Source: Sphaerisporangium rubeum (GTDB lineage Bacteria; Actinomycetota; Actinomycetes; Streptosporangiales; Streptosporangiaceae). From it: 64,000 nt of DNA. Positions 1-64,000 of the stretch are shown here, piece after piece. Position 1 is the stretch's first letter; every line of letters begins with the position of its first letter. A model generated the notes under the pieces. The model was not told where the DNA came from, did not search any database, and saw nothing but the letters and a program-made list of their open reading frames with translations. The position numbers and the translations under genes are program-made. The stretch covers positions 1,426,001 to 1,490,000 of the forward strand of contig NZ_JACHIU010000001.1 of NCBI RefSeq assembly GCF_014207705.1. The letters are read 5' to 3'.

Positions 1-237
1 CTGGTGATCAAGGGTGGTGTCGTCGACGGCAAGGCGATGACGCCGGCCGAGATCACCACGCTCGCCGACCTCGAGTCGCGTGAGGTCCTGCTCGCCAAGC
101 TGGCAGGCGCCCTGAAGGCCAAGCAGTCCCAGGCCGCCGCCACGTTCAACGCGCTGCCCACGCAGCTCGTGCGCCTCGTCGAGGCTCTGCGCGAGAAGCA
201 GGCCGGCGCCGGCGCGGAGCAGGCCGAGTCCGAGTAG
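1..237 (+). CDS. rplJ: 50S ribosomal protein L10 (C-terminal part, cut by window start)
   Basis: The frame is open from base 1 and ends in TAG, giving 78 C-terminal residues. They include the L10 pattern [15 protein letters not shown], followed by a helix rich in Leu and Lys and an Ala/Glu-rich tail. L10 is the base of the ribosomal stalk and binds L7/L12 dimers through its C-terminal helix. The immediate downstream neighbour is rplL, the usual rplJ-rplL pair. The start codon lies outside the window, so the N-terminal rRNA-binding part cannot be assessed. Confidence 0.93.
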
Positions 238-338
238 CTCGGGACCCGCGGCCCGTCCTGTGCGGGCTCGCGAGCGGGGATCGCTGCGCACACCGCGGTC
301 CTTAACACCGTTTTGACACAAGCGAAGGAAGTACCACC

Positions 339-728
339 ATGGCGAAGCTCAGCACCGACGAGCTGCTCGACGCGTTCAAGGAGATGACCCTCCTCGAGCT
401 GTCCGACTTCGTGAAGCTCTTCGAGGACACCTTCGACGTCAAGGCCGCCGCGCCGGTCGCCGCTGTCGCGGCCCCGGCCGGTGGTGGCGCGGGTGCCGCC
501 GAGGAGGTCGAGGAGCAGGACGAGTTCGACGTCATCCTCGAGGCCGCCGGCGACAAGAAGATCCAGGTCATCAAGGAGGTCCGGGCCCTCACCAGCCTCG
601 GGCTGAAGGAGGCCAAGGACCTCGTGGACGGCGCGCCGAAGGCGCTGCTCGAGAAGGTCAACAAGGAGGCCGCGGAGAAGGCCAAGGCCGCCCTCGAGGG
701 CGCCGGCGCCACCGTCACCGTCAAGTGA
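339..728 (+). CDS. rplL: 50S ribosomal protein L7/L12
   Basis: Encodes 129 aa, the usual length. An N-terminal dimerisation helix (about 1-35) is followed by an Ala/Gly/Pro hinge (about 36-55) and the conserved globular C-terminal domain. That domain has the pattern [20 protein letters not shown] and the [14 protein letters not shown] loop that contacts elongation-factor GTPases. The ATG at 339 is preceded by GAAGGAAG at 323-330. The protein forms the mobile ribosomal stalk that recruits EF-G and EF-Tu, both encoded downstream here. A strong terminator follows. Confidence 0.98.
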
Positions 729-783
729 CGTTCTCCTCTCCGAGGATCTGACGCGCCGACGCGCGCGTCGAAACGCTCCATCC

Positions 784-845
784 GAAAGGGACGGGCCACC
801 CAGGTGCCGGGTGTCCGTCCCTTTCGTGTTTCCCGGGTTCCGAGG
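784..845 (+). terminator. Rho-independent terminator after rplL
   Basis: An 11-bp perfect stem (GAAAGGGACGG at 784-794 with CCGTCCCTTTC at 825-835) encloses further inner pairing and is followed by a T-rich run (GTGTTTCCC). It closes the rplJ-rplL unit and separates it from the Mce-like genes and rpoB. Confidence 0.8.
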
Positions 846-957
846 GTGAACGGACCGCTATGGACCGGGATCGCGGGACCTGTATCGGGTTATGATCCGC
901 CCGACCGTACGGGCCGGTTCGGCCCTTTCCGAGGGCCGTGGCGAGAGGAGGGCGCAC

Positions 958-1479
958 GTGGCGCAGCACGCGGCACGGCCCCGTCCGCGGCGGCGGCGCC
1001 TGACCGTGCTGGTCTTCCTGCTCGTGCCGGCGGCGGTGCTGGGGTTCGCGTGGGTGCGGGTGGGGGCCGAGCTCGACCAGGCACGCGGGGCGGCGCTCGA
1101 CCGCGTGGCCGCGATCCAGGCCGCTCAGCGGTACGCGCTCAGCCTGCTCGCGGTCAGCCACCGCACCGTGGACCGTGACGTGGAACGCGTCATCGAGTCC
1201 TCCACCGGCCAGGCGAGGGCCGACTACGCCAGGGACGCCGAGCGGCTGAAGGCGGCGACCCGGGCCAACAAGGCCGTGCAGACCGGCGTGGTGCGCGCCG
1301 CGGGCCTGGTGTCCATGGACGCGCACCGGTCGGTGGCCCGCGTGCTGGTGGTGGCCGACTCGGTGGTGAGCTGGGAGGGCGCGAAGACCGCGCCGCAGGA
1401 CCGCTACTACCGATGGAACGTCGAGGTCACCAAGATAGACGGCCTGTGGTGGGCCTCGAAGCTGGAGAACGTCCCATGA
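958..1479 (+). CDS. Mce-associated-like membrane protein
   Basis: Encodes 173 aa from GTG 958, which has GAGAGGAGG about 7 nt upstream. An in-frame ATG at 892 is less likely because it sits inside a TATGAT hexamer (891-896) that could be a -10 element. A basic N-terminus (PRPRRRR) is followed by one membrane helix (about residues 14-32) and an extracytoplasmic region. The pattern HRTVDRDVERVIESSTGQARADY resembles the NTF2-like fold of actinobacterial Mce-associated proteins. It overlaps the next gene by 4 nt (ATGA) and is clearly its diverged paralogue. No catalytic residues are expected. The precise role is unknown and no mce transporter genes are present in the window. Confidence 0.7.
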   Translation: MAQHAARPRPRRRRLTVLVFLLVPAAVLGFAWVRVGAELDQARGAALDRVAAIQAAQRYALSLLAVSHRTVDRDVERVIESSTGQARADYARDAERLKAATRANKAVQTGVVRAAGLVSMDAHRSVARVLVVADSVVSWEGAKTAPQDRYYRWNVEVTKIDGLWWASKLENVP

Positions 1480-2051
1480 GCACCGCCGCCGAGGCGATGC
1501 AGGGGATACCCAGCCGCCGTCGCCGCACGCGCACGCGTTCGTGGTCCTTCAGCGTGCTGGTGGCGCTGCTGGCCGTCCTGGTGGTCACTCTGGCGTTCCT
1601 GGTGGGGGCCGGCTATCTGCGCCTGCGTGAGCTGAGGCAGAGCGAGACGGCCGCCGCCGAGGCGCTCGCGGCGGCTCGCACGTACGCGCCTGACATGCTC
1701 TCCTACGACTACCGCACCATCGACGCCGATCTCGCGCGGGCCCGCGGGTACGCCACAGGGGCTCTCGCCGACCACTACCGCGAACTCGGCACGGTGCTGC
1801 CGCCGGCCGTCAAACGTCAGCAGACCGTGCAGCAGGCCGTGGTCGCCGCCGCGGCGGTCGAGTCGGCCACACCTGACCGGGTACAGGTGGTGATCTTCAT
1901 GAACCTCGCCACCACCAAGATCCCCGCCGGGGGATCGGTCCCTTTGAAACAGGTTTCGCAGAACCGCGCGAGATTCGTCCTGGTCAACGGTGACGGCCGC
2001 TGGCTGGTGTCCGAGCTGTCGACCTTGATCGGCAACGCACCGACTGACTGA
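1476..2051 (+). CDS. Mce-associated-like membrane protein (paralogue of the upstream gene)
   Basis: Encodes 191 aa starting at the ATG that overlaps the previous stop (ATGA). It has a basic N-terminus (RRRRTRTRS), a strong membrane helix at about 25-47 and a short coiled segment. The pattern SYDYRTIDADLARARGYATGALADHY is typical of Mce-associated membrane proteins, followed by a beta-rich domain ending near GDGRWLVSEL. The topology is single-pass with a periplasm-facing domain. Translational coupling with the upstream gene suggests that the two products act together, perhaps as a heteromer; this is inference. Confidence 0.75.
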   Translation: MSTAAEAMQGIPSRRRRTRTRSWSFSVLVALLAVLVVTLAFLVGAGYLRLRELRQSETAAAEALAAARTYAPDMLSYDYRTIDADLARARGYATGALADHYRELGTVLPPAVKRQQTVQQAVVAAAAVESATPDRVQVVIFMNLATTKIPAGGSVPLKQVSQNRARFVLVNGDGRWLVSELSTLIGNAPTD

Positions 2052-2534
2052 GCGTGACCAGGTCGGATGCCGCACGTCCGGACACGCCGGTGATGGGCGG
2101 GGCGGGTTATCAAATTGTTAGCAAAGGCCGGGTTTGGCCTTGGTGTGGACCGGGCAGATACCAGGCACGTCAGTGTCGACGGCGGGTAAGCCTTCGACCC
2201 ACGGCGTGACCGAGCGTTAGCCGATCCGCCTCGCGGGTATCGTCTGGATCCGGCTGACCGTGTGGTCCGCCGCGGGGAGAAAACCCTGCGTGACGACTCA
2301 CGATCGTCGCGAATCCGGGCTTACGGGCTTGACGTTTCGGCGCTGACGGGCGATGCTGCGTCCAACGTGAGTGCGCAGAGCGAGACTGAGTGGACAGGTG
2401 TATGCCCATCGGCTACACTGCCCCTTTGCGCTGCCCTTTGACGACCCGCTTCTCTAGGTAACCTTCGTGGCCTTCGAGTGTGTGGTCGTCTGGCGTGCGT
2501 GTAGTCAGTCCGCGAGCCCTCGGAAGGACATCTG
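2052..2534 (+). other. Intergenic region and leader upstream of rpoB
   Basis: This 483-bp stretch has no convincing gene. It holds a small hairpin (AAGGCC at 2124-2129 with GGCCTT at 2136-2141) and the rpoB promoter near 2391-2419. The transcribed leader is about 110 nt, beginning in the run CCCCTTTGCGCTGCCC. The rest shows no structure that I can support. Confidence 0.6.
2391..2419 (+). promoter_or_regulatory. Housekeeping promoter of rpoBC
   Basis: TGGACA at 2391-2396, a 17-nt spacer and TACACT at 2414-2419 give a good SigA/HrdB-type match. Transcription would begin near 2426, leaving a leader of about 110 nt before the TTG start of rpoB. Confidence 0.7.
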
Positions 2535-6002
<3,468 letters not shown>

Positions 6003-6024
6003 TTTCCAAGCGAGGGGATAACAA

Positions 6025-9897
<3,873 letters not shown>

Positions 9898-9923
9898 CGC
9901 GGGTCGGCGCAGAGCCAGGCGCG

Positions 9924-9965
9924 AGGCGTCCCGCCCCTACGGGGGTGGGGCGCCTCCTGCTTTTC
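9924..9965 (+). terminator. Terminator after rpoC
   Basis: AGGCGTCCCGCCCC (9924-9937) pairs with GGGGTGGGGCGCCT (9942-9955), allowing G-U pairs, across a 4-nt loop. The stem is followed by GCTTTTCCTG. This ends the rpoBC transcript. Confidence 0.75.
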
Positions 9966-10454
9966 CTGCTCCGGACGATGCGCCTGCGGCCGGTCCGCAC
10001 ACCTGTTCGCAGGGGTTCCCCGGCGCGGATCAGGTCAGGCGATCAACACGCGTAAATCGTCGAGAGAACTCTCCGCGTGCCGGTAAACTTGACAAGAGCC
10101 CGATCGGCGGCCGGACGGAAACCGGCTCCGGGGGGCACGGCACGCACAGGAGCCGCTCACGTGGCGGCTGGTGGCGCAACCGTTTTGACGTGTTGCGGTG
10201 GGGTGGGTAGTCTTGCCCTTCGTGCCCGTGGTCTCGCGGGCTCACATGCGTGCGCACCGTGCGCCTCTGACGAGGTCGGCCGGGCGGCGCGTGACCCTCC
10301 ACGGTCCGGCCTCGCCGGGAGTAGTCGGCGAAGATCGCGACACGCCCGAGCGCGGGGGTCGGAGCGGGTGGGAAAACAGCAGGTCATGACACCGGCAGTA
10401 CCTGCGAATCGCATGACTTTTCGATTCACCGGCGAAGTACGAACGGAGACGCGG
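9966..10454 (+). other. Intergenic leader region before rpsL
   Basis: This gap carries no credible gene. In-frame ATGs at 10387 and 10414 would add a non-homologous N-terminus to S12 and are not used as its start. A TTGACA at 10089 has no matching -10. The best promoter is at 10185-10213, which predicts a leader of about 235 nt. The leader is GC-rich and could fold, but I see no recognisable riboswitch or S12/S7 repressor site. Confidence 0.5.
10185..10213 (+). promoter_or_regulatory. Promoter of the str operon (rpsL-rpsG-fusA-tuf)
   Basis: TTGACG at 10185-10190, 17-nt spacer, TAGTCT at 10208-10213. The rplM promoter at 42418-42447 has nearly the same hexamers (TTGACC, TAGTCT), which supports both calls. 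Confidence 0.7.
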
Positions 10455-10829
10455 TTGCCCACGATTCAGCAGCTGGTCCGCAAGGGCAGGCAGGACAAGG
10501 TCAGTAAGACCAAGACGCCGGCGCTCAAGGGGAGCCCCCAGCGGCGCGGCGTCTGCACCCGCGTTTACACCACGACTCCGAAGAAGCCGAACTCGGCGCT
10601 GCGGAAGGTCGCCCGTGTGCGGCTCACCAACAGCATCGAGGTCACGGCCTACATCCCGGGTGTCGGCCACAACCTTCAGGAGCACTCCATCGTGCTGGTG
10701 CGCGGCGGCCGTGTGAAGGACCTGCCGGGTGTTCGCTACAAGATCATCCGCGGTTCGCTGGACACCCAGGGTGTCCGCAACCGCAAGCAGGCCCGTAGCC
10801 GTTACGGCGCGAAGAAGGAGAAGAGCTGA
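10455..10829 (+). CDS. rpsL: 30S ribosomal protein S12
   Basis: Encodes 124 aa from TTG 10455, with GGAG 6 nt upstream; this start gives the canonical N-terminus [12 protein letters not shown]. Lys43 and Lys88, the classical streptomycin-resistance positions, and Pro91 are wild type. Asp89, the residue usually methylthiolated, is present. S12 sits at the decoding centre and controls accuracy. It is the first gene of the str operon; the rpsG start follows its stop after one base. Confidence 0.98.
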
Positions 10830-10830
10830 C

Positions 10831-11301
10831 ATGCCGCGCAAAGGCCCCGCTGGGCGTCGCCAGCTTGTCGCGGACCCGGTGTACAACTCGCCGCTGGTCA
10901 CCGCGCTCATCAACAAGGTCCTGCTGAACGGCAAGCGTTCGCTCGCGCAGACCGTGGTGTACAACGCGCTTGAGGGGTGCCGCGACAAGTCCGGCAACGA
11001 CCCCGTGGTGACGCTGAAGCGCGCTCTGGACAACGTCAAGCCCACTCTCGAGGTGCGCAGCCGCCGCGTCGGCGGTGCCACCTACCAGGTGCCGGTCGAG
11101 GTGCGCGCCGCGCGCAGCACCACTCTGGCCCTCCGCTGGCTGGTGCAGTACTCCCGCGCACGCCGCGAGAAGACCATGACCGAGCGGCTGATGAACGAGC
11201 TGCTCGACGCCAGCAACGGCCTCGGCGCCAGCGTGAAGCGGCGCGAGGACACCCACAAGATGGCCGAGTCCAACAAGGCCTTCGCCCACTACCGCTGGTA
11301 A
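10831..11301 (+). CDS. rpsG: 30S ribosomal protein S7
   Basis: Encodes 156 aa from ATG 10831, the standard length. It carries the S7 signatures [19 protein letters not shown] and [14 protein letters not shown] and ends with [13 protein letters not shown]7 nucleates assembly of the 16S 3' major domain and lines the E site. The gene is one base after rpsL and 39 bp before fusA, so cotranscription is almost certain. Confidence 0.98.
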
Positions 11302-11340
11302 CCCCGGCGGCGACGACGAGACGACGAGGACGCGAGAGAA

Positions 11341-13440
<2,100 letters not shown>

Positions 13441-13499
13441 TACCGCCTCGCAGCCGGACGACTAGCAAGTCAAGTCAGAATCTCTAAGGAGACAGAGCA

Positions 13500-14693
13500 G
13501 TGGCCAAGGCCAAGTTCGAGCGGACCAAGCCGCACGTGAACATCGGCACCATTGGGCACATCGACCACGGCAAGACCACTCTGACCGCGGCGATCACCAA
13601 GGTGCTCCACGACCGGTTCCCTCACCTCAATGAGGCGACTCCGTTCGACAAGATCGACAAGGCGCCGGAGGAGAAGGCCCGAGGCATCACCATCTCCATC
13701 GCGCACGTCGAGTACCAGACCGAGAAGCGGCACTACGCTCACGTGGACTGCCCCGGTCACGCCGACTACGTGAAGAACATGATCACGGGTGCGGCGCAGA
13801 TGGACGGCGCGATCCTCGTGGTCGCCGCCACCGACGGTCCGATGCCGCAGACCAAGGAGCACGTGCTCCTGGCCCGCCAGGTCGGTGTGCCGTACATCGT
13901 CGTCGCGCTGAACAAGGCCGACATGGTGGACGACGAGGAGATCCTGGAGCTCGTCGAGCTCGAGGTGCGCGAGCTCCTCTCCGCTCAGGAGTTCCCGGGT
14001 GACGACCTGCCGGTCGTGCGCGTCTCGGCGCTGAAGGCGCTCGAGGGCGACGAGAAGTGGGGCGACTCCATCATCGAGCTCATGAACGCCGTGGACGACA
14101 ACGTCCCCGAGCCCGTTCGTGACACCGAGAAGCCGTTCCTCATGCCGATCGAGGACGTGTTCTCGATCACCGGCCGCGGCACCGTCGTGACCGGCCGTAT
14201 CGAGCGCGGCATCGTCAAGGTCAACGAGACCGTCGACATCATCGGCATCAAGGAGAAGAGCACCACGACCACCGTCACCGGTGTCGAGATGTTCCGCAAG
14301 CTCCTTGACGAGGGCCGGGCCGGTGACAACGTCGGTCTGCTCCTGCGCGGCATCAAGCGCGAGGACGTCGAGCGCGGCCAGTGCATCATCAAGCCGGGCA
14401 CGACCACCCCGCACACCGAGTTCGAGGCGCAGGTCTACATCCTGTCCAAGGACGAGGGCGGCCGCCACACGCCGTTCTTCAACAACTACCGCCCGCAGTT
14501 CTACTTCCGCACCACGGACGTGACGGGCGTCGTGACCCTGCCGGAGGGCACCGAGATGGTCATGCCCGGTGACAACACCGAGATGACCGTCCAGCTCATC
14601 CAGCCGATCGCGATGGAGGACGGTCTCAAGTTCGCCATCCGTGAGGGTGGCCGCACCGTCGGTGCCGGCCGCGTCACGAAGATCATCAAGTAG
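13500..14693 (+). CDS. tuf: Elongation factor Tu
   Basis: Encodes 397 aa from GTG 13500, with AAGGAG at 13486-13491. The GTPase motifs are GHIDHGKT (19-26), DCPGH (83-87) and NKAD (138-141). The domain II and III patterns that bind aminoacyl-tRNA ([21 protein letters not shown]) are normal. The Gly in LLRGIKRE, whose loss is associated with resistance to GE2270-type elfamycins, is retained. EF-Tu delivers aminoacyl-tRNA to the ribosome. Last gene of the str operon. Confidence 0.98.
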
Positions 14694-14706
14694 TTCGACC
14701 GCGGGT

Positions 14707-14742
14707 CGGCGGCCGGGCTCGGGAGACCGGGACCGGCCGCCG
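14707..14742 (+). terminator. Terminator-like hairpin after tuf
   Basis: A perfect 10-bp stem (CGGCGGCCGG at 14707-14716, CCGGCCGCCG at 14733-14742) has extra inner pairing but no T tract. It could attenuate rather than fully end transcription into the S10 operon. The remaining 217 bp before rpsJ show no clear promoter. Confidence 0.5.
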
Positions 14743-14959
14743 CACCACGAGGGGGCCACCTCAGGGCGGCCCCGGAGCCCACAGCGGGCCCGCACCCCGG
14801 GCCAGGCCGTGATCTCGCAGCAGGCTCGTTCCTGATGGCCGAGACGGCTGCAAGATCACGGAGGCATGCGCGTCCGGGTCACCGCACAGGTGGGACACGC
14901 CAAAGCGGCACAGGCCGCACGAAACTTGTTGGACGACAGCGAAGGACACCGAGGCCACT

Positions 14960-15268
14960 ATGGCGGGACAGAAGATCCGCATCCGGCTTAAGGCCTATGA
15001 CCACGAGGTCATTGACGTCTCGGCCAAGAAGATCGTCGAGACGGTGACGCGTACCGGCGCGAAGGTCGCGGGCCCGGTGCCGTTGCCGACCGAGAAGAAC
15101 GTGTACTGCGTCATCCGCTCGCCGCACAAGTACAAGGACAGTCGCGAGCACTTCGAGATGCGCACGCACAAGCGGCTGATTGACATCATCGACCCGACGC
15201 CGAAGACCGTCGACTCGCTCATGCGTCTCGACCTCCCCGCCGGCGTCGACATCTCGATCAAGCTCTGA
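14960..15268 (+). CDS. rpsJ: 30S ribosomal protein S10
   Basis: Encodes 102 aa from ATG 14960. The sequence [18 protein letters not shown] and the loop [19 protein letters not shown] are typical S10. S10 belongs to the 30S head and, in E. coli, also pairs with NusB in antitermination. First gene of the S10 operon; rplC follows after 14 bp. Confidence 0.98.
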
Positions 15269-15282
15269 GGGAACGCACTGAC

Positions 15283-15936
15283 ATGGCTAAGCAGATCAAG
15301 GGCGTCCTGGGCAAGAAGCTCGGCATGACCCAGGTCTTCGACGAGGGCAACCGGATCGTCCCGGTCACCGTCGTCGAGGCCGGTCCGTGCGTGGTGACCC
15401 GTGTCCGCACTGAGGACAGGGACGGCTACTCGGCCGTCCAGCTCGGCTACGGGCAGGTGGACCCGCGCAAGGTGAACAAGCCCCTGGGTGACTACCTGCG
15501 TAAGCACGACATCACCCCGCGCCGCTACTTCACCGAGATCCGGACCCCGGACGCCTCCGACTACGAGATCGGCCAGGAGCTCCTCGCCGACACCTTCGAG
15601 GCCGGCCAGTTCGTGGACGTCACCGGCAAGAGCAAGGGCAAGGGCTTCGCCGGTGTCATGAAGCGTCACGGCTTCAAGGGCCTCGGCGCCTCGCACGGCA
15701 CCCAGCGCAAGCACCGTTCGCCGGGTTCCATCGGCGGGTGCGCGACCCCCGGCCGCGTCTTCAAGGGCGTGCGCATGGCGGGCCGCATGGGCAACGTCCG
15801 CACTACCGTCCAGAACCTCAAGGTGCACGCCGTGGACGCCGAGAAGGGCATCATCCTGATCAAGGGTGCGCTCCCCGGTGCCAACGGCAGCCTCGTTCTC
15901 ATTCGCACCGCCGCCAAGAAGGGGGCCGACAAGTGA
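15283..15936 (+). CDS. rplC: 50S ribosomal protein L3
   Basis: Encodes 217 aa from ATG 15283. Contains the L3 signature [16 protein letters not shown] and the extended loop around [23 protein letters not shown] that reaches the peptidyl-transferase centre. It is an early assembly protein of the large subunit. Its stop overlaps the rplD start (GTGA), consistent with coupled translation. Confidence 0.98.
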
Positions 15937-16583
15937 GCACCACCATCGACGTCCTCGACCCGGCCGGCGCGAAGACCGGGACGGTCGAGCTGCCGGAGGC
16001 CGTCTTCGGCGCCAAGGTCAACATCCCGCTGATCCACCAGGTCGTGGTCGCGCAGCTCGCCGCTCGCCGGCAGGGCACGCACAAGACCAAGACCCGTGGC
16101 GAGGTCCGCGGCGGCGGCAAGAAGCCGTACCGCCAGAAGGGCACCGGCCGGGCCCGCCAGGGTTCGACCCGCGCGCCGCAGTTCACCGGCGGTGGCGTCG
16201 TCCACGGCCCGGTGCCGCGCGACTACTCCCAGCGGACCCCGAAGAAGATGAAGGCCGCCGCGCTGCGCGGAGCCCTCAGCGACCGGGCGAACGGCGGCCG
16301 TGTGCACGTCGTCAGCGGCCTCGTCGACGGGGACACCCCGAAGACCCGCGCGGCCATCACGGCCCTGCGCAAGATCTCCCAGGCCCGCAGCGTTCTCGTC
16401 GTCCTCGACGAGAACGACGAGCTGTCCTGGCTGAGCCTGCGCAACGCCCCGGAGGTCCACCTCCTGTCGGCGGGCCAGCTCAACACCTACGACGTGCTCG
16501 TCCACGAGGACGTCGTGTTCACCCGCGAGGCGTACGACCAGGTCGTCGCCCGGCTGAGTGACAGCGGGAAGGAAGAAGCCTGA
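15933..16583 (+). CDS. rplD: 50S ribosomal protein L4
   Basis: Encodes 216 aa from the GTG at 15933 that overlaps the rplC stop by 4 nt. The exit-tunnel loop ([23 protein letters not shown]) is complete, with no sign of macrolide-resistance changes. L4 lines the nascent-chain tunnel; in E. coli it autoregulates the S10 operon, and whether it does so here is unknown. The stop overlaps rplW (TGATG). Confidence 0.97.
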
Positions 16584-16885
16584 TGGAGAAGATCACCGAC
16601 CCGCGTGACGTCATCATCAAGCCGGTCGTCTCCGAGAAGAGCTACGGCCTGATCGACGAGCACAACAAGTACACGTTCCTGGTGCGCAAGACGGCCAACA
16701 AGACGCAGGTGAAGATCGCCATCGAGCAGATCTTCGGCGTCAAGGTCACGGGCGTCAACACGATCAACCGCCAGGGCAAGCGCAAGCGGACCCGGTTCGG
16801 CTACGGCCAGCGCCCGAGCACCAAGCGGGCCATCGTCAGCCTCGCCGAGGGCGACCGGATCGACATCTTCGGCCCGGTCGGCTGA
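16583..16885 (+). CDS. rplW: 50S ribosomal protein L23
   Basis: Encodes 100 aa starting at the ATG that overlaps the rplD stop. It carries [18 protein letters not shown] and the Lys/Arg-rich loop [22 protein letters not shown]23 stands at the tunnel exit and docks trigger factor and SRP. Normal length for actinobacteria. Confidence 0.97.
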
Positions 16886-16933
16886 CCCCTTCCGCACCGC
16901 ACCGCATCACTGATTGAAGGATGAACGAAAAAG

Positions 16934-17767
16934 ATGGGCATCCGTAAATACAAGCCGACGACACCCGGTCGTCGCGGCGCGAGCGTCTCGGACTTCGCCG
17001 AGCTCACGCGCAGCACGCCGGAGAAGTCGCTGCTTGCCCCCTTGCACAGCAAGGGCGGCCGCAACGTCCACGGCCGGGTGACCGCGCGTCACCAGGGCGG
17101 CGGGCACAAGCGCGCGTACCGGATCATCGACTTCCGGCGGCACGACAAGGACGGCATCCCGGCCAAGGTCGCGCACATCGAGTACGACCCGAACCGCACG
17201 TCGCGCATCGCGCTGCTTCACTACGCGGACGGCGAGAAGCGTTACATCCTCGCCCCCACCGGCATCAAGCAGGGCGACCGCATCGAGAACGGCCCCGCGG
17301 CCGACATCAAGCCGGGCAACTGCCTGCCGCTGCGCAACATCCCGACCGGTACCTTCATCCACGCCGTGGAGCTGAAGCCCGGTGGCGGTGCCAAGCTCGG
17401 CCGTTCGGCCGGCGCGCAGATCCAGCTCCTGGCCAAGGAAGGTCAGCTCGCCACGCTGCGCATGCCCTCGGGTGAGATGCGCCAGGTCGACGTGCGCTGC
17501 CGCGCCTCGGTCGGCCAGGTGGGCAACGCCGAGCAGGCCAACATCAACATCGGTAAGGCCGGCCGTAACCGCTGGAAGGGCAAGCGTCCGACCGTCCGCG
17601 GTGTCGCGATGAACCCGGTCGACCACCCGCACGGTGGTGGTGAGGGCAAGACCTCCGGTGGTCGCCACCCGGTGAACCCCAAGGGCAAGCCCGAGGGCCG
17701 CACCCGCCGTGCCAACAAGGCCAGCGACCGGCTGATCATCCGTCGGCGGAGCAAGAAGAAGCGGTAG
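16934..17767 (+). CDS. rplB: 50S ribosomal protein L2
   Basis: Encodes 277 aa. Contains the invariant [13 protein letters not shown] segment; His231 matches the E. coli His229 near the peptidyl-transferase centre. N-terminal RNA-binding and SH3-like domains and the basic tail are complete. L2 is needed for subunit joining. The ATG at 16934 follows an A-rich GGATGAACGAAAAAG segment; an overlapping ATG at 16921 is out of frame. Confidence 0.98.
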
Positions 17768-17778
17768 GAGCAGCGTAA

Positions 17779-18057
17779 ATGCCACGTAGCCTTAAAAAGG
17801 GTCCTTTCGTTGACGACCACCTGATGAAGAAGGTGGACACGCAGAACGAGAAGGGCACCAAGAACGTCATCAAGACGTGGTCGCGGCGCTCCATGATCGT
17901 GCCGGACATGCTCGGCCACACGATCGCCGTCCACGACGGCCGCAAGCACGTCCCGGTGTTCGTCACCGAGTCGATGATCGGCCACAAGCTGGGCGAGTTC
18001 GCGCCGACGCGGACCTTCCGCAGCCACGTCAAGGAAGACCGGCGTAGCCGGCGGTAA
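17779..18057 (+). CDS. rpsS: 30S ribosomal protein S19
   Basis: Encodes 92 aa from ATG 17779. [18 protein letters not shown] at the N-terminus and [23 protein letters not shown] near the end are textbook S19. It binds the 16S head together with S13. Cotranscribed between rplB (11 bp gap) and rplV. Confidence 0.98.
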
Positions 18058-18085
18058 AGCGCCTTCAGGAAACGAGGAGTAAGCG

Positions 18086-18454
18086 ATGGAAGCCAGGGCT
18101 CAGGCGCGGTTCGTCCGTGTCACGCCCCAGAAGGCCCGCCGTGTGGTGGACCTCATTCGCGGGCTGCCCGCTTCGGAGGCGCAGGCCGTGCTGCAGTTCG
18201 CCCCCCAGGCGGCGAGCGAGCCGATCTACAAGGTGCTGTCGAGCGCGGTCGCGAACGCCGAGCACAACTACAAGCTCGATCGCGAGACGCTGGTCGTGAG
18301 CCGCGCGTGGGTGGACGAGGGGCCGACGCTGAAGCGGTTCCGTCCCCGCGCGCAGGGTCGTGCCTATCGGATCAACAAGCGGACGAGCCACATCACTGTG
18401 ATCGTCGAGTCCCGGCCCGAGGGCCAGGGCAGGCCGAAGGGAAGGACCCGCTAG
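18086..18454 (+). CDS. rplV: 50S ribosomal protein L22
   Basis: Encodes 122 aa with GAGGAG upstream of ATG 18086. The core ([15 protein letters not shown]) and the long beta-hairpin that enters the exit tunnel ([22 protein letters not shown]) are intact, with no tunnel-loop insertion. Its TAG stop shares one base with the GTG of rpsC. Confidence 0.97.
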
Positions 18455-19299
18455 TGGGCCAGAAGGTTAACCCGCACGGGTTCCGACTCGGCATCACGAC
18501 CGACTTCAAGAGCCGGTGGTACGCCGACAAGCTGTACAAGTCGTACGTCGCCGAGGACGTCGCGATCCGCCGCATGCTGCAGAAGGGCATGGAGCGGGCC
18601 GGCATCTCCAAGGTCGAGATCGAGCGCACCACCGACCGTGTCCAGGTCGACATCCACACCGCCCGGCCGGGCATCGTCATCGGCCGCCGCGGCGCCGAGG
18701 CGGACCGCATCCGTGGCGACCTCGAGAAGCTGACCAAGAAGCAGGTCCAGCTCAACATTCTCGAGGTCAAGAACCCCGAGGTCGACGCTCAGCTCGTCGC
18801 CCAGGGCGTGGCCGAGCAGCTGTCCAGCCGGGTGTCGTTCCGGCGGGCCATGCGCAAGGCCATGCAGTCGGCGATGAAGAGCGGCGCCAAGGGCATCCGT
18901 GTCCAGTGCTCCGGTCGTCTCGGCGGCGCCGAGATGTCGCGGTCGGAGTTCTACCGCGAGGGCCGTGTGCCGCTGCACACCCTTCGCGCGGACATCGACT
19001 ACGGCTTCTACGAGGCCCGCACCACCTTCGGCCGCATCGGCGTGAAGGTGTGGATCTACAAGGGTGAGGCCCCGACCAGCCGCGCCGAGCGTGAGGCCCA
19101 GGCGGCCGGCGCGCGGGCCGGCCAGCGCCGGGACCGCACCGACCGTCCGCAGCGCGGCGGCCGTGGCGCCGGTGGCGGCCGTGGCCGTGACGGCGGCGGC
19201 CCCCGTGGTGGCGGCCGTGGCCCGCGGACCGAAACCCCCGCGCCCGCTGGGGCGTCCGAGAGCGGCCCGGCCGAGCAGCCGGGTGCTGAAGGGAGCTGA
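18454..19299 (+). CDS. rpsC: 30S ribosomal protein S3 with RGG-rich tail
   Basis: Encodes 281 aa from GTG 18454, which overlaps the rplV stop and gives the canonical [12 protein letters not shown] start. The KH domain [15 protein letters not shown] and the C-terminal S3 domain ([31 protein letters not shown]) are complete by about residue 215. The last 65 residues are low-complexity Arg/Gly repeats ([24 protein letters not shown]) and an acidic Pro/Ala tail. Actinobacterial S3 proteins often carry variable tails. S3 forms the mRNA entry channel. Confidence 0.97.
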
Positions 19300-19301
19300 C
19301 C

Positions 19302-19718
19302 ATGCTGATCCCGCGCAGGGTCAAGCACCGCAAGCAGCACCGGCCTGACCGCAGTGGCGCCGCCAAGGGCGGCACCAGGGTCACGTTCGGTGAGTTCGGC
19401 ATCCAGGCGCTTGAGCACCACTACGTGACCAACCGCCAGATCGAGGCCGCGCGTATCGCCATGACCCGGCACATCCGCCGTGGCGGCAAGGTGTGGATCA
19501 ACATCTTCCCCGACCGCCCGCTGACCAAGAAGCCGGCCGAGACCCGCATGGGTTCCGGTAAGGGTTCGCCGGAGTGGTGGATCGCGAACGTCAAGCCGGG
19601 TCGCGTGATGTTCGAGCTGTCCGGTGTGTCCGAGCCGGTGGCCCGTGAGGCCCTCCGGCGCGCGATGCACAAACTCCCGATGAAGTGCCGGTTCGTCAAG
19701 CGCGAGGTCGAGGTCTGA
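19302..19718 (+). CDS. rplP: 50S ribosomal protein L16
   Basis: Encodes 138 aa from ATG 19302, two bases after rps[16 protein letters not shown] and the loop [24 protein letters not shown] identify L16, which contacts the A-site tRNA elbow. Its TGA (19716-19718) overlaps an ATG that opens an 18-codon frame leading exactly to rpmC. Confidence 0.98.
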
Positions 19719-19774
19719 TGACGCGCGTGATCAAGGACGTCCGGACTGTGAAGCGTGAAGTGGGTGAGGCGTGA
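19718..19774 (+). CDS. Putative 18-codon bridging mini-ORF between rplP and rpmC
   Basis: ATG 19718 overlaps the rplP stop (TGATG). The frame runs 18 codons ([18 protein letters not shown]) and stops at TGA 19772-19774, which overlaps the rpmC ATG, again as TGATG. The reading frame therefore fills the intergenic gap exactly. It contains the purine-rich GGGTGAGG that could serve rpmC. The peptide has no recognised family. It may only carry ribosomes from one cistron to the next; that is inference, supported by two similar cases at 21671 and 23413. Confidence 0.45.
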
Positions 19775-20010
19775 TGGCCAAGGGCCTGACCGCCGGTGAG
19801 CTGCGGACTTCTGACCAGGACGAGCTGGTGCAGAAGCTCAAGGAAGCCAAGGAGGAGCTGTTCAACCTCCGCTTCCAGGCGGCGACCGGTCAGTTGGAAA
19901 GCCACGGTCGGCTCCGCGCCGTCCGGCGCGAGATCGCCCGTATCTACACCGTGATGCGCGAGCGCGAGCTCGGCATCGTCACGGTCGAGAAGGAGCCGAG
20001 CGATGGCTGA
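19774..20010 (+). CDS. rpmC: 50S ribosomal protein L29
   Basis: Encodes 78 aa from ATG 19774, preferred to the adjacent GTG at 19771 because ATG forms TGATG with the preceding mini-ORF and gives [11 protein letters not shown]. The helical hairpin with [17 protein letters not shown] is diagnostic. L29 lies at the tunnel exit beside L23. The end overlaps rpsQ by 8 nt. Confidence 0.95.
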
Positions 20011-20284
20011 GACAACAGAGACCACCAAGCAGGCGCGGAACTACCGCAAGACCCGTGAGGGTCTGGTCGTCAGCGACAAGATGGACAAGACCGTCGTCGT
20101 CGCCGTCGAGGACCGCGTCAAGCACCCGCTGTACGGCAAGGTCATCCGCCGTACGACCAAGTACAAGGCCCACGACGAGGGCAACACCTGCGGCGTCGGC
20201 GACCGCGTGCTCCTGATGGAGACCCGGCCGCTGTCCGCCACCAAGCGGTGGCGGGTCGTGGAGATCCTCGAGCGGGCCAAGTAA
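20003..20284 (+). CDS. rpsQ: 30S ribosomal protein S17
   Basis: Encodes 93 aa from ATG 20003, overlapping the end of rpm[41 protein letters not shown] is typical S17, an early binder of the 16S 5' domain. A 139-bp gap holding a strong hairpin separates it from rplN. Confidence 0.97.
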
Positions 20285-20327
20285 GTCGCTCAGGCGGGTC
20301 CCGCGAGGGGCTCGCCGGAGCGTCACC

Positions 20328-20354
20328 CCCGTCACCGGCGCGGCCGGTGACGGG
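20328..20354 (+). other. 12-bp stem hairpin between rpsQ and rplN
   Basis: CCCGTCACCGGC (20328-20339) and GCCGGTGACGGG (20343-20354) form a perfect stem over a 3-nt loop. There is no T run, so this is not a classical terminator. It could be an RNA-processing or attenuation site at the S10/spc boundary. Confidence 0.55.
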
Positions 20355-20423
20355 CGCATGAGACCAGAATCTAGTTCCGCCAGGCTCAGAGAATGAGAAC
20401 CGGCGTGACACACGGGAGTTGAC

Positions 20424-20792
20424 GTGATCCAGCAGGAGTCGCGGCTCAAGGTCGCCGACAACACGGGTGCCAAGGAGATCCTGTGCATCCGGGTGCTCGG
20501 CGGCTCGGGTCGGCGCTACGCGGGTATCGGCGACATCATCGTCGCGACGGTGAAGGACGCCCTTCCCGCCGCGGGTGTCAAGAAGGGTGATGTGGTCAAG
20601 GCTGTCGTGGTGCGCACCGCCAAGGAGCGCCGCCGCCCCGACGGCTCCTACATCCGCTTCGACGAGAACGCCGCGGTCATCATCAAGGACAGCGGTGACC
20701 CTCGGGGCACGCGTATCTTCGGTCCGGTGGGTCGCGAGCTGCGCGAGAAGAAGTTCATGCGCATCATCTCGCTCGCGCCGGAGGTGTTGTAA
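20424..20792 (+). CDS. rplN: 50S ribosomal protein L14
   Basis: Encodes 122 aa from GTG 20424 with GGGAG at 20414-20418. [28 protein letters not shown] and the ending [12 protein letters not shown] are canonical. L14 forms part of the subunit interface and binds the silencing factor RsfS in other bacteria. The rplX ATG follows directly after its stop. Confidence 0.98.
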
Positions 20793-21101
20793 ATGCCGAA
20801 GCTGCATGTGAAGAAGGGTGACCTCGTCCTGGTCATCGCCGGTAAGGACAAGGGTGCCAAGGGCCGTGTGATCCAGGCGCTGCCGCGGGAGGACCGCGTC
20901 ATCGTCGAGGGTGTCAACATGGTCAAGAAGCACTCCAAGGTGACCCACCAGGGTCCGCGCGGCGCCAAGGAAGGCGGCGTGCAGACCATGGAGGCCTCCA
21001 TCCACGTGAGCAACGTCAAGAAGCTCAAGGATGAAGAGAAGAAGGACGACAAGCCCGCCAAGAAGGCCGCCAAGGCCGACGAATCGGGTGAGGACAACTG
21101 A
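20793..21101 (+). CDS. rplX: 50S ribosomal protein L24
   Basis: Encodes 102 aa from ATG 20793, no gap from rplN. A KOW motif ([22 protein letters not shown]) and NMVKKHSK follow. The last 25 residues form a Lys/Ala/Asp tail ([15 protein letters not shown]). L24 is an assembly initiator. The stop overlaps rplE (TGATG). Confidence 0.97.
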
Positions 21102-21670
21102 TGACCGCCACCACTGAGACCAGGCCCGCGCCTCGCCTCAAGGAGCGTTACCGCGCGGAGATCGCCGACAAGCTCCGCGAGCAGTTCGGCATCGAGAACG
21201 CCATGCAGATCCCCCGGCTCACCAAGATCAAGGTGAACATGGGTGTCGGCGAGGCGGCTCGGGACTCCAAGCTGATCGAGGGCGCCGTCCGCGACCTGAC
21301 CGCCATCACCGGTCAGAAGCCGGCCGTCGCGCACGCGCGCAAGTCCATCGCGCAGTTCAAGCTGCGTGAGGGCATGCCCATCGGCGCGCACGTGACGCTG
21401 CGCGGCGACCGCATGTGGGAGTTCCTCGACCGGCTGCTGTCGCTGGCCCTCCCGCGTATCCGTGACTTCCGCGGCCTTTCCCCCAAGCAGTTCGACGGCA
21501 ACGGGAACTACACCTTCGGCCTGACCGAGCAGGTGATGTTCCACGAGGTCGACCAGGACAAGGTGGACCGCCAGCGGGGCATGGACATCACGGTCGTGAC
21601 CACCGCGACCGACGACGACCAGGGCCGGGCGCTGCTCAAGCTTCTCGGCTTCCCGTTCAAGGACGCGTAA
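21101..21670 (+). CDS. rplE: 50S ribosomal protein L5
   Basis: Encodes 189 aa from the ATG overlapping rplX. The patterns [29 protein letters not shown] and [28 protein letters not shown] are diagnostic. L5 binds 5S rRNA with L18 and contacts the P-site tRNA. Its TAA is followed at once by a 12-codon GTG frame that leads into rpsZ. Confidence 0.98.
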
Positions 21671-21709
21671 GTGGCCGGGACGGCTGAGATTCGCGAAAGG
21701 AAGGCCTGA
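21671..21709 (+). CDS. Putative 12-codon bridging mini-ORF between rplE and rpsZ
   Basis: GTG 21671 abuts the rplE TAA. The frame ([12 protein letters not shown]) ends in TGA 21707-21709, overlapping the rpsZ ATG as TGATG. The gap of 38 nt is thus completely open, and its end carries the GAAAGGAAGG that would be the rpsZ ribosome-binding site. This is one of three such gap-filling frames in the spc operon. Existence as a translated unit is inferred, not shown. Confidence 0.38.
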
Positions 21710-21894
21710 TGGCCAAGAAGTCCCTGATCGCCAAGGCGGCGCGCAAGCCGAAGTTCGGCGTCCGGGCCTACACCCGGTGCTCGCGGTGCGGGCGGCCTCG
21801 CGCCGTCTACCGCAAGTTCGGCCTGTGCCGCGTGTGCTTCCGTGAGATGGCGCACCGCGGCGAGCTGCCGGGCATCACCAAGTCGAGCTGGTAG
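21709..21894 (+). CDS. rpsZ: 30S ribosomal protein S14, type Z (zinc-binding)
   Basis: Encodes 61 aa, the short form of S14. Cys24, Cys27, Cys40 and Cys43 (CSRCG and CRVC) make a zinc ribbon, so this is the zinc-dependent paralogue. Actinobacteria often hold a longer zinc-free S14 elsewhere under Zur control; none is in this window. It binds late in 30S head assembly. Confidence 0.97.
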
Positions 21895-22069
21895 ACCCCG
21901 CGCGGGCTCCTCTTGCAGGGGCGGCGTCACGAGAGCCCCCTCCGGGAGGGGCCCGCACGGTGCCGGCCGCACATCGAAGAAGACATATCAACCGGGTGCC
22001 GCACACGCGGCGCCCACGACCACACCGTAGGTCCCATGCGGGAAACCGCGGTGAGGAGGGCCACCGGCC

Positions 22070-22468
22070 ATGACGATGACCGACCCGATCGCGGACATGC
22101 TTACGCGTCTGCGAAACGCGAATTCGGCGTATCACGACACCGTGAACATGCCGTACTCGAAGATCAAGGCGCACATCGCCGAGATCCTCCAGCAGGAGGG
22201 CTACATCCAGTCCTGGTCCGTCGAGGACGCCAAGGTCGGGAAGAACCTCGTGGTGGAGCTCAAGTTCGGGCCTACGCGTGAACGGTCCATCGCGGGCCTG
22301 CGCCGGGTTTCCAAGCCCGGTCTGCGGGTCTATGCAAAGAAGGACAACCTGCCCAAGGTCCTGGGCGGTCTCGGCGTCGCGATCATCTCGACGTCCGGTG
22401 GCCTCATGACCGACAAGCAGGCCGGCAAGCGTGGTGTGGGCGGGGAAGTCCTCGCCTACGTTTGGTGA
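22070..22468 (+). CDS. rpsH: 30S ribosomal protein S8
   Basis: Encodes 132 aa from ATG 22070 with GAGGAGG at 22053-22059; an in-frame ATG at 22076 is a less favoured alternative. [21 protein letters not shown] and the ending [14 protein letters not shown] are canonical. In E. coli S8 represses the spc operon. The 175-bp gap upstream contains only a 6-bp hairpin (CCCCTC/GAGGGG) near 21938-21955. Confidence 0.97.
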
Positions 22469-22487
22469 CGAGGGGAGGCACAACAGC

Positions 22488-23030
22488 ATGTCGAGAATTG
22501 GACGGCTGCCCATCCCCGTACCGAACGGTGTCGATATCACCATCGACGGCCGGGCTGTCACGGTCAAGGGGCCGAAGGGCACACTTTCGCACACCGTTGC
22601 GGAGCCGATCGAGGTCGGTCGCGGCGACGACGGGAACATCACCGTCTCCCGCCCGAACGACGAGAACAAGGTCCGCGCGCTGCACGGGTTGTCCCGCACG
22701 CTGATCGCCAACATGGTGGACGGCGTGACCAAGGGGTACAGCAAGACGCTGGAGATCCACGGCGTCGGCTACCGCGTCCAGGCCAAGGGCCCGACGCAGC
22801 TGGAGTTCTCGCTGGGCTTCAGCCACCCCGTGATCGTCGACGCCCCTGAGGGCGTGAGCTTCCGCGTCGACCGGCCGACCCTGTTCCACGTGGACGGCAT
22901 CGACAAGCAGAAGGTCGGCGAGGTCGCGGCGAACATTCGCAAGCTGCGCAAGCCCGACCCCTACAAGGCCAAGGGCGTGCGGTACCAGGGCGAAGTGATC
23001 CGCCGCAAGGTCGGAAAGGCTGGTAAGTAG
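22488..23030 (+). CDS. rplF: 50S ribosomal protein L6
   Basis: Encodes 180 aa from ATG 22488 after [38 protein letters not shown] and the ending [27 protein letters not shown] mark L6, which lies near the factor-binding site. It is followed two bases later by rplR. Confidence 0.98.
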
Positions 23031-23032
23031 TC

Positions 23033-23413
23033 ATGGCCTTCACCAAGATCGCCAAGCACAGGGCCGCGCGCGCTCTCTCGCGCTCGCGCCGTCACCGCCG
23101 CGTCCGCAAGAAGGTCGTCGGCTCGGCGGTTCGTCCGCGTCTGGTCGTCAACCGTTCCGCGCGGCACCTGTTCGTGCAGATCGTCGACGACACCGCCGGT
23201 CACACGCTGGTGAGCGCGTCCACCCTGGACTCCTCCCTGCGCACCGCCGACGGCACCAAGACCGACAAGGCGAAGAAGGTCGGCGAGCTCCTCGCTCAGC
23301 GGGCCAAGGCCGCCGGGATCAACGCCGTCGTGTTCGACCGCGGCGGCAACCGCTACGCGGGCCGCATCGCGGCGCTCGCGGACAGCGCCCGTGAAGGCGG
23401 GCTGGAGTTCTGA
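23033..23413 (+). CDS. rplR: 50S ribosomal protein L18
   Basis: Encodes 126 aa from ATG 23033. [34 protein letters not shown] and [28 protein letters not shown] are diagnostic of L18, the main 5S rRNA binder. Its TGA overlaps an ATG opening a 16-codon frame that leads exactly to rpsE. Confidence 0.98.
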
Positions 23414-23463
23414 TGTCTCCGGCCAGCAACGTGACCAAGAGCAATGAGGAGAGGAACCACTGA
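23413..23463 (+). CDS. Putative 16-codon bridging mini-ORF between rplR and rpsE
   Basis: ATG 23413 overlaps the rplR stop (TGATG). The frame ([16 protein letters not shown]) ends in TGA 23461-23463, overlapping the rpsE ATG (TGATG). As at 19718, both junctions are overlapping stop-start pairs and the gap has no untranslated base. The GAGGAGAGG inside it is the likely rpsE ribosome-binding site. No family is recognised. Confidence 0.45.
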
Positions 23464-24095
23464 TGGCTGCAGCTCCGCGTCGCGGCGCCGGCGGCGGTGG
23501 TGAGCGGCGTGACCGTCGCGACGATCGCCGCGGTGGTGCCGCAGACAAGGGCGTCTCGTACATCGAGCGCGTCGTGAAGATCAACCGGGTGGCCAAGGTC
23601 GTCAAGGGCGGCCGGCGCTTCAGCTTCACCGCCCTGGTCGTCGTCGGCGACGGCAACGGCCTGGTCGGTGTCGGCTACGGCAAGGCCAAGGAGGTGCCCG
23701 CGGCGATCGCCAAGGGTGTCGAAGAGGCCAAGAAGCACTTCTTCAAGGTGCCGCGCATCCAGGGCACCATCCCGCACACCTCGCAGGGCGAGGACGCCGC
23801 GGGTGTCGTGCTGCTGCGTCCGGCGTCCGCCGGTACCGGTGTCATCGCCGGCGGCCCGGTGCGCGCCGTGCTGGAGTGCGCCGGCATCCACGACGTGCTG
23901 TCGAAGTCGCTCGGCTCCGACAACCCGATCAACATCGTCCACGCCACCGTGGCGGCTCTGAAGGGCCTCAGCAGGCCCGAGGAGATCGCGGCGCGCCGTG
24001 GGCTCCCGATCGAGCACGTGGCCCCCGTACGCATGCTCAAGGCCCGCGCCGAGGGCATCGCCGAGGCCGCGGCAGCCGCCAAGGCGGTGAGCTGA
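23463..24095 (+). CDS. rpsE: 30S ribosomal protein S5
   Basis: Encodes 210 aa. A low-complexity Gly/Arg/Asp N-terminus ([20 protein letters not shown]) precedes the double-stranded-RNA-binding domain ([26 protein letters not shown]) and the C-terminal domain ([19 protein letters not shown]). The Gly/Arg tail is common in actinobacterial S5. It takes part in accuracy and mRNA entry. rpmD follows after 3 bp. Confidence 0.97.
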
Positions 24096-24098
24096 CCG

Positions 24099-24281
24099 AT
24101 GGCGCGTCTTCGGATCACCCAGGTCCGGTCCAAGATCGGTGGCAAGCAGAACCAGCGCGACTCGCTTCGCTCGCTGGGCCTGAAGCGGATCGGCGACGTC
24201 GTCGTCAAGGAGGACCGCCCCGAGGTCAGGGGACAGGTCGCCAAGGTGACGCACCTCGTCGTGGTTGAAGAGGTCGAATAG
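24099..24281 (+). CDS. rpmD: 50S ribosomal protein L30
   Basis: Encodes 60 aa. [29 protein letters not shown] is the L30 signature. The length is normal for the short bacterial form. It lies between rpsE and rplO with gaps of 3 and 2 bp. Confidence 0.97.
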
Positions 24282-24283
24282 TC

Positions 24284-24751
24284 ATGGCTAACGCAGAGAA
24301 CAACGAGCGTCCGCTCGGTATCCACGACCTGCGGCCGGCCAAGGGAGCCAACCGCGCCAAGGTCCGCAAGGGCCGCGGCGAGGCCTCCAAGGGCAAGACC
24401 GCCGGTCGTGGCACCAAGGGCACCAAGTCCCGTTCCAAGGTCCCTCTCGGCTTCGAGGGCGGCCAGGTTCCGCTCCAGCGGCGGCTGCCGAAGCTCAAGG
24501 GCTTCTCCAACGCGCTGTTCAAGACGACCTATCAGGTCGTGAACCTGGACAAGCTCGGCGAGCTGTTCCCCGACGGCGGAGACGTCACGGTGGACACCCT
24601 CGTGGAGCGTGGCGCGGTACGCAAGAACCAGCCGGTGAAGGTCCTGGGAACCGGCGACATCTCGGTGGCGTTGAACGTGCGAGCGCACGCTTTCTCCGCC
24701 TCCGCGAAAGACAAGATCGCTGCGGCCGGTGGCTCCGTCACCGAGTTGTAG
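24284..24751 (+). CDS. rplO: 50S ribosomal protein L15
   Basis: Encodes 155 aa from ATG 24284. The Gly/Lys-rich N-terminus ([38 protein letters not shown]) is characteristic. L15 is a late assembly protein. It is the last gene of the spc group, followed by hairpins and secY. Confidence 0.97.
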
Positions 24752-24765
24752 GCGGTGCAGTGCGA

Positions 24766-24836
24766 GGCGCGGAGGATCACTGTGAGCCTCCGCGCCCGTA
24801 GTGCGTTAGAGTGCGCTGGACAGAGGGGCTGTCCAG
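24766..24836 (+). other. Two hairpins between rplO and secY
   Basis: The first has a perfect 10-bp stem (GGCGCGGAGG at 24766-24775, CCTCCGCGCC at 24787-24796). The second has an 8-bp stem (CTGGACAG at 24816-24823, CTGTCCAG at 24829-24836) with loop AGGGG. Neither has a T run. They may mark partial termination or an mRNA-processing point upstream of secY. Confidence 0.5.
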
Positions 24837-24919
24837 GGTTCATTGATCAGAGATGTGCCGATGGATCACTCCCAGACCTTCGCTGACCCAAACCGCCTGA
24901 AAGGCGCGCAGGAGGGGCC

Positions 24920-26227
24920 GTGCTGACCGCGATTACCCGGGCGTTCCGTACGCCCGACCTGCGCAACAAACTGCTGTTCACGCTAGGAATCATCGCGTTG
25001 TTCCGGCTGGGCTCGGTGCTTCCGACGCCCGGCGTGCACACGACCAACGTCGAGCAGTGCTTGAAAGAGGCGCAGGCGAGCGACGCCGCCAACATCTACG
25101 GCATGGTGCAGTTGTTCAGCGGTGGCGCACTGCTGAAACTTTCCGTGTTCGCACTCGGAATCATGCCGTACATCACCGCGAGCATCATCCTTCAGTTGCT
25201 CACCGTGGTGATCCCGCGCCTGGAGGCCCTGAAGAAGGAGGGGCAGGCCGGTAACGCCAAGATCACGCAGTACACGCGTTACCTGACCATCGGCCTCGCG
25301 GTCCTCCAGTCGACCGCGTTCGTCGCGCTGGCCCGCACCGGGCAGCTCTTCCCGAACTGCCGCCAGTCCGTCCTGGTGAACCAGGACGTCTTCACCATCG
25401 TGACCATGGTCATCACCATGACCGCCGGCACCTCGGTGATCATGTGGCTCGGTGAGCTCATCACCGACCGCGGCGTCGGCAACGGCATGTCGATCCTGAT
25501 CTTCACTCAGGTCATCGCCGTCTTCCCGTCCGAGCTGCTGAACATCTTCCGCCAGAACGCCTTCACCTTCGTCGTGGTGATGGTGGTCGGAGTGTTCATG
25601 ATCGCGGCGGTCGTGTTCGTGGAACAGGCGCAACGCCGCATTCCCGTGCAGTACGCCAAGCGCATGGTGGGACGCCGCATGTACGGCGGCACGTCCACCT
25701 ACATCCCGCTGAAGGTGAACCAGGCGGGCATCATCCCCGTCATCTTCGCCTCCTCGCTGCTGTACCTCCCGCAGCTCGTGGTGTCGCTCTTCGGCCAGCA
25801 GCAGAACCCGAACGCCGTCGTCGAGTGGCTGGCGCAGAACCTCGTCACCGGCGACCACCCGGTGTACATGATCACGTTCTTCGTGCTGATCATCTTCTTC
25901 ACGTACTTCTACGTGTCCATCACCTTCAACCCCGTTGAAGTCGCGGACAACATGAAGAAGTACGGTGGATTCATCCCAGGCATCCGTCCGGGACGGCCGA
26001 CCGCCGAGTACCTCAGCTACGTGCTCATGCGGTTGACCGCCCCCGGCTCGCTCTACCTCGGCCTGATCTCCATGGTCCCGATCATCGCTCTGGCGGTGGC
26101 GGGTGCGAGCCAGAACTTCCCGTTCGGAGGCACGAGCATTCTGATCATGGTTGGAGTTGGGCTGGACACCGTGAAGCAGATCGAGAGCCAGCTGCAGCAG
26201 CGGAACTACGAGGGCTTCCTCAAGTAG
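24920..26227 (+). CDS. secY: Protein translocase subunit SecY
   Basis: Encodes 435 aa from GTG 24920 with GGAGGGG at 24911-24917. Ten membrane helices are visible. The plug and pore region ([30 protein letters not shown]) and the cytoplasmic loop ([43 protein letters not shown]) are standard. It forms the Sec channel in the plasma membrane. Its TAG shares one base with the adk GTG. Confidence 0.98.
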
Positions 26228-26880
26228 TGCGCCTCGTCCTGGTCGGGCCCCCCGGAGCGGGCAAGGGGACACAGGCCCAGTTCATCGCATCGAACCTGTC
26301 CATCCCGAAGATTTCGACAGGTGACATCTTCCGTGCCAACGTGTCGGGCGGCACGGAACTCGGCAAGCTTGCCAAGGAGTACATGGACCGTGGAGACCTC
26401 GTGCCCGACGAGGTCACCATCGCCATGGTCCGCGACCGCCTCGCGAAGCCGGACGCGCAGGAGGGCTTCCTGCTGGACGGCTTCCCGCGGAACGTGCCGC
26501 AGGCGCAGACGCTGAACAAGATGCTGGCCGAGTTCGGCACCTCGCTCGATCTCGTCCTCGAGCTCGTCGTCGACGACGAGGAGGTCGTACGGCGGCTGGC
26601 GGGGCGCCGCACCTGCCGTTCCTGCGGCAAGGTGTGGCACGTGGTGTTCGATCCCTCCTCCAAGGAGGGGGTGTGCGATGTCTGCGGTGGCCAGTTGTTC
26701 CAGCGCGACGACGACCGCGAGGAGACGATCCGCCACCGGCTGGTCGTCTACCAACAGCAGACCGCGCCGCTGATCTCGTTCTACGCCGACGAGGGCATCC
26801 TGCACGGGGTGGACGCGACCGGCCCGGTGGAGGAGATCACGCAGCGCGCGATGCAGGTCCTGCGTCGTTTCGCCGACTGA
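26227..26880 (+). CDS. adk: Adenylate kinase (zinc-lid type)
   Basis: Encodes 217 aa from GTG 26227. It has the P-loop [10 protein letters not shown] (7-16), the AMP-binding region ISTGDIFR and the motif DGFPRN. The long LID domain carries Cys130, Cys133, Cys150 and Cys153, the four-cysteine zinc site. The enzyme interconverts ATP, AMP and ADP in the cytoplasm. The overlap with secY indicates coupled expression. Confidence 0.97.
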
Positions 26881-26909
26881 TCGAGTTCGCCGGCAGACAG
26901 AGAAGTTCG

Positions 26910-26938
26910 TTGGCCTACGCCACTTCTGGGGTGATACT
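26910..26938 (+). promoter_or_regulatory. Possible promoter upstream of map
   Basis: TTGGCC at 26910-26915, 17-nt spacer, GATACT at 26933-26938. The -10 lacks the preferred first T, so this is a weak call. It would give a leader of about 85 nt. Confidence 0.3.
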
Positions 26939-27027
26939 CCAGGGGTGGCGTTCGCCGTGTTGGGGGACAATCGGGGGAATCGCGACGCCTGCCCAGCCGT
27001 TGAACCCGCCCAGGGGGTGCCACTTCA

Positions 27028-27852
27028 GTGTTCAAGAAGAACAAGCACGGAATCCAGGTCAAGACGCCTGAGCAGCTCGGCAAGATGCGGGCCGCGGGTC
27101 TGGTGGTCGGACGCACGCTCGAACTGCTGCGGACGTCGGCGCGTCCCGGCATGACTCCGCTGGACCTGGACGCCATCGCCGAGAAGGCCATCCGCGACGA
27201 AGGCGCCGTGCCGTCCTTCAAGGGCTATCAGGGCTTTCCCGCGACCATCTGCGCGTCGGTCAACGACGAGGTGGTCCACGGCATCCCGGGGGACCACCGG
27301 CCGCTGCGCGAGGGCGACATCCTGTCCATCGACTGCGGTGCCATCCTCGACGGCTGGCACGGCGACTCGGCCATCACCGTGGCCGTCGGCGAGGTCGACC
27401 CGGCGCTCACCGAGCTGATGCGCGTCACCGAGGAGGCCATGTGGCGCGGCATCGCGGCCCTGGCCGTCGGCCGGCACCTGTCGGACGTCGGGCACGCGGT
27501 CGAGAAGTACGTGCGCTCTCAGGGCCGTTACGGCATCCCGCACGAGTACGGCGGCCACGGCATCGGCACCGAGATGCACATGGACCCGTGGGTGGCCAAC
27601 CACGGCAAGCCCGGCCGGGGTCCGAAGCTGGAGGCCGGCATGTGCTTCGCCATCGAGCCGATGGTGAACCTCGGCACCGAGCGCACCAGGGTGCTCGCCG
27701 ACGACTGGACCGTCGTCACCGTCGACGGCAAGCCCTCGGCGCACTTCGAGCACAGCGTCGCCGTGACCGATAATGGGCCTTGGGTGCTTACTGCCCTTGA
27801 CGGGGGAGAGGCACGGCTCACCGAGTTGCTGGGAGGGCGAGCCGGTTCCTGA
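27028..27852 (+). CDS. map: Methionine aminopeptidase type I
   Basis: Encodes 274 aa from GTG 27028. The five metal ligands are Asp102, Asp113, His177 (GGHGIG), Glu210 (AIEP) and Glu241, with His84 in the substrate pocket. There is no N-terminal SH3-like zinc extension, so it is the short type Ia form. It removes the initiator methionine from nascent proteins. The secY-adk-map order is conserved in many bacteria. Confidence 0.97.
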   Translation: MFKKNKHGIQVKTPEQLGKMRAAGLVVGRTLELLRTSARPGMTPLDLDAIAEKAIRDEGAVPSFKGYQGFPATICASVNDEVVHGIPGDHRPLREGDILSIDCGAILDGWHGDSAITVAVGEVDPALTELMRVTEEAMWRGIAALAVGRHLSDVGHAVEKYVRSQGRYGIPHEYGGHGIGTEMHMDPWVANHGKPGRGPKLEAGMCFAIEPMVNLGTERTRVLADDWTVVTVDGKPSAHFEHSVAVTDNGPWVLTALDGGEARLTELLGGRAGS

Positions 27853-27925
27853 GGCGCGGCGGGTCGTCAGGCCCGCGTCGCCTGTCTTGGGGACGGTCGC
27901 ATGCGCGTCAGGGAGTTGAGGTGTG

Positions 27926-28363
27926 ATGGCGGCGGCACCGGAGATGCGGGCGTCGGACGGCGACCGGGACAGGGTGGCCGGTGAGCTGCGCGAGCACGCC
28001 GCGCAGGGCAGGCTCACCATGGAGGAGTTCAGCGAGCGGCTGGAGCTGGTCTACCAGAGCCGCACGTACGGCGAGCTGCAGAGGATCACCTCCGACCTGC
28101 CGAGCACCGACCTCGCCGCCACGCCGGCGAAGGCCGAGGCGCCGGCGCGGGCCGGCCGTGACGACGCCGTTCGCAAAGGGCTCAAGGCCGCCTGGGGGTC
28201 GTGGGCCATGGTGGTGGCGATCTGCACGGTCATCTACCTGATGACCAGCCCTGGCGACTACTTCTGGCCCATGTGGGTCGGGGGGCCGTGGGGGGTGATC
28301 CTGCTCATCGGCTCGATCTTCGGCTTCGACATGAGTCATCATCCTCCGAACAAGGAACAGTGA
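27926..28363 (+). CDS. DUF1707 domain membrane protein
   Basis: Encodes 145 aa from ATG 27926; a GTG at 27923 is equally in frame. Residues about 7-60 match the DUF1707 pattern (MRASDGDRDRVAGELREHAAQGRLTMEEFSERLELVYQSRTYGELQRITSDLP). An Ala/Pro linker and two membrane helices follow (about 92-108 and 118-135). DUF1707 proteins are common in actinobacteria and are of unknown function, perhaps regulatory or structural at the membrane. GGGAG lies about 10 nt upstream. Confidence 0.85.
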   Translation: MAAAPEMRASDGDRDRVAGELREHAAQGRLTMEEFSERLELVYQSRTYGELQRITSDLPSTDLAATPAKAEAPARAGRDDAVRKGLKAAWGSWAMVVAICTVIYLMTSPGDYFWPMWVGGPWGVILLIGSIFGFDMSHHPPNKEQ

Positions 28364-28537
28364 TTTCGAAGCGTCCTAATGTGTCGTTGTGCACGTTCGG
28401 CGGTGAGTGTGTATTCGTACGCAGATCGGTGGGTCACGGCTTCCTAATGTGAGCGCTGTCCGGAAACGAGCGGCACCGCTCACCGGGCACGGGGAACCGT
28501 CCTCGATTCCCGAGGACGCTCGCAACCAGGAGGAACC

Positions 28538-29008
28538 GTGCGAAACCTTCGCAACCTGCTCGTCAGCACCGCCCTCGCCGGGTCGCTGGCGGCGGGGCTC
28601 GCCGCCGTCACCGCTCCCGCCGCCTCGGCGTCGGCCGCGGGGACGAGCGGCACCGCCGCGGCGCAGTCCTCGCGCCACTTCTTCGGCCCGATCCACTCCC
28701 GCTTCGGCAGGGGCGAGGACTCCGGCGACCGGTCGTACTTCAAGGGCTACTGGACCAAGTCGGACGGCCGTTACTGGTTCTACGGCAGCCTGTTCGACCG
28801 CGACCACGACCGTGACTACAGCTACGTGTGGTTCCGCTGGCACGACGACCGCGGCTTCCACACCAAGTACTACAAGACGTTCGGCCGGCTGAACTTCAGC
28901 AAGTTCGGCGGCTTCCGCAAGAGCGACGGCTTCGACGACTTCGACATCCGTGTGTGCGAGGGCGACGACCGCTTCGACGACTGCGGTGGCTACAAGGACG
29001 TCTTCTAG
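28538..29008 (+). CDS. Secreted hypothetical protein, aromatic and Asp/Arg-rich
   Basis: Encodes 156 aa from GTG 28538 with AGGAGG 4 nt upstream. A signal peptide with basic start, hydrophobic core and an ASA-type cleavage site covers about 1-33. The mature part is rich in Tyr, Phe, Trp, Asp and Arg (YFKGYWTKSDGRYWFYGSLFDRDHDRDYSYVWFRW) and looks like a small beta-sheet protein. Two cysteines near the C-terminus (DIRVCEGDDRFDDCGGY) could form a disulfide. I recognise no family with known function. A strong terminator follows. Confidence 0.75.
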   Translation: MRNLRNLLVSTALAGSLAAGLAAVTAPAASASAAGTSGTAAAQSSRHFFGPIHSRFGRGEDSGDRSYFKGYWTKSDGRYWFYGSLFDRDHDRDYSYVWFRWHDDRGFHTKYYKTFGRLNFSKFGGFRKSDGFDDFDIRVCEGDDRFDDCGGYKDVF

Positions 29009-29077
29009 ACCTGGAGGAGGGTCCACCGTCCGGTCTCCGCGAGGGGGTGTCGGACGCGGGGGTGAGATTTGGGGATC

Positions 29078-29117
29078 AGAGCGGGCGCTCGGGGGAGCGT
29101 CCGCTCTTTCTCCTTTT
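29078..29117 (+). terminator. Rho-independent terminator after the secreted protein
   Basis: AGAGCGGGCGCTC (29078-29090) and GAGCGTCCGCTCT (29095-29107) make a 13-bp stem with one G-U pair and a GGGG loop, followed by TTCTCCTTTTC. A textbook terminator. Confidence 0.9.
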
Positions 29118-29505
29118 CACAGGCAATGGACACAGGCTTTACCACTCATGGCCAGTTTCCCGGTTTGTAGCCGGGTAGCTGATCTGTAGCGGAGGGGAGT
29201 GATGAGCACGCGCCCGTCCGACCGGCGGTGTCGGCGGAACCGTACGGCGGGCGGGCGCGTACCCCTGTGCCGGAGCATGGAGATCCACGTCGCCGGCCGG
29301 ATCTGGGGTAGCATGGAGGCCGGTTGTGTCCGGACAAGCGCCAGGCGTTTCGCAATTCCTCGCCGGTTGTCGTACACTCCTTTGTCGGTTCACTATGACC
29401 ATCGCGTGTCGTGCGGCCCTGTGAGCGCCGCTCTCTCTTCGCGCGTGGTCGCGGCTGCGTAGTGTTCCGAGACCTCAGACGACCGATCAGTGAAACGCGA
29501 GGGAC
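29118..29505 (+). other. Intergenic leader region of infA
   Basis: About 390 bp with no convincing gene. It contains a short hairpin (CCCGG/CCGGG near 29151-29167), an 8-bp palindrome (GTCCGGAC near 29330) and a probable promoter at 29349-29378. A frame opening at ATG 29202 after GGAGGGGAG runs to 29462 but crosses the promoter and loses high-GC third positions, so it is not called. Confidence 0.5.
29349..29378 (+). promoter_or_regulatory. Probable promoter of infA-rpmJ
   Basis: TTCGCA at 29349-29354, 18-nt spacer, TACACT at 29373-29378, the same -10 as the rpoB promoter. The -35 matches only four of six consensus bases. The leader would be about 120 nt. Confidence 0.45.
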
Positions 29506-29727
29506 ATGGCCAAGAAGGACGGCGCCATCGAGATCGAGGGCACTGTGGTGGAGTCGCTCCCGAACGCGATGTTCCGGGTGCAGCTCGACAACGGCCATAA
29601 GGTCCTGGCCCACATCAGCGGACGGATGCGGATGCACTACATCCGGATTCTTCCCGACGACAGGGTGGTCGTCGAACTGAGCCCCTACGACCTGAGTCGT
29701 GGGCGGATCGTCTACCGCTACAAGTAA
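29506..29727 (+). CDS. infA: Translation initiation factor IF-1
   Basis: Encodes 73 aa from ATG 29506 with GCGAGGGAC upstream. A single S1/OB fold ([63 protein letters not shown]) fills the protein. IF-1 occupies the A site during initiation. infA-rpmJ-rpsM-rpsK is the normal alpha-operon order in actinobacteria. Confidence 0.98.
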
Positions 29728-29832
29728 GCCCCCTTACCGGCGGCGAGGAAGACCTGCCAGGCCGTGCTCCGCGCGGCGACGGCGGGTCCTACCAGGCCGG
29801 TGGGCGGGCCGTCTGAGGAATGACTAAGGACT

Positions 29833-29946
29833 ATGAAGGTCAAGCCGAGCGTCAAGAAGATCTGCGACAAGTGCAAGGTGATCCGCCGGCACGGTCGCGT
29901 CATGGTGATCTGCGACAACCTGCGCCACAAGCAGCGCCAGGGCTGA
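29833..29946 (+). CDS. rpmJ: 50S ribosomal protein L36 (zinc-binding form)
   Basis: Encodes 37 aa ([19 protein letters not shown] then [18 protein letters not shown]). Cys11, Cys14, Cys27 and His32 form the zinc site of the C+ type. The gene is too short for most length cut-offs but lies exactly where L36 is expected, between infA and rpsM. L36 binds 23S rRNA late in assembly. Confidence 0.97.
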
Positions 29947-30141
29947 TCGCCCCCGGGCCGGCCCGCCTCTTCGACGGCGGCGACTGACCCGGCCGACATG
30001 TAAACGCGCATCACATCCGCGCAGGCGGCTCCGGCCGTACCACGTGGACGACCCCCGGTCGGAGGCCGGGGCCCTCACCCCGGGCATGGGGAGGGGTAGT
30101 GACGCGCAGGACCTCCGCCACACGAAGGAGAATGCCCGACC

Positions 30142-30522
30142 ATGGCTCGCCTGGTTGGCGTCGACCTCCCCCGCGACAAGCGGCTGGAGATCGCTCTCAC
30201 GTACATCTACGGAATCGGCCGCAGCCGCGCTGTGGAGATCCTCAACGCGACCGGCATCAGCGGGGACCTCCGGGTGCACCAGCTCAGCGACACCGAGCTG
30301 GTCCCGCTGCGCGACTACATCGAGGCCACCTTCAAGATCGAGGGTGACCTGCGCCGTGAGGTGCAGGCCGACATTCGTCGCAAGATCGAGATCGGCTGCT
30401 ATCAGGGCATCCGGCACCGCCGCGGCCTTCCTGTGCACGGTCAGCGCACGCAGACCAACGCGCGTACCCGCAAGGGCAAGAAGAAGACCGTGGCCGGCAA
30501 GAAGAAGCCCGGCAAGAAGTAG
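30142..30522 (+). CDS. rpsM: 30S ribosomal protein S13
   Basis: Encodes 126 aa from ATG 30142 after [38 protein letters not shown] and [27 protein letters not shown] are canonical, ending in a Lys/Gly tail. S13 contacts the P-site tRNA and L5. The 195-bp gap upstream shows no promoter that I trust. Confidence 0.98.
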
Positions 30523-30562
30523 TCCGCGCAGCAGGACCGACCACCTCAGGAGATTTGGCTAC

Positions 30563-30967
30563 ATGCCTCCGAAGAGCCGCCAGGCCGCACCGAAGAAGGT
30601 GCGCCGCAAGGAGAAGAAGAACGTCGCTCACGGGCACGCCCACATCAAGAGCACGTTCAACAACACGATCGTCTCGATCACCGACCCCAGCGGGAACGTG
30701 ATCTCCTGGGCCAGTGCCGGCCACGTCGGGTTCAAGGGCTCCCGCAAGTCCACCCCGTTCGCCGCGCAGATGGCCGCCGAGAACGCCGCCCGCCGCGCCA
30801 TGGAGCACGGCATGCGCAAGGTCGATGTGTTCGTCAAGGGCCCGGGCTCCGGTCGCGAGACCGCCATCCGGTCCCTGCAGGCCACCGGCCTGGAGGTGGG
30901 GTCCATCCAGGACGTCACCCCCGTTCCCCACAACGGCTGCCGTCCGCCCAAGCGCCGTCGCGTCTGA
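30563..30967 (+). CDS. rpsK: 30S ribosomal protein S11
   Basis: Encodes 134 aa from ATG 30563, with AGGAG at 30548-30552; longer upstream frames lack homology. [30 protein letters not shown] and the ending [18 protein letters not shown] are diagnostic. S11 lies on the 30S platform near the Shine-Dalgarno helix. Confidence 0.98.
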
Positions 30968-30987
30968 GGCCAGGAGATACAGAAGAT

Positions 30988-31614
30988 ATGGCTCGTTACA
31001 CCGGAGCGGACTGCAAGCTGTGCCGGCGAGAGAAGACCAAGCTCTTCCTCAAGGGCACCAAGTGCGAGTCCCCGAAGTGCCCCATCGAGATCCGTCCCTA
31101 CCCGCCGGGCGAGCACGGCCGCGGCCGGCCCAAGGAGTCGGAGTACCAGCTTCAGCTTCGTGAGAAGCAGAAGACCCGCCGCATCTACGGCATTCTCGAG
31201 CGGCAGTTCCGCAACTACTACGAAGAGGCCAACCGCCGGACCGGCAAGACCGGCGAGAACCTCCTCCAGATCCTGGAGAGCCGCCTGGACAACGTCGTGT
31301 TCCGGGCCGGCCTCGCCGTGTCCCGCGACGCGGCCCGCCAGCAGGTGCGCCACGGTCACATCCTCGTGAACGGCAAGAAGGTCGACATCCCCTCCTACCG
31401 GGTGCGGGAGCACGACATCATCGAGGTCCGCGAGAAGTCGCGCAACCTCATGCCGTACGAGGTGGCCCGGGCCACCGCGGGCGACCGCACCGTCCCGGCC
31501 TGGCTCGGCGTCGTGCCGGACAAGCTGAGGGTCCTGGTGCACCAGCTCCCGGTCCGCCAGCAGATCGACACGCAGGTCCAGGAGCAGCTGATCGTCGAGC
31601 TCTACTCCAAGTAG
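30988..31614 (+). CDS. rpsD: 30S ribosomal protein S4 (zinc-ribbon form)
   Basis: Encodes 208 aa from ATG 30988. The N-terminus holds Cys9, Cys12, Cys26 and Cys31, the zinc-binding (C+) version. The S4 RNA-binding domain is at about 98-160 ([41 protein letters not shown]). S4 starts 30S assembly and in E. coli represses the alpha operon. A large hairpin follows before rpoA. Confidence 0.97.
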
Positions 31615-31632
31615 CGGCTCGAAGCGCCTCAC

Positions 31633-31663
31633 GCCGTACGGCCCGTATCCTGGGCCGTACGGC
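31633..31663 (+). other. 12-bp stem hairpin between rpsD and rpoA
   Basis: GCCGTACGGCCC (31633-31644) pairs perfectly with GGGCCGTACGGC (31652-31663) over the loop GTATCCT. There is no T run. It may tune rpoA levels relative to ribosomal proteins by pausing, processing or partial termination. Confidence 0.6.
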
Positions 31664-31730
31664 ACAGGCGATGAAGTACCCAGACGCGGTGGTCAAATAG
31701 CGGGCCCCGCGGAACAAAGGGGAGACCTAC

Positions 31731-32747
31731 ATGCTGATCGCACAGCGCCCGTCCCTCGTCGAGGAGTCGATCGAGGAGACCCGCTCCCGGTTCGTGATCG
31801 AGCCGCTGGAGCCCGGCTTCGGCTACACCATCGGCAACTCTCTGCGGCGCACGCTGCTGTCCTCCATCCCGGGGGCGGCCGTCACCAGCATCCGCATCGA
31901 GGGCGTGCTGCACGAGTTCTCGACCGTTCCCGGGGTCAAGGAAGACGTCACCGACATCATCCTCAACCTCAAGGCGCTGGTCGTCTCCTCCGAGCACGAC
32001 GAGCCGGTCGTGATGTACCTCCGCAAGCAGGGTCCCGGTGAGGTCACCGCCGCCGACATCGCGCCGCCGGCCGGTGTCGAGGTGCACAACCCCGACCTGC
32101 ACATCGCCACGCTGAACGGCAAGGCGAAGCTCGAGATGGAGCTCACGGTCGAGCGCGGCCGTGGTTACGTCTCCGCCGCGCAGAACAAGCAGCCCGGCCA
32201 GGAGATCGGCCGCGTGCCGGTCGACTCGATCTACTCGCCGGTGCTCAAGGTCACCTACAAGGTCGAGGCGACCCGAGTCGAGCAGCGCACCGACTTCGAC
32301 CGCCTGATCCTGGACGTCGAGACCAAGCCGTCGATGAAGCCCCGCGACGCGGTGGCCTCCGCCGGCAAGACCCTGGTCGAGCTGTTCGGCCTGGCCCGCG
32401 AGCTGAACGTCGAGGCCGAGGGCATCGACATCGGCCCGTCGCCGACGGACGCGGCGCTCGCCGCCGACCTGGCGCTGCCGATCGAGGAGCTCAACCTCAC
32501 CGTCCGCTCGTACAACTGCCTCAAGCGCGAAGGCATCCACACCGTCGGCGAGCTGGTCGCGCGCAGCGAGCAGGACCTGCTGGACATCCGTAACTTCGGT
32601 GCCAAGTCCATCGAAGAGGTCAAGCAGAAGCTGCACGAGATGTCGCTCGCGCTCAAGGACTCGCCTCCCGGGTTCGACCCGAGCGCCGTCGCCGGTGGCG
32701 ACTACGACGACGACGACGCGCGTTACGTCGAGACCGAGCAGTACTGA
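31731..32747 (+). CDS. rpoA: DNA-directed RNA polymerase alpha subunit
   Basis: Encodes 338 aa from ATG 31731 after GGGGAG. The N-terminal dimerisation domain ([32 protein letters not shown]) covers about 1-230. The C-terminal DNA- and activator-binding domain ([41 protein letters not shown]) lies at about 245-310, followed by an acidic tail ([15 protein letters not shown]). It assembles the core polymerase with RpoB and RpoC from this window. Confidence 0.98.
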
Positions 32748-32775
32748 CCGGGCTCACCACCCGCCTTTTTTAGAA

Positions 32776-32810
32776 CGGGGGCCACGAATCCGCGGGTTCG
32801 GTGGCCCCCG
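32776..32810 (+). other. Hairpin between rpoA and rplQ
   Basis: CGGGGGCCAC (32776-32785) pairs with GTGGCCCCCG (32801-32810), with more pairing inside. A run of six T lies just upstream (32766-32771), not downstream, so termination between rpoA and rplQ is doubtful; processing or attenuation is possible. Confidence 0.5.
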
Positions 32811-32865
32811 GCCCGACCCCGGTACCTGATACGGCCGGAGCGGGTTATCCCAAAGGAGAACGAAC

Positions 32866-33411
32866 ATGCCCAAGCCCGCCAAGGGCGCTCGCCTCGGTGG
32901 CAGCCCCGCGCACGAGCGGCTCATCCTGGCGAACCTCGCCACGCAGCTGTTCCAGCACGGCAAGATCCGCACCACCCAGGCCAAGGCCAAGCGCCTCCGG
33001 CCGCTCGCCGAGCGTCTGATCACCAAGGCGAAGAAGGGCGACATCCACAACCGTCGCCAGGTCCTCACCGTGGTCAAGGACAAGGGCGTCGTCCACCACC
33101 TCTTCACCGAGATCGCTCCCACCTTCGCGGAGCGTCCCGGCGGCTACACCCGCATCACCAAGCTGGGCCCCCGTCGCGGTGACAACGCCCCCATGGCCGT
33201 GATCGAGCTCGTCTCCGAGCCCCTGAACGCCACCACCACGACCCGCAAGGCCCCGGCCGCCCCGGCTCCGGCTCCCGCCGAGGAGGTCGTCGAACTCCCC
33301 GAGTCCGACGCCCCCGCCGACGAGACCACCGACGGCACCGAGCCCACCGCGACCGACAGCACCCCCGCGGACAAGGACTCCACCCCCGCGGACAAGAAGG
33401 ACGAGTCCTGA
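32866..33411 (+). CDS. rplQ: 50S ribosomal protein L17 with C-terminal extension
   Basis: Encodes 181 aa from ATG 32866. The core ([57 protein letters not shown]) ends near residue 118. The last 60 residues form a Pro/Ala/Asp/Thr-rich acidic tail that includes a short duplication ([17 protein letters not shown]). Such tails vary among actinobacteria. L17 lies at the tunnel exit side. Confidence 0.97.
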
Positions 33412-33434
33412 CCCACCGCACCACCGTTCCACAG

Positions 33435-33475
33435 CGGGCCCGCCCCACCTCGAGGTGAGGCGGGCCCGTTCGTTT
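33435..33475 (+). terminator. Terminator after rplQ
   Basis: A 16-bp stem with a single mismatch (33435-33450 with 33453-33468, beginning CGGGCCCGCC) is followed by TTCGTTTGC. It ends the alpha operon. Confidence 0.85.
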
Positions 33476-33763
33476 GCCCCGATGGCGCGTCGACCCTCAC
33501 CAGCCGGCCACACGGATCGAAGATGGGGAGAACGTCGAGGACCGGTCCACCCGTGGCGAATCTCCGTACGGCGATCGCGCGAGCGACGACCGCTCGGCCG
33601 TCCAGATCTCCCTATGGTGATCGTGTGGTCCGGAGGTGTGGAGGCCGGCGGCCACGGATCCGGTCCTCGAGCTCCTCGTCCGGTGGCGGGTGGGGTGGCC
33701 GGCGGCGACCGGTTCGGACGGCGGGATCCACGTACGGTGAGTGCGAGGAGGTGAGGACGGGAG
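33476..33763 (+). other. Intergenic region between rplQ terminator and truA
   Basis: About 290 bp after the terminator. I see no gene, promoter or strong structure apart from the AGGAGGTGAG ribosome-binding site of truA at 33746-33755. Confidence 0.4.
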
Positions 33764-34675
33764 ATGGGAGAGGAGACGGCGGTGACTACAGACGTCCCTA
33801 CGGGGGCAGACGTGGTGCGGGTTCGGCTCGATCTGGCGTATGAGGGGACCGAGTTCTCCGGGTGGGCACGGCAGCCGAACCGGCGGACGGTGCAAGGGGA
33901 ACTCGAGGCGGCACTCGCCAGGGTGCTGCGGCTGAATCCCGGTCCTTCTCTGACGGTCGCCGGCCGTACCGACGCCGGCGTGCATGCCCGCGGCCAGGTC
34001 GCGCACGTCGACCTCCCCCGCGCGGCCCTCGCCGCGGTGGAACGGCGGGCCGACCAGGGCCGGCTGACGACCGCTGAGCGGCTCCTGGCACTCGGTCGCC
34101 GCCTCGCCGGTGTTCTGCCCCTCGACGTCCGGGTCCACGCCGTCACCGAGCCGCCTGAAGGCTTCGACGCGCGTTTCTCCGCCCTGTGGCGGCGCTACGT
34201 GTACCGGGTCTGCGACGCTCCGGGTGGTGTGGACCCGCTGCGCCGCCGCGAAGTCCTCTGGTACCCGCGTCCCCTGGACGTCGCCGCCATGAACACCGCC
34301 GCCGCCGGCCTGCTCGGTGAACACGACTTCGCCGCCTTCTGCAAACGCCGCGACGGTGCCACGACCATCCGCGAACTCCAGCACCTCGACTGGACCCGCA
34401 CCCCCGACGGACTCCTGTCGGCCACCGTGATCGCCGACGCCTTCTGCCACTCCATGGTCCGAGCCCTCGTAGGCTCCCTCCTGGCCGTAGGCGAATCCCT
34501 GCGACCCCCCCACTGGCCCGCCACCGTCCTGACCTCCGGCACCCGCGACTCCGGCGTCAACGTAGCCCCCGCCCACGGCCTCTGCCTGGAAGAAGTCCAC
34601 TACCCACCCCCCGACCAACTCCTCCCCCGAACCCACCTCACCCGCCGCCTCCGCACCCTGACCCGGCCCACATGA
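33764..34675 (+). CDS. truA: tRNA pseudouridine synthase A
   Basis: Encodes 303 aa from ATG 33764, with AGGAGGTGAG 8 nt upstream. A GTG at 33782 with AGGAG upstream is a possible shorter start. The catalytic Asp70 lies in [22 protein letters not shown] and [19 protein letters not shown] follow. The enzyme converts U38-U40 of many tRNA anticodon arms to pseudouridine. It follows rplQ, as is common in bacteria. The last 80 codons favour C at third positions even more strongly than the first part. Confidence 0.96.
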
Positions 34676-34774
34676 CGCTCCGCTTGTCCGGGAGGGAACG
34701 AGGTGAGAGGAGGTCGCGTAGCCGGATCGGGGAGAGATCGGCGCACGCTGTTCGTCGTCGGAAGGGTGTCGGAA

Positions 34775-34957
34775 GGCGCCGGCGCGGTGGGACGTGGTGC
34801 GGTGAATTCGGCGCCGTTCGCGGCGTGCCGCGTGTTCTTGGGTCGGTGTGACGAGGGCTTGGACGGTGCCGACGTGGTGGGGTGAATTCGGCGTCGTTCC
34901 GCGGTGATCGGCCGGGGGCCGCGCCGAGCGTTTTGGCGTCGGCGCGGTGGGGGTGGG
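34775..34957. repeat. Dispersed GC-rich repeat copies in the truA / Pro-rich gene gap
   Basis: Copy 1 (34775-34825) begins GGCGCCGGCGCGGTGGG and continues through GTGGTGCGGTGAATTCGG to GGCGCC. Copy 2 (34871-34906) repeats GACGTGGTGSGGTGAATTCGG with few changes. A third fragment (34935-34957) repeats GGCGTCGGCGCGGTGGG. The same element occurs at 62270-62330 and 62450-62491. In both places it lies in the gap between a + strand gene end and a - strand gene end. Confidence 0.65.
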
Positions 34958-37900
34958 TTACTTGGTCAGGCGTTTCTCCAGGACGGTGGCTGTCTGGTCG
35001 CGGAGGGCGCCGCTTACGGGGGCCAGGTCTTTTTCCTGTTTGGTGGGGGTGTGGCCGTCGCTGTAGGTGGCGAAGCTGAAGACGATGTAGCGGCCCCAGA
35101 CCAGGCCGGCCGCGTAGCCGCCGGAGATGTCGGCCTTGTTGGCTCCGCTGCTTGCTGGGCCGGCGAGGCCGCGGAACCAGATCGTCTTGGCCAGGTTCTT
35201 CTTCTGGTCGGCGGCGACCGCGGCCTCCTTGGTGGGGAAGACCGCGATGCCAGTCGTGATCGCGTACTTCTTTCTGGCGTCGACGTATGTGGCGCGTAGC
35301 ACGCGGCTGCACTTCTGTTTCTTGAGTGCGGCGGCGAACACGCCTGCGGCGACCTTGTCGCACTTGGCGGTGATGTCGGCCTTGACCCGCAGGTAGGTAC
35401 GGCCGTTGATCACCACGCGTTGGCGTGGGAAGGCCTCTTTGAGGGTCAGTTTGCGTGGGTCGCTCTGCTCGGAGTCCAGCATCGTGGTCTCGACCGGCGC
35501 GGGTTCGGCAGGCACCGTGTTCTCGGGTTCCGGGATCTGCGGGTCGACGGAGGGAATCGGCGGCGGCAGGGTCAGCGAGTCACTGGGCTTCGAGTAGGTC
35601 TGATAGCCGAACCACGCCGCTGTGCCGAGTGCCGCGACCGCCACCGCGAGTCCTGCCGCGAGGACTGTCCTCTTCCGCGTCTTGCGCTGCGGTGGGGGGA
35701 CCGGCGTGCCGGTCGACACCGGCACCAAGGCTCCTGGCGGTACGAACGGCGGACGCTCGACGACTCCCGACGATCCCTCGGTGGTCCCAGGCGGCCACTT
35801 CACGGCCCCGGTCGACCGCTCCGCGGCTCCGGTCGACCGTGCCGTGATCACGGTCGGCCGTTCCGTGGTTCCGGTCGGCCGTTCCGTGGTTCCGGCCGGC
35901 CGTTCCACGGTTCCGGACGGTCTATCACCGCTTCCTGGCCCACCGGTGCCGATGGCGCCGCCGAACGGCTCGCCGGCCGTCGTACCGGCGGGTGCTGCTC
36001 CGTGACCGGCCGTCCTGGCAGGCGGCACGGTGCCTGAGGAAGGGCTGGACGCGGAGGCGGGGCTGTTCGGCTTCAGAGGGGTGGTGCGTGTGGTGGGGGT
36101 GATGAGGCTGGTGGGGTCGATCGGGTCGCCGGTGACGATGGCCGGCCCCGGTCCCGGCGAACCGGTGGCGGGTGTGGGGGCTGGACCGGCTGGGGTCCCG
36201 GTCGTCATGCCGGTGGTGGGAGGGATCGCCGCACTGGTTCCGGGGGACGCGCCGGTGGCTGCCGGGGTGGGGTTGGTCGGTGAAGGTCCGGCGGATGTGG
36301 TGGCGGGAGGTGCGGCGGATGTGGGGCCGACGGCGCTTGTCCCAGGGGTGGGGCCGCCGGGAGTGGCCCCGGATGCGGGGCCGACGGGGCTTGTTCCGAG
36401 GGTGGAGTCGCCAGGGGTTGTTCCCGGTGTTGAGGTGCCGGGGACGGCGGTGGCGGGAGGGCCGGAGGGGATCGAGTCAGTGGGATTCGCGCTCGCCGGT
36501 GTCTTGGCGGGGTGGGACGAGGGAGAAGTGTTCGGCGGCGTGGCCGGGGCCGGTGTGGACAGGGGGTCCAGGCTTCGGGGGGCGGGGGGAAGCGGGGTGC
36601 CGGGTGGCCTGGGGGGAGGTAGCAGGGTTCCGGTCAGTGGTCGCGCGTCCGTGGGGCCGGAGGGCTTCGCGGTCTTGGACGGGCCGGACGGCTGTTCATC
36701 GCCGGTCAGGCCGGGGGGCCGTCCAGTGCCTTCGGGGCCGGAGGGCTGACCGGTGCTTGAGGGGCCGAACGATTGTCCGGTGCTTGGGGGGCCAAGTGGT
36801 TGTCCGGCGGTTGTGGGGCCGGATGGTTGTCCCGAGCCCGCAGGAGCGGAAGGAACTCTGGTGCTTGTGGGGCTCGGTGGCTGTCCACCGGCTGTGGACG
36901 AGTGGCCGGCCGGGGAGGCCGGTCCTGGGGTGTCCGAGGCTCGGTCGTCGTCGCGACGGCGATTGTCCTTGGTGGGGGAGGCAGGTGAGGAGGACAGGGC
37001 CGTACTGGTCAGGGGGGCCGGAGGCAGCGGTGTGCCGGGTGCGGGACGGCCGGTGCGGGAGGGGTCCCGGGTGGGACGAGCGGTGCGGGCCGAGTCCGGG
37101 GCCGGGGGGCCGGTGACGCCTGAGCCGGGGACGGCCGGGCCGGTGGGAGGGCTGGAACCCTGTGGTGGTGACGTGGCGTCGGTGGCGGAACCACCTCCGG
37201 ACGCCGGCCCGCTCGGCTCGGTGAAGTGGCGGGAGGTCAGCCCAGGCAAGGTCACCGGTGCCGGAGGAAGGGGAGTGCCCGGGGCCCGGTGCGAGGCCGG
37301 TCCCTGGGCCGTGGTGCGTTCCTGTCGGCCGGTGTCGGGTGCGGGAGGCCGGACGGTGGACTCGGGACGCGGCGGCGTGGCTGGTGGCTTCTGGCCCTGG
37401 CCGGAGCCGGGAGCGAGATCGGCCGGGCCCGGAGGGACGGCGTCGGGGCCCGGGGGGCGCGGGGCCGGGATGTTCGGGGTCGGCTCAGGCGGAGGAGAGG
37501 GAGGCGGGATCGTGGGGGACGGCTCCGGCTGCGGAGGCACAGGAGGCGGAGGGGGGACCGGTGAGGACGTCACGGACGCGGACCCGGAGGACGCGCCCCA
37601 GGCCGCCGGAGGCGAGAGGGGGACCGACGGCGTCACCGGAGTCGCGGTACCGGAAGCGGGTGCGGCCGGCGCCGGTGCGCCGGGGGGCGGCGTGGACGGT
37701 GGGTCTGTCGCCGGTGGGGTGAGGGGGGACGCCGGCGCGGGTGACGGTGCGGCGGAGAGGAGGTCGCCGGTGGTGGGCCGGGCCGTCGGCGGGGGTGGGG
37801 CCGGAGGCCCCTCGGGGGGTGTCGGCGGCCAGACCGGGATGTCGCCGTACGGCGGGAGGTTTCGGTTCCGTACCTGACTGGTCGGTGGCTCCGCCGGAGA

Positions 37901-39133
37901 GGACGGTGAAGCGTCCTGAGGTGGTGCGGCGTGTGGCGGTGACCACAGAGCGTCCTGGGGGACGGGGAGGGGGAGATCGGGGGTGGACGGCGCGTTCCCG
38001 GCTGTGTGGAGCGCGTCCTTCGGCGGCGATGACGGCTGAGGGGGCATGCCGGGAAGAGGGGGTGCGTCGTGCGGGTAGAGCGGCGCGTCCTGGGGGCCGG
38101 CGTGGGACGGCGGGTTCTGGCGCAGGTACGGGGTGTCGCGGAGCTGGTATCGCGTGTCCTGCGCCGGAGAGGACGTGGGGGTGTCCTGCTGAGGGCTGTA
38201 CGGAGCGGGGGGACGGCCGTACGAGGCGGAAAGCGGCGGGTCGTACGGCGCGGTGAGGGACTCGTACGGCGCGGTCAGCGGGTCGGGCTGAGGCGCGCGC
38301 GCAGGTGCGTCCTGGCCGTACGGCGCGTCCTTGGTGGCCGCGGCGCCGAACGGATCCCAGGGGGCCGGTCCGGGGTCCGCGACCGGCGCGGGGGGAGGTG
38401 ACGCGACCGGTGCGGGGAGCGGCCACCGGACGTCCTGCGGTGACGGCGGGACGGCGTCGGAGGGCCGGTAGGGGGGTTGCGGCGGAGGGACGGTGCCGCT
38501 TCCCCAGGTCACGTCGCGGTCCGTCCCGGAGGCTGTGTCAGAGTGCCGGTAGGTGCCGGGTGAGCCCGGAGCGGGGTGCGGGGCCGTGAACCACTCGTTC
38601 TCAGTGGGGAAACGCTCGTCCGGTGCCCAGGGTTGCGCGTCGGCGCCGAAGCTGAAGTCCGTCCCGGGGCGTGTGGCGCCGGGGGAGCCCGCACCGGGAG
38701 TGGATGCCGGCGTGGAGCCCGCAGGCGGGGTGTGTGGAGCCGAGGTGGTGGGGAGGGTCCAGTCGGGGCCGATGCCTTGAGCCGGCGAGGGGCCGGCGAG
38801 GTCGGCCGGGGCCGGAGTGGCGCCGGACAGTTGGCCGGGGCCGGCGGGGGATGCGGTGGGAGGCCAAGGAGGCGGTACGGGCCGGTTGGAGGCCGGAGTG
38901 GCGCCAGAGGGGTGGCCGGGGCCGGCAGGTGACGCGGTGGGGGGGCCGGGAGGCTGGTCGGGGGCCGGCTCACGGAACCAGGTGGAGGTTCCTGAGGTCG
39001 GCTGGTCCGCTCTGGTCTGCTCGGGCTGCGGCACGGAGGGATGCGCCTGGCCGAAGCTCGGGGGTGGCATCGCCGGAGCCCCGGAGCCCTCGGACTGGCG
39101 GTCGTGTTCGGAGCCGGAATCCTGGCCACGCAT
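34958..39133 (-). CDS. Giant Pro-rich single-pass membrane protein with C-terminal extracellular domain
   Basis: Encodes 1391 aa from ATG 39133, chosen because TACGCT lies 7 nt upstream (leaderless arrangement) and because residues upstream are not Pro-rich. About 1150 residues of Pro/Ser/Thr/Gly/Ala low-complexity sequence come first, with a 9-residue repeat (DNA about 36646-36835) and a 7-residue ERPTGTT-like repeat (about 35743-35928). One membrane helix follows after RKTRKR, so the N-terminus should be cytoplasmic. The last 190 residues form a domain shared with the gene at 39573: LTLKEAFPR, two Cys (TAKC, KKQKC), LRATYVD and SDGHTPTKQE. Function unknown. No gap or frameshift is seen despite the low complexity. 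Confidence 0.8.
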   Translation of the reverse strand: MRGQDSGSEHDRQSEGSGAPAMPPPSFGQAHPSVPQPEQTRADQPTSGTSTWFREPAPDQPPGPPTASPAGPGHPSGATPASNRPVPPPWPPTASPAGPGQLSGATPAPADLAGPSPAQGIGPDWTLPTTSAPHTPPAGSTPASTPGAGSPGATRPGTDFSFGADAQPWAPDERFPTENEWFTAPHPAPGSPGTYRHSDTASGTDRDVTWGSGTVPPPQPPYRPSDAVPPSPQDVRWPLPAPVASPPPAPVADPGPAPWDPFGAAATKDAPYGQDAPARAPQPDPLTAPYESLTAPYDPPLSASYGRPPAPYSPQQDTPTSSPAQDTRYQLRDTPYLRQNPPSHAGPQDAPLYPHDAPPLPGMPPQPSSPPKDALHTAGNAPSTPDLPLPVPQDALWSPPHAAPPQDASPSSPAEPPTSQVRNRNLPPYGDIPVWPPTPPEGPPAPPPPTARPTTGDLLSAAPSPAPASPLTPPATDPPSTPPPGAPAPAAPASGTATPVTPSVPLSPPAAWGASSGSASVTSSPVPPPPPVPPQPEPSPTIPPPSPPPEPTPNIPAPRPPGPDAVPPGPADLAPGSGQGQKPPATPPRPESTVRPPAPDTGRQERTTAQGPASHRAPGTPLPPAPVTLPGLTSRHFTEPSGPASGGGSATDATSPPQGSSPPTGPAVPGSGVTGPPAPDSARTARPTRDPSRTGRPAPGTPLPPAPLTSTALSSSPASPTKDNRRRDDDRASDTPGPASPAGHSSTAGGQPPSPTSTRVPSAPAGSGQPSGPTTAGQPLGPPSTGQSFGPSSTGQPSGPEGTGRPPGLTGDEQPSGPSKTAKPSGPTDARPLTGTLLPPPRPPGTPLPPAPRSLDPLSTPAPATPPNTSPSSHPAKTPASANPTDSIPSGPPATAVPGTSTPGTTPGDSTLGTSPVGPASGATPGGPTPGTSAVGPTSAAPPATTSAGPSPTNPTPAATGASPGTSAAIPPTTGMTTGTPAGPAPTPATGSPGPGPAIVTGDPIDPTSLITPTTRTTPLKPNSPASASSPSSGTVPPARTAGHGAAPAGTTAGEPFGGAIGTGGPGSGDRPSGTVERPAGTTERPTGTTERPTVITARSTGAAERSTGAVKWPPGTTEGSSGVVERPPFVPPGALVPVSTGTPVPPPQRKTRKRTVLAAGLAVAVAALGTAAWFGYQTYSKPSDSLTLPPPIPSVDPQIPEPENTVPAEPAPVETTMLDSEQSDPRKLTLKEAFPRQRVVINGRTYLRVKADITAKCDKVAAGVFAAALKKQKCSRVLRATYVDARKKYAITTGIAVFPTKEAAVAADQKKNLAKTIWFRGLAGPASSGANKADISGGYAAGLVWGRYIVFSFATYSDGHTPTKQEKDLAPVSGALRDQTATVLEKRLTK

Positions 39134-39572
39134 ACGCGGAAGCGTATCCAGAGTCGAGGACCGGCATACCGCTATGGGTGTTTCCCGGTCTAGGTTCCCG
39201 TCCGATTTGTCGGCATAAGTAGACAAATAGACGGATTTCGGGGAAGAGGTTCGCTGGATTTCAACGGCCACCGTCATGAGGAGCCTGCAAGGAGCCGTGC
39301 CGTGCTCCTTGGCCTTGGAGCCGGATCGTGCACCGGTGCCATGCCGTCCGGCACCTCCGGGGGCTCCGTTCCGCCAGGCACCGGCTGTACAAAAGCTCAG
39401 CCTTCCTGCCTGCCTGGTGGCGATGACGGCTGGGGACCTGATCCGTCATGTCCACTACCGGGACGTGGCCGTATGTCGGCGGCGGAGACGGTCGCACGGG
39501 AACGGATGCGGCGTCGGAGGGAGACACACGTGGCAGGGGTCGGCAGACCACAGGCGCGACGGTGGGGAGGGG
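39134..39572 (-). other. Upstream region of the giant Pro-rich gene, with inverted repeat
   Basis: A 439-bp gap between two minus-strand genes. A candidate -10 (TACGCT on the minus strand, 39141-39146) lies 7 nt before the ATG at 39133. An inverted repeat, ATTTGTC (39205-39211) and GACAAAT (39222-39228), sits 72-95 bp upstream of that ATG and is unusually AT-rich for this DNA; it could bind a regulator. Frames here on the + strand are shadows. Confidence 0.45.
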
Positions 39573-41459
39573 TCAGCTTGTGCGCGCTCCGGTGAGGACC
39601 CGGGTGTCCAGGGCCGGGAAGATGGTGGCCTCGGTGATGTCGATGGCGGCGCGGTTGAGGCGCTTGAGTTCGGTCTTGGTGGGCTTGTGGCCGTCCTTGT
39701 ACTGGAACCACAGGAGGATCAGGTAGTGCCCCTGGGACCAGGCGATGGCGTAGGAGTCGGTGCCGCTGCCGAGGAGCTTGGTGGCGGGGTCCTTGCCTTG
39801 GAGGGGGTTGACGTAGTCCTCCAGCTCGCCGCCGCGGCCGGTCTTGCCGGCTTTGGCGGCCGCGGCGGCGGTGCGCAGGTTGGCCACGCCGACCGTGCCG
39901 ATGAGGGTGCTGGAGGAGTCGCGGAAACTGGCTCTGAGGAGCTGGGTGCAGCCGCCTGAGGCCAGGGCCTTCTGCAGTGCGGTGCCGTGGACGGCGTCCT
40001 TGCACTTCTTGTCGGCGCGGCGCACGGTCATGTGGTAGTCGCGGCCCTTGGCGGTGATCTTCTTGCGGCCGAACAGCTCGTTCAGGGTCAGCGGCTGGGG
40101 GTCGGTCTTGCGGGACGCGGTGTAGCCGTCCTTGTTGTCGGCCCCGACCACGATCGGCACCTGGTTGGCGGGACGGGGGGTCGTGGCCGGCGCGGCGGGG
40201 GTGTCGCCGCCGCTGGTGATGATCACGGCGGCGCCGCCCGCGGCGAGCAGCGCGGCCACGCCGCCCGCGAGGACCATCGGGAGCTTGGAACGGCGGCGCG
40301 GCTCCTCGGGCTCGCTGCGGTACTCACGCATCGGTGGCTGCGCCTTGCCGCCGTCGCCGCGACGACCTGACGAGCCGCCGGCGGCCTTGCCTCCACGCGT
40401 CCCGGCGGCCGCGGACTCGCCGAAACCCGTGCCGCCGCGTGGTCCGGCCGCCGTGGACTCGCCGAAGGCGGAGAAGCCGCCGCGTGTCCCGGACGCCGGG
40501 GGGTCGCCGAGGTCGCCGGTGGTGGTCCGCGGGCCGGAGGTGGTCTCGGCGGCGGTCGGCGCGGCGAACGGGCCGCGGCGCGTGGTCTGCTCCTGGCCGG
40601 CTCCGCGTACCGCCTGGAAGGGGTCGGTGGGGGTGCGCAGCGTGTCGGAGGAGCCGGTGCGCTGCTCCTGGAAGTGCTGGTCGGTGCGGGACTCGGCGAA
40701 CGGCCTGCTCGGCGCCTGCCGCGCCGTGAACGAGCTTTCCTGCCCTGGCTCGGCCGCGGGAACGGCCGGCGCCGCCCACGCCGCGAACGGGTCGGGGGCC
40801 TGCGGCCCTGCCGCACCCGCCCTCGCCGGGAACGGGCCGGTGCCGGGGGACCGGACCGGAAGACCTTCCGCGGGCCGGGGGCCGGAGGGCCCGCTCTCCG
40901 GGGACCGCCGCGGGCCCTCCAGAGGTCGCGCCGCCGCGTCCTCACCGAAGTCGCGTCCGGCTCCGAACGACGACGCCTGGAACTCCCCGGTCCCGAACGG
41001 CCCGCGCGACGGCGGCAACGGGCCGGAGGTCTGCGCGGGTGAACCGCCGCTCTCCGGCGATCCGCCACCCGGCAGGCCCGCGAAGGAACCGGTGCCGGTG
41101 GATCCGCCGGACCGCGACCCGGTGCCGAAGGCGTCGAAACCGGAGGACGTCTCTGTCTGGGCCTGTTCCGTCTGGGCCTGCGCGGCCTCGGCACGGCGCC
41201 GTCGCTCCTCCATGCGGCTCAGCGGCCGGCGCGTCTCGCCGGGCCGCGCGGAGGACGGCCCTGAGCTGGACGGCGACCACGCCGACCACGGCGAGGGCTC
41301 GCCGGAGGAGGAGCCGGACGGCGACGGGTCAGGGGTGGCGGACGCGCTGGGCCAGGGGTCGGCGGGACCGGTGGACGACTCCTCGCCCTCAGGGGTGGGC
41401 GGGGGTTCGTACGGGCGGTACGGCTGGCGGCGCGGCGGCTGTTCCCCGGGGTAACCCAT
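39573..41459 (-). CDS. Pro-rich single-pass membrane protein, paralogue of the 34958-39133 product
   Basis: Encodes 628 aa from ATG 41459. A disordered Pro/Ser/Gly/Ala-rich N-terminal region of about 390 residues, with repeats such as FGESAAAGTRGG, ends in RRRSKLP. One membrane helix (about 392-414) and an extracytoplasmic C-terminal domain of about 200 residues follow. That domain aligns with the one encoded at 34958: DPQPLTLNELFGRKK, KKC and GGC cysteines, LLRASFRD and KDGHKPTKTELKRL. TAGTCT on the minus strand 6 nt before the ATG and the lack of a ribosome-binding site suggest a leaderless message. Function unknown; a cell-envelope or sensing role is a guess. Confidence 0.8.
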   Translation of the reverse strand: MGYPGEQPPRRQPYRPYEPPPTPEGEESSTGPADPWPSASATPDPSPSGSSSGEPSPWSAWSPSSSGPSSARPGETRRPLSRMEERRRRAEAAQAQTEQAQTETSSGFDAFGTGSRSGGSTGTGSFAGLPGGGSPESGGSPAQTSGPLPPSRGPFGTGEFQASSFGAGRDFGEDAAARPLEGPRRSPESGPSGPRPAEGLPVRSPGTGPFPARAGAAGPQAPDPFAAWAAPAVPAAEPGQESSFTARQAPSRPFAESRTDQHFQEQRTGSSDTLRTPTDPFQAVRGAGQEQTTRRGPFAAPTAAETTSGPRTTTGDLGDPPASGTRGGFSAFGESTAAGPRGGTGFGESAAAGTRGGKAAGGSSGRRGDGGKAQPPMREYRSEPEEPRRRSKLPMVLAGGVAALLAAGGAAVIITSGGDTPAAPATTPRPANQVPIVVGADNKDGYTASRKTDPQPLTLNELFGRKKITAKGRDYHMTVRRADKKCKDAVHGTALQKALASGGCTQLLRASFRDSSSTLIGTVGVANLRTAAAAAKAGKTGRGGELEDYVNPLQGKDPATKLLGSGTDSYAIAWSQGHYLILLWFQYKDGHKPTKTELKRLNRAAIDITEATIFPALDTRVLTGARTS

Positions 41460-41465
41460 GCGCCG

Positions 41466-41471
41466 AGACTA
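41466..41471 (-). promoter_or_regulatory. -10 element for a leaderless transcript of the 628-aa gene
   Basis: TAGTCT on the minus strand, 6 nt before ATG 41459; no Shine-Dalgarno sequence is present. The same hexamer is used in the rpsL and rplM promoters. The -35 is weak. Confidence 0.5.
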
Positions 41472-41494
41472 ACCCGGCGGCGCGACCGGACAGG

Positions 41495-42295
41495 TCAGGA
41501 ATAGCCGAAGTCCTGGGTCCACCATATGTCGCCGCCGCCGTACGCGACGCCGACGCCGACCGTGGTGATCTGGCAGTTCAGGATGTTGCGGCGGTGCCCC
41601 GCGTTGGCCATCCAGCCGCGCACCGTCTCCTCGGCCGACGCGTAGCCGCGCGCGATGTTCTCGGCCGCGCTGTTGGAGTAGCCGGCGCGCGCCATGCGCT
41701 GCCACGGCGTGACGCCTTGCGGGGAGTTGTGGTCGAAGTACCCCTTGGCGGCCATGTCGCGGCTGTGTGCTCGCGCGGACCTGGTGAGGCGGCCGTCCAC
41801 CCGCAGGGGAGCGCAGCCGCGCCGCGTGCGTTCCTGGTTGGTGAGCCGGACGGCCGCGGCCTCCAGCTGCGCGGGTGGCAGCCCCTCCGCGCCGGGGGAG
41901 CCGTCGCCGCCGGTGCCGCTCGCGGTGCCGACCCTGGTGCCGGACGTGCCGCCGGAGCCTGAGCCGTCGATGACGTTGGAGGGCTTGTCGTCGGTGCCGC
42001 GCGGTGTGTGGGAAGCGACGCTGTGCGGCCGGCCGGTGTGCTGCGTCTCGGGCCGGGCCACGGGGGCGAGCGGCGGCCGCGTGTCGGCGGGCTCGGGTGC
42101 CGCCAGCAGACGGCTGCTCGCGGGTGCCGGTGTGGCGGGCTGGAGGTAGAGATCACGCGGTACCTCTCGGGCCGGGTTCAGCCAGGAGATCGTGATCGCG
42201 CCGAACAGGAAGCCGGCCAGGCACGCCAACAGACCCACATGGGTCCGGCGACGGGGAAACCGCTGGGTATGCCGGAGATGGAAGCGCTGGCACAT
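41495..42295 (-). CDS. Membrane-anchored CAP/SCP-domain protein
   Basis: Encodes 266 aa from ATG 42295. A longer frame reaches back to 43357 but lies under rplM and rpsI and is not credible. The start is basic (MCQRFHLRHTQRFPRRR), then one membrane helix at about 20-38, a Pro/Ser/Gly-rich linker (about 40-140) and a CAP domain (about 145-266). CAP signatures are LTNQERTRRGCAPL, HSRDMAAKGYFDHNSPQGVTPWQRM, AAENIARGYASAEETVRGWMANAGHRRNIL and GGGDIWWTQDFG. Bacterial CAP proteins act outside the membrane; their biochemical role is unclear. It lies 35 bp upstream of the paired Pro-rich genes on the same strand. Confidence 0.88.
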   Translation of the reverse strand: MCQRFHLRHTQRFPRRRTHVGLLACLAGFLFGAITISWLNPAREVPRDLYLQPATPAPASSRLLAAPEPADTRPPLAPVARPETQHTGRPHSVASHTPRGTDDKPSNVIDGSGSGGTSGTRVGTASGTGGDGSPGAEGLPPAQLEAAAVRLTNQERTRRGCAPLRVDGRLTRSARAHSRDMAAKGYFDHNSPQGVTPWQRMARAGYSNSAAENIARGYASAEETVRGWMANAGHRRNILNCQITTVGVGVAYGGGDIWWTQDFGYS

Positions 42296-42601
42296 ACCGC
42301 TGTCAAATATAGAGAGGTTGTCCAATGTTAAAGAAGAGACACGGGTTACCGGTTTCGCCGGACACTCGCCGGACGGGCCGTACACTGGACGAGCAGGCCC
42401 CGGGCAGGCGGTCCGTTTTGACCGGCACCCGCTCCGGCCGGTAGTCTGCTCATTTGTTGTGTGCGGATCGGTCCGTCGAGACCGGTGTGCGGCGCGTCCG
42501 GCGTCATCTCCCGTTGTGTGGAGACGGAAGGTCTGGGCCGTCGTGTGCCCGCCCATGACCTCCGTGATCGATTGCCGAACCCGACCAGAAGGCTTACCAC
42601 C
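42296..42601. promoter_or_regulatory. Divergent gap between the CAP gene and rplM
   Basis: A 306-bp divergent region. The rplM promoter is at 42418-42447. A TACACT at 42381-42386 has no good -35. An AT-rich stretch (CAAATATAGAGAGG at 42305-42318) next to the CAP gene may contain its promoter, with TATATT readable on the minus strand about 10 nt before its ATG. Confidence 0.45.
42418..42447 (+). promoter_or_regulatory. Promoter of rplM-rpsI-glmM
   Basis: TTGACC at 42418-42423, 18-nt spacer, TAGTCT at 42442-42447. This is close to the str-operon promoter. It predicts a leader of about 150 nt. Confidence 0.7.
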
Positions 42602-43045
42602 GTGCGCACGTTCACCCCTAAGGCCACCGACGTCGAACGTCAGTGGTACGTCATCGACGCCACCGACGTGGTGCTGGGTCGGCTGGCCACCCATGTCGCG
42701 ACGTTGCTCCGCGGTAAGCACAAGCCGATCTTCGCGCCGCACGTCGACACCGGTGACTTCGTCATCGTCATCAACGCCGACAAGGTGACTCTGACCGGCA
42801 ACAAGCTCGAGCAGAAGAAGGCGTACCGCCACTCCGGCTACCCCGGTGGCCTCCGCGCGGTCCCCTACAGCGAGCTGATGGAGAAGCGTCCGGACCGGGC
42901 CGTCGAGAAGGCCGTCAAGGGCATGCTTCCCAAGAATGCTCTCGGCCGCAGGATGGCCAAGAAGCTCAAGGTGTACGCCGGTTCCGAGCACCCGCACGCG
43001 GCTCAGCGTCCGGTGCCGTTCGAGCTCACCAAGACCGCCCAGTAG
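42602..43045 (+). CDS. rplM: 50S ribosomal protein L13
   Basis: Encodes 147 aa from GTG 42602 with AGAAGG at 42587-42592. [30 protein letters not shown] and KMLPKN-like [28 protein letters not shown] are canonical. L13 is one of the first proteins in 50S assembly. It is paired with rpsI 51 bp downstream, as in most bacteria. Confidence 0.98.
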
Positions 43046-43096
43046 CCGCACCGTCGGCCGACGGCTGACGTAAAGATCGAAAGTTAGAGGAGAACC

Positions 43097-43617
<521 letters not shown>

Positions 43618-43621
<4 letters not shown>

Positions 43622-44979
43622 CGGGCCGTCTGTTCGGCACCGACGGCGTCCGTGGGGTCGCGGGCCGCGACCTCACGGCGGAGCTGGCCATGGACCTCTC
43701 GGTCGCGGCCGCTCATGTCCTCGGTGATGCCGGTGCGTTCGAGTCGAGCGTCGGGCGGCGTGGCCGCCCGGTCGCCGTCGTGGGCCGGGACCCGCGTGCC
43801 TCGGGGGAGTTCCTCGAGGCCGCCGTGGTCGCCGGCCTCGCGTCGTCGGGTGTGGACGTGCTGCGCCTCGGCGTGCTCCCCACTCCCGCGGTCGCGCACC
43901 TGACCTCGGCCCTCGGCGCCGACCTCGGCGTCATGTTGTCCGCGTCGCACAACCCGGCGCCGGACAACGGCATCAAGTTCTTCGCGCGCGGCGGCTTCAA
44001 GCTGCCGGACGCGGTGGAGAACGACATCGAGCAGCGGCTCGGTGAGAAGTGGAACCGGCCGGTCGGCGCCGCGGTCGGCCGCGTTCGTGACGCGTTCGGC
44101 GAGGCGGACCGCTACGTGTCGCACCTGCTGACGTCCCTGCCGGGACGGCTGGACGGCATGCGGGTCGTGCTGGACTGCGCGCACGGCGCCGCGCACATGG
44201 TGGCGCCGGAGGCGTTGCTGCGCGCGGGTGCGGTGGTGGAGACCATCGGCGCGTCGCCTGACGGTCTCAACATCAACGAGGGTGTGGGCTCCACCCATCT
44301 CGACGGGCTGCGTGCCGCGGTCGTCGAGTCCGGCGCCGACGCCGGCATCGCCTACGACGGCGACGCCGACCGCTGCCTCGCGATCACCTCGTCGGGCCAG
44401 GTGGTGGACGGCGACCAGATCATGCTGGTCCTGGCGCTCGCCATGCACGACGCCGGCACTCTCGCCAAGGACACCGTGGTGGCGACCGTGATGTCCAACC
44501 TCGGCTTCAAGCTCGCTCTGCGCAAGGCCGGTCTCGGCATGGTCGAGACGGCGGTCGGCGACCGTTACGTCCTTGAGGCGATGCGGGAGAACGGCTACAA
44601 CTTCGGCGGTGAGCAGTCCGGGCATGTGGTGATGCTCGACCACGCCACCACAGGGGACGGCCTGCTCACCTCGCTCCACCTGCTCGCGCAGGTGACCCGG
44701 TCCGGCCGTCCGCTCGACGAGCTGGCGTCGGCGATGTCACGCCTGCCGCAGGTGCTGGTGAACGTCAGGGACGTCTCCAAGGCCAAGGCGGCGGCGTCCG
44801 GTGAGCTGGCCGCCGCGGTGGCGGAGGTGGAACGCTCCCTCGGCGACACCGGCCGGGTGCTGATCCGTCCGAGCGGCACCGAGCCGATGGTGCGCGTGAT
44901 GGTGGAGGCCGAGTCCGAGGAGGAGGCCGAGCGCCTCGCGGGTCATCTGGCCGAGGTGGTGCGCAGGACCTGCGGCTGA
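43618..44979 (+). CDS. glmM: Phosphoglucosamine mutase
   Basis: Encodes 453 aa from TTG 43618, which overlaps the rpsI stop by 4 nt; no other start fits [10 protein letters not shown]. Ser110 in SASHNP is the phosphorylated active-site serine. The Mg-binding loop DGDADR carries Asp247, Asp249 and Asp251, and GEQSGHV and [14 protein letters not shown] complete the active site. It converts glucosamine-6-phosphate to glucosamine-1-phosphate for peptidoglycan precursor synthesis. In Streptomyces glmS is found a little downstream; it is not seen here. Confidence 0.96.
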
Positions 44980-45002
44980 CCGTCGCGACGAGATGTCACG
45001 CG

Positions 45003-45040
45003 GCCGGGCCCGGAGTCATCCGGGCCCGGCTGTTTCTCTT
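45003..45040 (+). terminator. Terminator after glmM
   Basis: Perfect 12-bp stem (GCCGGGCCCGGA at 45003-45014, TCCGGGCCCGGC at 45019-45030) with loop GTCA, then TGTTTCTCTTTC. Confidence 0.92.
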
Positions 45041-45118
45041 TCTCCGCGTGGTCGTCCGGTCAGGTGCGAGGAACGTCCCTGTTCTCGTCGTGGACGCCAC
45101 ACCGCGCCACGTGGCCGG

Positions 45119-45664
45119 TCAGGCGTGCGCGCGCAGAGCGGCGGCGAACCACTCGAAGGCCGGGACGGCCGAGGGGAAGGCCGGCCGGTCGTTGAGCACA
45201 CCCATCAGTTCCCAGTAGCGCTCCACCCGCCGGTCGGCGAACGTCTCGATCTGACCGGCGATCGTGGCCTTCTCCTCGGCCGTGGCGCCGGCGCCGACGA
45301 CGCGGTCCACGATCTCCTTGGCCTGCGCGGAGTCAGGCGCGACACCGGCCGCCACGGCGGCGCCGGCGTGCTCGGTGATCGGCGCCGGGTCGTAGCGCGG
45401 CTCCTCCTGGCCACGGGCTCCGGTCACCGCCATCTGCCGCACCCGGTCACGGAAGGAGCCGTCGGCGAGCAACCCGGTCAGCTCGGCCCAGGCCGCCGCC
45501 TTCTCCGGCTGGAGCTCGTCCGGCGCGTCCTGCGGCAGGATACGCATGCCTTCGGCGATCCTGGCCCCCGTCGCGTCAGGGTCGATGCCCGCGAACGCCT
45601 GCTCGACGAACTCGTCGATGATCAGTTGCCGCTCGCGAGCGGTGAGGCCTCCCAGTTCCGCCAT
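45119..45664 (-). CDS. MerR-type effector-domain-like protein lacking a DNA-binding domain
   Basis: Encodes 181 aa from ATG 45664, with GGGAG 9 nt upstream; the ATG at 45673 has no such spacing. The whole protein is helical. It resembles the C-terminal ligand-response half of actinobacterial MerR-family regulators, especially LTGLLADGSFRDRVRQMAVTGA and IETFADRRVERYWELMGVLNDRP. No MerR winged-helix domain precedes it in the frame or in the short divergent gap. A perfect palindrome (CTCCAGT-T-ACTGGAG) lies 69 bp upstream. It may be a remnant or a stand-alone ligand-binding protein. Family assignment is from pattern memory only. Confidence 0.6.
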   Translation of the reverse strand: MAELGGLTARERQLIIDEFVEQAFAGIDPDATGARIAEGMRILPQDAPDELQPEKAAAWAELTGLLADGSFRDRVRQMAVTGARGQEEPRYDPAPITEHAGAAVAAGVAPDSAQAKEIVDRVVGAGATAEEKATIAGQIETFADRRVERYWELMGVLNDRPAFPSAVPAFEWFAAALRAHA

Positions 45665-45732
45665 TTCTCTCATCTCCCAGGGTCGTGGTATCAAGGCGAC
45701 GCCTTCCGGCGTGCCGAGGACAACCCTCCACC

Positions 45733-45747
45733 CTCCAGTTACTGGAG
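45733..45747. promoter_or_regulatory. Palindromic operator candidate
   Basis: CTCCAGT T ACTGGAG, two perfect 7-bp arms with one central base. It lies between the divergent MerR-like gene and the small membrane gene at 45810. On the minus strand TTGAGT (45753-45748) directly precedes it and could be a -35, an arrangement seen for MerR-regulated promoters. Confidence 0.5.
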
Positions 45748-45809
45748 ACTCAACCGCATTTATCGCGCCATGTCCGCCGGCCGGCGTATGTACTCTAGGG
45801 TGGCTGTTC

Positions 45810-46181
45810 GTGACGCACCGGTACCGCCATCGGCTGCTCGCCACTTGCTCGTTCGCCGCAGGCGCCCTGGTGACGTGGGTGCTCACGGTCACCGGCACCG
45901 ATGGGGAGTTCTTCCGCTCGCTGCTCTACCCGTGGATGTTCGCCGCCGTGCTGCTCGGCGGGGTGATCCTCGGCATGGCCGCCACGGTGCGTACGGCCGT
46001 GGCGGCCCTGGTGCCGTTCGCGGTCCCGCCGGCCCTGCTTGCGGTCTGGCGCGGAGCGGACCCCGCGCCGGACGCCGGCGGCCTGTGGCTGGTCGGCCTC
46101 GCCGTCTCCTGCATGCTGCTGTTGTTCGCGGTGGGGGCCATCGCCGTCGGCGTCTGCGTGCGCCTGATGTTCCGGCGCTGA
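45810..46181 (+). CDS. Small membrane protein of unknown function
   Basis: Encodes 123 aa from GTG 45810, with AGGGTGG 6 nt upstream. Short basic start (THRYRHR) and four hydrophobic segments (about 8-22, 31-50, 53-69 and 85-112). No family is recognised. It is divergent from the MerR-like gene and shares its operator region, so it may be the regulated target. It ends 3 bp from the convergent expansin-like gene. Confidence 0.65.
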   Translation: MTHRYRHRLLATCSFAAGALVTWVLTVTGTDGEFFRSLLYPWMFAAVLLGGVILGMAATVRTAVAALVPFAVPPALLAVWRGADPAPDAGGLWLVGLAVSCMLLLFAVGAIAVGVCVRLMFRR

Positions 46182-46184
46182 GCC

Positions 46185-47600
<1,416 letters not shown>

Positions 47601-47665
47601 GACACGCCTCCAGGGACGGACGCACGGCCGCGGCGAACGGTAGACCCGCTCGGCCGCGCGCGACA

Positions 47666-47695
47666 GCGCGGATCCGGCCGGAGCCGGATCCGCGC
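47666..47695 (-). terminator. Terminator-like hairpin downstream of the ABC genes
   Basis: GCGCGGATCCGG (47666-47677) and CCGGATCCGCGC (47684-47695) form a perfect 12-bp stem with a 6-nt loop. It lies 36 bp after the stop of the last ABC gene on the minus strand and upstream of the expansin-like gene. There is no T run. Confidence 0.55.
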
Positions 47696-47730
47696 AGGTC
47701 GCCGTGCTGTGGAGCGTGAAAGTTACGCGG

Positions 47731-48447
47731 TCACTCGTCGCCGGTGAGCGACAGCACCCGCAGCCGCTGACCGGCCCACACGACCGACCCGATGGTGACG
47801 ATCAGCACGGCCGGCACCGCGAACCCCATGCTCACCGTGGCGTTCATGAACCCCGAGGTGCTGATCTCGGCGGCGAACGTCTGGGCCCACTGCTGGATGG
47901 AGAAGTTGCGCGCACCCGGCACGTAGCCGCCGACGAGGTTCTCCCACACCACGGCGTAGATGATGCCGACCGTCACCGCGTGCCGCGTGACCACCCCGAG
48001 CAGCAGGAACACCGCGGCGTACGCGACACCCCCGACCAGCGACCCGACCGCGAAGCCGTACGCGATGCCGGCCTCGCCGCGCAGCAGCAGGTATCCCGCG
48101 AGGAACGTCGGCACCGCGGCGAACAGCGCGAGCAGCACCGCCGCGACGGCGAACTTGGTGGTGGCGATCACCGGCCGCGAGATGGGCTTGGAGAGCAGAT
48201 GGATGATCGTGCCGTCGTCGATCTCCGGCGCGATGGCGCCGGTGCCGGCGATGAGGCCGAGCAGCGGCAGCATGGTGCCGATCGCGTACACCTGCATGAG
48301 CGTGATCGCGGCCTTCTCGTCGGTGCTGCCGAGCGCGCGCAGCAGCACGGCGAGACCGAGCAGCAGCAAGGGAAGCAGCAGCAGGAGCAGCACGCGGCGG
48401 CGGCCGAGCACGGCGCGGAACGTGATGCCGGCGACGACGGAGTTCAT
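47731..48447 (-). CDS. ABC-2 type permease (second module)
   Basis: Encodes 238 aa from ATG 48447, overlapping the end of the ATPase gene by 4 nt. Six membrane helices are visible. The first follows LGRRRVLLLLL, and a typical ABC-2 cytoplasmic loop (EIDDGTIIHLLSKPISRPVIATTKF) lies in the middle. It forms an exporter with the adjacent ATPase. Substrate unknown. Confidence 0.88.
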   Translation of the reverse strand: MNSVVAGITFRAVLGRRRVLLLLLLPLLLLGLAVLLRALGSTDEKAAITLMQVYAIGTMLPLLGLIAGTGAIAPEIDDGTIIHLLSKPISRPVIATTKFAVAAVLLALFAAVPTFLAGYLLLRGEAGIAYGFAVGSLVGGVAYAAVFLLLGVVTRHAVTVGIIYAVVWENLVGGYVPGARNFSIQQWAQTFAAEISTSGFMNATVSMGFAVPAVLIVTIGSVVWAGQRLRVLSLTGDE

Positions 48448-49361
48448 CGTGTGCTCCCGGAGATCAGGTAGGAGAAGACGCTTTCGAGGTCCTCGTCGGC
48501 GGGGGACACCTCGGTCAGGGTGATCCCGGCGTCCCTGGCGACCCTCGGCAGCAGCCAGGTGAACCTGCGGAAGTCCACGGCCCGCACCTCCAGCCCGGCG
48601 TCCCCGAGCGACACCGCGCCTGAGGACGCGTCGGCGATCAGCGCGGCGGCGAGGCGCCGGTCGTCGCTGGAACGCACGCGGAACAGGTGGGGGCGGTCGG
48701 TCATGCGCCTGCGGATCTCCCGGAAGTCGCCGGACGCGGCGTGCCGGCCCGCGACGAGCACCTCGATCTGCTGCGCGACCCGCTCGACCTCCTCCAGGAT
48801 GTGCGAGCTGAACAAGATGGTGCGTCCCGAGGCGCCGAGTTCGCGCACCAGGTCCATCAGGTGGAGGCGCTGGCGCGGGTCCATGCCGTTGAACGGCTCG
48901 TCGAGCAGCAGCACCTGCGGGTCGTGCACCAGGGCCGCGGCGACCTTGACCCGCTGGCGCATGCCTTTGGAGTAGGTCTCGATGCGACGGTCCTTGGCGC
49001 CTTCCATCTCGACCATCGCCAGCGCCTTGGCCGCGGCGTCCTCGGGGGACGGCAGGCCGTGCAGTCTGGCGCCGGACAGCACGAACTGCCAGCCGGTGAG
49101 GAAGCCGTACACGGCCTCGCGCTCGGGTACCAGGCCGATGGAGCGGTAGATCTGGTGGTTGCGCCAGATCGGCCTGCCGTCCAGCGTGGCGGTGCCGGTG
49201 GACGGCGCGAGGAACCCGGCCATCATGTGCAGCAGGGTGGACTTGCCGGCGCCGTTCGGGCCGAGCAGCCCGGTGACGCCGGGGCCGATCGTCATGGTGA
49301 CGTCGTTGACCGCCACCACGTTGCCGTACCAGCGGGAGACCTGGGCCAGTTCGATGTTCAC
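48444..49361 (-). CDS. ABC transporter ATP-binding protein (second module)
   Basis: Encodes 305 aa from GTG 49361, chosen because it overlaps the stop of the preceding permease and has GGAAGG upstream; an ATG at 49406 would extend into that gene. Walker A GPNGAGKST (34-42), signature YSKGMRQR, Walker B VLLLDEP and the H-loop SSH are complete. The signature is of the NatA/CcmA exporter kind. It drives the ABC-2 permease at 47731. Confidence 0.92.
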   Translation of the reverse strand: MNIELAQVSRWYGNVVAVNDVTMTIGPGVTGLLGPNGAGKSTLLHMMAGFLAPSTGTATLDGRPIWRNHQIYRSIGLVPEREAVYGFLTGWQFVLSGARLHGLPSPEDAAAKALAMVEMEGAKDRRIETYSKGMRQRVKVAAALVHDPQVLLLDEPFNGMDPRQRLHLMDLVRELGASGRTILFSSHILEEVERVAQQIEVLVAGRHAASGDFREIRRRMTDRPHLFRVRSSDDRRLAAALIADASSGAVSLGDAGLEVRAVDFRRFTWLLPRVARDAGITLTEVSPADEDLESVFSYLISGSTR

Positions 49362-50320
49362 GACGAGGCCGCCTTCCGGTACCGCAGGACGAGAGCGGCG
49401 ACGCACAGCGCGATGATCGCCACCACGGCGGCCGCGGCGACCGGGCCGCCGAGATCCGGCGGGTAGCCGCTGTCATTGTTGGCCTGCACGCCGAACAGCC
49501 AGTTCTGCACCGCGTCGACCAGGAAGAACGGGTTGACCAGCCAGGCCCACGCGGCGGCGGCGTCCCTGCTCGTGGACATCAGCAGCCCCACCAGGACCAC
49601 CGACACCGCCGACGTCAGCAGGTAGACCGTGATCACCGAGGCGACGCCGAGACCACGGCGCGGTGTGAACGACGCCAGCGCCACGCCGACCGCGGACAGC
49701 AGCACCGCGTAGATCACCGCGGTCCCCATCGCGGCGAAGTACTCACCGGTGTGCGGGGGACCCGGCAGGTCCACCAGCAGCTCGCCGGCGAACAGCAAGG
49801 TGAGCGGCGCGCCGATCAGGATCAGCAGCGCGAGCGTCATGGCCGTCAGTTTGGCCGCCACGTAGTCCAGCGCCGTCGTGGGCCGCGACATGTACAGCGG
49901 CAGCACCCGGAACCGCAGGTCAGGCGCCACGAGGTACGGCGACTGCGCGGCGAGGAACACCGCGAGCACGGCCTGCATGGTGACGGCGTACGCCGGGTAG
50001 GTCAGCCCCTGCTGCTTGACGAACGCCATCACCGCGATGGACACGACCGCCGGCAGTGTCATCACCCCGAAGAGCAGGAACGGCATGATCTTGGACCGCG
50101 CGGTGCGGCCGAGACCGTACACCCCGCGCAGGCTGTTGACCGTGAGCGCGGCGAACGCGTGTCCCCGTCCGTGGCGCGGCCCGTCGTAGTGGCGGTACCC
50201 GATGTCGTGGATGACCCCCGACGGCCGGCCCGCCACAGTGGTCGCGCCTGCCTCAGCGCCTGTCTCCGGGCCTGCCTTGGGGCCGAACCCCGGGCCGGGC
50301 CCTGCGCTCGTCTCAGACAT
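49358..50320 (-). CDS. ABC-2 type permease (first module)
   Basis: Encodes 320 aa from ATG 50320, overlapping the end of the upstream ATPase gene by 8 nt. An unusual Gly/Pro/Ala N-terminal tail of about 33 residues (MSETSAGPGPGFGPKAG) precedes IHDIGYRHYDGPRHGRGHAFAAL and six membrane helices. PLYMSRPTTALDYVAAKL is the usual ABC-2 loop. Substrate unknown. Confidence 0.9.
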   Translation of the reverse strand: MSETSAGPGPGFGPKAGPETGAEAGATTVAGRPSGVIHDIGYRHYDGPRHGRGHAFAALTVNSLRGVYGLGRTARSKIMPFLLFGVMTLPAVVSIAVMAFVKQQGLTYPAYAVTMQAVLAVFLAAQSPYLVAPDLRFRVLPLYMSRPTTALDYVAAKLTAMTLALLILIGAPLTLLFAGELLVDLPGPPHTGEYFAAMGTAVIYAVLLSAVGVALASFTPRRGLGVASVITVYLLTSAVSVVLVGLLMSTSRDAAAAWAWLVNPFFLVDAVQNWLFGVQANNDSGYPPDLGGPVAAAAVVAIIALCVAALVLRYRKAASS

Positions 50321-51224
50321 GTGCCGCCGCCTCCTCCCGGAAGACGTCCTCGATGCGGTGGCGGCCCTGCTCCAGGCGCACCAGCGACAGGTTCAGGTCG
50401 CACACCGCGTCCCGCACCAGGTCGTGGGTGCCAGGCGCGCCGTCGTCCACGATGAGCAGCCGTCCGTGCTCGGTGACGGCGTGCCCGGCGGCACGCAACC
50501 GCTCCGCCAGCGCCTCACCGCCTTCCTCGACCTCGACGGTGATCGAGTGGGTGGCCTGGGTGAACTCCCCGATGGCCGACGAACGCAGCAGCCGGCCCCC
50601 GTCGATCACGATGACGTGGTCGCACACCCGTTCCAGCTCGCCGAGCAGGTGGGACGTCACGACCACGCTGATGCCGAACTCGGCGCCGATGCGCCGGATC
50701 AGCGCGAGCATGTCGTCACGGCCCCGCGGGTCGAGGCCGTTGGTCGGCTCGTCGAGGAACAGCAGGCTGGGGTCGTGCACCAGGGCCTGGGCCAGCTTGA
50801 CGCGCTGCTTCATGCCGGTGGAGTAACCCCCGATGGGACGGTAGCGCTCCTCGTACAGGCCGACGTGCCGCAGCGTGTCGGCGGCGCGCTCGCGTGCGGC
50901 GCCGCGCGGCAGGCCCGACATGCGGGCCATGTGGACGGTGAACTCGGTGGCCGACACGTCAGGCGGCAGGCAGTCGTGCTCAGGCATGTAGCCGACCTTG
51001 CGGCGGATGTCGAGCGCCTGGGTGGCGGGGTCCAGCCCGAGCACGGCGGCGCGGCCCTCGGTGGGTGGCAGCAGGCCGAGCAGAATCTTGATCAGGGTGG
51101 ACTTCCCCGCGCCGTTCGCGCCGACGAGGCCCGTGACTCCGGGCCCGGCGGTGACGGTGAGCCGGTCGAGCGCCGTCACCCGGGGAAAACGTTTGGTGAG
51201 GCCCTCGGTGGCGAGGATGGTCAT
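50313..51224 (-). CDS. ABC transporter ATP-binding protein (first module)
   Basis: Encodes 303 aa from ATG 51224. A TTG at 51242 is in frame, but TAGTGT (minus strand) 7 nt before the ATG suggests a leaderless start there. Walker A GANGAGKST (35-43), signature YSTGMKQR, Walker B LLFLDEPT and H-loop SH are complete. A C-terminal domain of about 80 residues follows. Head of a four-gene ATPase-permease-ATPase-permease string with overlaps throughout. Confidence 0.93.
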   Translation of the reverse strand: MTILATEGLTKRFPRVTALDRLTVTAGPGVTGLVGANGAGKSTLIKILLGLLPPTEGRAAVLGLDPATQALDIRRKVGYMPEHDCLPPDVSATEFTVHMARMSGLPRGAARERAADTLRHVGLYEERYRPIGGYSTGMKQRVKLAQALVHDPSLLFLDEPTNGLDPRGRDDMLALIRRIGAEFGISVVVTSHLLGELERVCDHVIVIDGGRLLRSSAIGEFTQATHSITVEVEEGGEALAERLRAAGHAVTEHGRLLIVDDGAPGTHDLVRDAVCDLNLSLVRLEQGRHRIEDVFREEAAAHV

Positions 51225-51264
51225 GCCACGGACACTATCCAAGGCCGCAGCCCGGCCGACTCCC

Positions 51265-52233
51265 TCACACGGAGGAGTCGCGTCTCCTACGTGCGGCGGG
51301 CGGCGTGATACGCAGGCCGTACCTGGACCAGACCAGCCGCTGCACCAGCAGGGTGACCAACCCGGCGATCACCATGCCGGTGATGTTGACCGACAACTGC
51401 GCGACCGAGCCGGTCACCTCGTCCCACCGCCGGGTCGCGGCGGCGACCGCGGCGTACCCGGCGGCGGGGACCGTGGTGACCGAGATGAACACCCCGATGA
51501 TGGCCGACGACTTCCCCGCGGTGATCGACAGCACCCCCGCGGCCCCCGCGAGCAACGCCACGATGAACGACCACCGGTCGGGCTTGACGATGAAGTCGAC
51601 CTCGTCGTGGCCGTTGAGCGTCTGCGGCCCGATCCAGCCGAGCAGCTCGAGCAGCACGGCGCAGGCCCACGTGAAGGTGATGGCCACGAGGAACCCGATC
51701 ACCAGCGCGCGCATCGCGGTGACGACCAGCCTGCCGTCCCGGCGCAGCAGCCCGAACGACATCGCCGCCACCGGGCCGAACTCCGGGCCGAGCACCATGC
51801 CGCCGACGATCACGATGAGGGACGGCAGGATCACGCCGATCGCCGCCAGCAGCGTCGCGATGACGAGGAACGTCAGGAAGGCCCAGGTGACCCGGCAGTC
51901 GTCCGACACCTGCGCGGCCAGCTCGTCCCACACCACGGCGTCGTCCGGCGCGCCTGGCACCTGCTCCTCGGCCTCGTCGGCCACCCTGGACAGCGACAGG
52001 TCGACCCGCTCGGCCGCGATCGAGCCGTCCTCGGCGATGCCGAGCTCCTTGAGGTGCTCGATGACGGCGTTGGCCCCCTCACGGGTCACCTCGAACATCA
52101 CCAGGTCGCCTTCCGGCCGCCTCCCCGCACCCGGCAGCTCGATCACGTTGGTGACCCCGGCCGCTCCGGTGAGCATGCGCAGCACGTCGGGGGTGCGTGC
52201 GGGAGGAGCGATCACCCTCAGGTGCAGCAGCAT
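51265..52233 (-). CDS. DUF389 membrane protein
   Basis: Encodes 322 aa from ATG 52233. An ACT-like cytoplasmic N-terminal part of about 105 residues precedes a DUF389 membrane region with about six helices (VIVGGMVLGPEFGPVAAMSFGLLRRD is the family pattern). The function of DUF389 proteins is unknown. TAGAAT on the minus strand (52241-52246) lies 7 nt before the ATG; its first three bases are the stop codon of coaA. The gene is thus probably also transcribed from its own leaderless promoter. Confidence 0.88.
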   Translation of the reverse strand: MLLHLRVIAPPARTPDVLRMLTGAAGVTNVIELPGAGRRPEGDLVMFEVTREGANAVIEHLKELGIAEDGSIAAERVDLSLSRVADEAEEQVPGAPDDAVVWDELAAQVSDDCRVTWAFLTFLVIATLLAAIGVILPSLIVIVGGMVLGPEFGPVAAMSFGLLRRDGRLVVTAMRALVIGFLVAITFTWACAVLLELLGWIGPQTLNGHDEVDFIVKPDRWSFIVALLAGAAGVLSITAGKSSAIIGVFISVTTVPAAGYAAVAAATRRWDEVTGSVAQLSVNITGMVIAGLVTLLVQRLVWSRYGLRITPPAARRRRDSSV

Positions 52234-52243
52234 GAGCGGGATT

Positions 52244-53167
52244 CTAGGTGCGGCGCAGGCGTACGCGCCTCACGGAGTGATCGGGGCCCTTGTACAGGAT
52301 GAGCCCGGCCCGTCCCCGTGTCGGGGCGATGTTCTCGACGAGGTTCCGCTCGTTCACGTCCCGCCAGACCTGCTTGGCGAACCGGGTGGCGTCGTCGTCC
52401 GACAGCTCGGCCAGGTAGGAGAAGTACGACTTGGGGTCGGCGAACGCGGTGCGGCGCAGCTTGTGGAACCGGTCGACGTACCAGGCGCGGATGTCCTCGA
52501 CCCGCGCGTCCACGTAGATCGAGAAGTCGAAGTAGTCGTTGACCGCGAGCGCCGCCGGCGGCGCCGGCTGGAGCACGTTCAGACCCTCCACGATGAGGAT
52601 GTCCGGCCGCCGCACGGTCTGCGAGGCACCCGGCACGATGTCGTACTCCAAATGGCTGTAGACCGGCGCGCGCACCTCCTCGGCCCCCGCCTTGACGTCG
52701 GCGACGAAACGCACCAGCGCGCGGCGGTCGTAGCTCTCGGGGAACCCCTTGCGGTGGGAGATGCCGCGCTCCTCCAGCACCTTGTTCGGGTGCAGGAACG
52801 CGTCGGTGGTGATCAGATCGACCCTTGGGTGCTCGGGCCAGCGGGCCAGCAGCGTGTGCAGCAGGCGGGCCGTGGTCGACTTTCCGACCGCGACGCTGCC
52901 GGCGATGCCGAGGATGTACGGCGGAGGCGTGTGGTCGTCGCCGAGGAAGGTGTTCACCGCCGCGCCGCGCTGCCTGGCGCCGGTGAAGTGGAGGTTCAGC
53001 AGCCGGGTCAGCGGCAGGTAGATGTCGGTGACCTCGGCCAGGTCGATCGGGTCGTCGACGCCGCGCAGCTCCTCGAGCTCGCCGGCGGTCAGCGTCAGAG
53101 GCGTGTTGAGGCGCAGCTCACGCCACTGCGCACGGCTGAGCTCGGCGTACGGATGCGGTGCCTCCAT
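52244..53167 (-). CDS. coaA: Type I pantothenate kinase
   Basis: Encodes 307 aa from ATG 53167; longer frames run under acpS. The P-loop is GSVAVGKST (90-98). The segments [37 protein letters not shown] and [12 protein letters not shown] are diagnostic. The enzyme phosphorylates pantothenate, the first step of CoA synthesis. In Streptomyces it lies on the same strand after glmM; here it is inverted and divergent from acpS. TAGAGT lies 8 nt before the start on the minus strand. Confidence 0.96.
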
Positions 53168-53175
53168 GGTTGCGA

Positions 53176-53185
53176 ACTCTATGCT
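53176..53185. promoter_or_regulatory. Overlapping divergent -10 elements between coaA and acpS
   Basis: On the + strand TATGCT (53180-53185) lies 7 nt before the acpS GTG. On the - strand TAGAGT (53181-53176) lies 8 nt before the coaA ATG. The two share the TA step at 53180-53181. The entire gap between the start codons is 25 bp, so neither gene can have an ordinary leader. Confidence 0.6.
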
Positions 53186-53192
53186 GATCAGT

Positions 53193-53543
53193 GTGATCGT
53201 CGGCATCGGGGTGGACGTCGTGGACGTCGCGCGCCTTTCCGCGGCGCTGTCCCGCACGCCGCGGCTGCGGGACCGGCTGTTCACCGAGGCCGAGCGCGAC
53301 CTGCCGCCGCACTCGCTGGCCGCGCGGTTCGCCGCCAAGGAGGCCGTCGCCAAGGCCCTCGGCGCACCCCCCGGGCTCGACCACCGGGAGGCCGAGATCG
53401 TCACGGGGGAGCACGGCCGTCCCCGGCTGTCGGTGACGGGCCGGGCCGCCGAGGTGGCCGCCGCGCTCGGGGTGACCCGGTGGCACGTGTCGCTCAGCCA
53501 CGACGGCGGGCTGGCCGTCGCGTACGTCGTCGCCGAGGGCTGA
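53193..53543 (+). CDS. acpS: Holo-[acyl-carrier-protein] synthase
   Basis: Encodes 116 aa from GTG 53193, selected because of the -10 hexamer 7 nt upstream; ATG 53181 is in frame but overlaps that hexamer. The Mg ligands Asp8 (GIGVDVVD) and Glu50 ([14 protein letters not shown]) and the ending [20 protein letters not shown] are characteristic. It transfers 4-phosphopantetheine from CoA to acyl carrier proteins. Functionally linked with coaA next door. Confidence 0.95.
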
Positions 53544-53579
53544 CGCGGCCCGGTTTCGTGCGGATGATCGCGGACCGGC

Positions 53580-53585
53580 TAGATT
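53580..53585 (+). promoter_or_regulatory. -10 element of nnrD (leaderless)
   Basis: TAGATT at 53580-53585 followed by 7 nt and the GTG at 53593. There is no clear -35. Confidence 0.5.
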
Positions 53586-53592
53586 CGGTGAG

Positions 53593-55101
53593 GTGCTGAG
53601 CGCGTACACATCCGACGAGATCAGGGCCGCCGAGCGGTCGCTGATGGCCCTGCTGCCCGAGGGCACCCTCATGAGCCGCGCCGCCACCGGGCTCGCGGTG
53701 GCCTGCGCCGAGGCCGTGCCACAGGTGTACGGCGCGCGGATCGTGCTGCTCATCGGCGGCGGGGACAACGGCGGCGACGCGCTGTACGCGGGGGCCGCGC
53801 TCGCACGACGCGGCGCGCGGGTGGACGCGGTGCTCGCGGGGAGCCGCACCCACGACGGCGGGCTCGCCGCGCTGACCCGCGCAGGCGGCCGGCCGGTCGA
53901 CCTGCGGGAGGCCGCCGGGGGGCCGGAGTCCGACCCCGCGCTGCGCGGCCTGATCGAGCGGGCCGACGTGCTGGTGGACGGGCTGACCGGCATCGGCGGC
54001 GCGGGAGCGCTGCGTGAGCCGTACGCGGCCCTCGCCAGGCTGACGGCGACGGCGCCAGGCGTGGTGATCGCGGTGGACGTGCCGAGCGGCGTGGACGCGA
54101 GCACCGGCGAGGTCGAGGGGGACGCCGTACAGGCCCATCTCACCGTGACGTTCGGCGCCGCCAAGGCGGGCCTGCTGGTCGACCCGGGGGCCGGTCGCAC
54201 CGGGTCGCTGCGGGTCGTGGACATCGGCCTGCGGCCGCACCTGCCGGCCCCCGGCGTCACGGCGCTCACCGGGCCCGACGTGGCGGCGCTGCTGCCCCGG
54301 CCCGGCGCCGAGTCCAACAAGTACCGCAGAGGCGTGATCGGGGTGCTGGCCGGCAGCGACCGCTTCACCGGCGCCGCCGTGCTGACCGTGGCGGGTGCCG
54401 TACGCGCCGGGGCCGGGCTGGTGCGTTTCGCGAGCGCCGAGGAGCCGGTACGGCAGGTGCGGGCCAGGTGGCCGGAGGCGGTCACCACGGTCGTCACGCC
54501 TGAGCGTGGAGTCCAGGACGTGGGACGGGTCCAGGCCTGGGTCGTGGGGCCCGGCTTGGGGACCGGCGACGACGCGCACGCCGTGGCCGCGTCCGCGCTG
54601 GCCCTCGACGTGCCGGCGCTGGTCGACGCCGACGGACTCACGCTGGCGGCACGCGACCGTTCGCTGCTGCGCCGCTCGGCACCGACGGTGATCACCCCGC
54701 ACACCGGGGAGCTCGGCCGCCTCCTCGGGGTGGACGCCGATGAGATCGAGGCGCGGCGGCTGTACTTCGCGCGCCGCGCCGCCGCCGAGCTCGGCGTCAC
54801 GGTGCTGCTCAAAGGGTCGACTACCCTGGTGGCGGAGGAAGGCAGGCCGGTCCTCGTGAACGTCACGGGCACCCCCTGGCTCGCCACCGGAGGCACCGGC
54901 GACGTGCTCGCCGGCATCGCCGGGGCCTTCCTCGCCGGTGGGCTGAGCCCGCGCGACGCCGCGTCCTGCGCCGCGCACCTCCATGGACTCGCCGGCCGCG
55001 CGGCGGCGGCCGGGCCACAGGGGGGCGAGGCGCCGATCGCGGCGCTCGACATCGCGCGCGAGCTCCCCGGTGTGATCCGCTCCCTGGTGGCGGACGCGTG
55101 A
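53593..55101 (+). CDS. nnrD: Bifunctional NAD(P)H-hydrate epimerase / ADP-dependent dehydratase
   Basis: Encodes 502 aa from GTG 53593. The N-terminal YjeF epimerase domain (about 1-215) has GGGDNGGDALYAGAAL and VAVDVPSGVDASTGEV. The C-terminal ribokinase-like dehydratase domain (about 225-500) has VVGPGLGTGDD, VDADGLTLAA, TPHTGELGRLLG and ATGGTGDVLAGIAGAFLA. It repairs damaged NADHX and NADPHX. The fusion, next to alr and acpS, is common in actinobacteria. Confidence 0.94.
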   Translation: MLSAYTSDEIRAAERSLMALLPEGTLMSRAATGLAVACAEAVPQVYGARIVLLIGGGDNGGDALYAGAALARRGARVDAVLAGSRTHDGGLAALTRAGGRPVDLREAAGGPESDPALRGLIERADVLVDGLTGIGGAGALREPYAALARLTATAPGVVIAVDVPSGVDASTGEVEGDAVQAHLTVTFGAAKAGLLVDPGAGRTGSLRVVDIGLRPHLPAPGVTALTGPDVAALLPRPGAESNKYRRGVIGVLAGSDRFTGAAVLTVAGAVRAGAGLVRFASAEEPVRQVRARWPEAVTTVVTPERGVQDVGRVQAWVVGPGLGTGDDAHAVAASALALDVPALVDADGLTLAARDRSLLRRSAPTVITPHTGELGRLLGVDADEIEARRLYFARRAAAELGVTVLLKGSTTLVAEEGRPVLVNVTGTPWLATGGTGDVLAGIAGAFLAGGLSPRDAASCAAHLHGLAGRAAAAGPQGGEAPIAALDIARELPGVIRSLVADA

Positions 55102-55140
55102 ACCGGTCCAGTCAGGCCGGGTGGCTGCGACACTGAAAGG

Positions 55141-56283
55141 GTGAGTCTCCCCATCAGCGGATCTCTCATGACACCCGCCGAGGCGCGGGTGGACCTCTCG
55201 GCGATCGAGCACAATGTCGCGCGGCTGCGCGAGCACGCGCCAGGCGCGGAGATGATGGTCGCGGTCAAGGCCGACGCCTACGGCCACGGCCTGGTACCGT
55301 GCGCGCGCGCGGCGCTCGGCGCCGGCGCGTCCCGCCTCGGCACGGCCTTCATCCGTGAGGCGCTCGATCTGCGCGCCGCCGGAGTGACCGCGCCGATCCT
55401 GTCGTGGATCATCACCCCCGGCGAGCCGCTCGACGAGGCGGTCGCCGCCGGCGTCGAGCTGTCGGCCGGCGACATCTGGGTGCTCGACGGCATCGCCGCC
55501 GCGGCCGGCCGTGCGGGCCACGCCGCCAAGGTGCACCTCAAGGCCGACACCGGCATCTCGCGCGGCGGCGCCACCGTGGCCGGCTGGCCCGCGCTGGTCG
55601 ACCGCGCGCTCGCGCTCCAGGCCACCGGTGCCGTAGAGATCGCGGGCCTTTGGTCCCACTTCGCCTGCGCCGACATCCCGGGGCACCCGTCCATCGCGCG
55701 CCAGCTCGCGGTGTTCGACGAGGCGATCGCCGTCGCCGAGAAGGCCGGCGCCGGCGGGTCCCACGTCCTGCGCCACATCGCCAACTCCGCGGCCACCGTG
55801 TCGCTCCCCGCCGCCAGGTACGACATGGTGCGGCCCGGCATCGCCGTGTACGGCCTCAGTCCGATCCCCGAGCTCGGCGACTTCGGGCTGCGGCCCGCGA
55901 TGACGCTCGTGGCGCGGGTCGCCATGGTGAAACGCGTCACACCCGGCACCGGCGTGTCGTACGGCCACCTGTACACGACCGAGCGGGAGACCACCTTGGC
56001 CCTGGTGCCGCTCGGATACGCCGACGGCGTGATGCGTGCGGCGACCAACCGTGGGCAGGTCCTCGCCGCGGGCCGCAGGCGTACCATCGCGGGCCGGGTC
56101 TGCATGGACCAGTTCATGATCGACATGGCGGACGACGACGTGCGTGAGGGGGACGAGGTGATCTTGTTCGGGCCCGGCGCATCCGGTGAGCCGACCGTTC
56201 AGGAGTGGGCCGATTCCCTGGGCACGATCACCCATGAGATCGTGACGAGGATTGGTGCGCGCGTCCCGCGCGTTCACCGGTAA
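55141..56283 (+). CDS. alr: Alanine racemase
   Basis: Encodes 380 aa from GTG 55141; an ATG at 55168 is an in-frame alternative closer to the fold. Lys43 in VAVKADAYGHG binds PLP. Tyr274 in VSYGHLYTT is the second catalytic base. RVCMDQFMIDM and the C-terminal domain are complete. It makes D-alanine for peptidoglycan. GACACT lies 6 nt before the GTG, again without a spaced ribosome-binding site. Confidence 0.95.
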   Translation: MSLPISGSLMTPAEARVDLSAIEHNVARLREHAPGAEMMVAVKADAYGHGLVPCARAALGAGASRLGTAFIREALDLRAAGVTAPILSWIITPGEPLDEAVAAGVELSAGDIWVLDGIAAAAGRAGHAAKVHLKADTGISRGGATVAGWPALVDRALALQATGAVEIAGLWSHFACADIPGHPSIARQLAVFDEAIAVAEKAGAGGSHVLRHIANSAATVSLPAARYDMVRPGIAVYGLSPIPELGDFGLRPAMTLVARVAMVKRVTPGTGVSYGHLYTTERETTLALVPLGYADGVMRAATNRGQVLAAGRRRTIAGRVCMDQFMIDMADDDVREGDEVILFGPGASGEPTVQEWADSLGTITHEIVTRIGARVPRVHR

Positions 56284-56294
56284 GAGGAGGTCGA

Positions 56295-57428
56295 ATGTCG
56301 CGGCGGAAGGTCGGCATCGCGGGGGCGATCGTCGGTACCGCGTCGGCGGGGCTGGCGGCGGGTGCCCTGGCGAAGCGGTACGCCGTGGGACGCATCCGGC
56401 TGCGGCCCGATCTGGAGTCCAGCGAGCCCTTCGGCGAGCTGCGGGGCCGTCAGGTGACCGTCAAGACGTCCGACGGCGTTGAGTTGCACGCCGAGGTGGA
56501 TGGGCCCGAGGACGCGCCGCTGACCATCGTGTTCTGCCACGGGTACACGCTGAACCTCGACTCCTGGCACTACCAGCGCCGCGACCTGCGCGACACCTAC
56601 CGCATGGTGTTCTGGGACCAGCGCTGCCACGGCAGGTCCACCCGCACCCCCGCGGAGGACTGCACGATCGACCGGCTGGGGTTCGACCTGGCCGAGATCC
56701 TGAAGACCCTGGTGCCGGGGCCGTGCGTGCTCGTGGGGCACTCCATGGGGGGCATGACGGTCATGGCGCTCGCCGACAGCCACCCCGAGCTGTTCGGGGA
56801 GAAGATCCGCGGCGTGGCGCTGATCGCCACGTCCGCGGGGCGGCTCGCCGAGATCACCCTCGGGTTGCCCGCGCTGATCTCCAAAGCCGTCCACTGGGCC
56901 ACGCCGCCGGCGATGTCGGTGCTCGGCCGCCGCGCCGCGCTGATCGACCGCGGCAGGCAGGCCGGCACCGACCTGTCGTTCCTCGCGCTGCGCTACCTCG
57001 GGTTCGGCGACCCGTCCACCATCAGCCCGACCGTGGTCGACTTCGCCGAGTCGATGATCCGCTCCACACCGACCGACGTCATCGCCGACTTCTACCCGGC
57101 TCTGATGTCCCACGACAAGCTCTCGGCGCTCGACGTGCTCAACAAGGTCCCCACCTCGGTCGTCGTCGGCGAGAAGGACTGGCTGACCCCGGTCGAGCAC
57201 AGCCGGGCCATCGCCACCGGCCTGCCGAGCGCGCGGCTGACCGTGATCCCCGGCGCGTCCCACCTGGTACTGCTGGAGAAGCCCGCCGAGGTCGGCGAGG
57301 CCGTCACCGAGCTCCTGGCGGCCGTCGCGGCGGCCGACGCCGAGCCGGCCGCCGTACTGGAAGCGCCGGGTCCGGACACCGCCGGCACGCAGGCTCAGGA
57401 CGACTCGAAGGCAGGAGATGTGCTGTGA
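56295..57428 (+). CDS. Alpha/beta hydrolase
   Basis: Encodes 377 aa from ATG 56295 after AGAGGAGG. A hydrophobic, basic-flanked segment at 3-28 is probably a membrane anchor. The catalytic triad is likely Ser150 (GHSMGG), Asp295 (GEKDWLTP) and His323 (GASHL). The oxyanion region is FCHGYTLNLDSW. The substrate cannot be predicted. It lies between alr and tsaE in many actinobacteria, overlapping tsaE by 4 nt here. The C-terminal 40 residues are Ala/Pro-rich and probably disordered. Confidence 0.9.
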   Translation: MSRRKVGIAGAIVGTASAGLAAGALAKRYAVGRIRLRPDLESSEPFGELRGRQVTVKTSDGVELHAEVDGPEDAPLTIVFCHGYTLNLDSWHYQRRDLRDTYRMVFWDQRCHGRSTRTPAEDCTIDRLGFDLAEILKTLVPGPCVLVGHSMGGMTVMALADSHPELFGEKIRGVALIATSAGRLAEITLGLPALISKAVHWATPPAMSVLGRRAALIDRGRQAGTDLSFLALRYLGFGDPSTISPTVVDFAESMIRSTPTDVIADFYPALMSHDKLSALDVLNKVPTSVVVGEKDWLTPVEHSRAIATGLPSARLTVIPGASHLVLLEKPAEVGEAVTELLAAVAAADAEPAAVLEAPGPDTAGTQAQDDSKAGDVL

Positions 57429-57895
57429 GGCGCGCGGACACGGCCGAGGCGACGCGGGTGCTCGGCGAGGAACTGGCACGGGAGCTGCGGCCCGGCGACC
57501 TCGTGGTGCTGTCGGGGCCGCTCGGCGCCGGCAAGACGACCCTCGTGCAGGGCATCGCCGAAGGGCTCAAGGTCCGCGGTCCCATCACGTCGCCGACATT
57601 CGTGATCGCGCGGGTCCACCCGTCGCTCGCCGGCGGCCCCGCGCTCGTGCACGCCGACGCGTACCGCCTCGGCGGCGCCTTGGAGGTCGACGACCTCGAC
57701 CTCGACGCCTCCTTGGCGGACTCCGTGACCGTCGTGGAGTGGGGAGAGGGCCTGGTCGAAGGCCTCGCCGACGACCGGCTCGAAGTGTCGGTGCAGCGCG
57801 GCGACACCGGGGACGAGCGCGTGATCCGCGTGCGCGGCGTCGGCCCGAGGTGGGCCCGCGTCCCCGAGTGGTTCGAACCGGCGGCCGTGAGCTGA
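57425..57895 (+). CDS. tsaE: tRNA threonylcarbamoyladenosine biosynthesis ATPase TsaE
   Basis: Encodes 156 aa from GTG 57425, overlapping the hydrolase stop (GTGA). The P-loop is GPLGAGKT (31-38); TSPTFVIARVH, LVHADAYRL and VVEWGEGL are the family patterns. TsaE cycles ATP with the TsaB-TsaD complex that makes t6A at A37 of ANN-decoding tRNAs. tsaB and tsaD lie 1.5 and 3 kb downstream. Confidence 0.95.
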   Translation: MRRADTAEATRVLGEELARELRPGDLVVLSGPLGAGKTTLVQGIAEGLKVRGPITSPTFVIARVHPSLAGGPALVHADAYRLGGALEVDDLDLDASLADSVTVVEWGEGLVEGLADDRLEVSVQRGDTGDERVIRVRGVGPRWARVPEWFEPAAVS

Positions 57896-58004
57896 TCTAG
57901 ACCGGTAGTCTGGCGTGCCTTGACGCGGCCCTTCCCCGATTAGGAAGATCGTTCCAAGGGTTGGCCGGATAATTCTGGGTATTCAGGTGGCGTAACGCCT
58001 AGGC

Positions 58005-58682
58005 GTGGTCATAAGCGGGTTCAGGTCGGACGCGAAGTGGAGTGCGCCGGTGCACAGGGTCGGGCGGATCACGGTTGCAGGAGCATGCTTAGTCACGGCC
58101 ATGGGATGCACGGCCTCGGCCCAGGCCGGTGATCCCACGGCGACCCCGGCCCCCACGATGAGCCGTCAGGACATCCGCGTGCAGCTCATCCCCGACCGGG
58201 TGCAGGGCGGCGCCACCCGATCCATCCGGGTCCGCGCCTTCTGTCCGCTCCCGCAAGGCGGCACCGACTACCGTGCCACCGCCAGATCCGACGCCTTCAC
58301 CGGTGTCGTCACCCTCACCCAGCCGCCTCCCGTCACCCCGGCGGCCGGCGCCACCCCCGAGGAGACCACCGCGCCGTCCCCCGAGGTCCGCGGCTTCGCC
58401 CTGGTCGACGAGGACGCCGCACCCGGCACCTTCCGCGTCGAGGTCAAATGCGAAGGCACCAACGACACCGGCGCCGCCACCCTGACCGTGACCGCGCGTC
58501 CCAGCCCCAAGCCCACCCGCACCCGCGCCGTCCCCACCCGGGCCCCGAGGGCCGGCGGCGGCGGCACCGCGGCAGGCGCCGCCGAGGACCAGCCCTCCGG
58601 CATCCCCGTGGGCCTGACCGCCGCCGTACTCGCCGGAGCCCTGGCCGGTGGCATAGCCCTCGCCCGCCGCAGGTCCCGATAG
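58005..58682 (+). CDS. Exported protein with C-terminal membrane anchor, next to a sortase
   Basis: Encodes 225 aa from GTG 58005. A hydrophobic segment with a Cys (VAGACLVTAMGCTASAQA, about 24-42) is a signal peptide; the lipobox is imperfect (AMGC). A beta-rich domain (about 50-155) is followed by a Pro/Arg/Thr linker, then a membrane helix (GLTAAVLAGALAGGIALA) and a basic tail RRRSR. This tail looks like a wall-sorting signal, but I see no LPXTG-like motif. The class F sortase gene starts 17 bp after it. Function unknown. Confidence 0.72.
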   Translation: MVISGFRSDAKWSAPVHRVGRITVAGACLVTAMGCTASAQAGDPTATPAPTMSRQDIRVQLIPDRVQGGATRSIRVRAFCPLPQGGTDYRATARSDAFTGVVTLTQPPPVTPAAGATPEETTAPSPEVRGFALVDEDAAPGTFRVEVKCEGTNDTGAATLTVTARPSPKPTRTRAVPTRAPRAGGGGTAAGAAEDQPSGIPVGLTAAVLAGALAGGIALARRRSR

Positions 58683-58698
58683 CGCCTTTCCGCAGAAC

Positions 58699-59244
58699 AT
58701 GGCCGACTCCAAGTGGCTCAAGATCGTCGTAGCCGGTTTCGTCACAGGAACCGTCCTGTTCGCCCTCACCGGCCGTTCCGGCACCCCGGAAGAGCCCAAG
58801 AAGACCACCGCCACCCCGCGACGCCTGGAGATCCCTTCCCTGAACCTCAAGGCCCCCCTGATGAAACTGGGCATGGCGCGCGACGGCGAGGTCGAGCTGC
58901 CGCCGTACGAGAAACCCGCCACGGCAGGCTGGTTCGACCAGAGCGAGGTCCCCGGCGACCCCGGCCCGTCCGTCATCATCGGCCACGTGGACACCAAGAC
59001 GGCCCCCGCCGTCTTCTACCGCCTGCGTCAGGTCAGGAAAGGCGCGAGCATCAAGGTCGTCCGCAGCGACGGAAAGACCGCCAACTACAAGGTCGACTCC
59101 GTCGAACAGATCCCCAAGGACCACTTCCCCACCGAACGCGTCTACATCGAGGACGGCCTACGCCTCGTGACCTGCGGCGGCGCCTTCGACCGCTCCACCC
59201 ACGAATACCTGGACAACATCATCGTCTACGCCTCCCTGGCCTGA
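58699..59244 (+). CDS. Class F sortase
   Basis: Encodes 181 aa from ATG 58699. Membrane anchor at about 8-24, then the sortase barrel. His96 (IIGHVD) and Cys159 (LVTCGG) are the catalytic pair; Arg165 (AFDRS) is the likely third residue. The pattern RLEIPSLNLKAPLM at the start of the domain is typical. Class F sortases are actinobacterial, and their substrates are mostly unknown. The upstream exported protein is the obvious partner by context. Confidence 0.92.
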   Translation: MADSKWLKIVVAGFVTGTVLFALTGRSGTPEEPKKTTATPRRLEIPSLNLKAPLMKLGMARDGEVELPPYEKPATAGWFDQSEVPGDPGPSVIIGHVDTKTAPAVFYRLRQVRKGASIKVVRSDGKTANYKVDSVEQIPKDHFPTERVYIEDGLRLVTCGGAFDRSTHEYLDNIIVYASLA

Positions 59245-59386
59245 CCCCGGCATTCCCTTCGAGTCGTCCGCACTTCCCCGGGTTCGGTCCCGGCACCTTT
59301 CCCGCGTCGTCCGACCCCTCCCTCGGCTGGCCGTGGCCCTCCTTCCGCCTTGGACCGCACAGGTCGGTCCTGTCGGCCGGAGCGGA

Positions 59387-59392
59387 TAGGCT
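59387..59392 (+). promoter_or_regulatory. -10 element of tsaB (leaderless)
   Basis: TAGGCT at 59387-59392, then 8 nt, then GTG 59401. No ribosome-binding site precedes that GTG. The -35 is weak. Confidence 0.45.
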
Positions 59393-59400
59393 TCGTGTTC

Positions 59401-60060
59401 GTGCTGGTCTTGGGTTTTGATACGGCTACTCCGGCTGTGACCGTGGCGGTGCACGACGGGGAGCGGGTGCTCGCGGAGTCGACGGTGGTCGACGCGCGGC
59501 GGCACGGGGAGTTGCTCGCGCCGGCGATCCGCGCGGTCCTGTCCGAGGCGCGGGTGTCGCTTCAGGACGTCACGGCGGTCGTGGCGGGCACGGGCCCCGG
59601 TCCCTACACGGGCCTGCGGGTGGGGCTGATGACGGCTCAGGCGCTGGCCGGCACCTTGGGTGTGCCGGCCTACGGGGTGTGCAGCCTCGACGCGGTGGCC
59701 TACGGAAGCGGCCTGGACGAGCCGTTCCTCGTACTGACCGACGCGCGCAGGAAAGAAGTCTTCTGGGCCCGGTACGCCGACCGCCGTACAAGGGTCGACG
59801 GCCCCGCCGTCGACCACCCGGACGCCGTGCCGGGAGAGCTGCCGGTCGCCGGAGCCGGGGGCCACATGTACGCCGCCGTGCTCGGCGAGAGCCGCCTCCT
59901 GCCGGTCCCCGAGTACCCCTCCGGCGGAGCCCTCGCGGCCCTGGCCGCCGAGAGGCTCGCCGCGGAGGACCCCGGCGACGTGCTCACACAGGCACGGCCG
60001 ATCTACCTTCGCCGGCCCGACGCACGCGTGCCCGGCCCACCCAAGAAGGTGACGGCGTGA
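59401..60060 (+). CDS. tsaB: tRNA threonylcarbamoyladenosine biosynthesis protein TsaB
   Basis: Encodes 219 aa from GTG 59401, chosen so that VLVLGFDTATPAVTVAV begins the protein and because of the -10 hexamer upstream; a longer frame from 59350 is not homologous. VVAGTGPGPYTGLRVGLMTAQALA is the family pattern. TsaB is the inactive ASKHA-fold partner that activates TsaD. Its stop overlaps rimI (GTGA). Confidence 0.94.
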   Translation: MLVLGFDTATPAVTVAVHDGERVLAESTVVDARRHGELLAPAIRAVLSEARVSLQDVTAVVAGTGPGPYTGLRVGLMTAQALAGTLGVPAYGVCSLDAVAYGSGLDEPFLVLTDARRKEVFWARYADRRTRVDGPAVDHPDAVPGELPVAGAGGHMYAAVLGESRLLPVPEYPSGGALAALAAERLAAEDPGDVLTQARPIYLRRPDARVPGPPKKVTA

Positions 60061-60545
60061 ATCTCGTGGTCTCGTTGCGGCAGATGGAGGAGAACGACCT
60101 CGCCGCCGTGCTCGCGATCGAGCGGGCCACGTTCCCCTTCGACGCCTGGAGCGAAGGCATGCTGCGCGGCGAGCTGCACGACCAGCCGCGCACCCGCCAC
60201 TACATCGTCGCCGTCGAGGACGGCGAGATCGTCGGCTACGCGGGCCTGGCGGCGGCCGGCGACCAGGCCGACGTGCAGACCATCGCCGTCACCTCCGGCC
60301 GCCAGCGCGCCGGCATCGGAAGCGCGATGCTGCGCGAACTGCTCACCGAGGCCGAGCGGCGCGCGGTCACCGCCGTCTTCCTCGAGGTCCGCGCCGACAA
60401 CCCGGCCGCGCAGGCCATGTACGAGCGCTTCGGCTTCGAGCGCATCGGCCTGCGCAGTCGCTACTACGACGACGGCACCGACGCGATCATGATGGTGCTC
60501 ACGCTGCCCGGTGACGCGGCCGGCGAGCCCGGCCCGGCCCGATGA
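60057..60545 (+). CDS. rimI: Ribosomal-protein-alanine N-acetyltransferase RimI-like
   Basis: Encodes 162 aa from GTG 60057. GNAT fold with VQTIAVTSGRQRAGIGSAMLRELL (acetyl-CoA loop) and VFLEVRADNPAAQAMYERFGFERIGLRSRYY. RimI acetylates the N-terminus of S18 in E. coli; other substrates are possible. The tsaB-rimI-tsaD order is widely conserved, but here an extra repeat ORF starts on its stop codon (ATGA). Confidence 0.93.
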   Translation: MNLVVSLRQMEENDLAAVLAIERATFPFDAWSEGMLRGELHDQPRTRHYIVAVEDGEIVGYAGLAAAGDQADVQTIAVTSGRQRAGIGSAMLRELLTEAERRAVTAVFLEVRADNPAAQAMYERFGFERIGLRSRYYDDGTDAIMMVLTLPGDAAGEPGPAR

Positions 60546-60994
60546 CCGGACGGGAAGGGATCATGCGGGGCAGGCTGGGTGCGGTGGACGAGCCGCTTGT
60601 CCCGCGCCGGGACGGTCATATGAGGCCGGCTCGGGCTGGAAGGATCATGCGGGAGCGGCCGGATGTGGTGGACGAGCCGCTTGTCCCGCGCCGGGACGGT
60701 CATATGAGGCCGGCCTGGACTGGAAGGATCATGCGGGAGCGGCCGGATGTGGTGGACGAGCCGCTTGTCCCGCGCCGGGACGGTCATATGAGGCCGGCCT
60801 GGACTGGAAGGATCATGCGGGAGCGGCCGGATGTGGTGGACGAGCCGCTTGTCCCGCGCCGGGACGGTCATATGAGGCCGGCCTGGACTGGAAGGATCAT
60901 GCGGGAGCGGCCGGGTGCATTGGACGATTCCCTGGTCCCGCGCCGGGGCGGTCATGTGTCGAGGGCTTGGACGAGGTGGGGAAGCTGTGACTGA
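60542..60994 (+). CDS. Tandem-repeat ORF between rimI and tsaD
   Basis: Encodes 150 aa from ATG 60542, overlapping the rimI stop (ATGA), and ends 8 nt inside tsaD. It consists of five 28-residue units such as [21 protein letters not shown]; the three central units are identical at DNA level. It is basic with no signal peptide, membrane helix or known motif. GC at third positions of the repeat is about 79 percent, lower than in neighbours. Because 84 bp is a multiple of three, all frames stay open, including one on the minus strand, so coding status rests on the double overlap. No family recognised. Confidence 0.45.
60560..60979 (+). repeat. Five 84-bp direct tandem repeats
   Basis: Units start at 60560, 60644, 60728, 60812 and 60896, each opening with ATCATGCGGG. 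Units 2-4 are identical; units 1 and 5 differ mainly toward the outside of the array. There are no unique spacers, so it is not a CRISPR array. Confidence 0.97.
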
Positions 60995-62018
60995 TCAACC
61001 GCTGGTGCTCGGCATCGAGACCTCGTGCGACGAGACGGGGATCGGCCTGGTGCGCGGCCACACACTGCTCGCGGACACGGTGGCGTCCAGCGTCGAGGAA
61101 CACGCCAGATTCGGCGGAGTCGTGCCGGAGGTCGCGTCCCGGGCCCACCTGGAGGCCATGGCCCCGACAGTGGAACGCGCGCTGGAGAAGGCCGGTGTGC
61201 GTTTCTCCGACATCGACGCGGTAGCGGTCACCGCCGGCCCGGGCCTCGCCGGAGCGCTGCTCGTAGGCGTGGCCGCCGCCAAGGCGTACGCACTGGGTCT
61301 AGGCGTCCCCCTGTACGGCGTCAACCACCTGGCCGCGCATGTGGCCGTCGACCAACTGGAACACGGCCCGTTGCCGAAGCCCTGCATCGCGATGCTGGTC
61401 TCCGGCGGCCACTCCTCACTGCTCCTGGTCCCCGACGTGGCCGGAGACCTGACCTCCCTCGGCTCGACCGTCGACGACGCCGCCGGCGAAGCCTTCGACA
61501 AAGTGGCCCGAGTGCTGGGCCTCCCCTTCCCCGGGGGCCCCCACATCGACCGCGCCGCAAGAAGCGGCTCAGGCACCGCAATAGCCTTCCCCAGAGGCAA
61601 GTACGACGACGGAACCCTGGACTTCTCCTTCTCCGGCCTCAAGACCGCCGTGGCCCGCTGGGTTGAAGCCAGGGAGCGCGAAGGCCACACCGTCTCCGTC
61701 CCCGACGTAGCCGCGTCCTTCCAAGAAGCCGTAGTGGACGTCCTGACCCGCAAAGCCCTCCAAGCGTGCCGCCACCACGGGGTGAAAGACCTCCTGATAG
61801 GCGGCGGAGTGGCCGCCAACTCCCGCCTGAGAGCCCTGGCCCAGGAACGCTGCGACACAGCCGGCGTCCGCCTCCGCGTCCCCCGCCCCGGCCTGTGCAC
61901 CGACAACGGCGCCATGGTCGCCGCCCTAGGCTCCGAACTGGTGACCACCGGCGCCCCCCCGTCATCTTTGACCATCCCCGCCGACTCCTCCCTCCCGGTC
62001 ACCACGACCCGCCTGTAG
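60987..62018 (+). CDS. tsaD: tRNA N6-adenosine threonylcarbamoyltransferase TsaD
   Basis: Encodes 343 aa from GTG 60987. The start [18 protein letters not shown] is canonical. Metal ligands His114 and His118 (VNHLAAH) and Asp306 (LCTDNGAM) are present, with [10 protein letters not shown] and [25 protein letters not shown]. It transfers the threonylcarbamoyl group to A37 of tRNA. Its beginning overlaps the repeat ORF. In Streptomyces groES-groEL usually follow not far away; here a convergent coiled-coil gene follows. Codons toward the 3' end become C-rich. Confidence 0.96.
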
Positions 62019-62505
62019 CCGACCACACCCGCCCCGTCGTTCCAGACCATGTCGGCTGGATTCATGCCATCCCTGTCGTATCGGCCGCCGAGCCGTGTTG
62101 GCGTGACCATGCCATCCCAGGCCGGGCTTATCCGGCCGTGTCGTCCAGGTCGTGAGGGCCTGGTGGCAGCCCGGCTCATGTCGTCCCGGTTCGTGAGGGT
62201 CTGGTGGTGAGACTCCGGTGGTGACGGTCGGCTGTGTTTTTTCTGGCGTGTCGGCTGGGGTCCTGCGGTGGCGCCGGCGCGGTGGGGTGTGGTGCGGTGA
62301 ATTCGGCGCCTGGTACGGCGGTTGGCCGATGTGTCGGGTCAGTCCTTGGGGCGTCGTCCCTGGGTCGTGTCGTCCCGGGTCGTGTTGGTCCGGGTCGTGT
62401 TGGTCCGGGACGTGTCTTCTTCGTCGCATCGGGCTGGGGTTTTTGCTGTGGCGCCGGCGCGGTGGGATCGGCGCCTGGTACGGCGGTTTGGTGGGTGAGG
62501 TCGGG
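62019..62505. repeat. Repeat-laden convergent gap after tsaD
   Basis: A 487-bp gap between tsaD and the convergent coiled-coil gene. Near-duplicate segments occur at about 62252-62351 and 62432-62518; both carry GGCGCCGGCGCGGTGGG, GGCGCCTGGTACGGCGGTT and GTCGGGTCAGTCCTTGGGG. The first also has GTGGTGCGGTGAATTCGG, as at 34791. Four 15-bp units (GGGTCGTGTTGGTCC) lie at about 62362-62420, and a two-fold repeat of TTCGTGAGGGTCTGGTGG type at about 62145-62210. No gene is called here. Confidence 0.7.
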
Positions 62506-64000
62506 TCAGTCCTTGGGGGGGCGGGGGGGACGTAGGAGGGCTTCTGCGAGGGCGAGCATGGTTTCTTCGAGGCCGCTTAGGTGGCGGGTCAGGTCGGTGT
62601 GGGTGGGGTGGAGGAGGTCTTGGATTGTTTTGGTCAGTTGGGGGTGGTCGGGGCGGGCTTGGATCAGGGGTTTCAGGGTGGGGATGGTTTCGGCTATGCG
62701 GTCGGCGATGGTGGTGAGGTGTTCGGCTTGGGTGGCGGTTTGTGCGTCGATCAGCTCGCCGACGCGTTTGTGTACCTCGCCTACTTCGAGGAGTGCGGGG
62801 AGTTGGCCTACGCGTTGGTTGACGGCTTCCAGGTGGTCGTCCAGGAGGTCCAGGCGTTCGTTGACGCCTTCGAAGTTGTCGCCGAAGGAGGTGAGGCGGG
62901 TTTCCTGGTCGGCGAGTCTTGCCGTTACGGCATCGGATCTTGCGCCGAGGTCCTGGAGGGTGGAGCGGGTGGTATCCGCCGATGTGGTGAGGGTCTGGAG
63001 GTCCGAGGCGGTGGACTCCACCGTGGTCGTCAGGGCCGCGAGGTCGGAGCGGGTGGACTCTGTGGTCGCGGCCAAGGTTGCGAGGTTGGAGTGGGTGGAC
63101 TCCACGGTCGTGGTGAGGGTGGCGAGGGCGGATTGTGTGGTCGTGGTGAGGGCTTCCAGAGTGGTGCGGTCGGCCTCTGTTGTGGTGGTGAGGTGGTGGA
63201 CGGTGGCCTGGGTGGTTTCGGCTGTCGCTTGGGCTTGTTCGGCGGCGGAGCGGGTGGCTTCCAGGCAGGAGGTGAGGGATTTCAGGTGGGTGTGGGTGGT
63301 GTCGGTGTGGGTGGTCAGGCGGGAGTCGAGGGCTTCTAAGCGGGTGGTGATGGTGGTGAGGGTGGTGTCTATGGCGGTCAGGCGGGTGGTGAGCTGGGAT
63401 TCGGTGCCGGTGAGGCGGGTGGTGACCCCCTCCAGGCCGGTGGCGAGTTTTTCCATGGTGGCCGTGAGACGGTCCATGGTGGCGGCGAGGGTGTCCTCCA
63501 TGCCTTCGCTGAGGTCGAGGACGCAGCCTTCGACGCGTTCGGTGCGCTGGGTGAGGTCGAGCAGGGCCTTGTCGACGCGGGTGAAGCGGCCTCCCGCGGC
63601 TTCGATGCCGGACTGGAACTGGGCCAGGCGGCGGGTGAACTCGGCCATGCGGTCCGCCATGCCGTGGGTGCCGTCCAGGACCGCCTGGATGCGCTTCAGG
63701 GCCTCCGCGACGCCTTCGCGCACGGTGCTCAGGTCGGTCCACAGCGCGGGGAGCTCGGAGACGGGTTTGACGCGGTCGCCTACGGACTCGACGCGGTCGC
63801 CGAGGCCGGCGAGGCGGCTGCCGACGCCGTCCACCCGGTCGCGGACGATCTCGACGTGCTGCGCGAGGCCCTCGGCCCACACGGGGGGACGGGTGGCGAG
63901 CTCGCCGAGACGTCCCCCCATGTCCTCCAGCGCGCCGCTGAGGCCACCGAGCTCGCGTTCCCGCACCTCTCGCAGGACCCACTCCATGCCTTCCAGCCGC
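62506..64000 (-). CDS. Long coiled-coil protein (5' end beyond the window)
   Basis: The frame is open on the minus strand from the window edge to the TGA at 62506-62508, giving at least 498 residues. A Met at 63987 is probably internal because the codons before it (RLEG) continue the heptad pattern and GGAAGG is only one base away. Almost the whole sequence is coiled-coil. A Thr/Ala-rich section has 14-residue repeats (LATLTTTVESTHSN, LATLAATTESTRSD, LAALTTTVESTASD). The C-terminal 60 residues look like a helical bundle ending in PPRPPKD. No membrane segment is visible in this part. Function unknown; it may be a structural rod. Confidence 0.75.
   Translation of the reverse strand, partial: RLEGMEWVLREVRERELGGLSGALEDMGGRLGELATRPPVWAEGLAQHVEIVRDRVDGVGSRLAGLGDRVESVGDRVKPVSELPALWTDLSTVREGVAEALKRIQAVLDGTHGMADRMAEFTRRLAQFQSGIEAAGGRFTRVDKALLDLTQRTERVEGCVLDLSEGMEDTLAATMDRLTATMEKLATGLEGVTTRLTGTESQLTTRLTAIDTTLTTITTRLEALDSRLTTHTDTTHTHLKSLTSCLEATRSAAEQAQATAETTQATVHHLTTTTEADRTTLEALTTTTQSALATLTTTVESTHSNLATLAATTESTRSDLAALTTTVESTASDLQTLTTSADTTRSTLQDLGARSDAVTARLADQETRLTSFGDNFEGVNERLDLLDDHLEAVNQRVGQLPALLEVGEVHKRVGELIDAQTATQAEHLTTIADRIAETIPTLKPLIQARPDHPQLTKTIQDLLHPTHTDLTRHLSGLEETMLALAEALLRPPRPPKD

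What the first reader, a model, noticed from the sequence alone, without database searches (positions are those of the whole stretch)
19718..23463. Three gap-filling mini-ORFs in the spc operon, each ending in TGATG on the next ribosomal start
The rplP-rpmC, rplE-rpsZ and rplR-rpsE gaps are each one complete reading frame of 18, 12 and 16 codons. Two open with an ATG overlapping the upstream stop (TGATG) and the third with a GTG abutting it; all close in TGATG on the next start codon. Each also contains the downstream ribosome-binding site. Ribosomes could thus pass through the gap without scanning or dissociation. Known TGATG coupling joins real genes; chains built through tiny intercistronic frames in ribosomal operons are not something I recall as described. 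The peptides look unrelated, so the frame, not the product, may matter.
Basis: partly seen in the sequence, partly recalled or inferred. Interest (0 to 1): 0.72.

Follow-up and report, generated by a model that had tools for sequence, protein, structure and literature searches.

The report
Frame-conserved mini-genes bridging ribosomal-protein genes
Between some ribosomal-protein genes of actinobacteria sit tiny reading frames whose peptide keeps changing while the frame stays unbroken, as if they exist only to hand ribosomes from one gene to the next.

Summary
The three have different histories.

rplR-rpsE is class-wide. Of 204 unique actinomycete gaps of 12-200 nt, 124 are bridged end to end. 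Where rpsE starts inside TRATG, the frame is open back to the rplR stop in 131 of 131. With a start codon also overlapping the rplR stop, 109 of 109 gaps share one phase, through at least 63 length changes on a tree (108 rows). 53 unbridged gaps change phase at least 24 times. Three same-operon control junctions look like chance.

rplP-rpmC usually overlaps directly. Eight of 61 family genomes carry an insert; five are clear copies of the rplP tail plus TGATG, and all eight are bridged. Homologous inserts read the same DNA in three frames yet stay open, so the product looks dispensable.

rplE-rpsZ is sporadic and weaker.

Best reading: product-free relay cistrons preserving termination-reinitiation coupling. 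No ribosome data were available.

The parts
19302..19718 (+). rplP (L16); C-terminus VKREVEV* where most family members have VKREVGEA* or a close form
19695..19709 (+). rplP tail copy of the VKREV codons
   Evidence: sequence
19718..19774 (+). mini-ORF 1, [21 protein letters not shown] overlapping the rplP stop, TGA overlapping the rpmC ATG
   Evidence: single copy in the genome
19748..19762 (+). second copy of the VKREV codons, in the spelling common in the family, inside mini-ORF 1
19762..19769 (+). SD-like GGGTGAGG for rpmC, inside mini-ORF 1
19774..20010 (+). rpmC (L29)
   Evidence: homologues placed by tblastn
21101..21670 (+). rplE (L5)
21671..21709 (+). mini-ORF 2, 12 codons, GTG abutting the rplE TAA, TGA overlapping the rpsZ ATG
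   Evidence: single copy in the genome
21696..21704 (+). SD-like AAAGGAAGG for rpsZ, inside mini-ORF 2
21709..21894 (+). rpsZ (S14 type Z)
23033..23413 (+). rplR (L18)
23413..23463 (+). mini-ORF 3, [19 protein letters not shown] overlapping the rplR stop, TGA overlapping the rpsE ATG; the class-wide relay
   Evidence: single copy in the genome
23446..23454 (+). SD-like GAGGAGAGG for rpsE, inside mini-ORF 3
23463..24095 (+). rpsE (S5)

Best explanation
The mini-ORFs are relay cistrons. A ribosome finishing the upstream ribosomal-protein gene restarts at the overlapping start codon, translates the short frame and ends on TGATG, where it (or a ribosome loaded on the exposed SD) starts the next gene. 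The selected trait is an unbroken frame from stop to start, with the downstream SD inside it; the peptide is a by-product. Relays keep or restore coupling where inserted bases separate two genes that overlap directly in relatives. At rplP-rpmC the insert arose by duplication of the upstream gene's tail together with the TGATG junction. Shown here: the architecture, conservation of frame without conservation of peptide, restriction to particular junctions, and tail-duplicate sequence in five genomes. Inferred: that the frames are translated, that coupling is the selected function, and that reinitiation rather than RNA unfolding is the means.
For: rplR-rpsE: 124 of 204 unique gaps of 12-200 nt bridged; shuffled interiors with random phase give 31.6 +/- 4.9, with phase kept 90.9 +/- 4.6. 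131 of 131 TRATG junctions open back to the rplR stop; 109 of 109 gaps with TRATG at rpsE and a start codon overlapping the rplR stop are 1 mod 3, over 22 distinct lengths of 16-160 nt, selected without regard to the frame. On a tree, 108 of these rows need at least 63 length changes and 0 phase changes, against at least 40 length and 24 phase changes among 53 rows scored open. Same-operon controls with overlap signals at both ends: rpsZ-rpsH 12 of 33 in frame, rpsQ-rplN 5 of 18, rpmC-rpsQ 0 of 19. Translation-like codon choice: scored with this genome's codon usage, the true frame beats both others in 82 of 117 ORFs, Wilcoxon p = 8e-12. rplP-rpmC: 8 of 8 inserts bridged (seven single, L155 by two relays in series), scattered on the family tree (7 changes, at least 6 forced). 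The rplP-derived core is read in phases 1, 0 and 2 in different genomes, yet the frame closes on TGATG in all five. In E. coli and H. volcanii about 20 nt between genes nearly abolishes coupling (PMC10666635, abstract), so gaps of this size would need a bridge.
Against: No ribosome profiling or peptide data. 80 of 204 rplR-rpsE gaps are not bridged end to end, including 5 of 5 Kitasatosporales and 10 of 13 Propionibacteriales scored open, so the relay is dispensable in some lineages. 18 of the 131 TRATG rows are only nearly bridged, the first start lying 1-19 nt after the stop or, in two, no start being found. Counting ATGA-type ends too, 114 of 119 double overlaps are in frame; the 5 failures are explained under tried and rejected. 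Several long gaps in the same operons have no relay. Specificity is not absolute: at rpsH-rplF 5 of 5 double overlaps are in frame, in gaps of 13-25 nt, and rplX-rplE has 2 of 2; these may be further relays or chance. The rpsE start region of bridged rows is, if anything, less structured than shuffles (mean z +0.81; open rows +0.37), which speaks against unfolding but does not prove reinitiation. For rplE-rpsZ the start is not tightly coupled in the congeners, and for the window's own mini-ORF 1 the duplication signal in DNA is weak (score 24; shuffles 15.7 +/- 2.8, maximum 26).
Confidence: 0.77

Rival explanations
1. Coverage, not coupling: the translated frame keeps ribosomes on the RNA so that Rho or RNases do not attack the gap.
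For: Also predicts an unbroken frame with a free peptide. Mini-gene translation protecting mRNA is argued for axe-txe (PMC8708949, passages).
Against: Longer gaps in the same operons stay unbridged: rpsQ-rplN and rpsZ-rpsH show in-frame bridging at about chance level, and none of 72 rplW-rplB and 62 rplB-rpsS gaps is bridged.
Confidence: 0.1
2. A conserved micropeptide: the ORFs encode a small functional protein.
For: Codon choice looks coding; congeners share most of the 16-residue sequence at rplR-rpsE.
Against: Lengths run from 6 to 53 codons, peptides differ between lineages, variable columns in the genus set fall on codon positions 1, 2 and 3 as 3, 5 and 6 (few sites), and homologous rplP-rpmC inserts are read in three different frames.
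Confidence: 0.03
3. Chance: TGATG at the rpsE start is kept for its own sake, and a start at the rplR stop in the right frame is coincidence.
For: L18 genes here often end in ..TTCTGA, so a following T-G gives TGATG cheaply (seen).
Against: 109 of 109 in one phase against about a third expected; three control junctions behave like chance. For rplE-rpsZ in the window alone this rival stays open, about 0.3.
Confidence: 0.03
4. Neutral ratchet: relays give no benefit over direct overlap. Insertions at a coupled junction survive only if they happen to be in frame and are then hard to remove.
For: Sporadic, scattered inserts at rplP-rpmC; 9 class junctions with direct overlap at rplR-rpsE.
Against: Persistence through at least 63 length changes and a distinctive Thr/Ser-rich, A-first codon make-up suggest upkeep. 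This rival concerns why relays persist, not how they work.
Confidence: 0.07

Closest known systems
Overlapping stop/start gene pairs coupled by termination-reinitiation (PMC6728339, search listing only; PMC10666635, abstract and outline; PMC12548453, passages and section 11)
   Same: -1 and -4 overlaps, SD inside the upstream frame, genes for subunits of one complex
   Different: The upstream partner is a 6-53 codon frame without a conserved product, itself overlapping a real gene on its 5' side
Mycobacterial interspersed repetitive units, MIRUs (Supply 1997, not read; described in PMC12548453 section 11)
   Same: A short sequence at a start codon whose internal ORF couples to the downstream gene, so the insertion does little harm
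   Different: MIRUs are repeats that appear mobile, with -4 spacing. The window's three mini-ORFs are single-copy in their genome, sit at given ribosomal junctions, and mostly use -1 (TGATG)
Ribosome-delivering uORFs and synthetic bicistronic designs (PMC12548453 section 11)
   Same: Short ORF without a needed product that delivers a ribosome to a coupled downstream gene
   Different: As described there they act as upstream ORFs; these lie between two genes and overlap at both ends
Regulatory mini-genes such as in the axe-txe operon (PMC8708949, passages)
   Same: Tiny ORF near a start codon acting in cis; distance to the start codon matters
   Different: Two codons, in an AU-rich leader of an internal promoter, with its own SD

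Membership tests
Termination-reinitiation coupled gene pair | Stop and start overlap by 1 or 4 nt | tested here: met
   At both ends of mini-ORFs 1 and 3 and at the 3' end of mini-ORF 2
Termination-reinitiation coupled gene pair | Downstream translation depends on upstream translation | not testable with these tools
   needs reporters
MIRU | Dispersed repeat present at many loci of one genome | tested here: not met
   Each of the three mini-ORFs with short flanks finds only itself in the window's genome at E <= 0.001. A 16-base motif from relatives' gaps gave 73 matches with up to 2 mismatches in 10 genomes, at most 14 in one, against 20 for the reversed control: above control, but no high-copy repeat
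MIRU | Internal ORF overlapping the downstream start | tested here: met
5' leader uORF / leader peptide | Lies in the 5' leader of a transcript | tested here: inconclusive
   Lies between two ribosomal-protein genes; promoters were not mapped
Conserved small protein | Amino-acid sequence conserved beyond DNA constraints | tested here: not met
Structured RNA leader of ribosomal operons | Match to a known RNA family | tested here: not met
   No Rfam match at E up to 0.1 over 14000-27500

The most novel reading that the evidence does not exclude
A class of cistrons selected for frame alone: at a fixed junction of the ribosomal-protein operon, seen in 7 of the 10 named orders of Actinomycetia sampled, a reading frame has been kept open through dozens of length changes while its product drifted freely. 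New ones are born by tandem duplication of a gene tail with its stop/start junction, and they can chain (two in series in L155) or fuse in frame onto the next protein (S5 of some Micrococcales).
Probability: 0.55. Interest if true: 0.8.

Novelty: new variant of a known kind. Interest (0 to 1): 0.7.

Why it matters
It gives a natural, replicated experiment on translational coupling. If coupling could run by scanning over tens of bases, these frames need not be kept, so their upkeep is evidence that the coupled ribosome must arrive at the start by translating. It also shows protein-coding-like conservation (frame, codon choice, lengths changing in threes) without a conserved product, which matters for calling small proteins from comparative or ribosome-profiling data, and a simple route by which short ORFs are born.

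Tried and rejected
Dispersed-repeat idea: GGATCGCAA-type motifs recur in gaps of several relatives. A 16-base probe gave 73 matches against 20 for the reversed control in 10 genomes, at most 14 per genome, and the window's three mini-ORFs are single-copy; no high-copy repeat, but the motif's recurrence is unexplained. rplE-rpsZ as an equal case: lowered to weaker status. Structure-unfolding: start regions are not more folded than shuffles. Known RNA leader: none. Genome-wide relay habit: not seen in 864 kb for TRATG ends, nor in the S10-side junctions of up to 78 loci (rpsJ-rplC 1 of 61 gaps bridged, rplW-rplB 0 of 72, rplB-rpsS 0 of 62, rpsS-rplV 2 of 54, rpmD-rplO 1 of 11, rplO-secY 0 of 44).

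Exceptions. The 5 double-overlap failures (L050, L054, L057, L066, L073) are among 8 rows (with L080, L081, L244) where the GTG overlapping the rplR stop is open and in frame with rpsE itself; the start I had picked there is probably an internal GTG. L155 at rplP-rpmC failed the single-ORF test because two relays stand in series. L030 is a differently picked start (one search had its gap as 1 nt). The tree test had chosen its 109 rows as bridged, which fixes the phase beforehand; one search repeats it without that condition (108 rows, one of the 109 class rows not being in the tree).

Rows dropped: identical junctions (deduplicated on flanks), loci cut at contig ends, and 25 loci of the phylum sample kept apart as an outgroup (19 unique junctions, 14 gaps of 12-200 nt, 1 bridged). 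Of the 56 family genomes with an rplP match besides the window, 51 were read; 5 were not fetched. Of the 109 class-sample genomes with a match besides the window, 92 were read: 29 supplied loci, 60 fetched stretches, 3 through; 17 (mostly the lowest-scoring, and G146 at a contig end) were not. Start codons were chosen by an SD/ATG/distance rule that does not look at TRATG; gene finding is home-made.

Literature: nine searches in open-licence PMC papers listed nothing that I recognised as describing relay ORFs between rplR and rpsE or inside ribosomal operons; I read only the passages named. Subscription papers and supplementary tables were not seen, so prior mention cannot be excluded.
Full report
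What is there. The window lies in a 7.5-Mb actinomycete chromosome (G000:C1:1426001-1490000); the closest named hits of its L16 are Microbispora and Sinosporangium. The three frames are exactly as described: 19718-19774, 21671-21709 and 23413-23463, each closing in TGATG on rpmC, rpsZ and rpsE. Frames 1 and 3 open in TGATG on the upstream stop, frame 2 with GTG abutting TAA. In 864 kb of this chromosome, with a home-made gene finder, 8 of 218 gaps of 12-200 nt have a TRATG start, and of those 8 the three bridged from the upstream stop are these. Each is single-copy in the genome.

rplR-rpsE. I collected junctions from 10 congeners and 50 other family members, 80 named actinobacterial loci and class and phylum samples. 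After removing identical junctions, 213 remained in the class set: 9 overlap directly, 204 have gaps of 12-200 nt, and 124 of the 204 are bridged end to end. In the family rows, 45 of 53 unique junctions are bridged and 8 nearly so. Where rpsE starts with ATG in TRATG, the frame running back from that stop is open to the rplR stop in 131 of 131; in 113 of them it begins at or over the rplR stop, in 16 it begins 1-19 nt after it, and in 2 no start was found. With a start codon overlapping the rplR stop as well, 109 of 109 gaps are 1 mod 3, over 22 lengths from 16 to 160 nt. Length-kept shuffles bridge 90.9 +/- 4.6 and phase-randomised ones 31.6 +/- 4.9, against 124 observed. On a tree, 108 of these rows, chosen without regard to phase, need at least 63 length changes and no phase change; the 53 class rows scored open need at least 40 length changes and 24 phase changes. 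So the phase is held where the overlaps exist and not elsewhere. By named order: bridged in Streptosporangiales 6 of 6, Geodermatophilales 7 of 7, Mycobacteriales 4 of 4, Frankiales 1 of 1, Micrococcales 9 of 19, Pseudonocardiales 2 of 6, Propionibacteriales 2 of 13; not in Kitasatosporales (0 of 5), Bifidobacteriales (0 of 1, nearly) or Kineosporiales (0 of 1).

Controls. The same count at rpsZ-rpsH, rpsQ-rplN and rpmC-rpsQ gives 12 of 33, 5 of 18 and 0 of 19 in frame. In the S10 operon, gaps of 12-200 nt are common (61 at rpsJ-rplC, 72 at rplW-rplB, 62 at rplB-rpsS, 54 at rpsS-rplV) and bridging is rare: 1, 0, 0 and 2. Relays thus favour particular junctions, but the limit is not sharp: rpsH-rplF has 5 of 5 double overlaps in frame, in gaps of 13-25 nt, and rplX-rplE 2 of 2. 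These numbers are small and were not pursued.

Product. Peptides differ between lineages and are rich in Thr and Ser (18.6% and 12.4%, against 6.6% and 5.1% in this genome's genes). Scored with this genome's codon usage, synonymous-codon choice fits the true frame best in 82 of 117 ORFs, as expected if they are translated. In the genus set of eight equal-length frames, variable columns fall on positions 1, 2 and 3 as 3, 5 and 6, which is few sites but not a protein-like pattern.

rplP-rpmC. The usual state is overlap: 163 of 186 unique class junctions. Eight of 61 family genomes carry an insert: window, L125, L154, L155, L158, L159, L166, L172. In five (L125, L154, L155, L158, L159) it aligns with the genome's own rplP tail far above shuffles (73-90 against maxima of 26-32), in L166 marginally (34 against 31), and in the window and L172 not above the best shuffle (24 against 26; 30 against 36). 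For the window the case rests on the ending VKREVGEA*, which is the usual L16 end in its relatives and carries the rpmC SD, while its own L16 now ends VKREVEV*. All eight inserts are bridged, L155 by two nearly identical relays in series. The inserts are scattered: 7 changes on the family tree, at least 6 forced by well-supported branches. The rplP-derived core ACAAG-TCCC-ATG is read in its native phase in L125, L155 and L159, in phase 0 in L154 and phase 2 in L158, while the tail is in frame in all five. Indels have thus been balanced within the mini-ORF, which is what selection on frame without product predicts.

rplE-rpsZ. Five of 11 genus genomes, the window included, have a 37-40 nt gap; four overlap directly and two have 2 nt. 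All five gaps end in TGATG with an open frame, but only the window's begins at the stop; the others have starts 8-11 nt later, L126 also a GTG at -4. Outside the genus, L163 and L008 have end-to-end bridged gaps of 55 and 40 nt, L164 has an open frame without a start, and L173's tandem insert is not bridged. This is compatible with sporadic relays but not strong.

Mechanism. Each frame carries the next gene's SD, and its own start has 4-5 bases of anti-SD complementarity in the upstream gene (inside rplR four or more occur at about a third of background positions, so this is mild). Published reporters show that about 20 nt between genes nearly abolishes coupling (PMC10666635, abstract). I recall that E. 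coli S8 feedback acts on the spc operon through translational coupling; I saw only the title of Mattheakis and Nomura 1988 in a reference list. A relay would therefore keep S5 tied to L18, and L29 to L16. Start regions are not unusually folded, so I favour reinitiation over unfolding, as inference.

What is known. Product-free short ORFs that deliver ribosomes, and MIRUs whose ORF couples to the gene they insert before, are in a 2025 review (PMC12548453, passages and section 11). A smORF survey of M. tuberculosis counted 50 smORFs whose start or stop codon overlaps that of a neighbour, 16 of them within operons (PMC11133741, passages); its tables were not seen. I found no account of intercistronic relays in ribosomal operons (searches named under tried and rejected). 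I therefore call it a new variant of a known kind.

Noticed in passing
L155, rplP-rpmC gap (159 nt): Two nearly identical 80-nt relays in series, each a copy of the rplP tail, so TGATG occurs three times in a row.
   Followed up: yes
L125, L154, L155, L158, L159, rplP-rpmC inserts: All five share ATGCTSTGC or close (ATGCTGCGC in L154) where rplP reads ATGAAGTGC, plus about 13-15 extra bases, although the genomes are spread over the family tree: old duplication with many losses, or transfer.
   Followed up: partly
L050, L054, L057, L066, L073, L080, L081, L244: In these 8 rows the GTG overlapping the rplR stop is open and in frame with rpsE, as if a relay had become an N-terminal extension of S5 (or the reverse).
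   Followed up: partly
L041, L231, L239, L287, L307, rpsH-rplF gap: Five short gaps (13-25 nt) with GTGA at the rpsH stop and ATGA at the rplF start, all five in frame: possibly a fourth relay junction.
   Followed up: no
L046, L069, L074, L075, L077 (Streptomyces) and many Nocardioides loci: No relay at rplR-rpsE and no TRATG at rpsE; gap length then varies in all three phases.
   Followed up: yes
L121, L126, L128, L163, L173 rplE-rpsZ gaps; several rplR-rpsE gaps: A GGATCGCAA(C)AAGGAG-like motif recurs in gaps of the operon; a 16-base probe was above control genome-wide but at most 14 matches per genome, and its origin is unexplained.
   Followed up: partly
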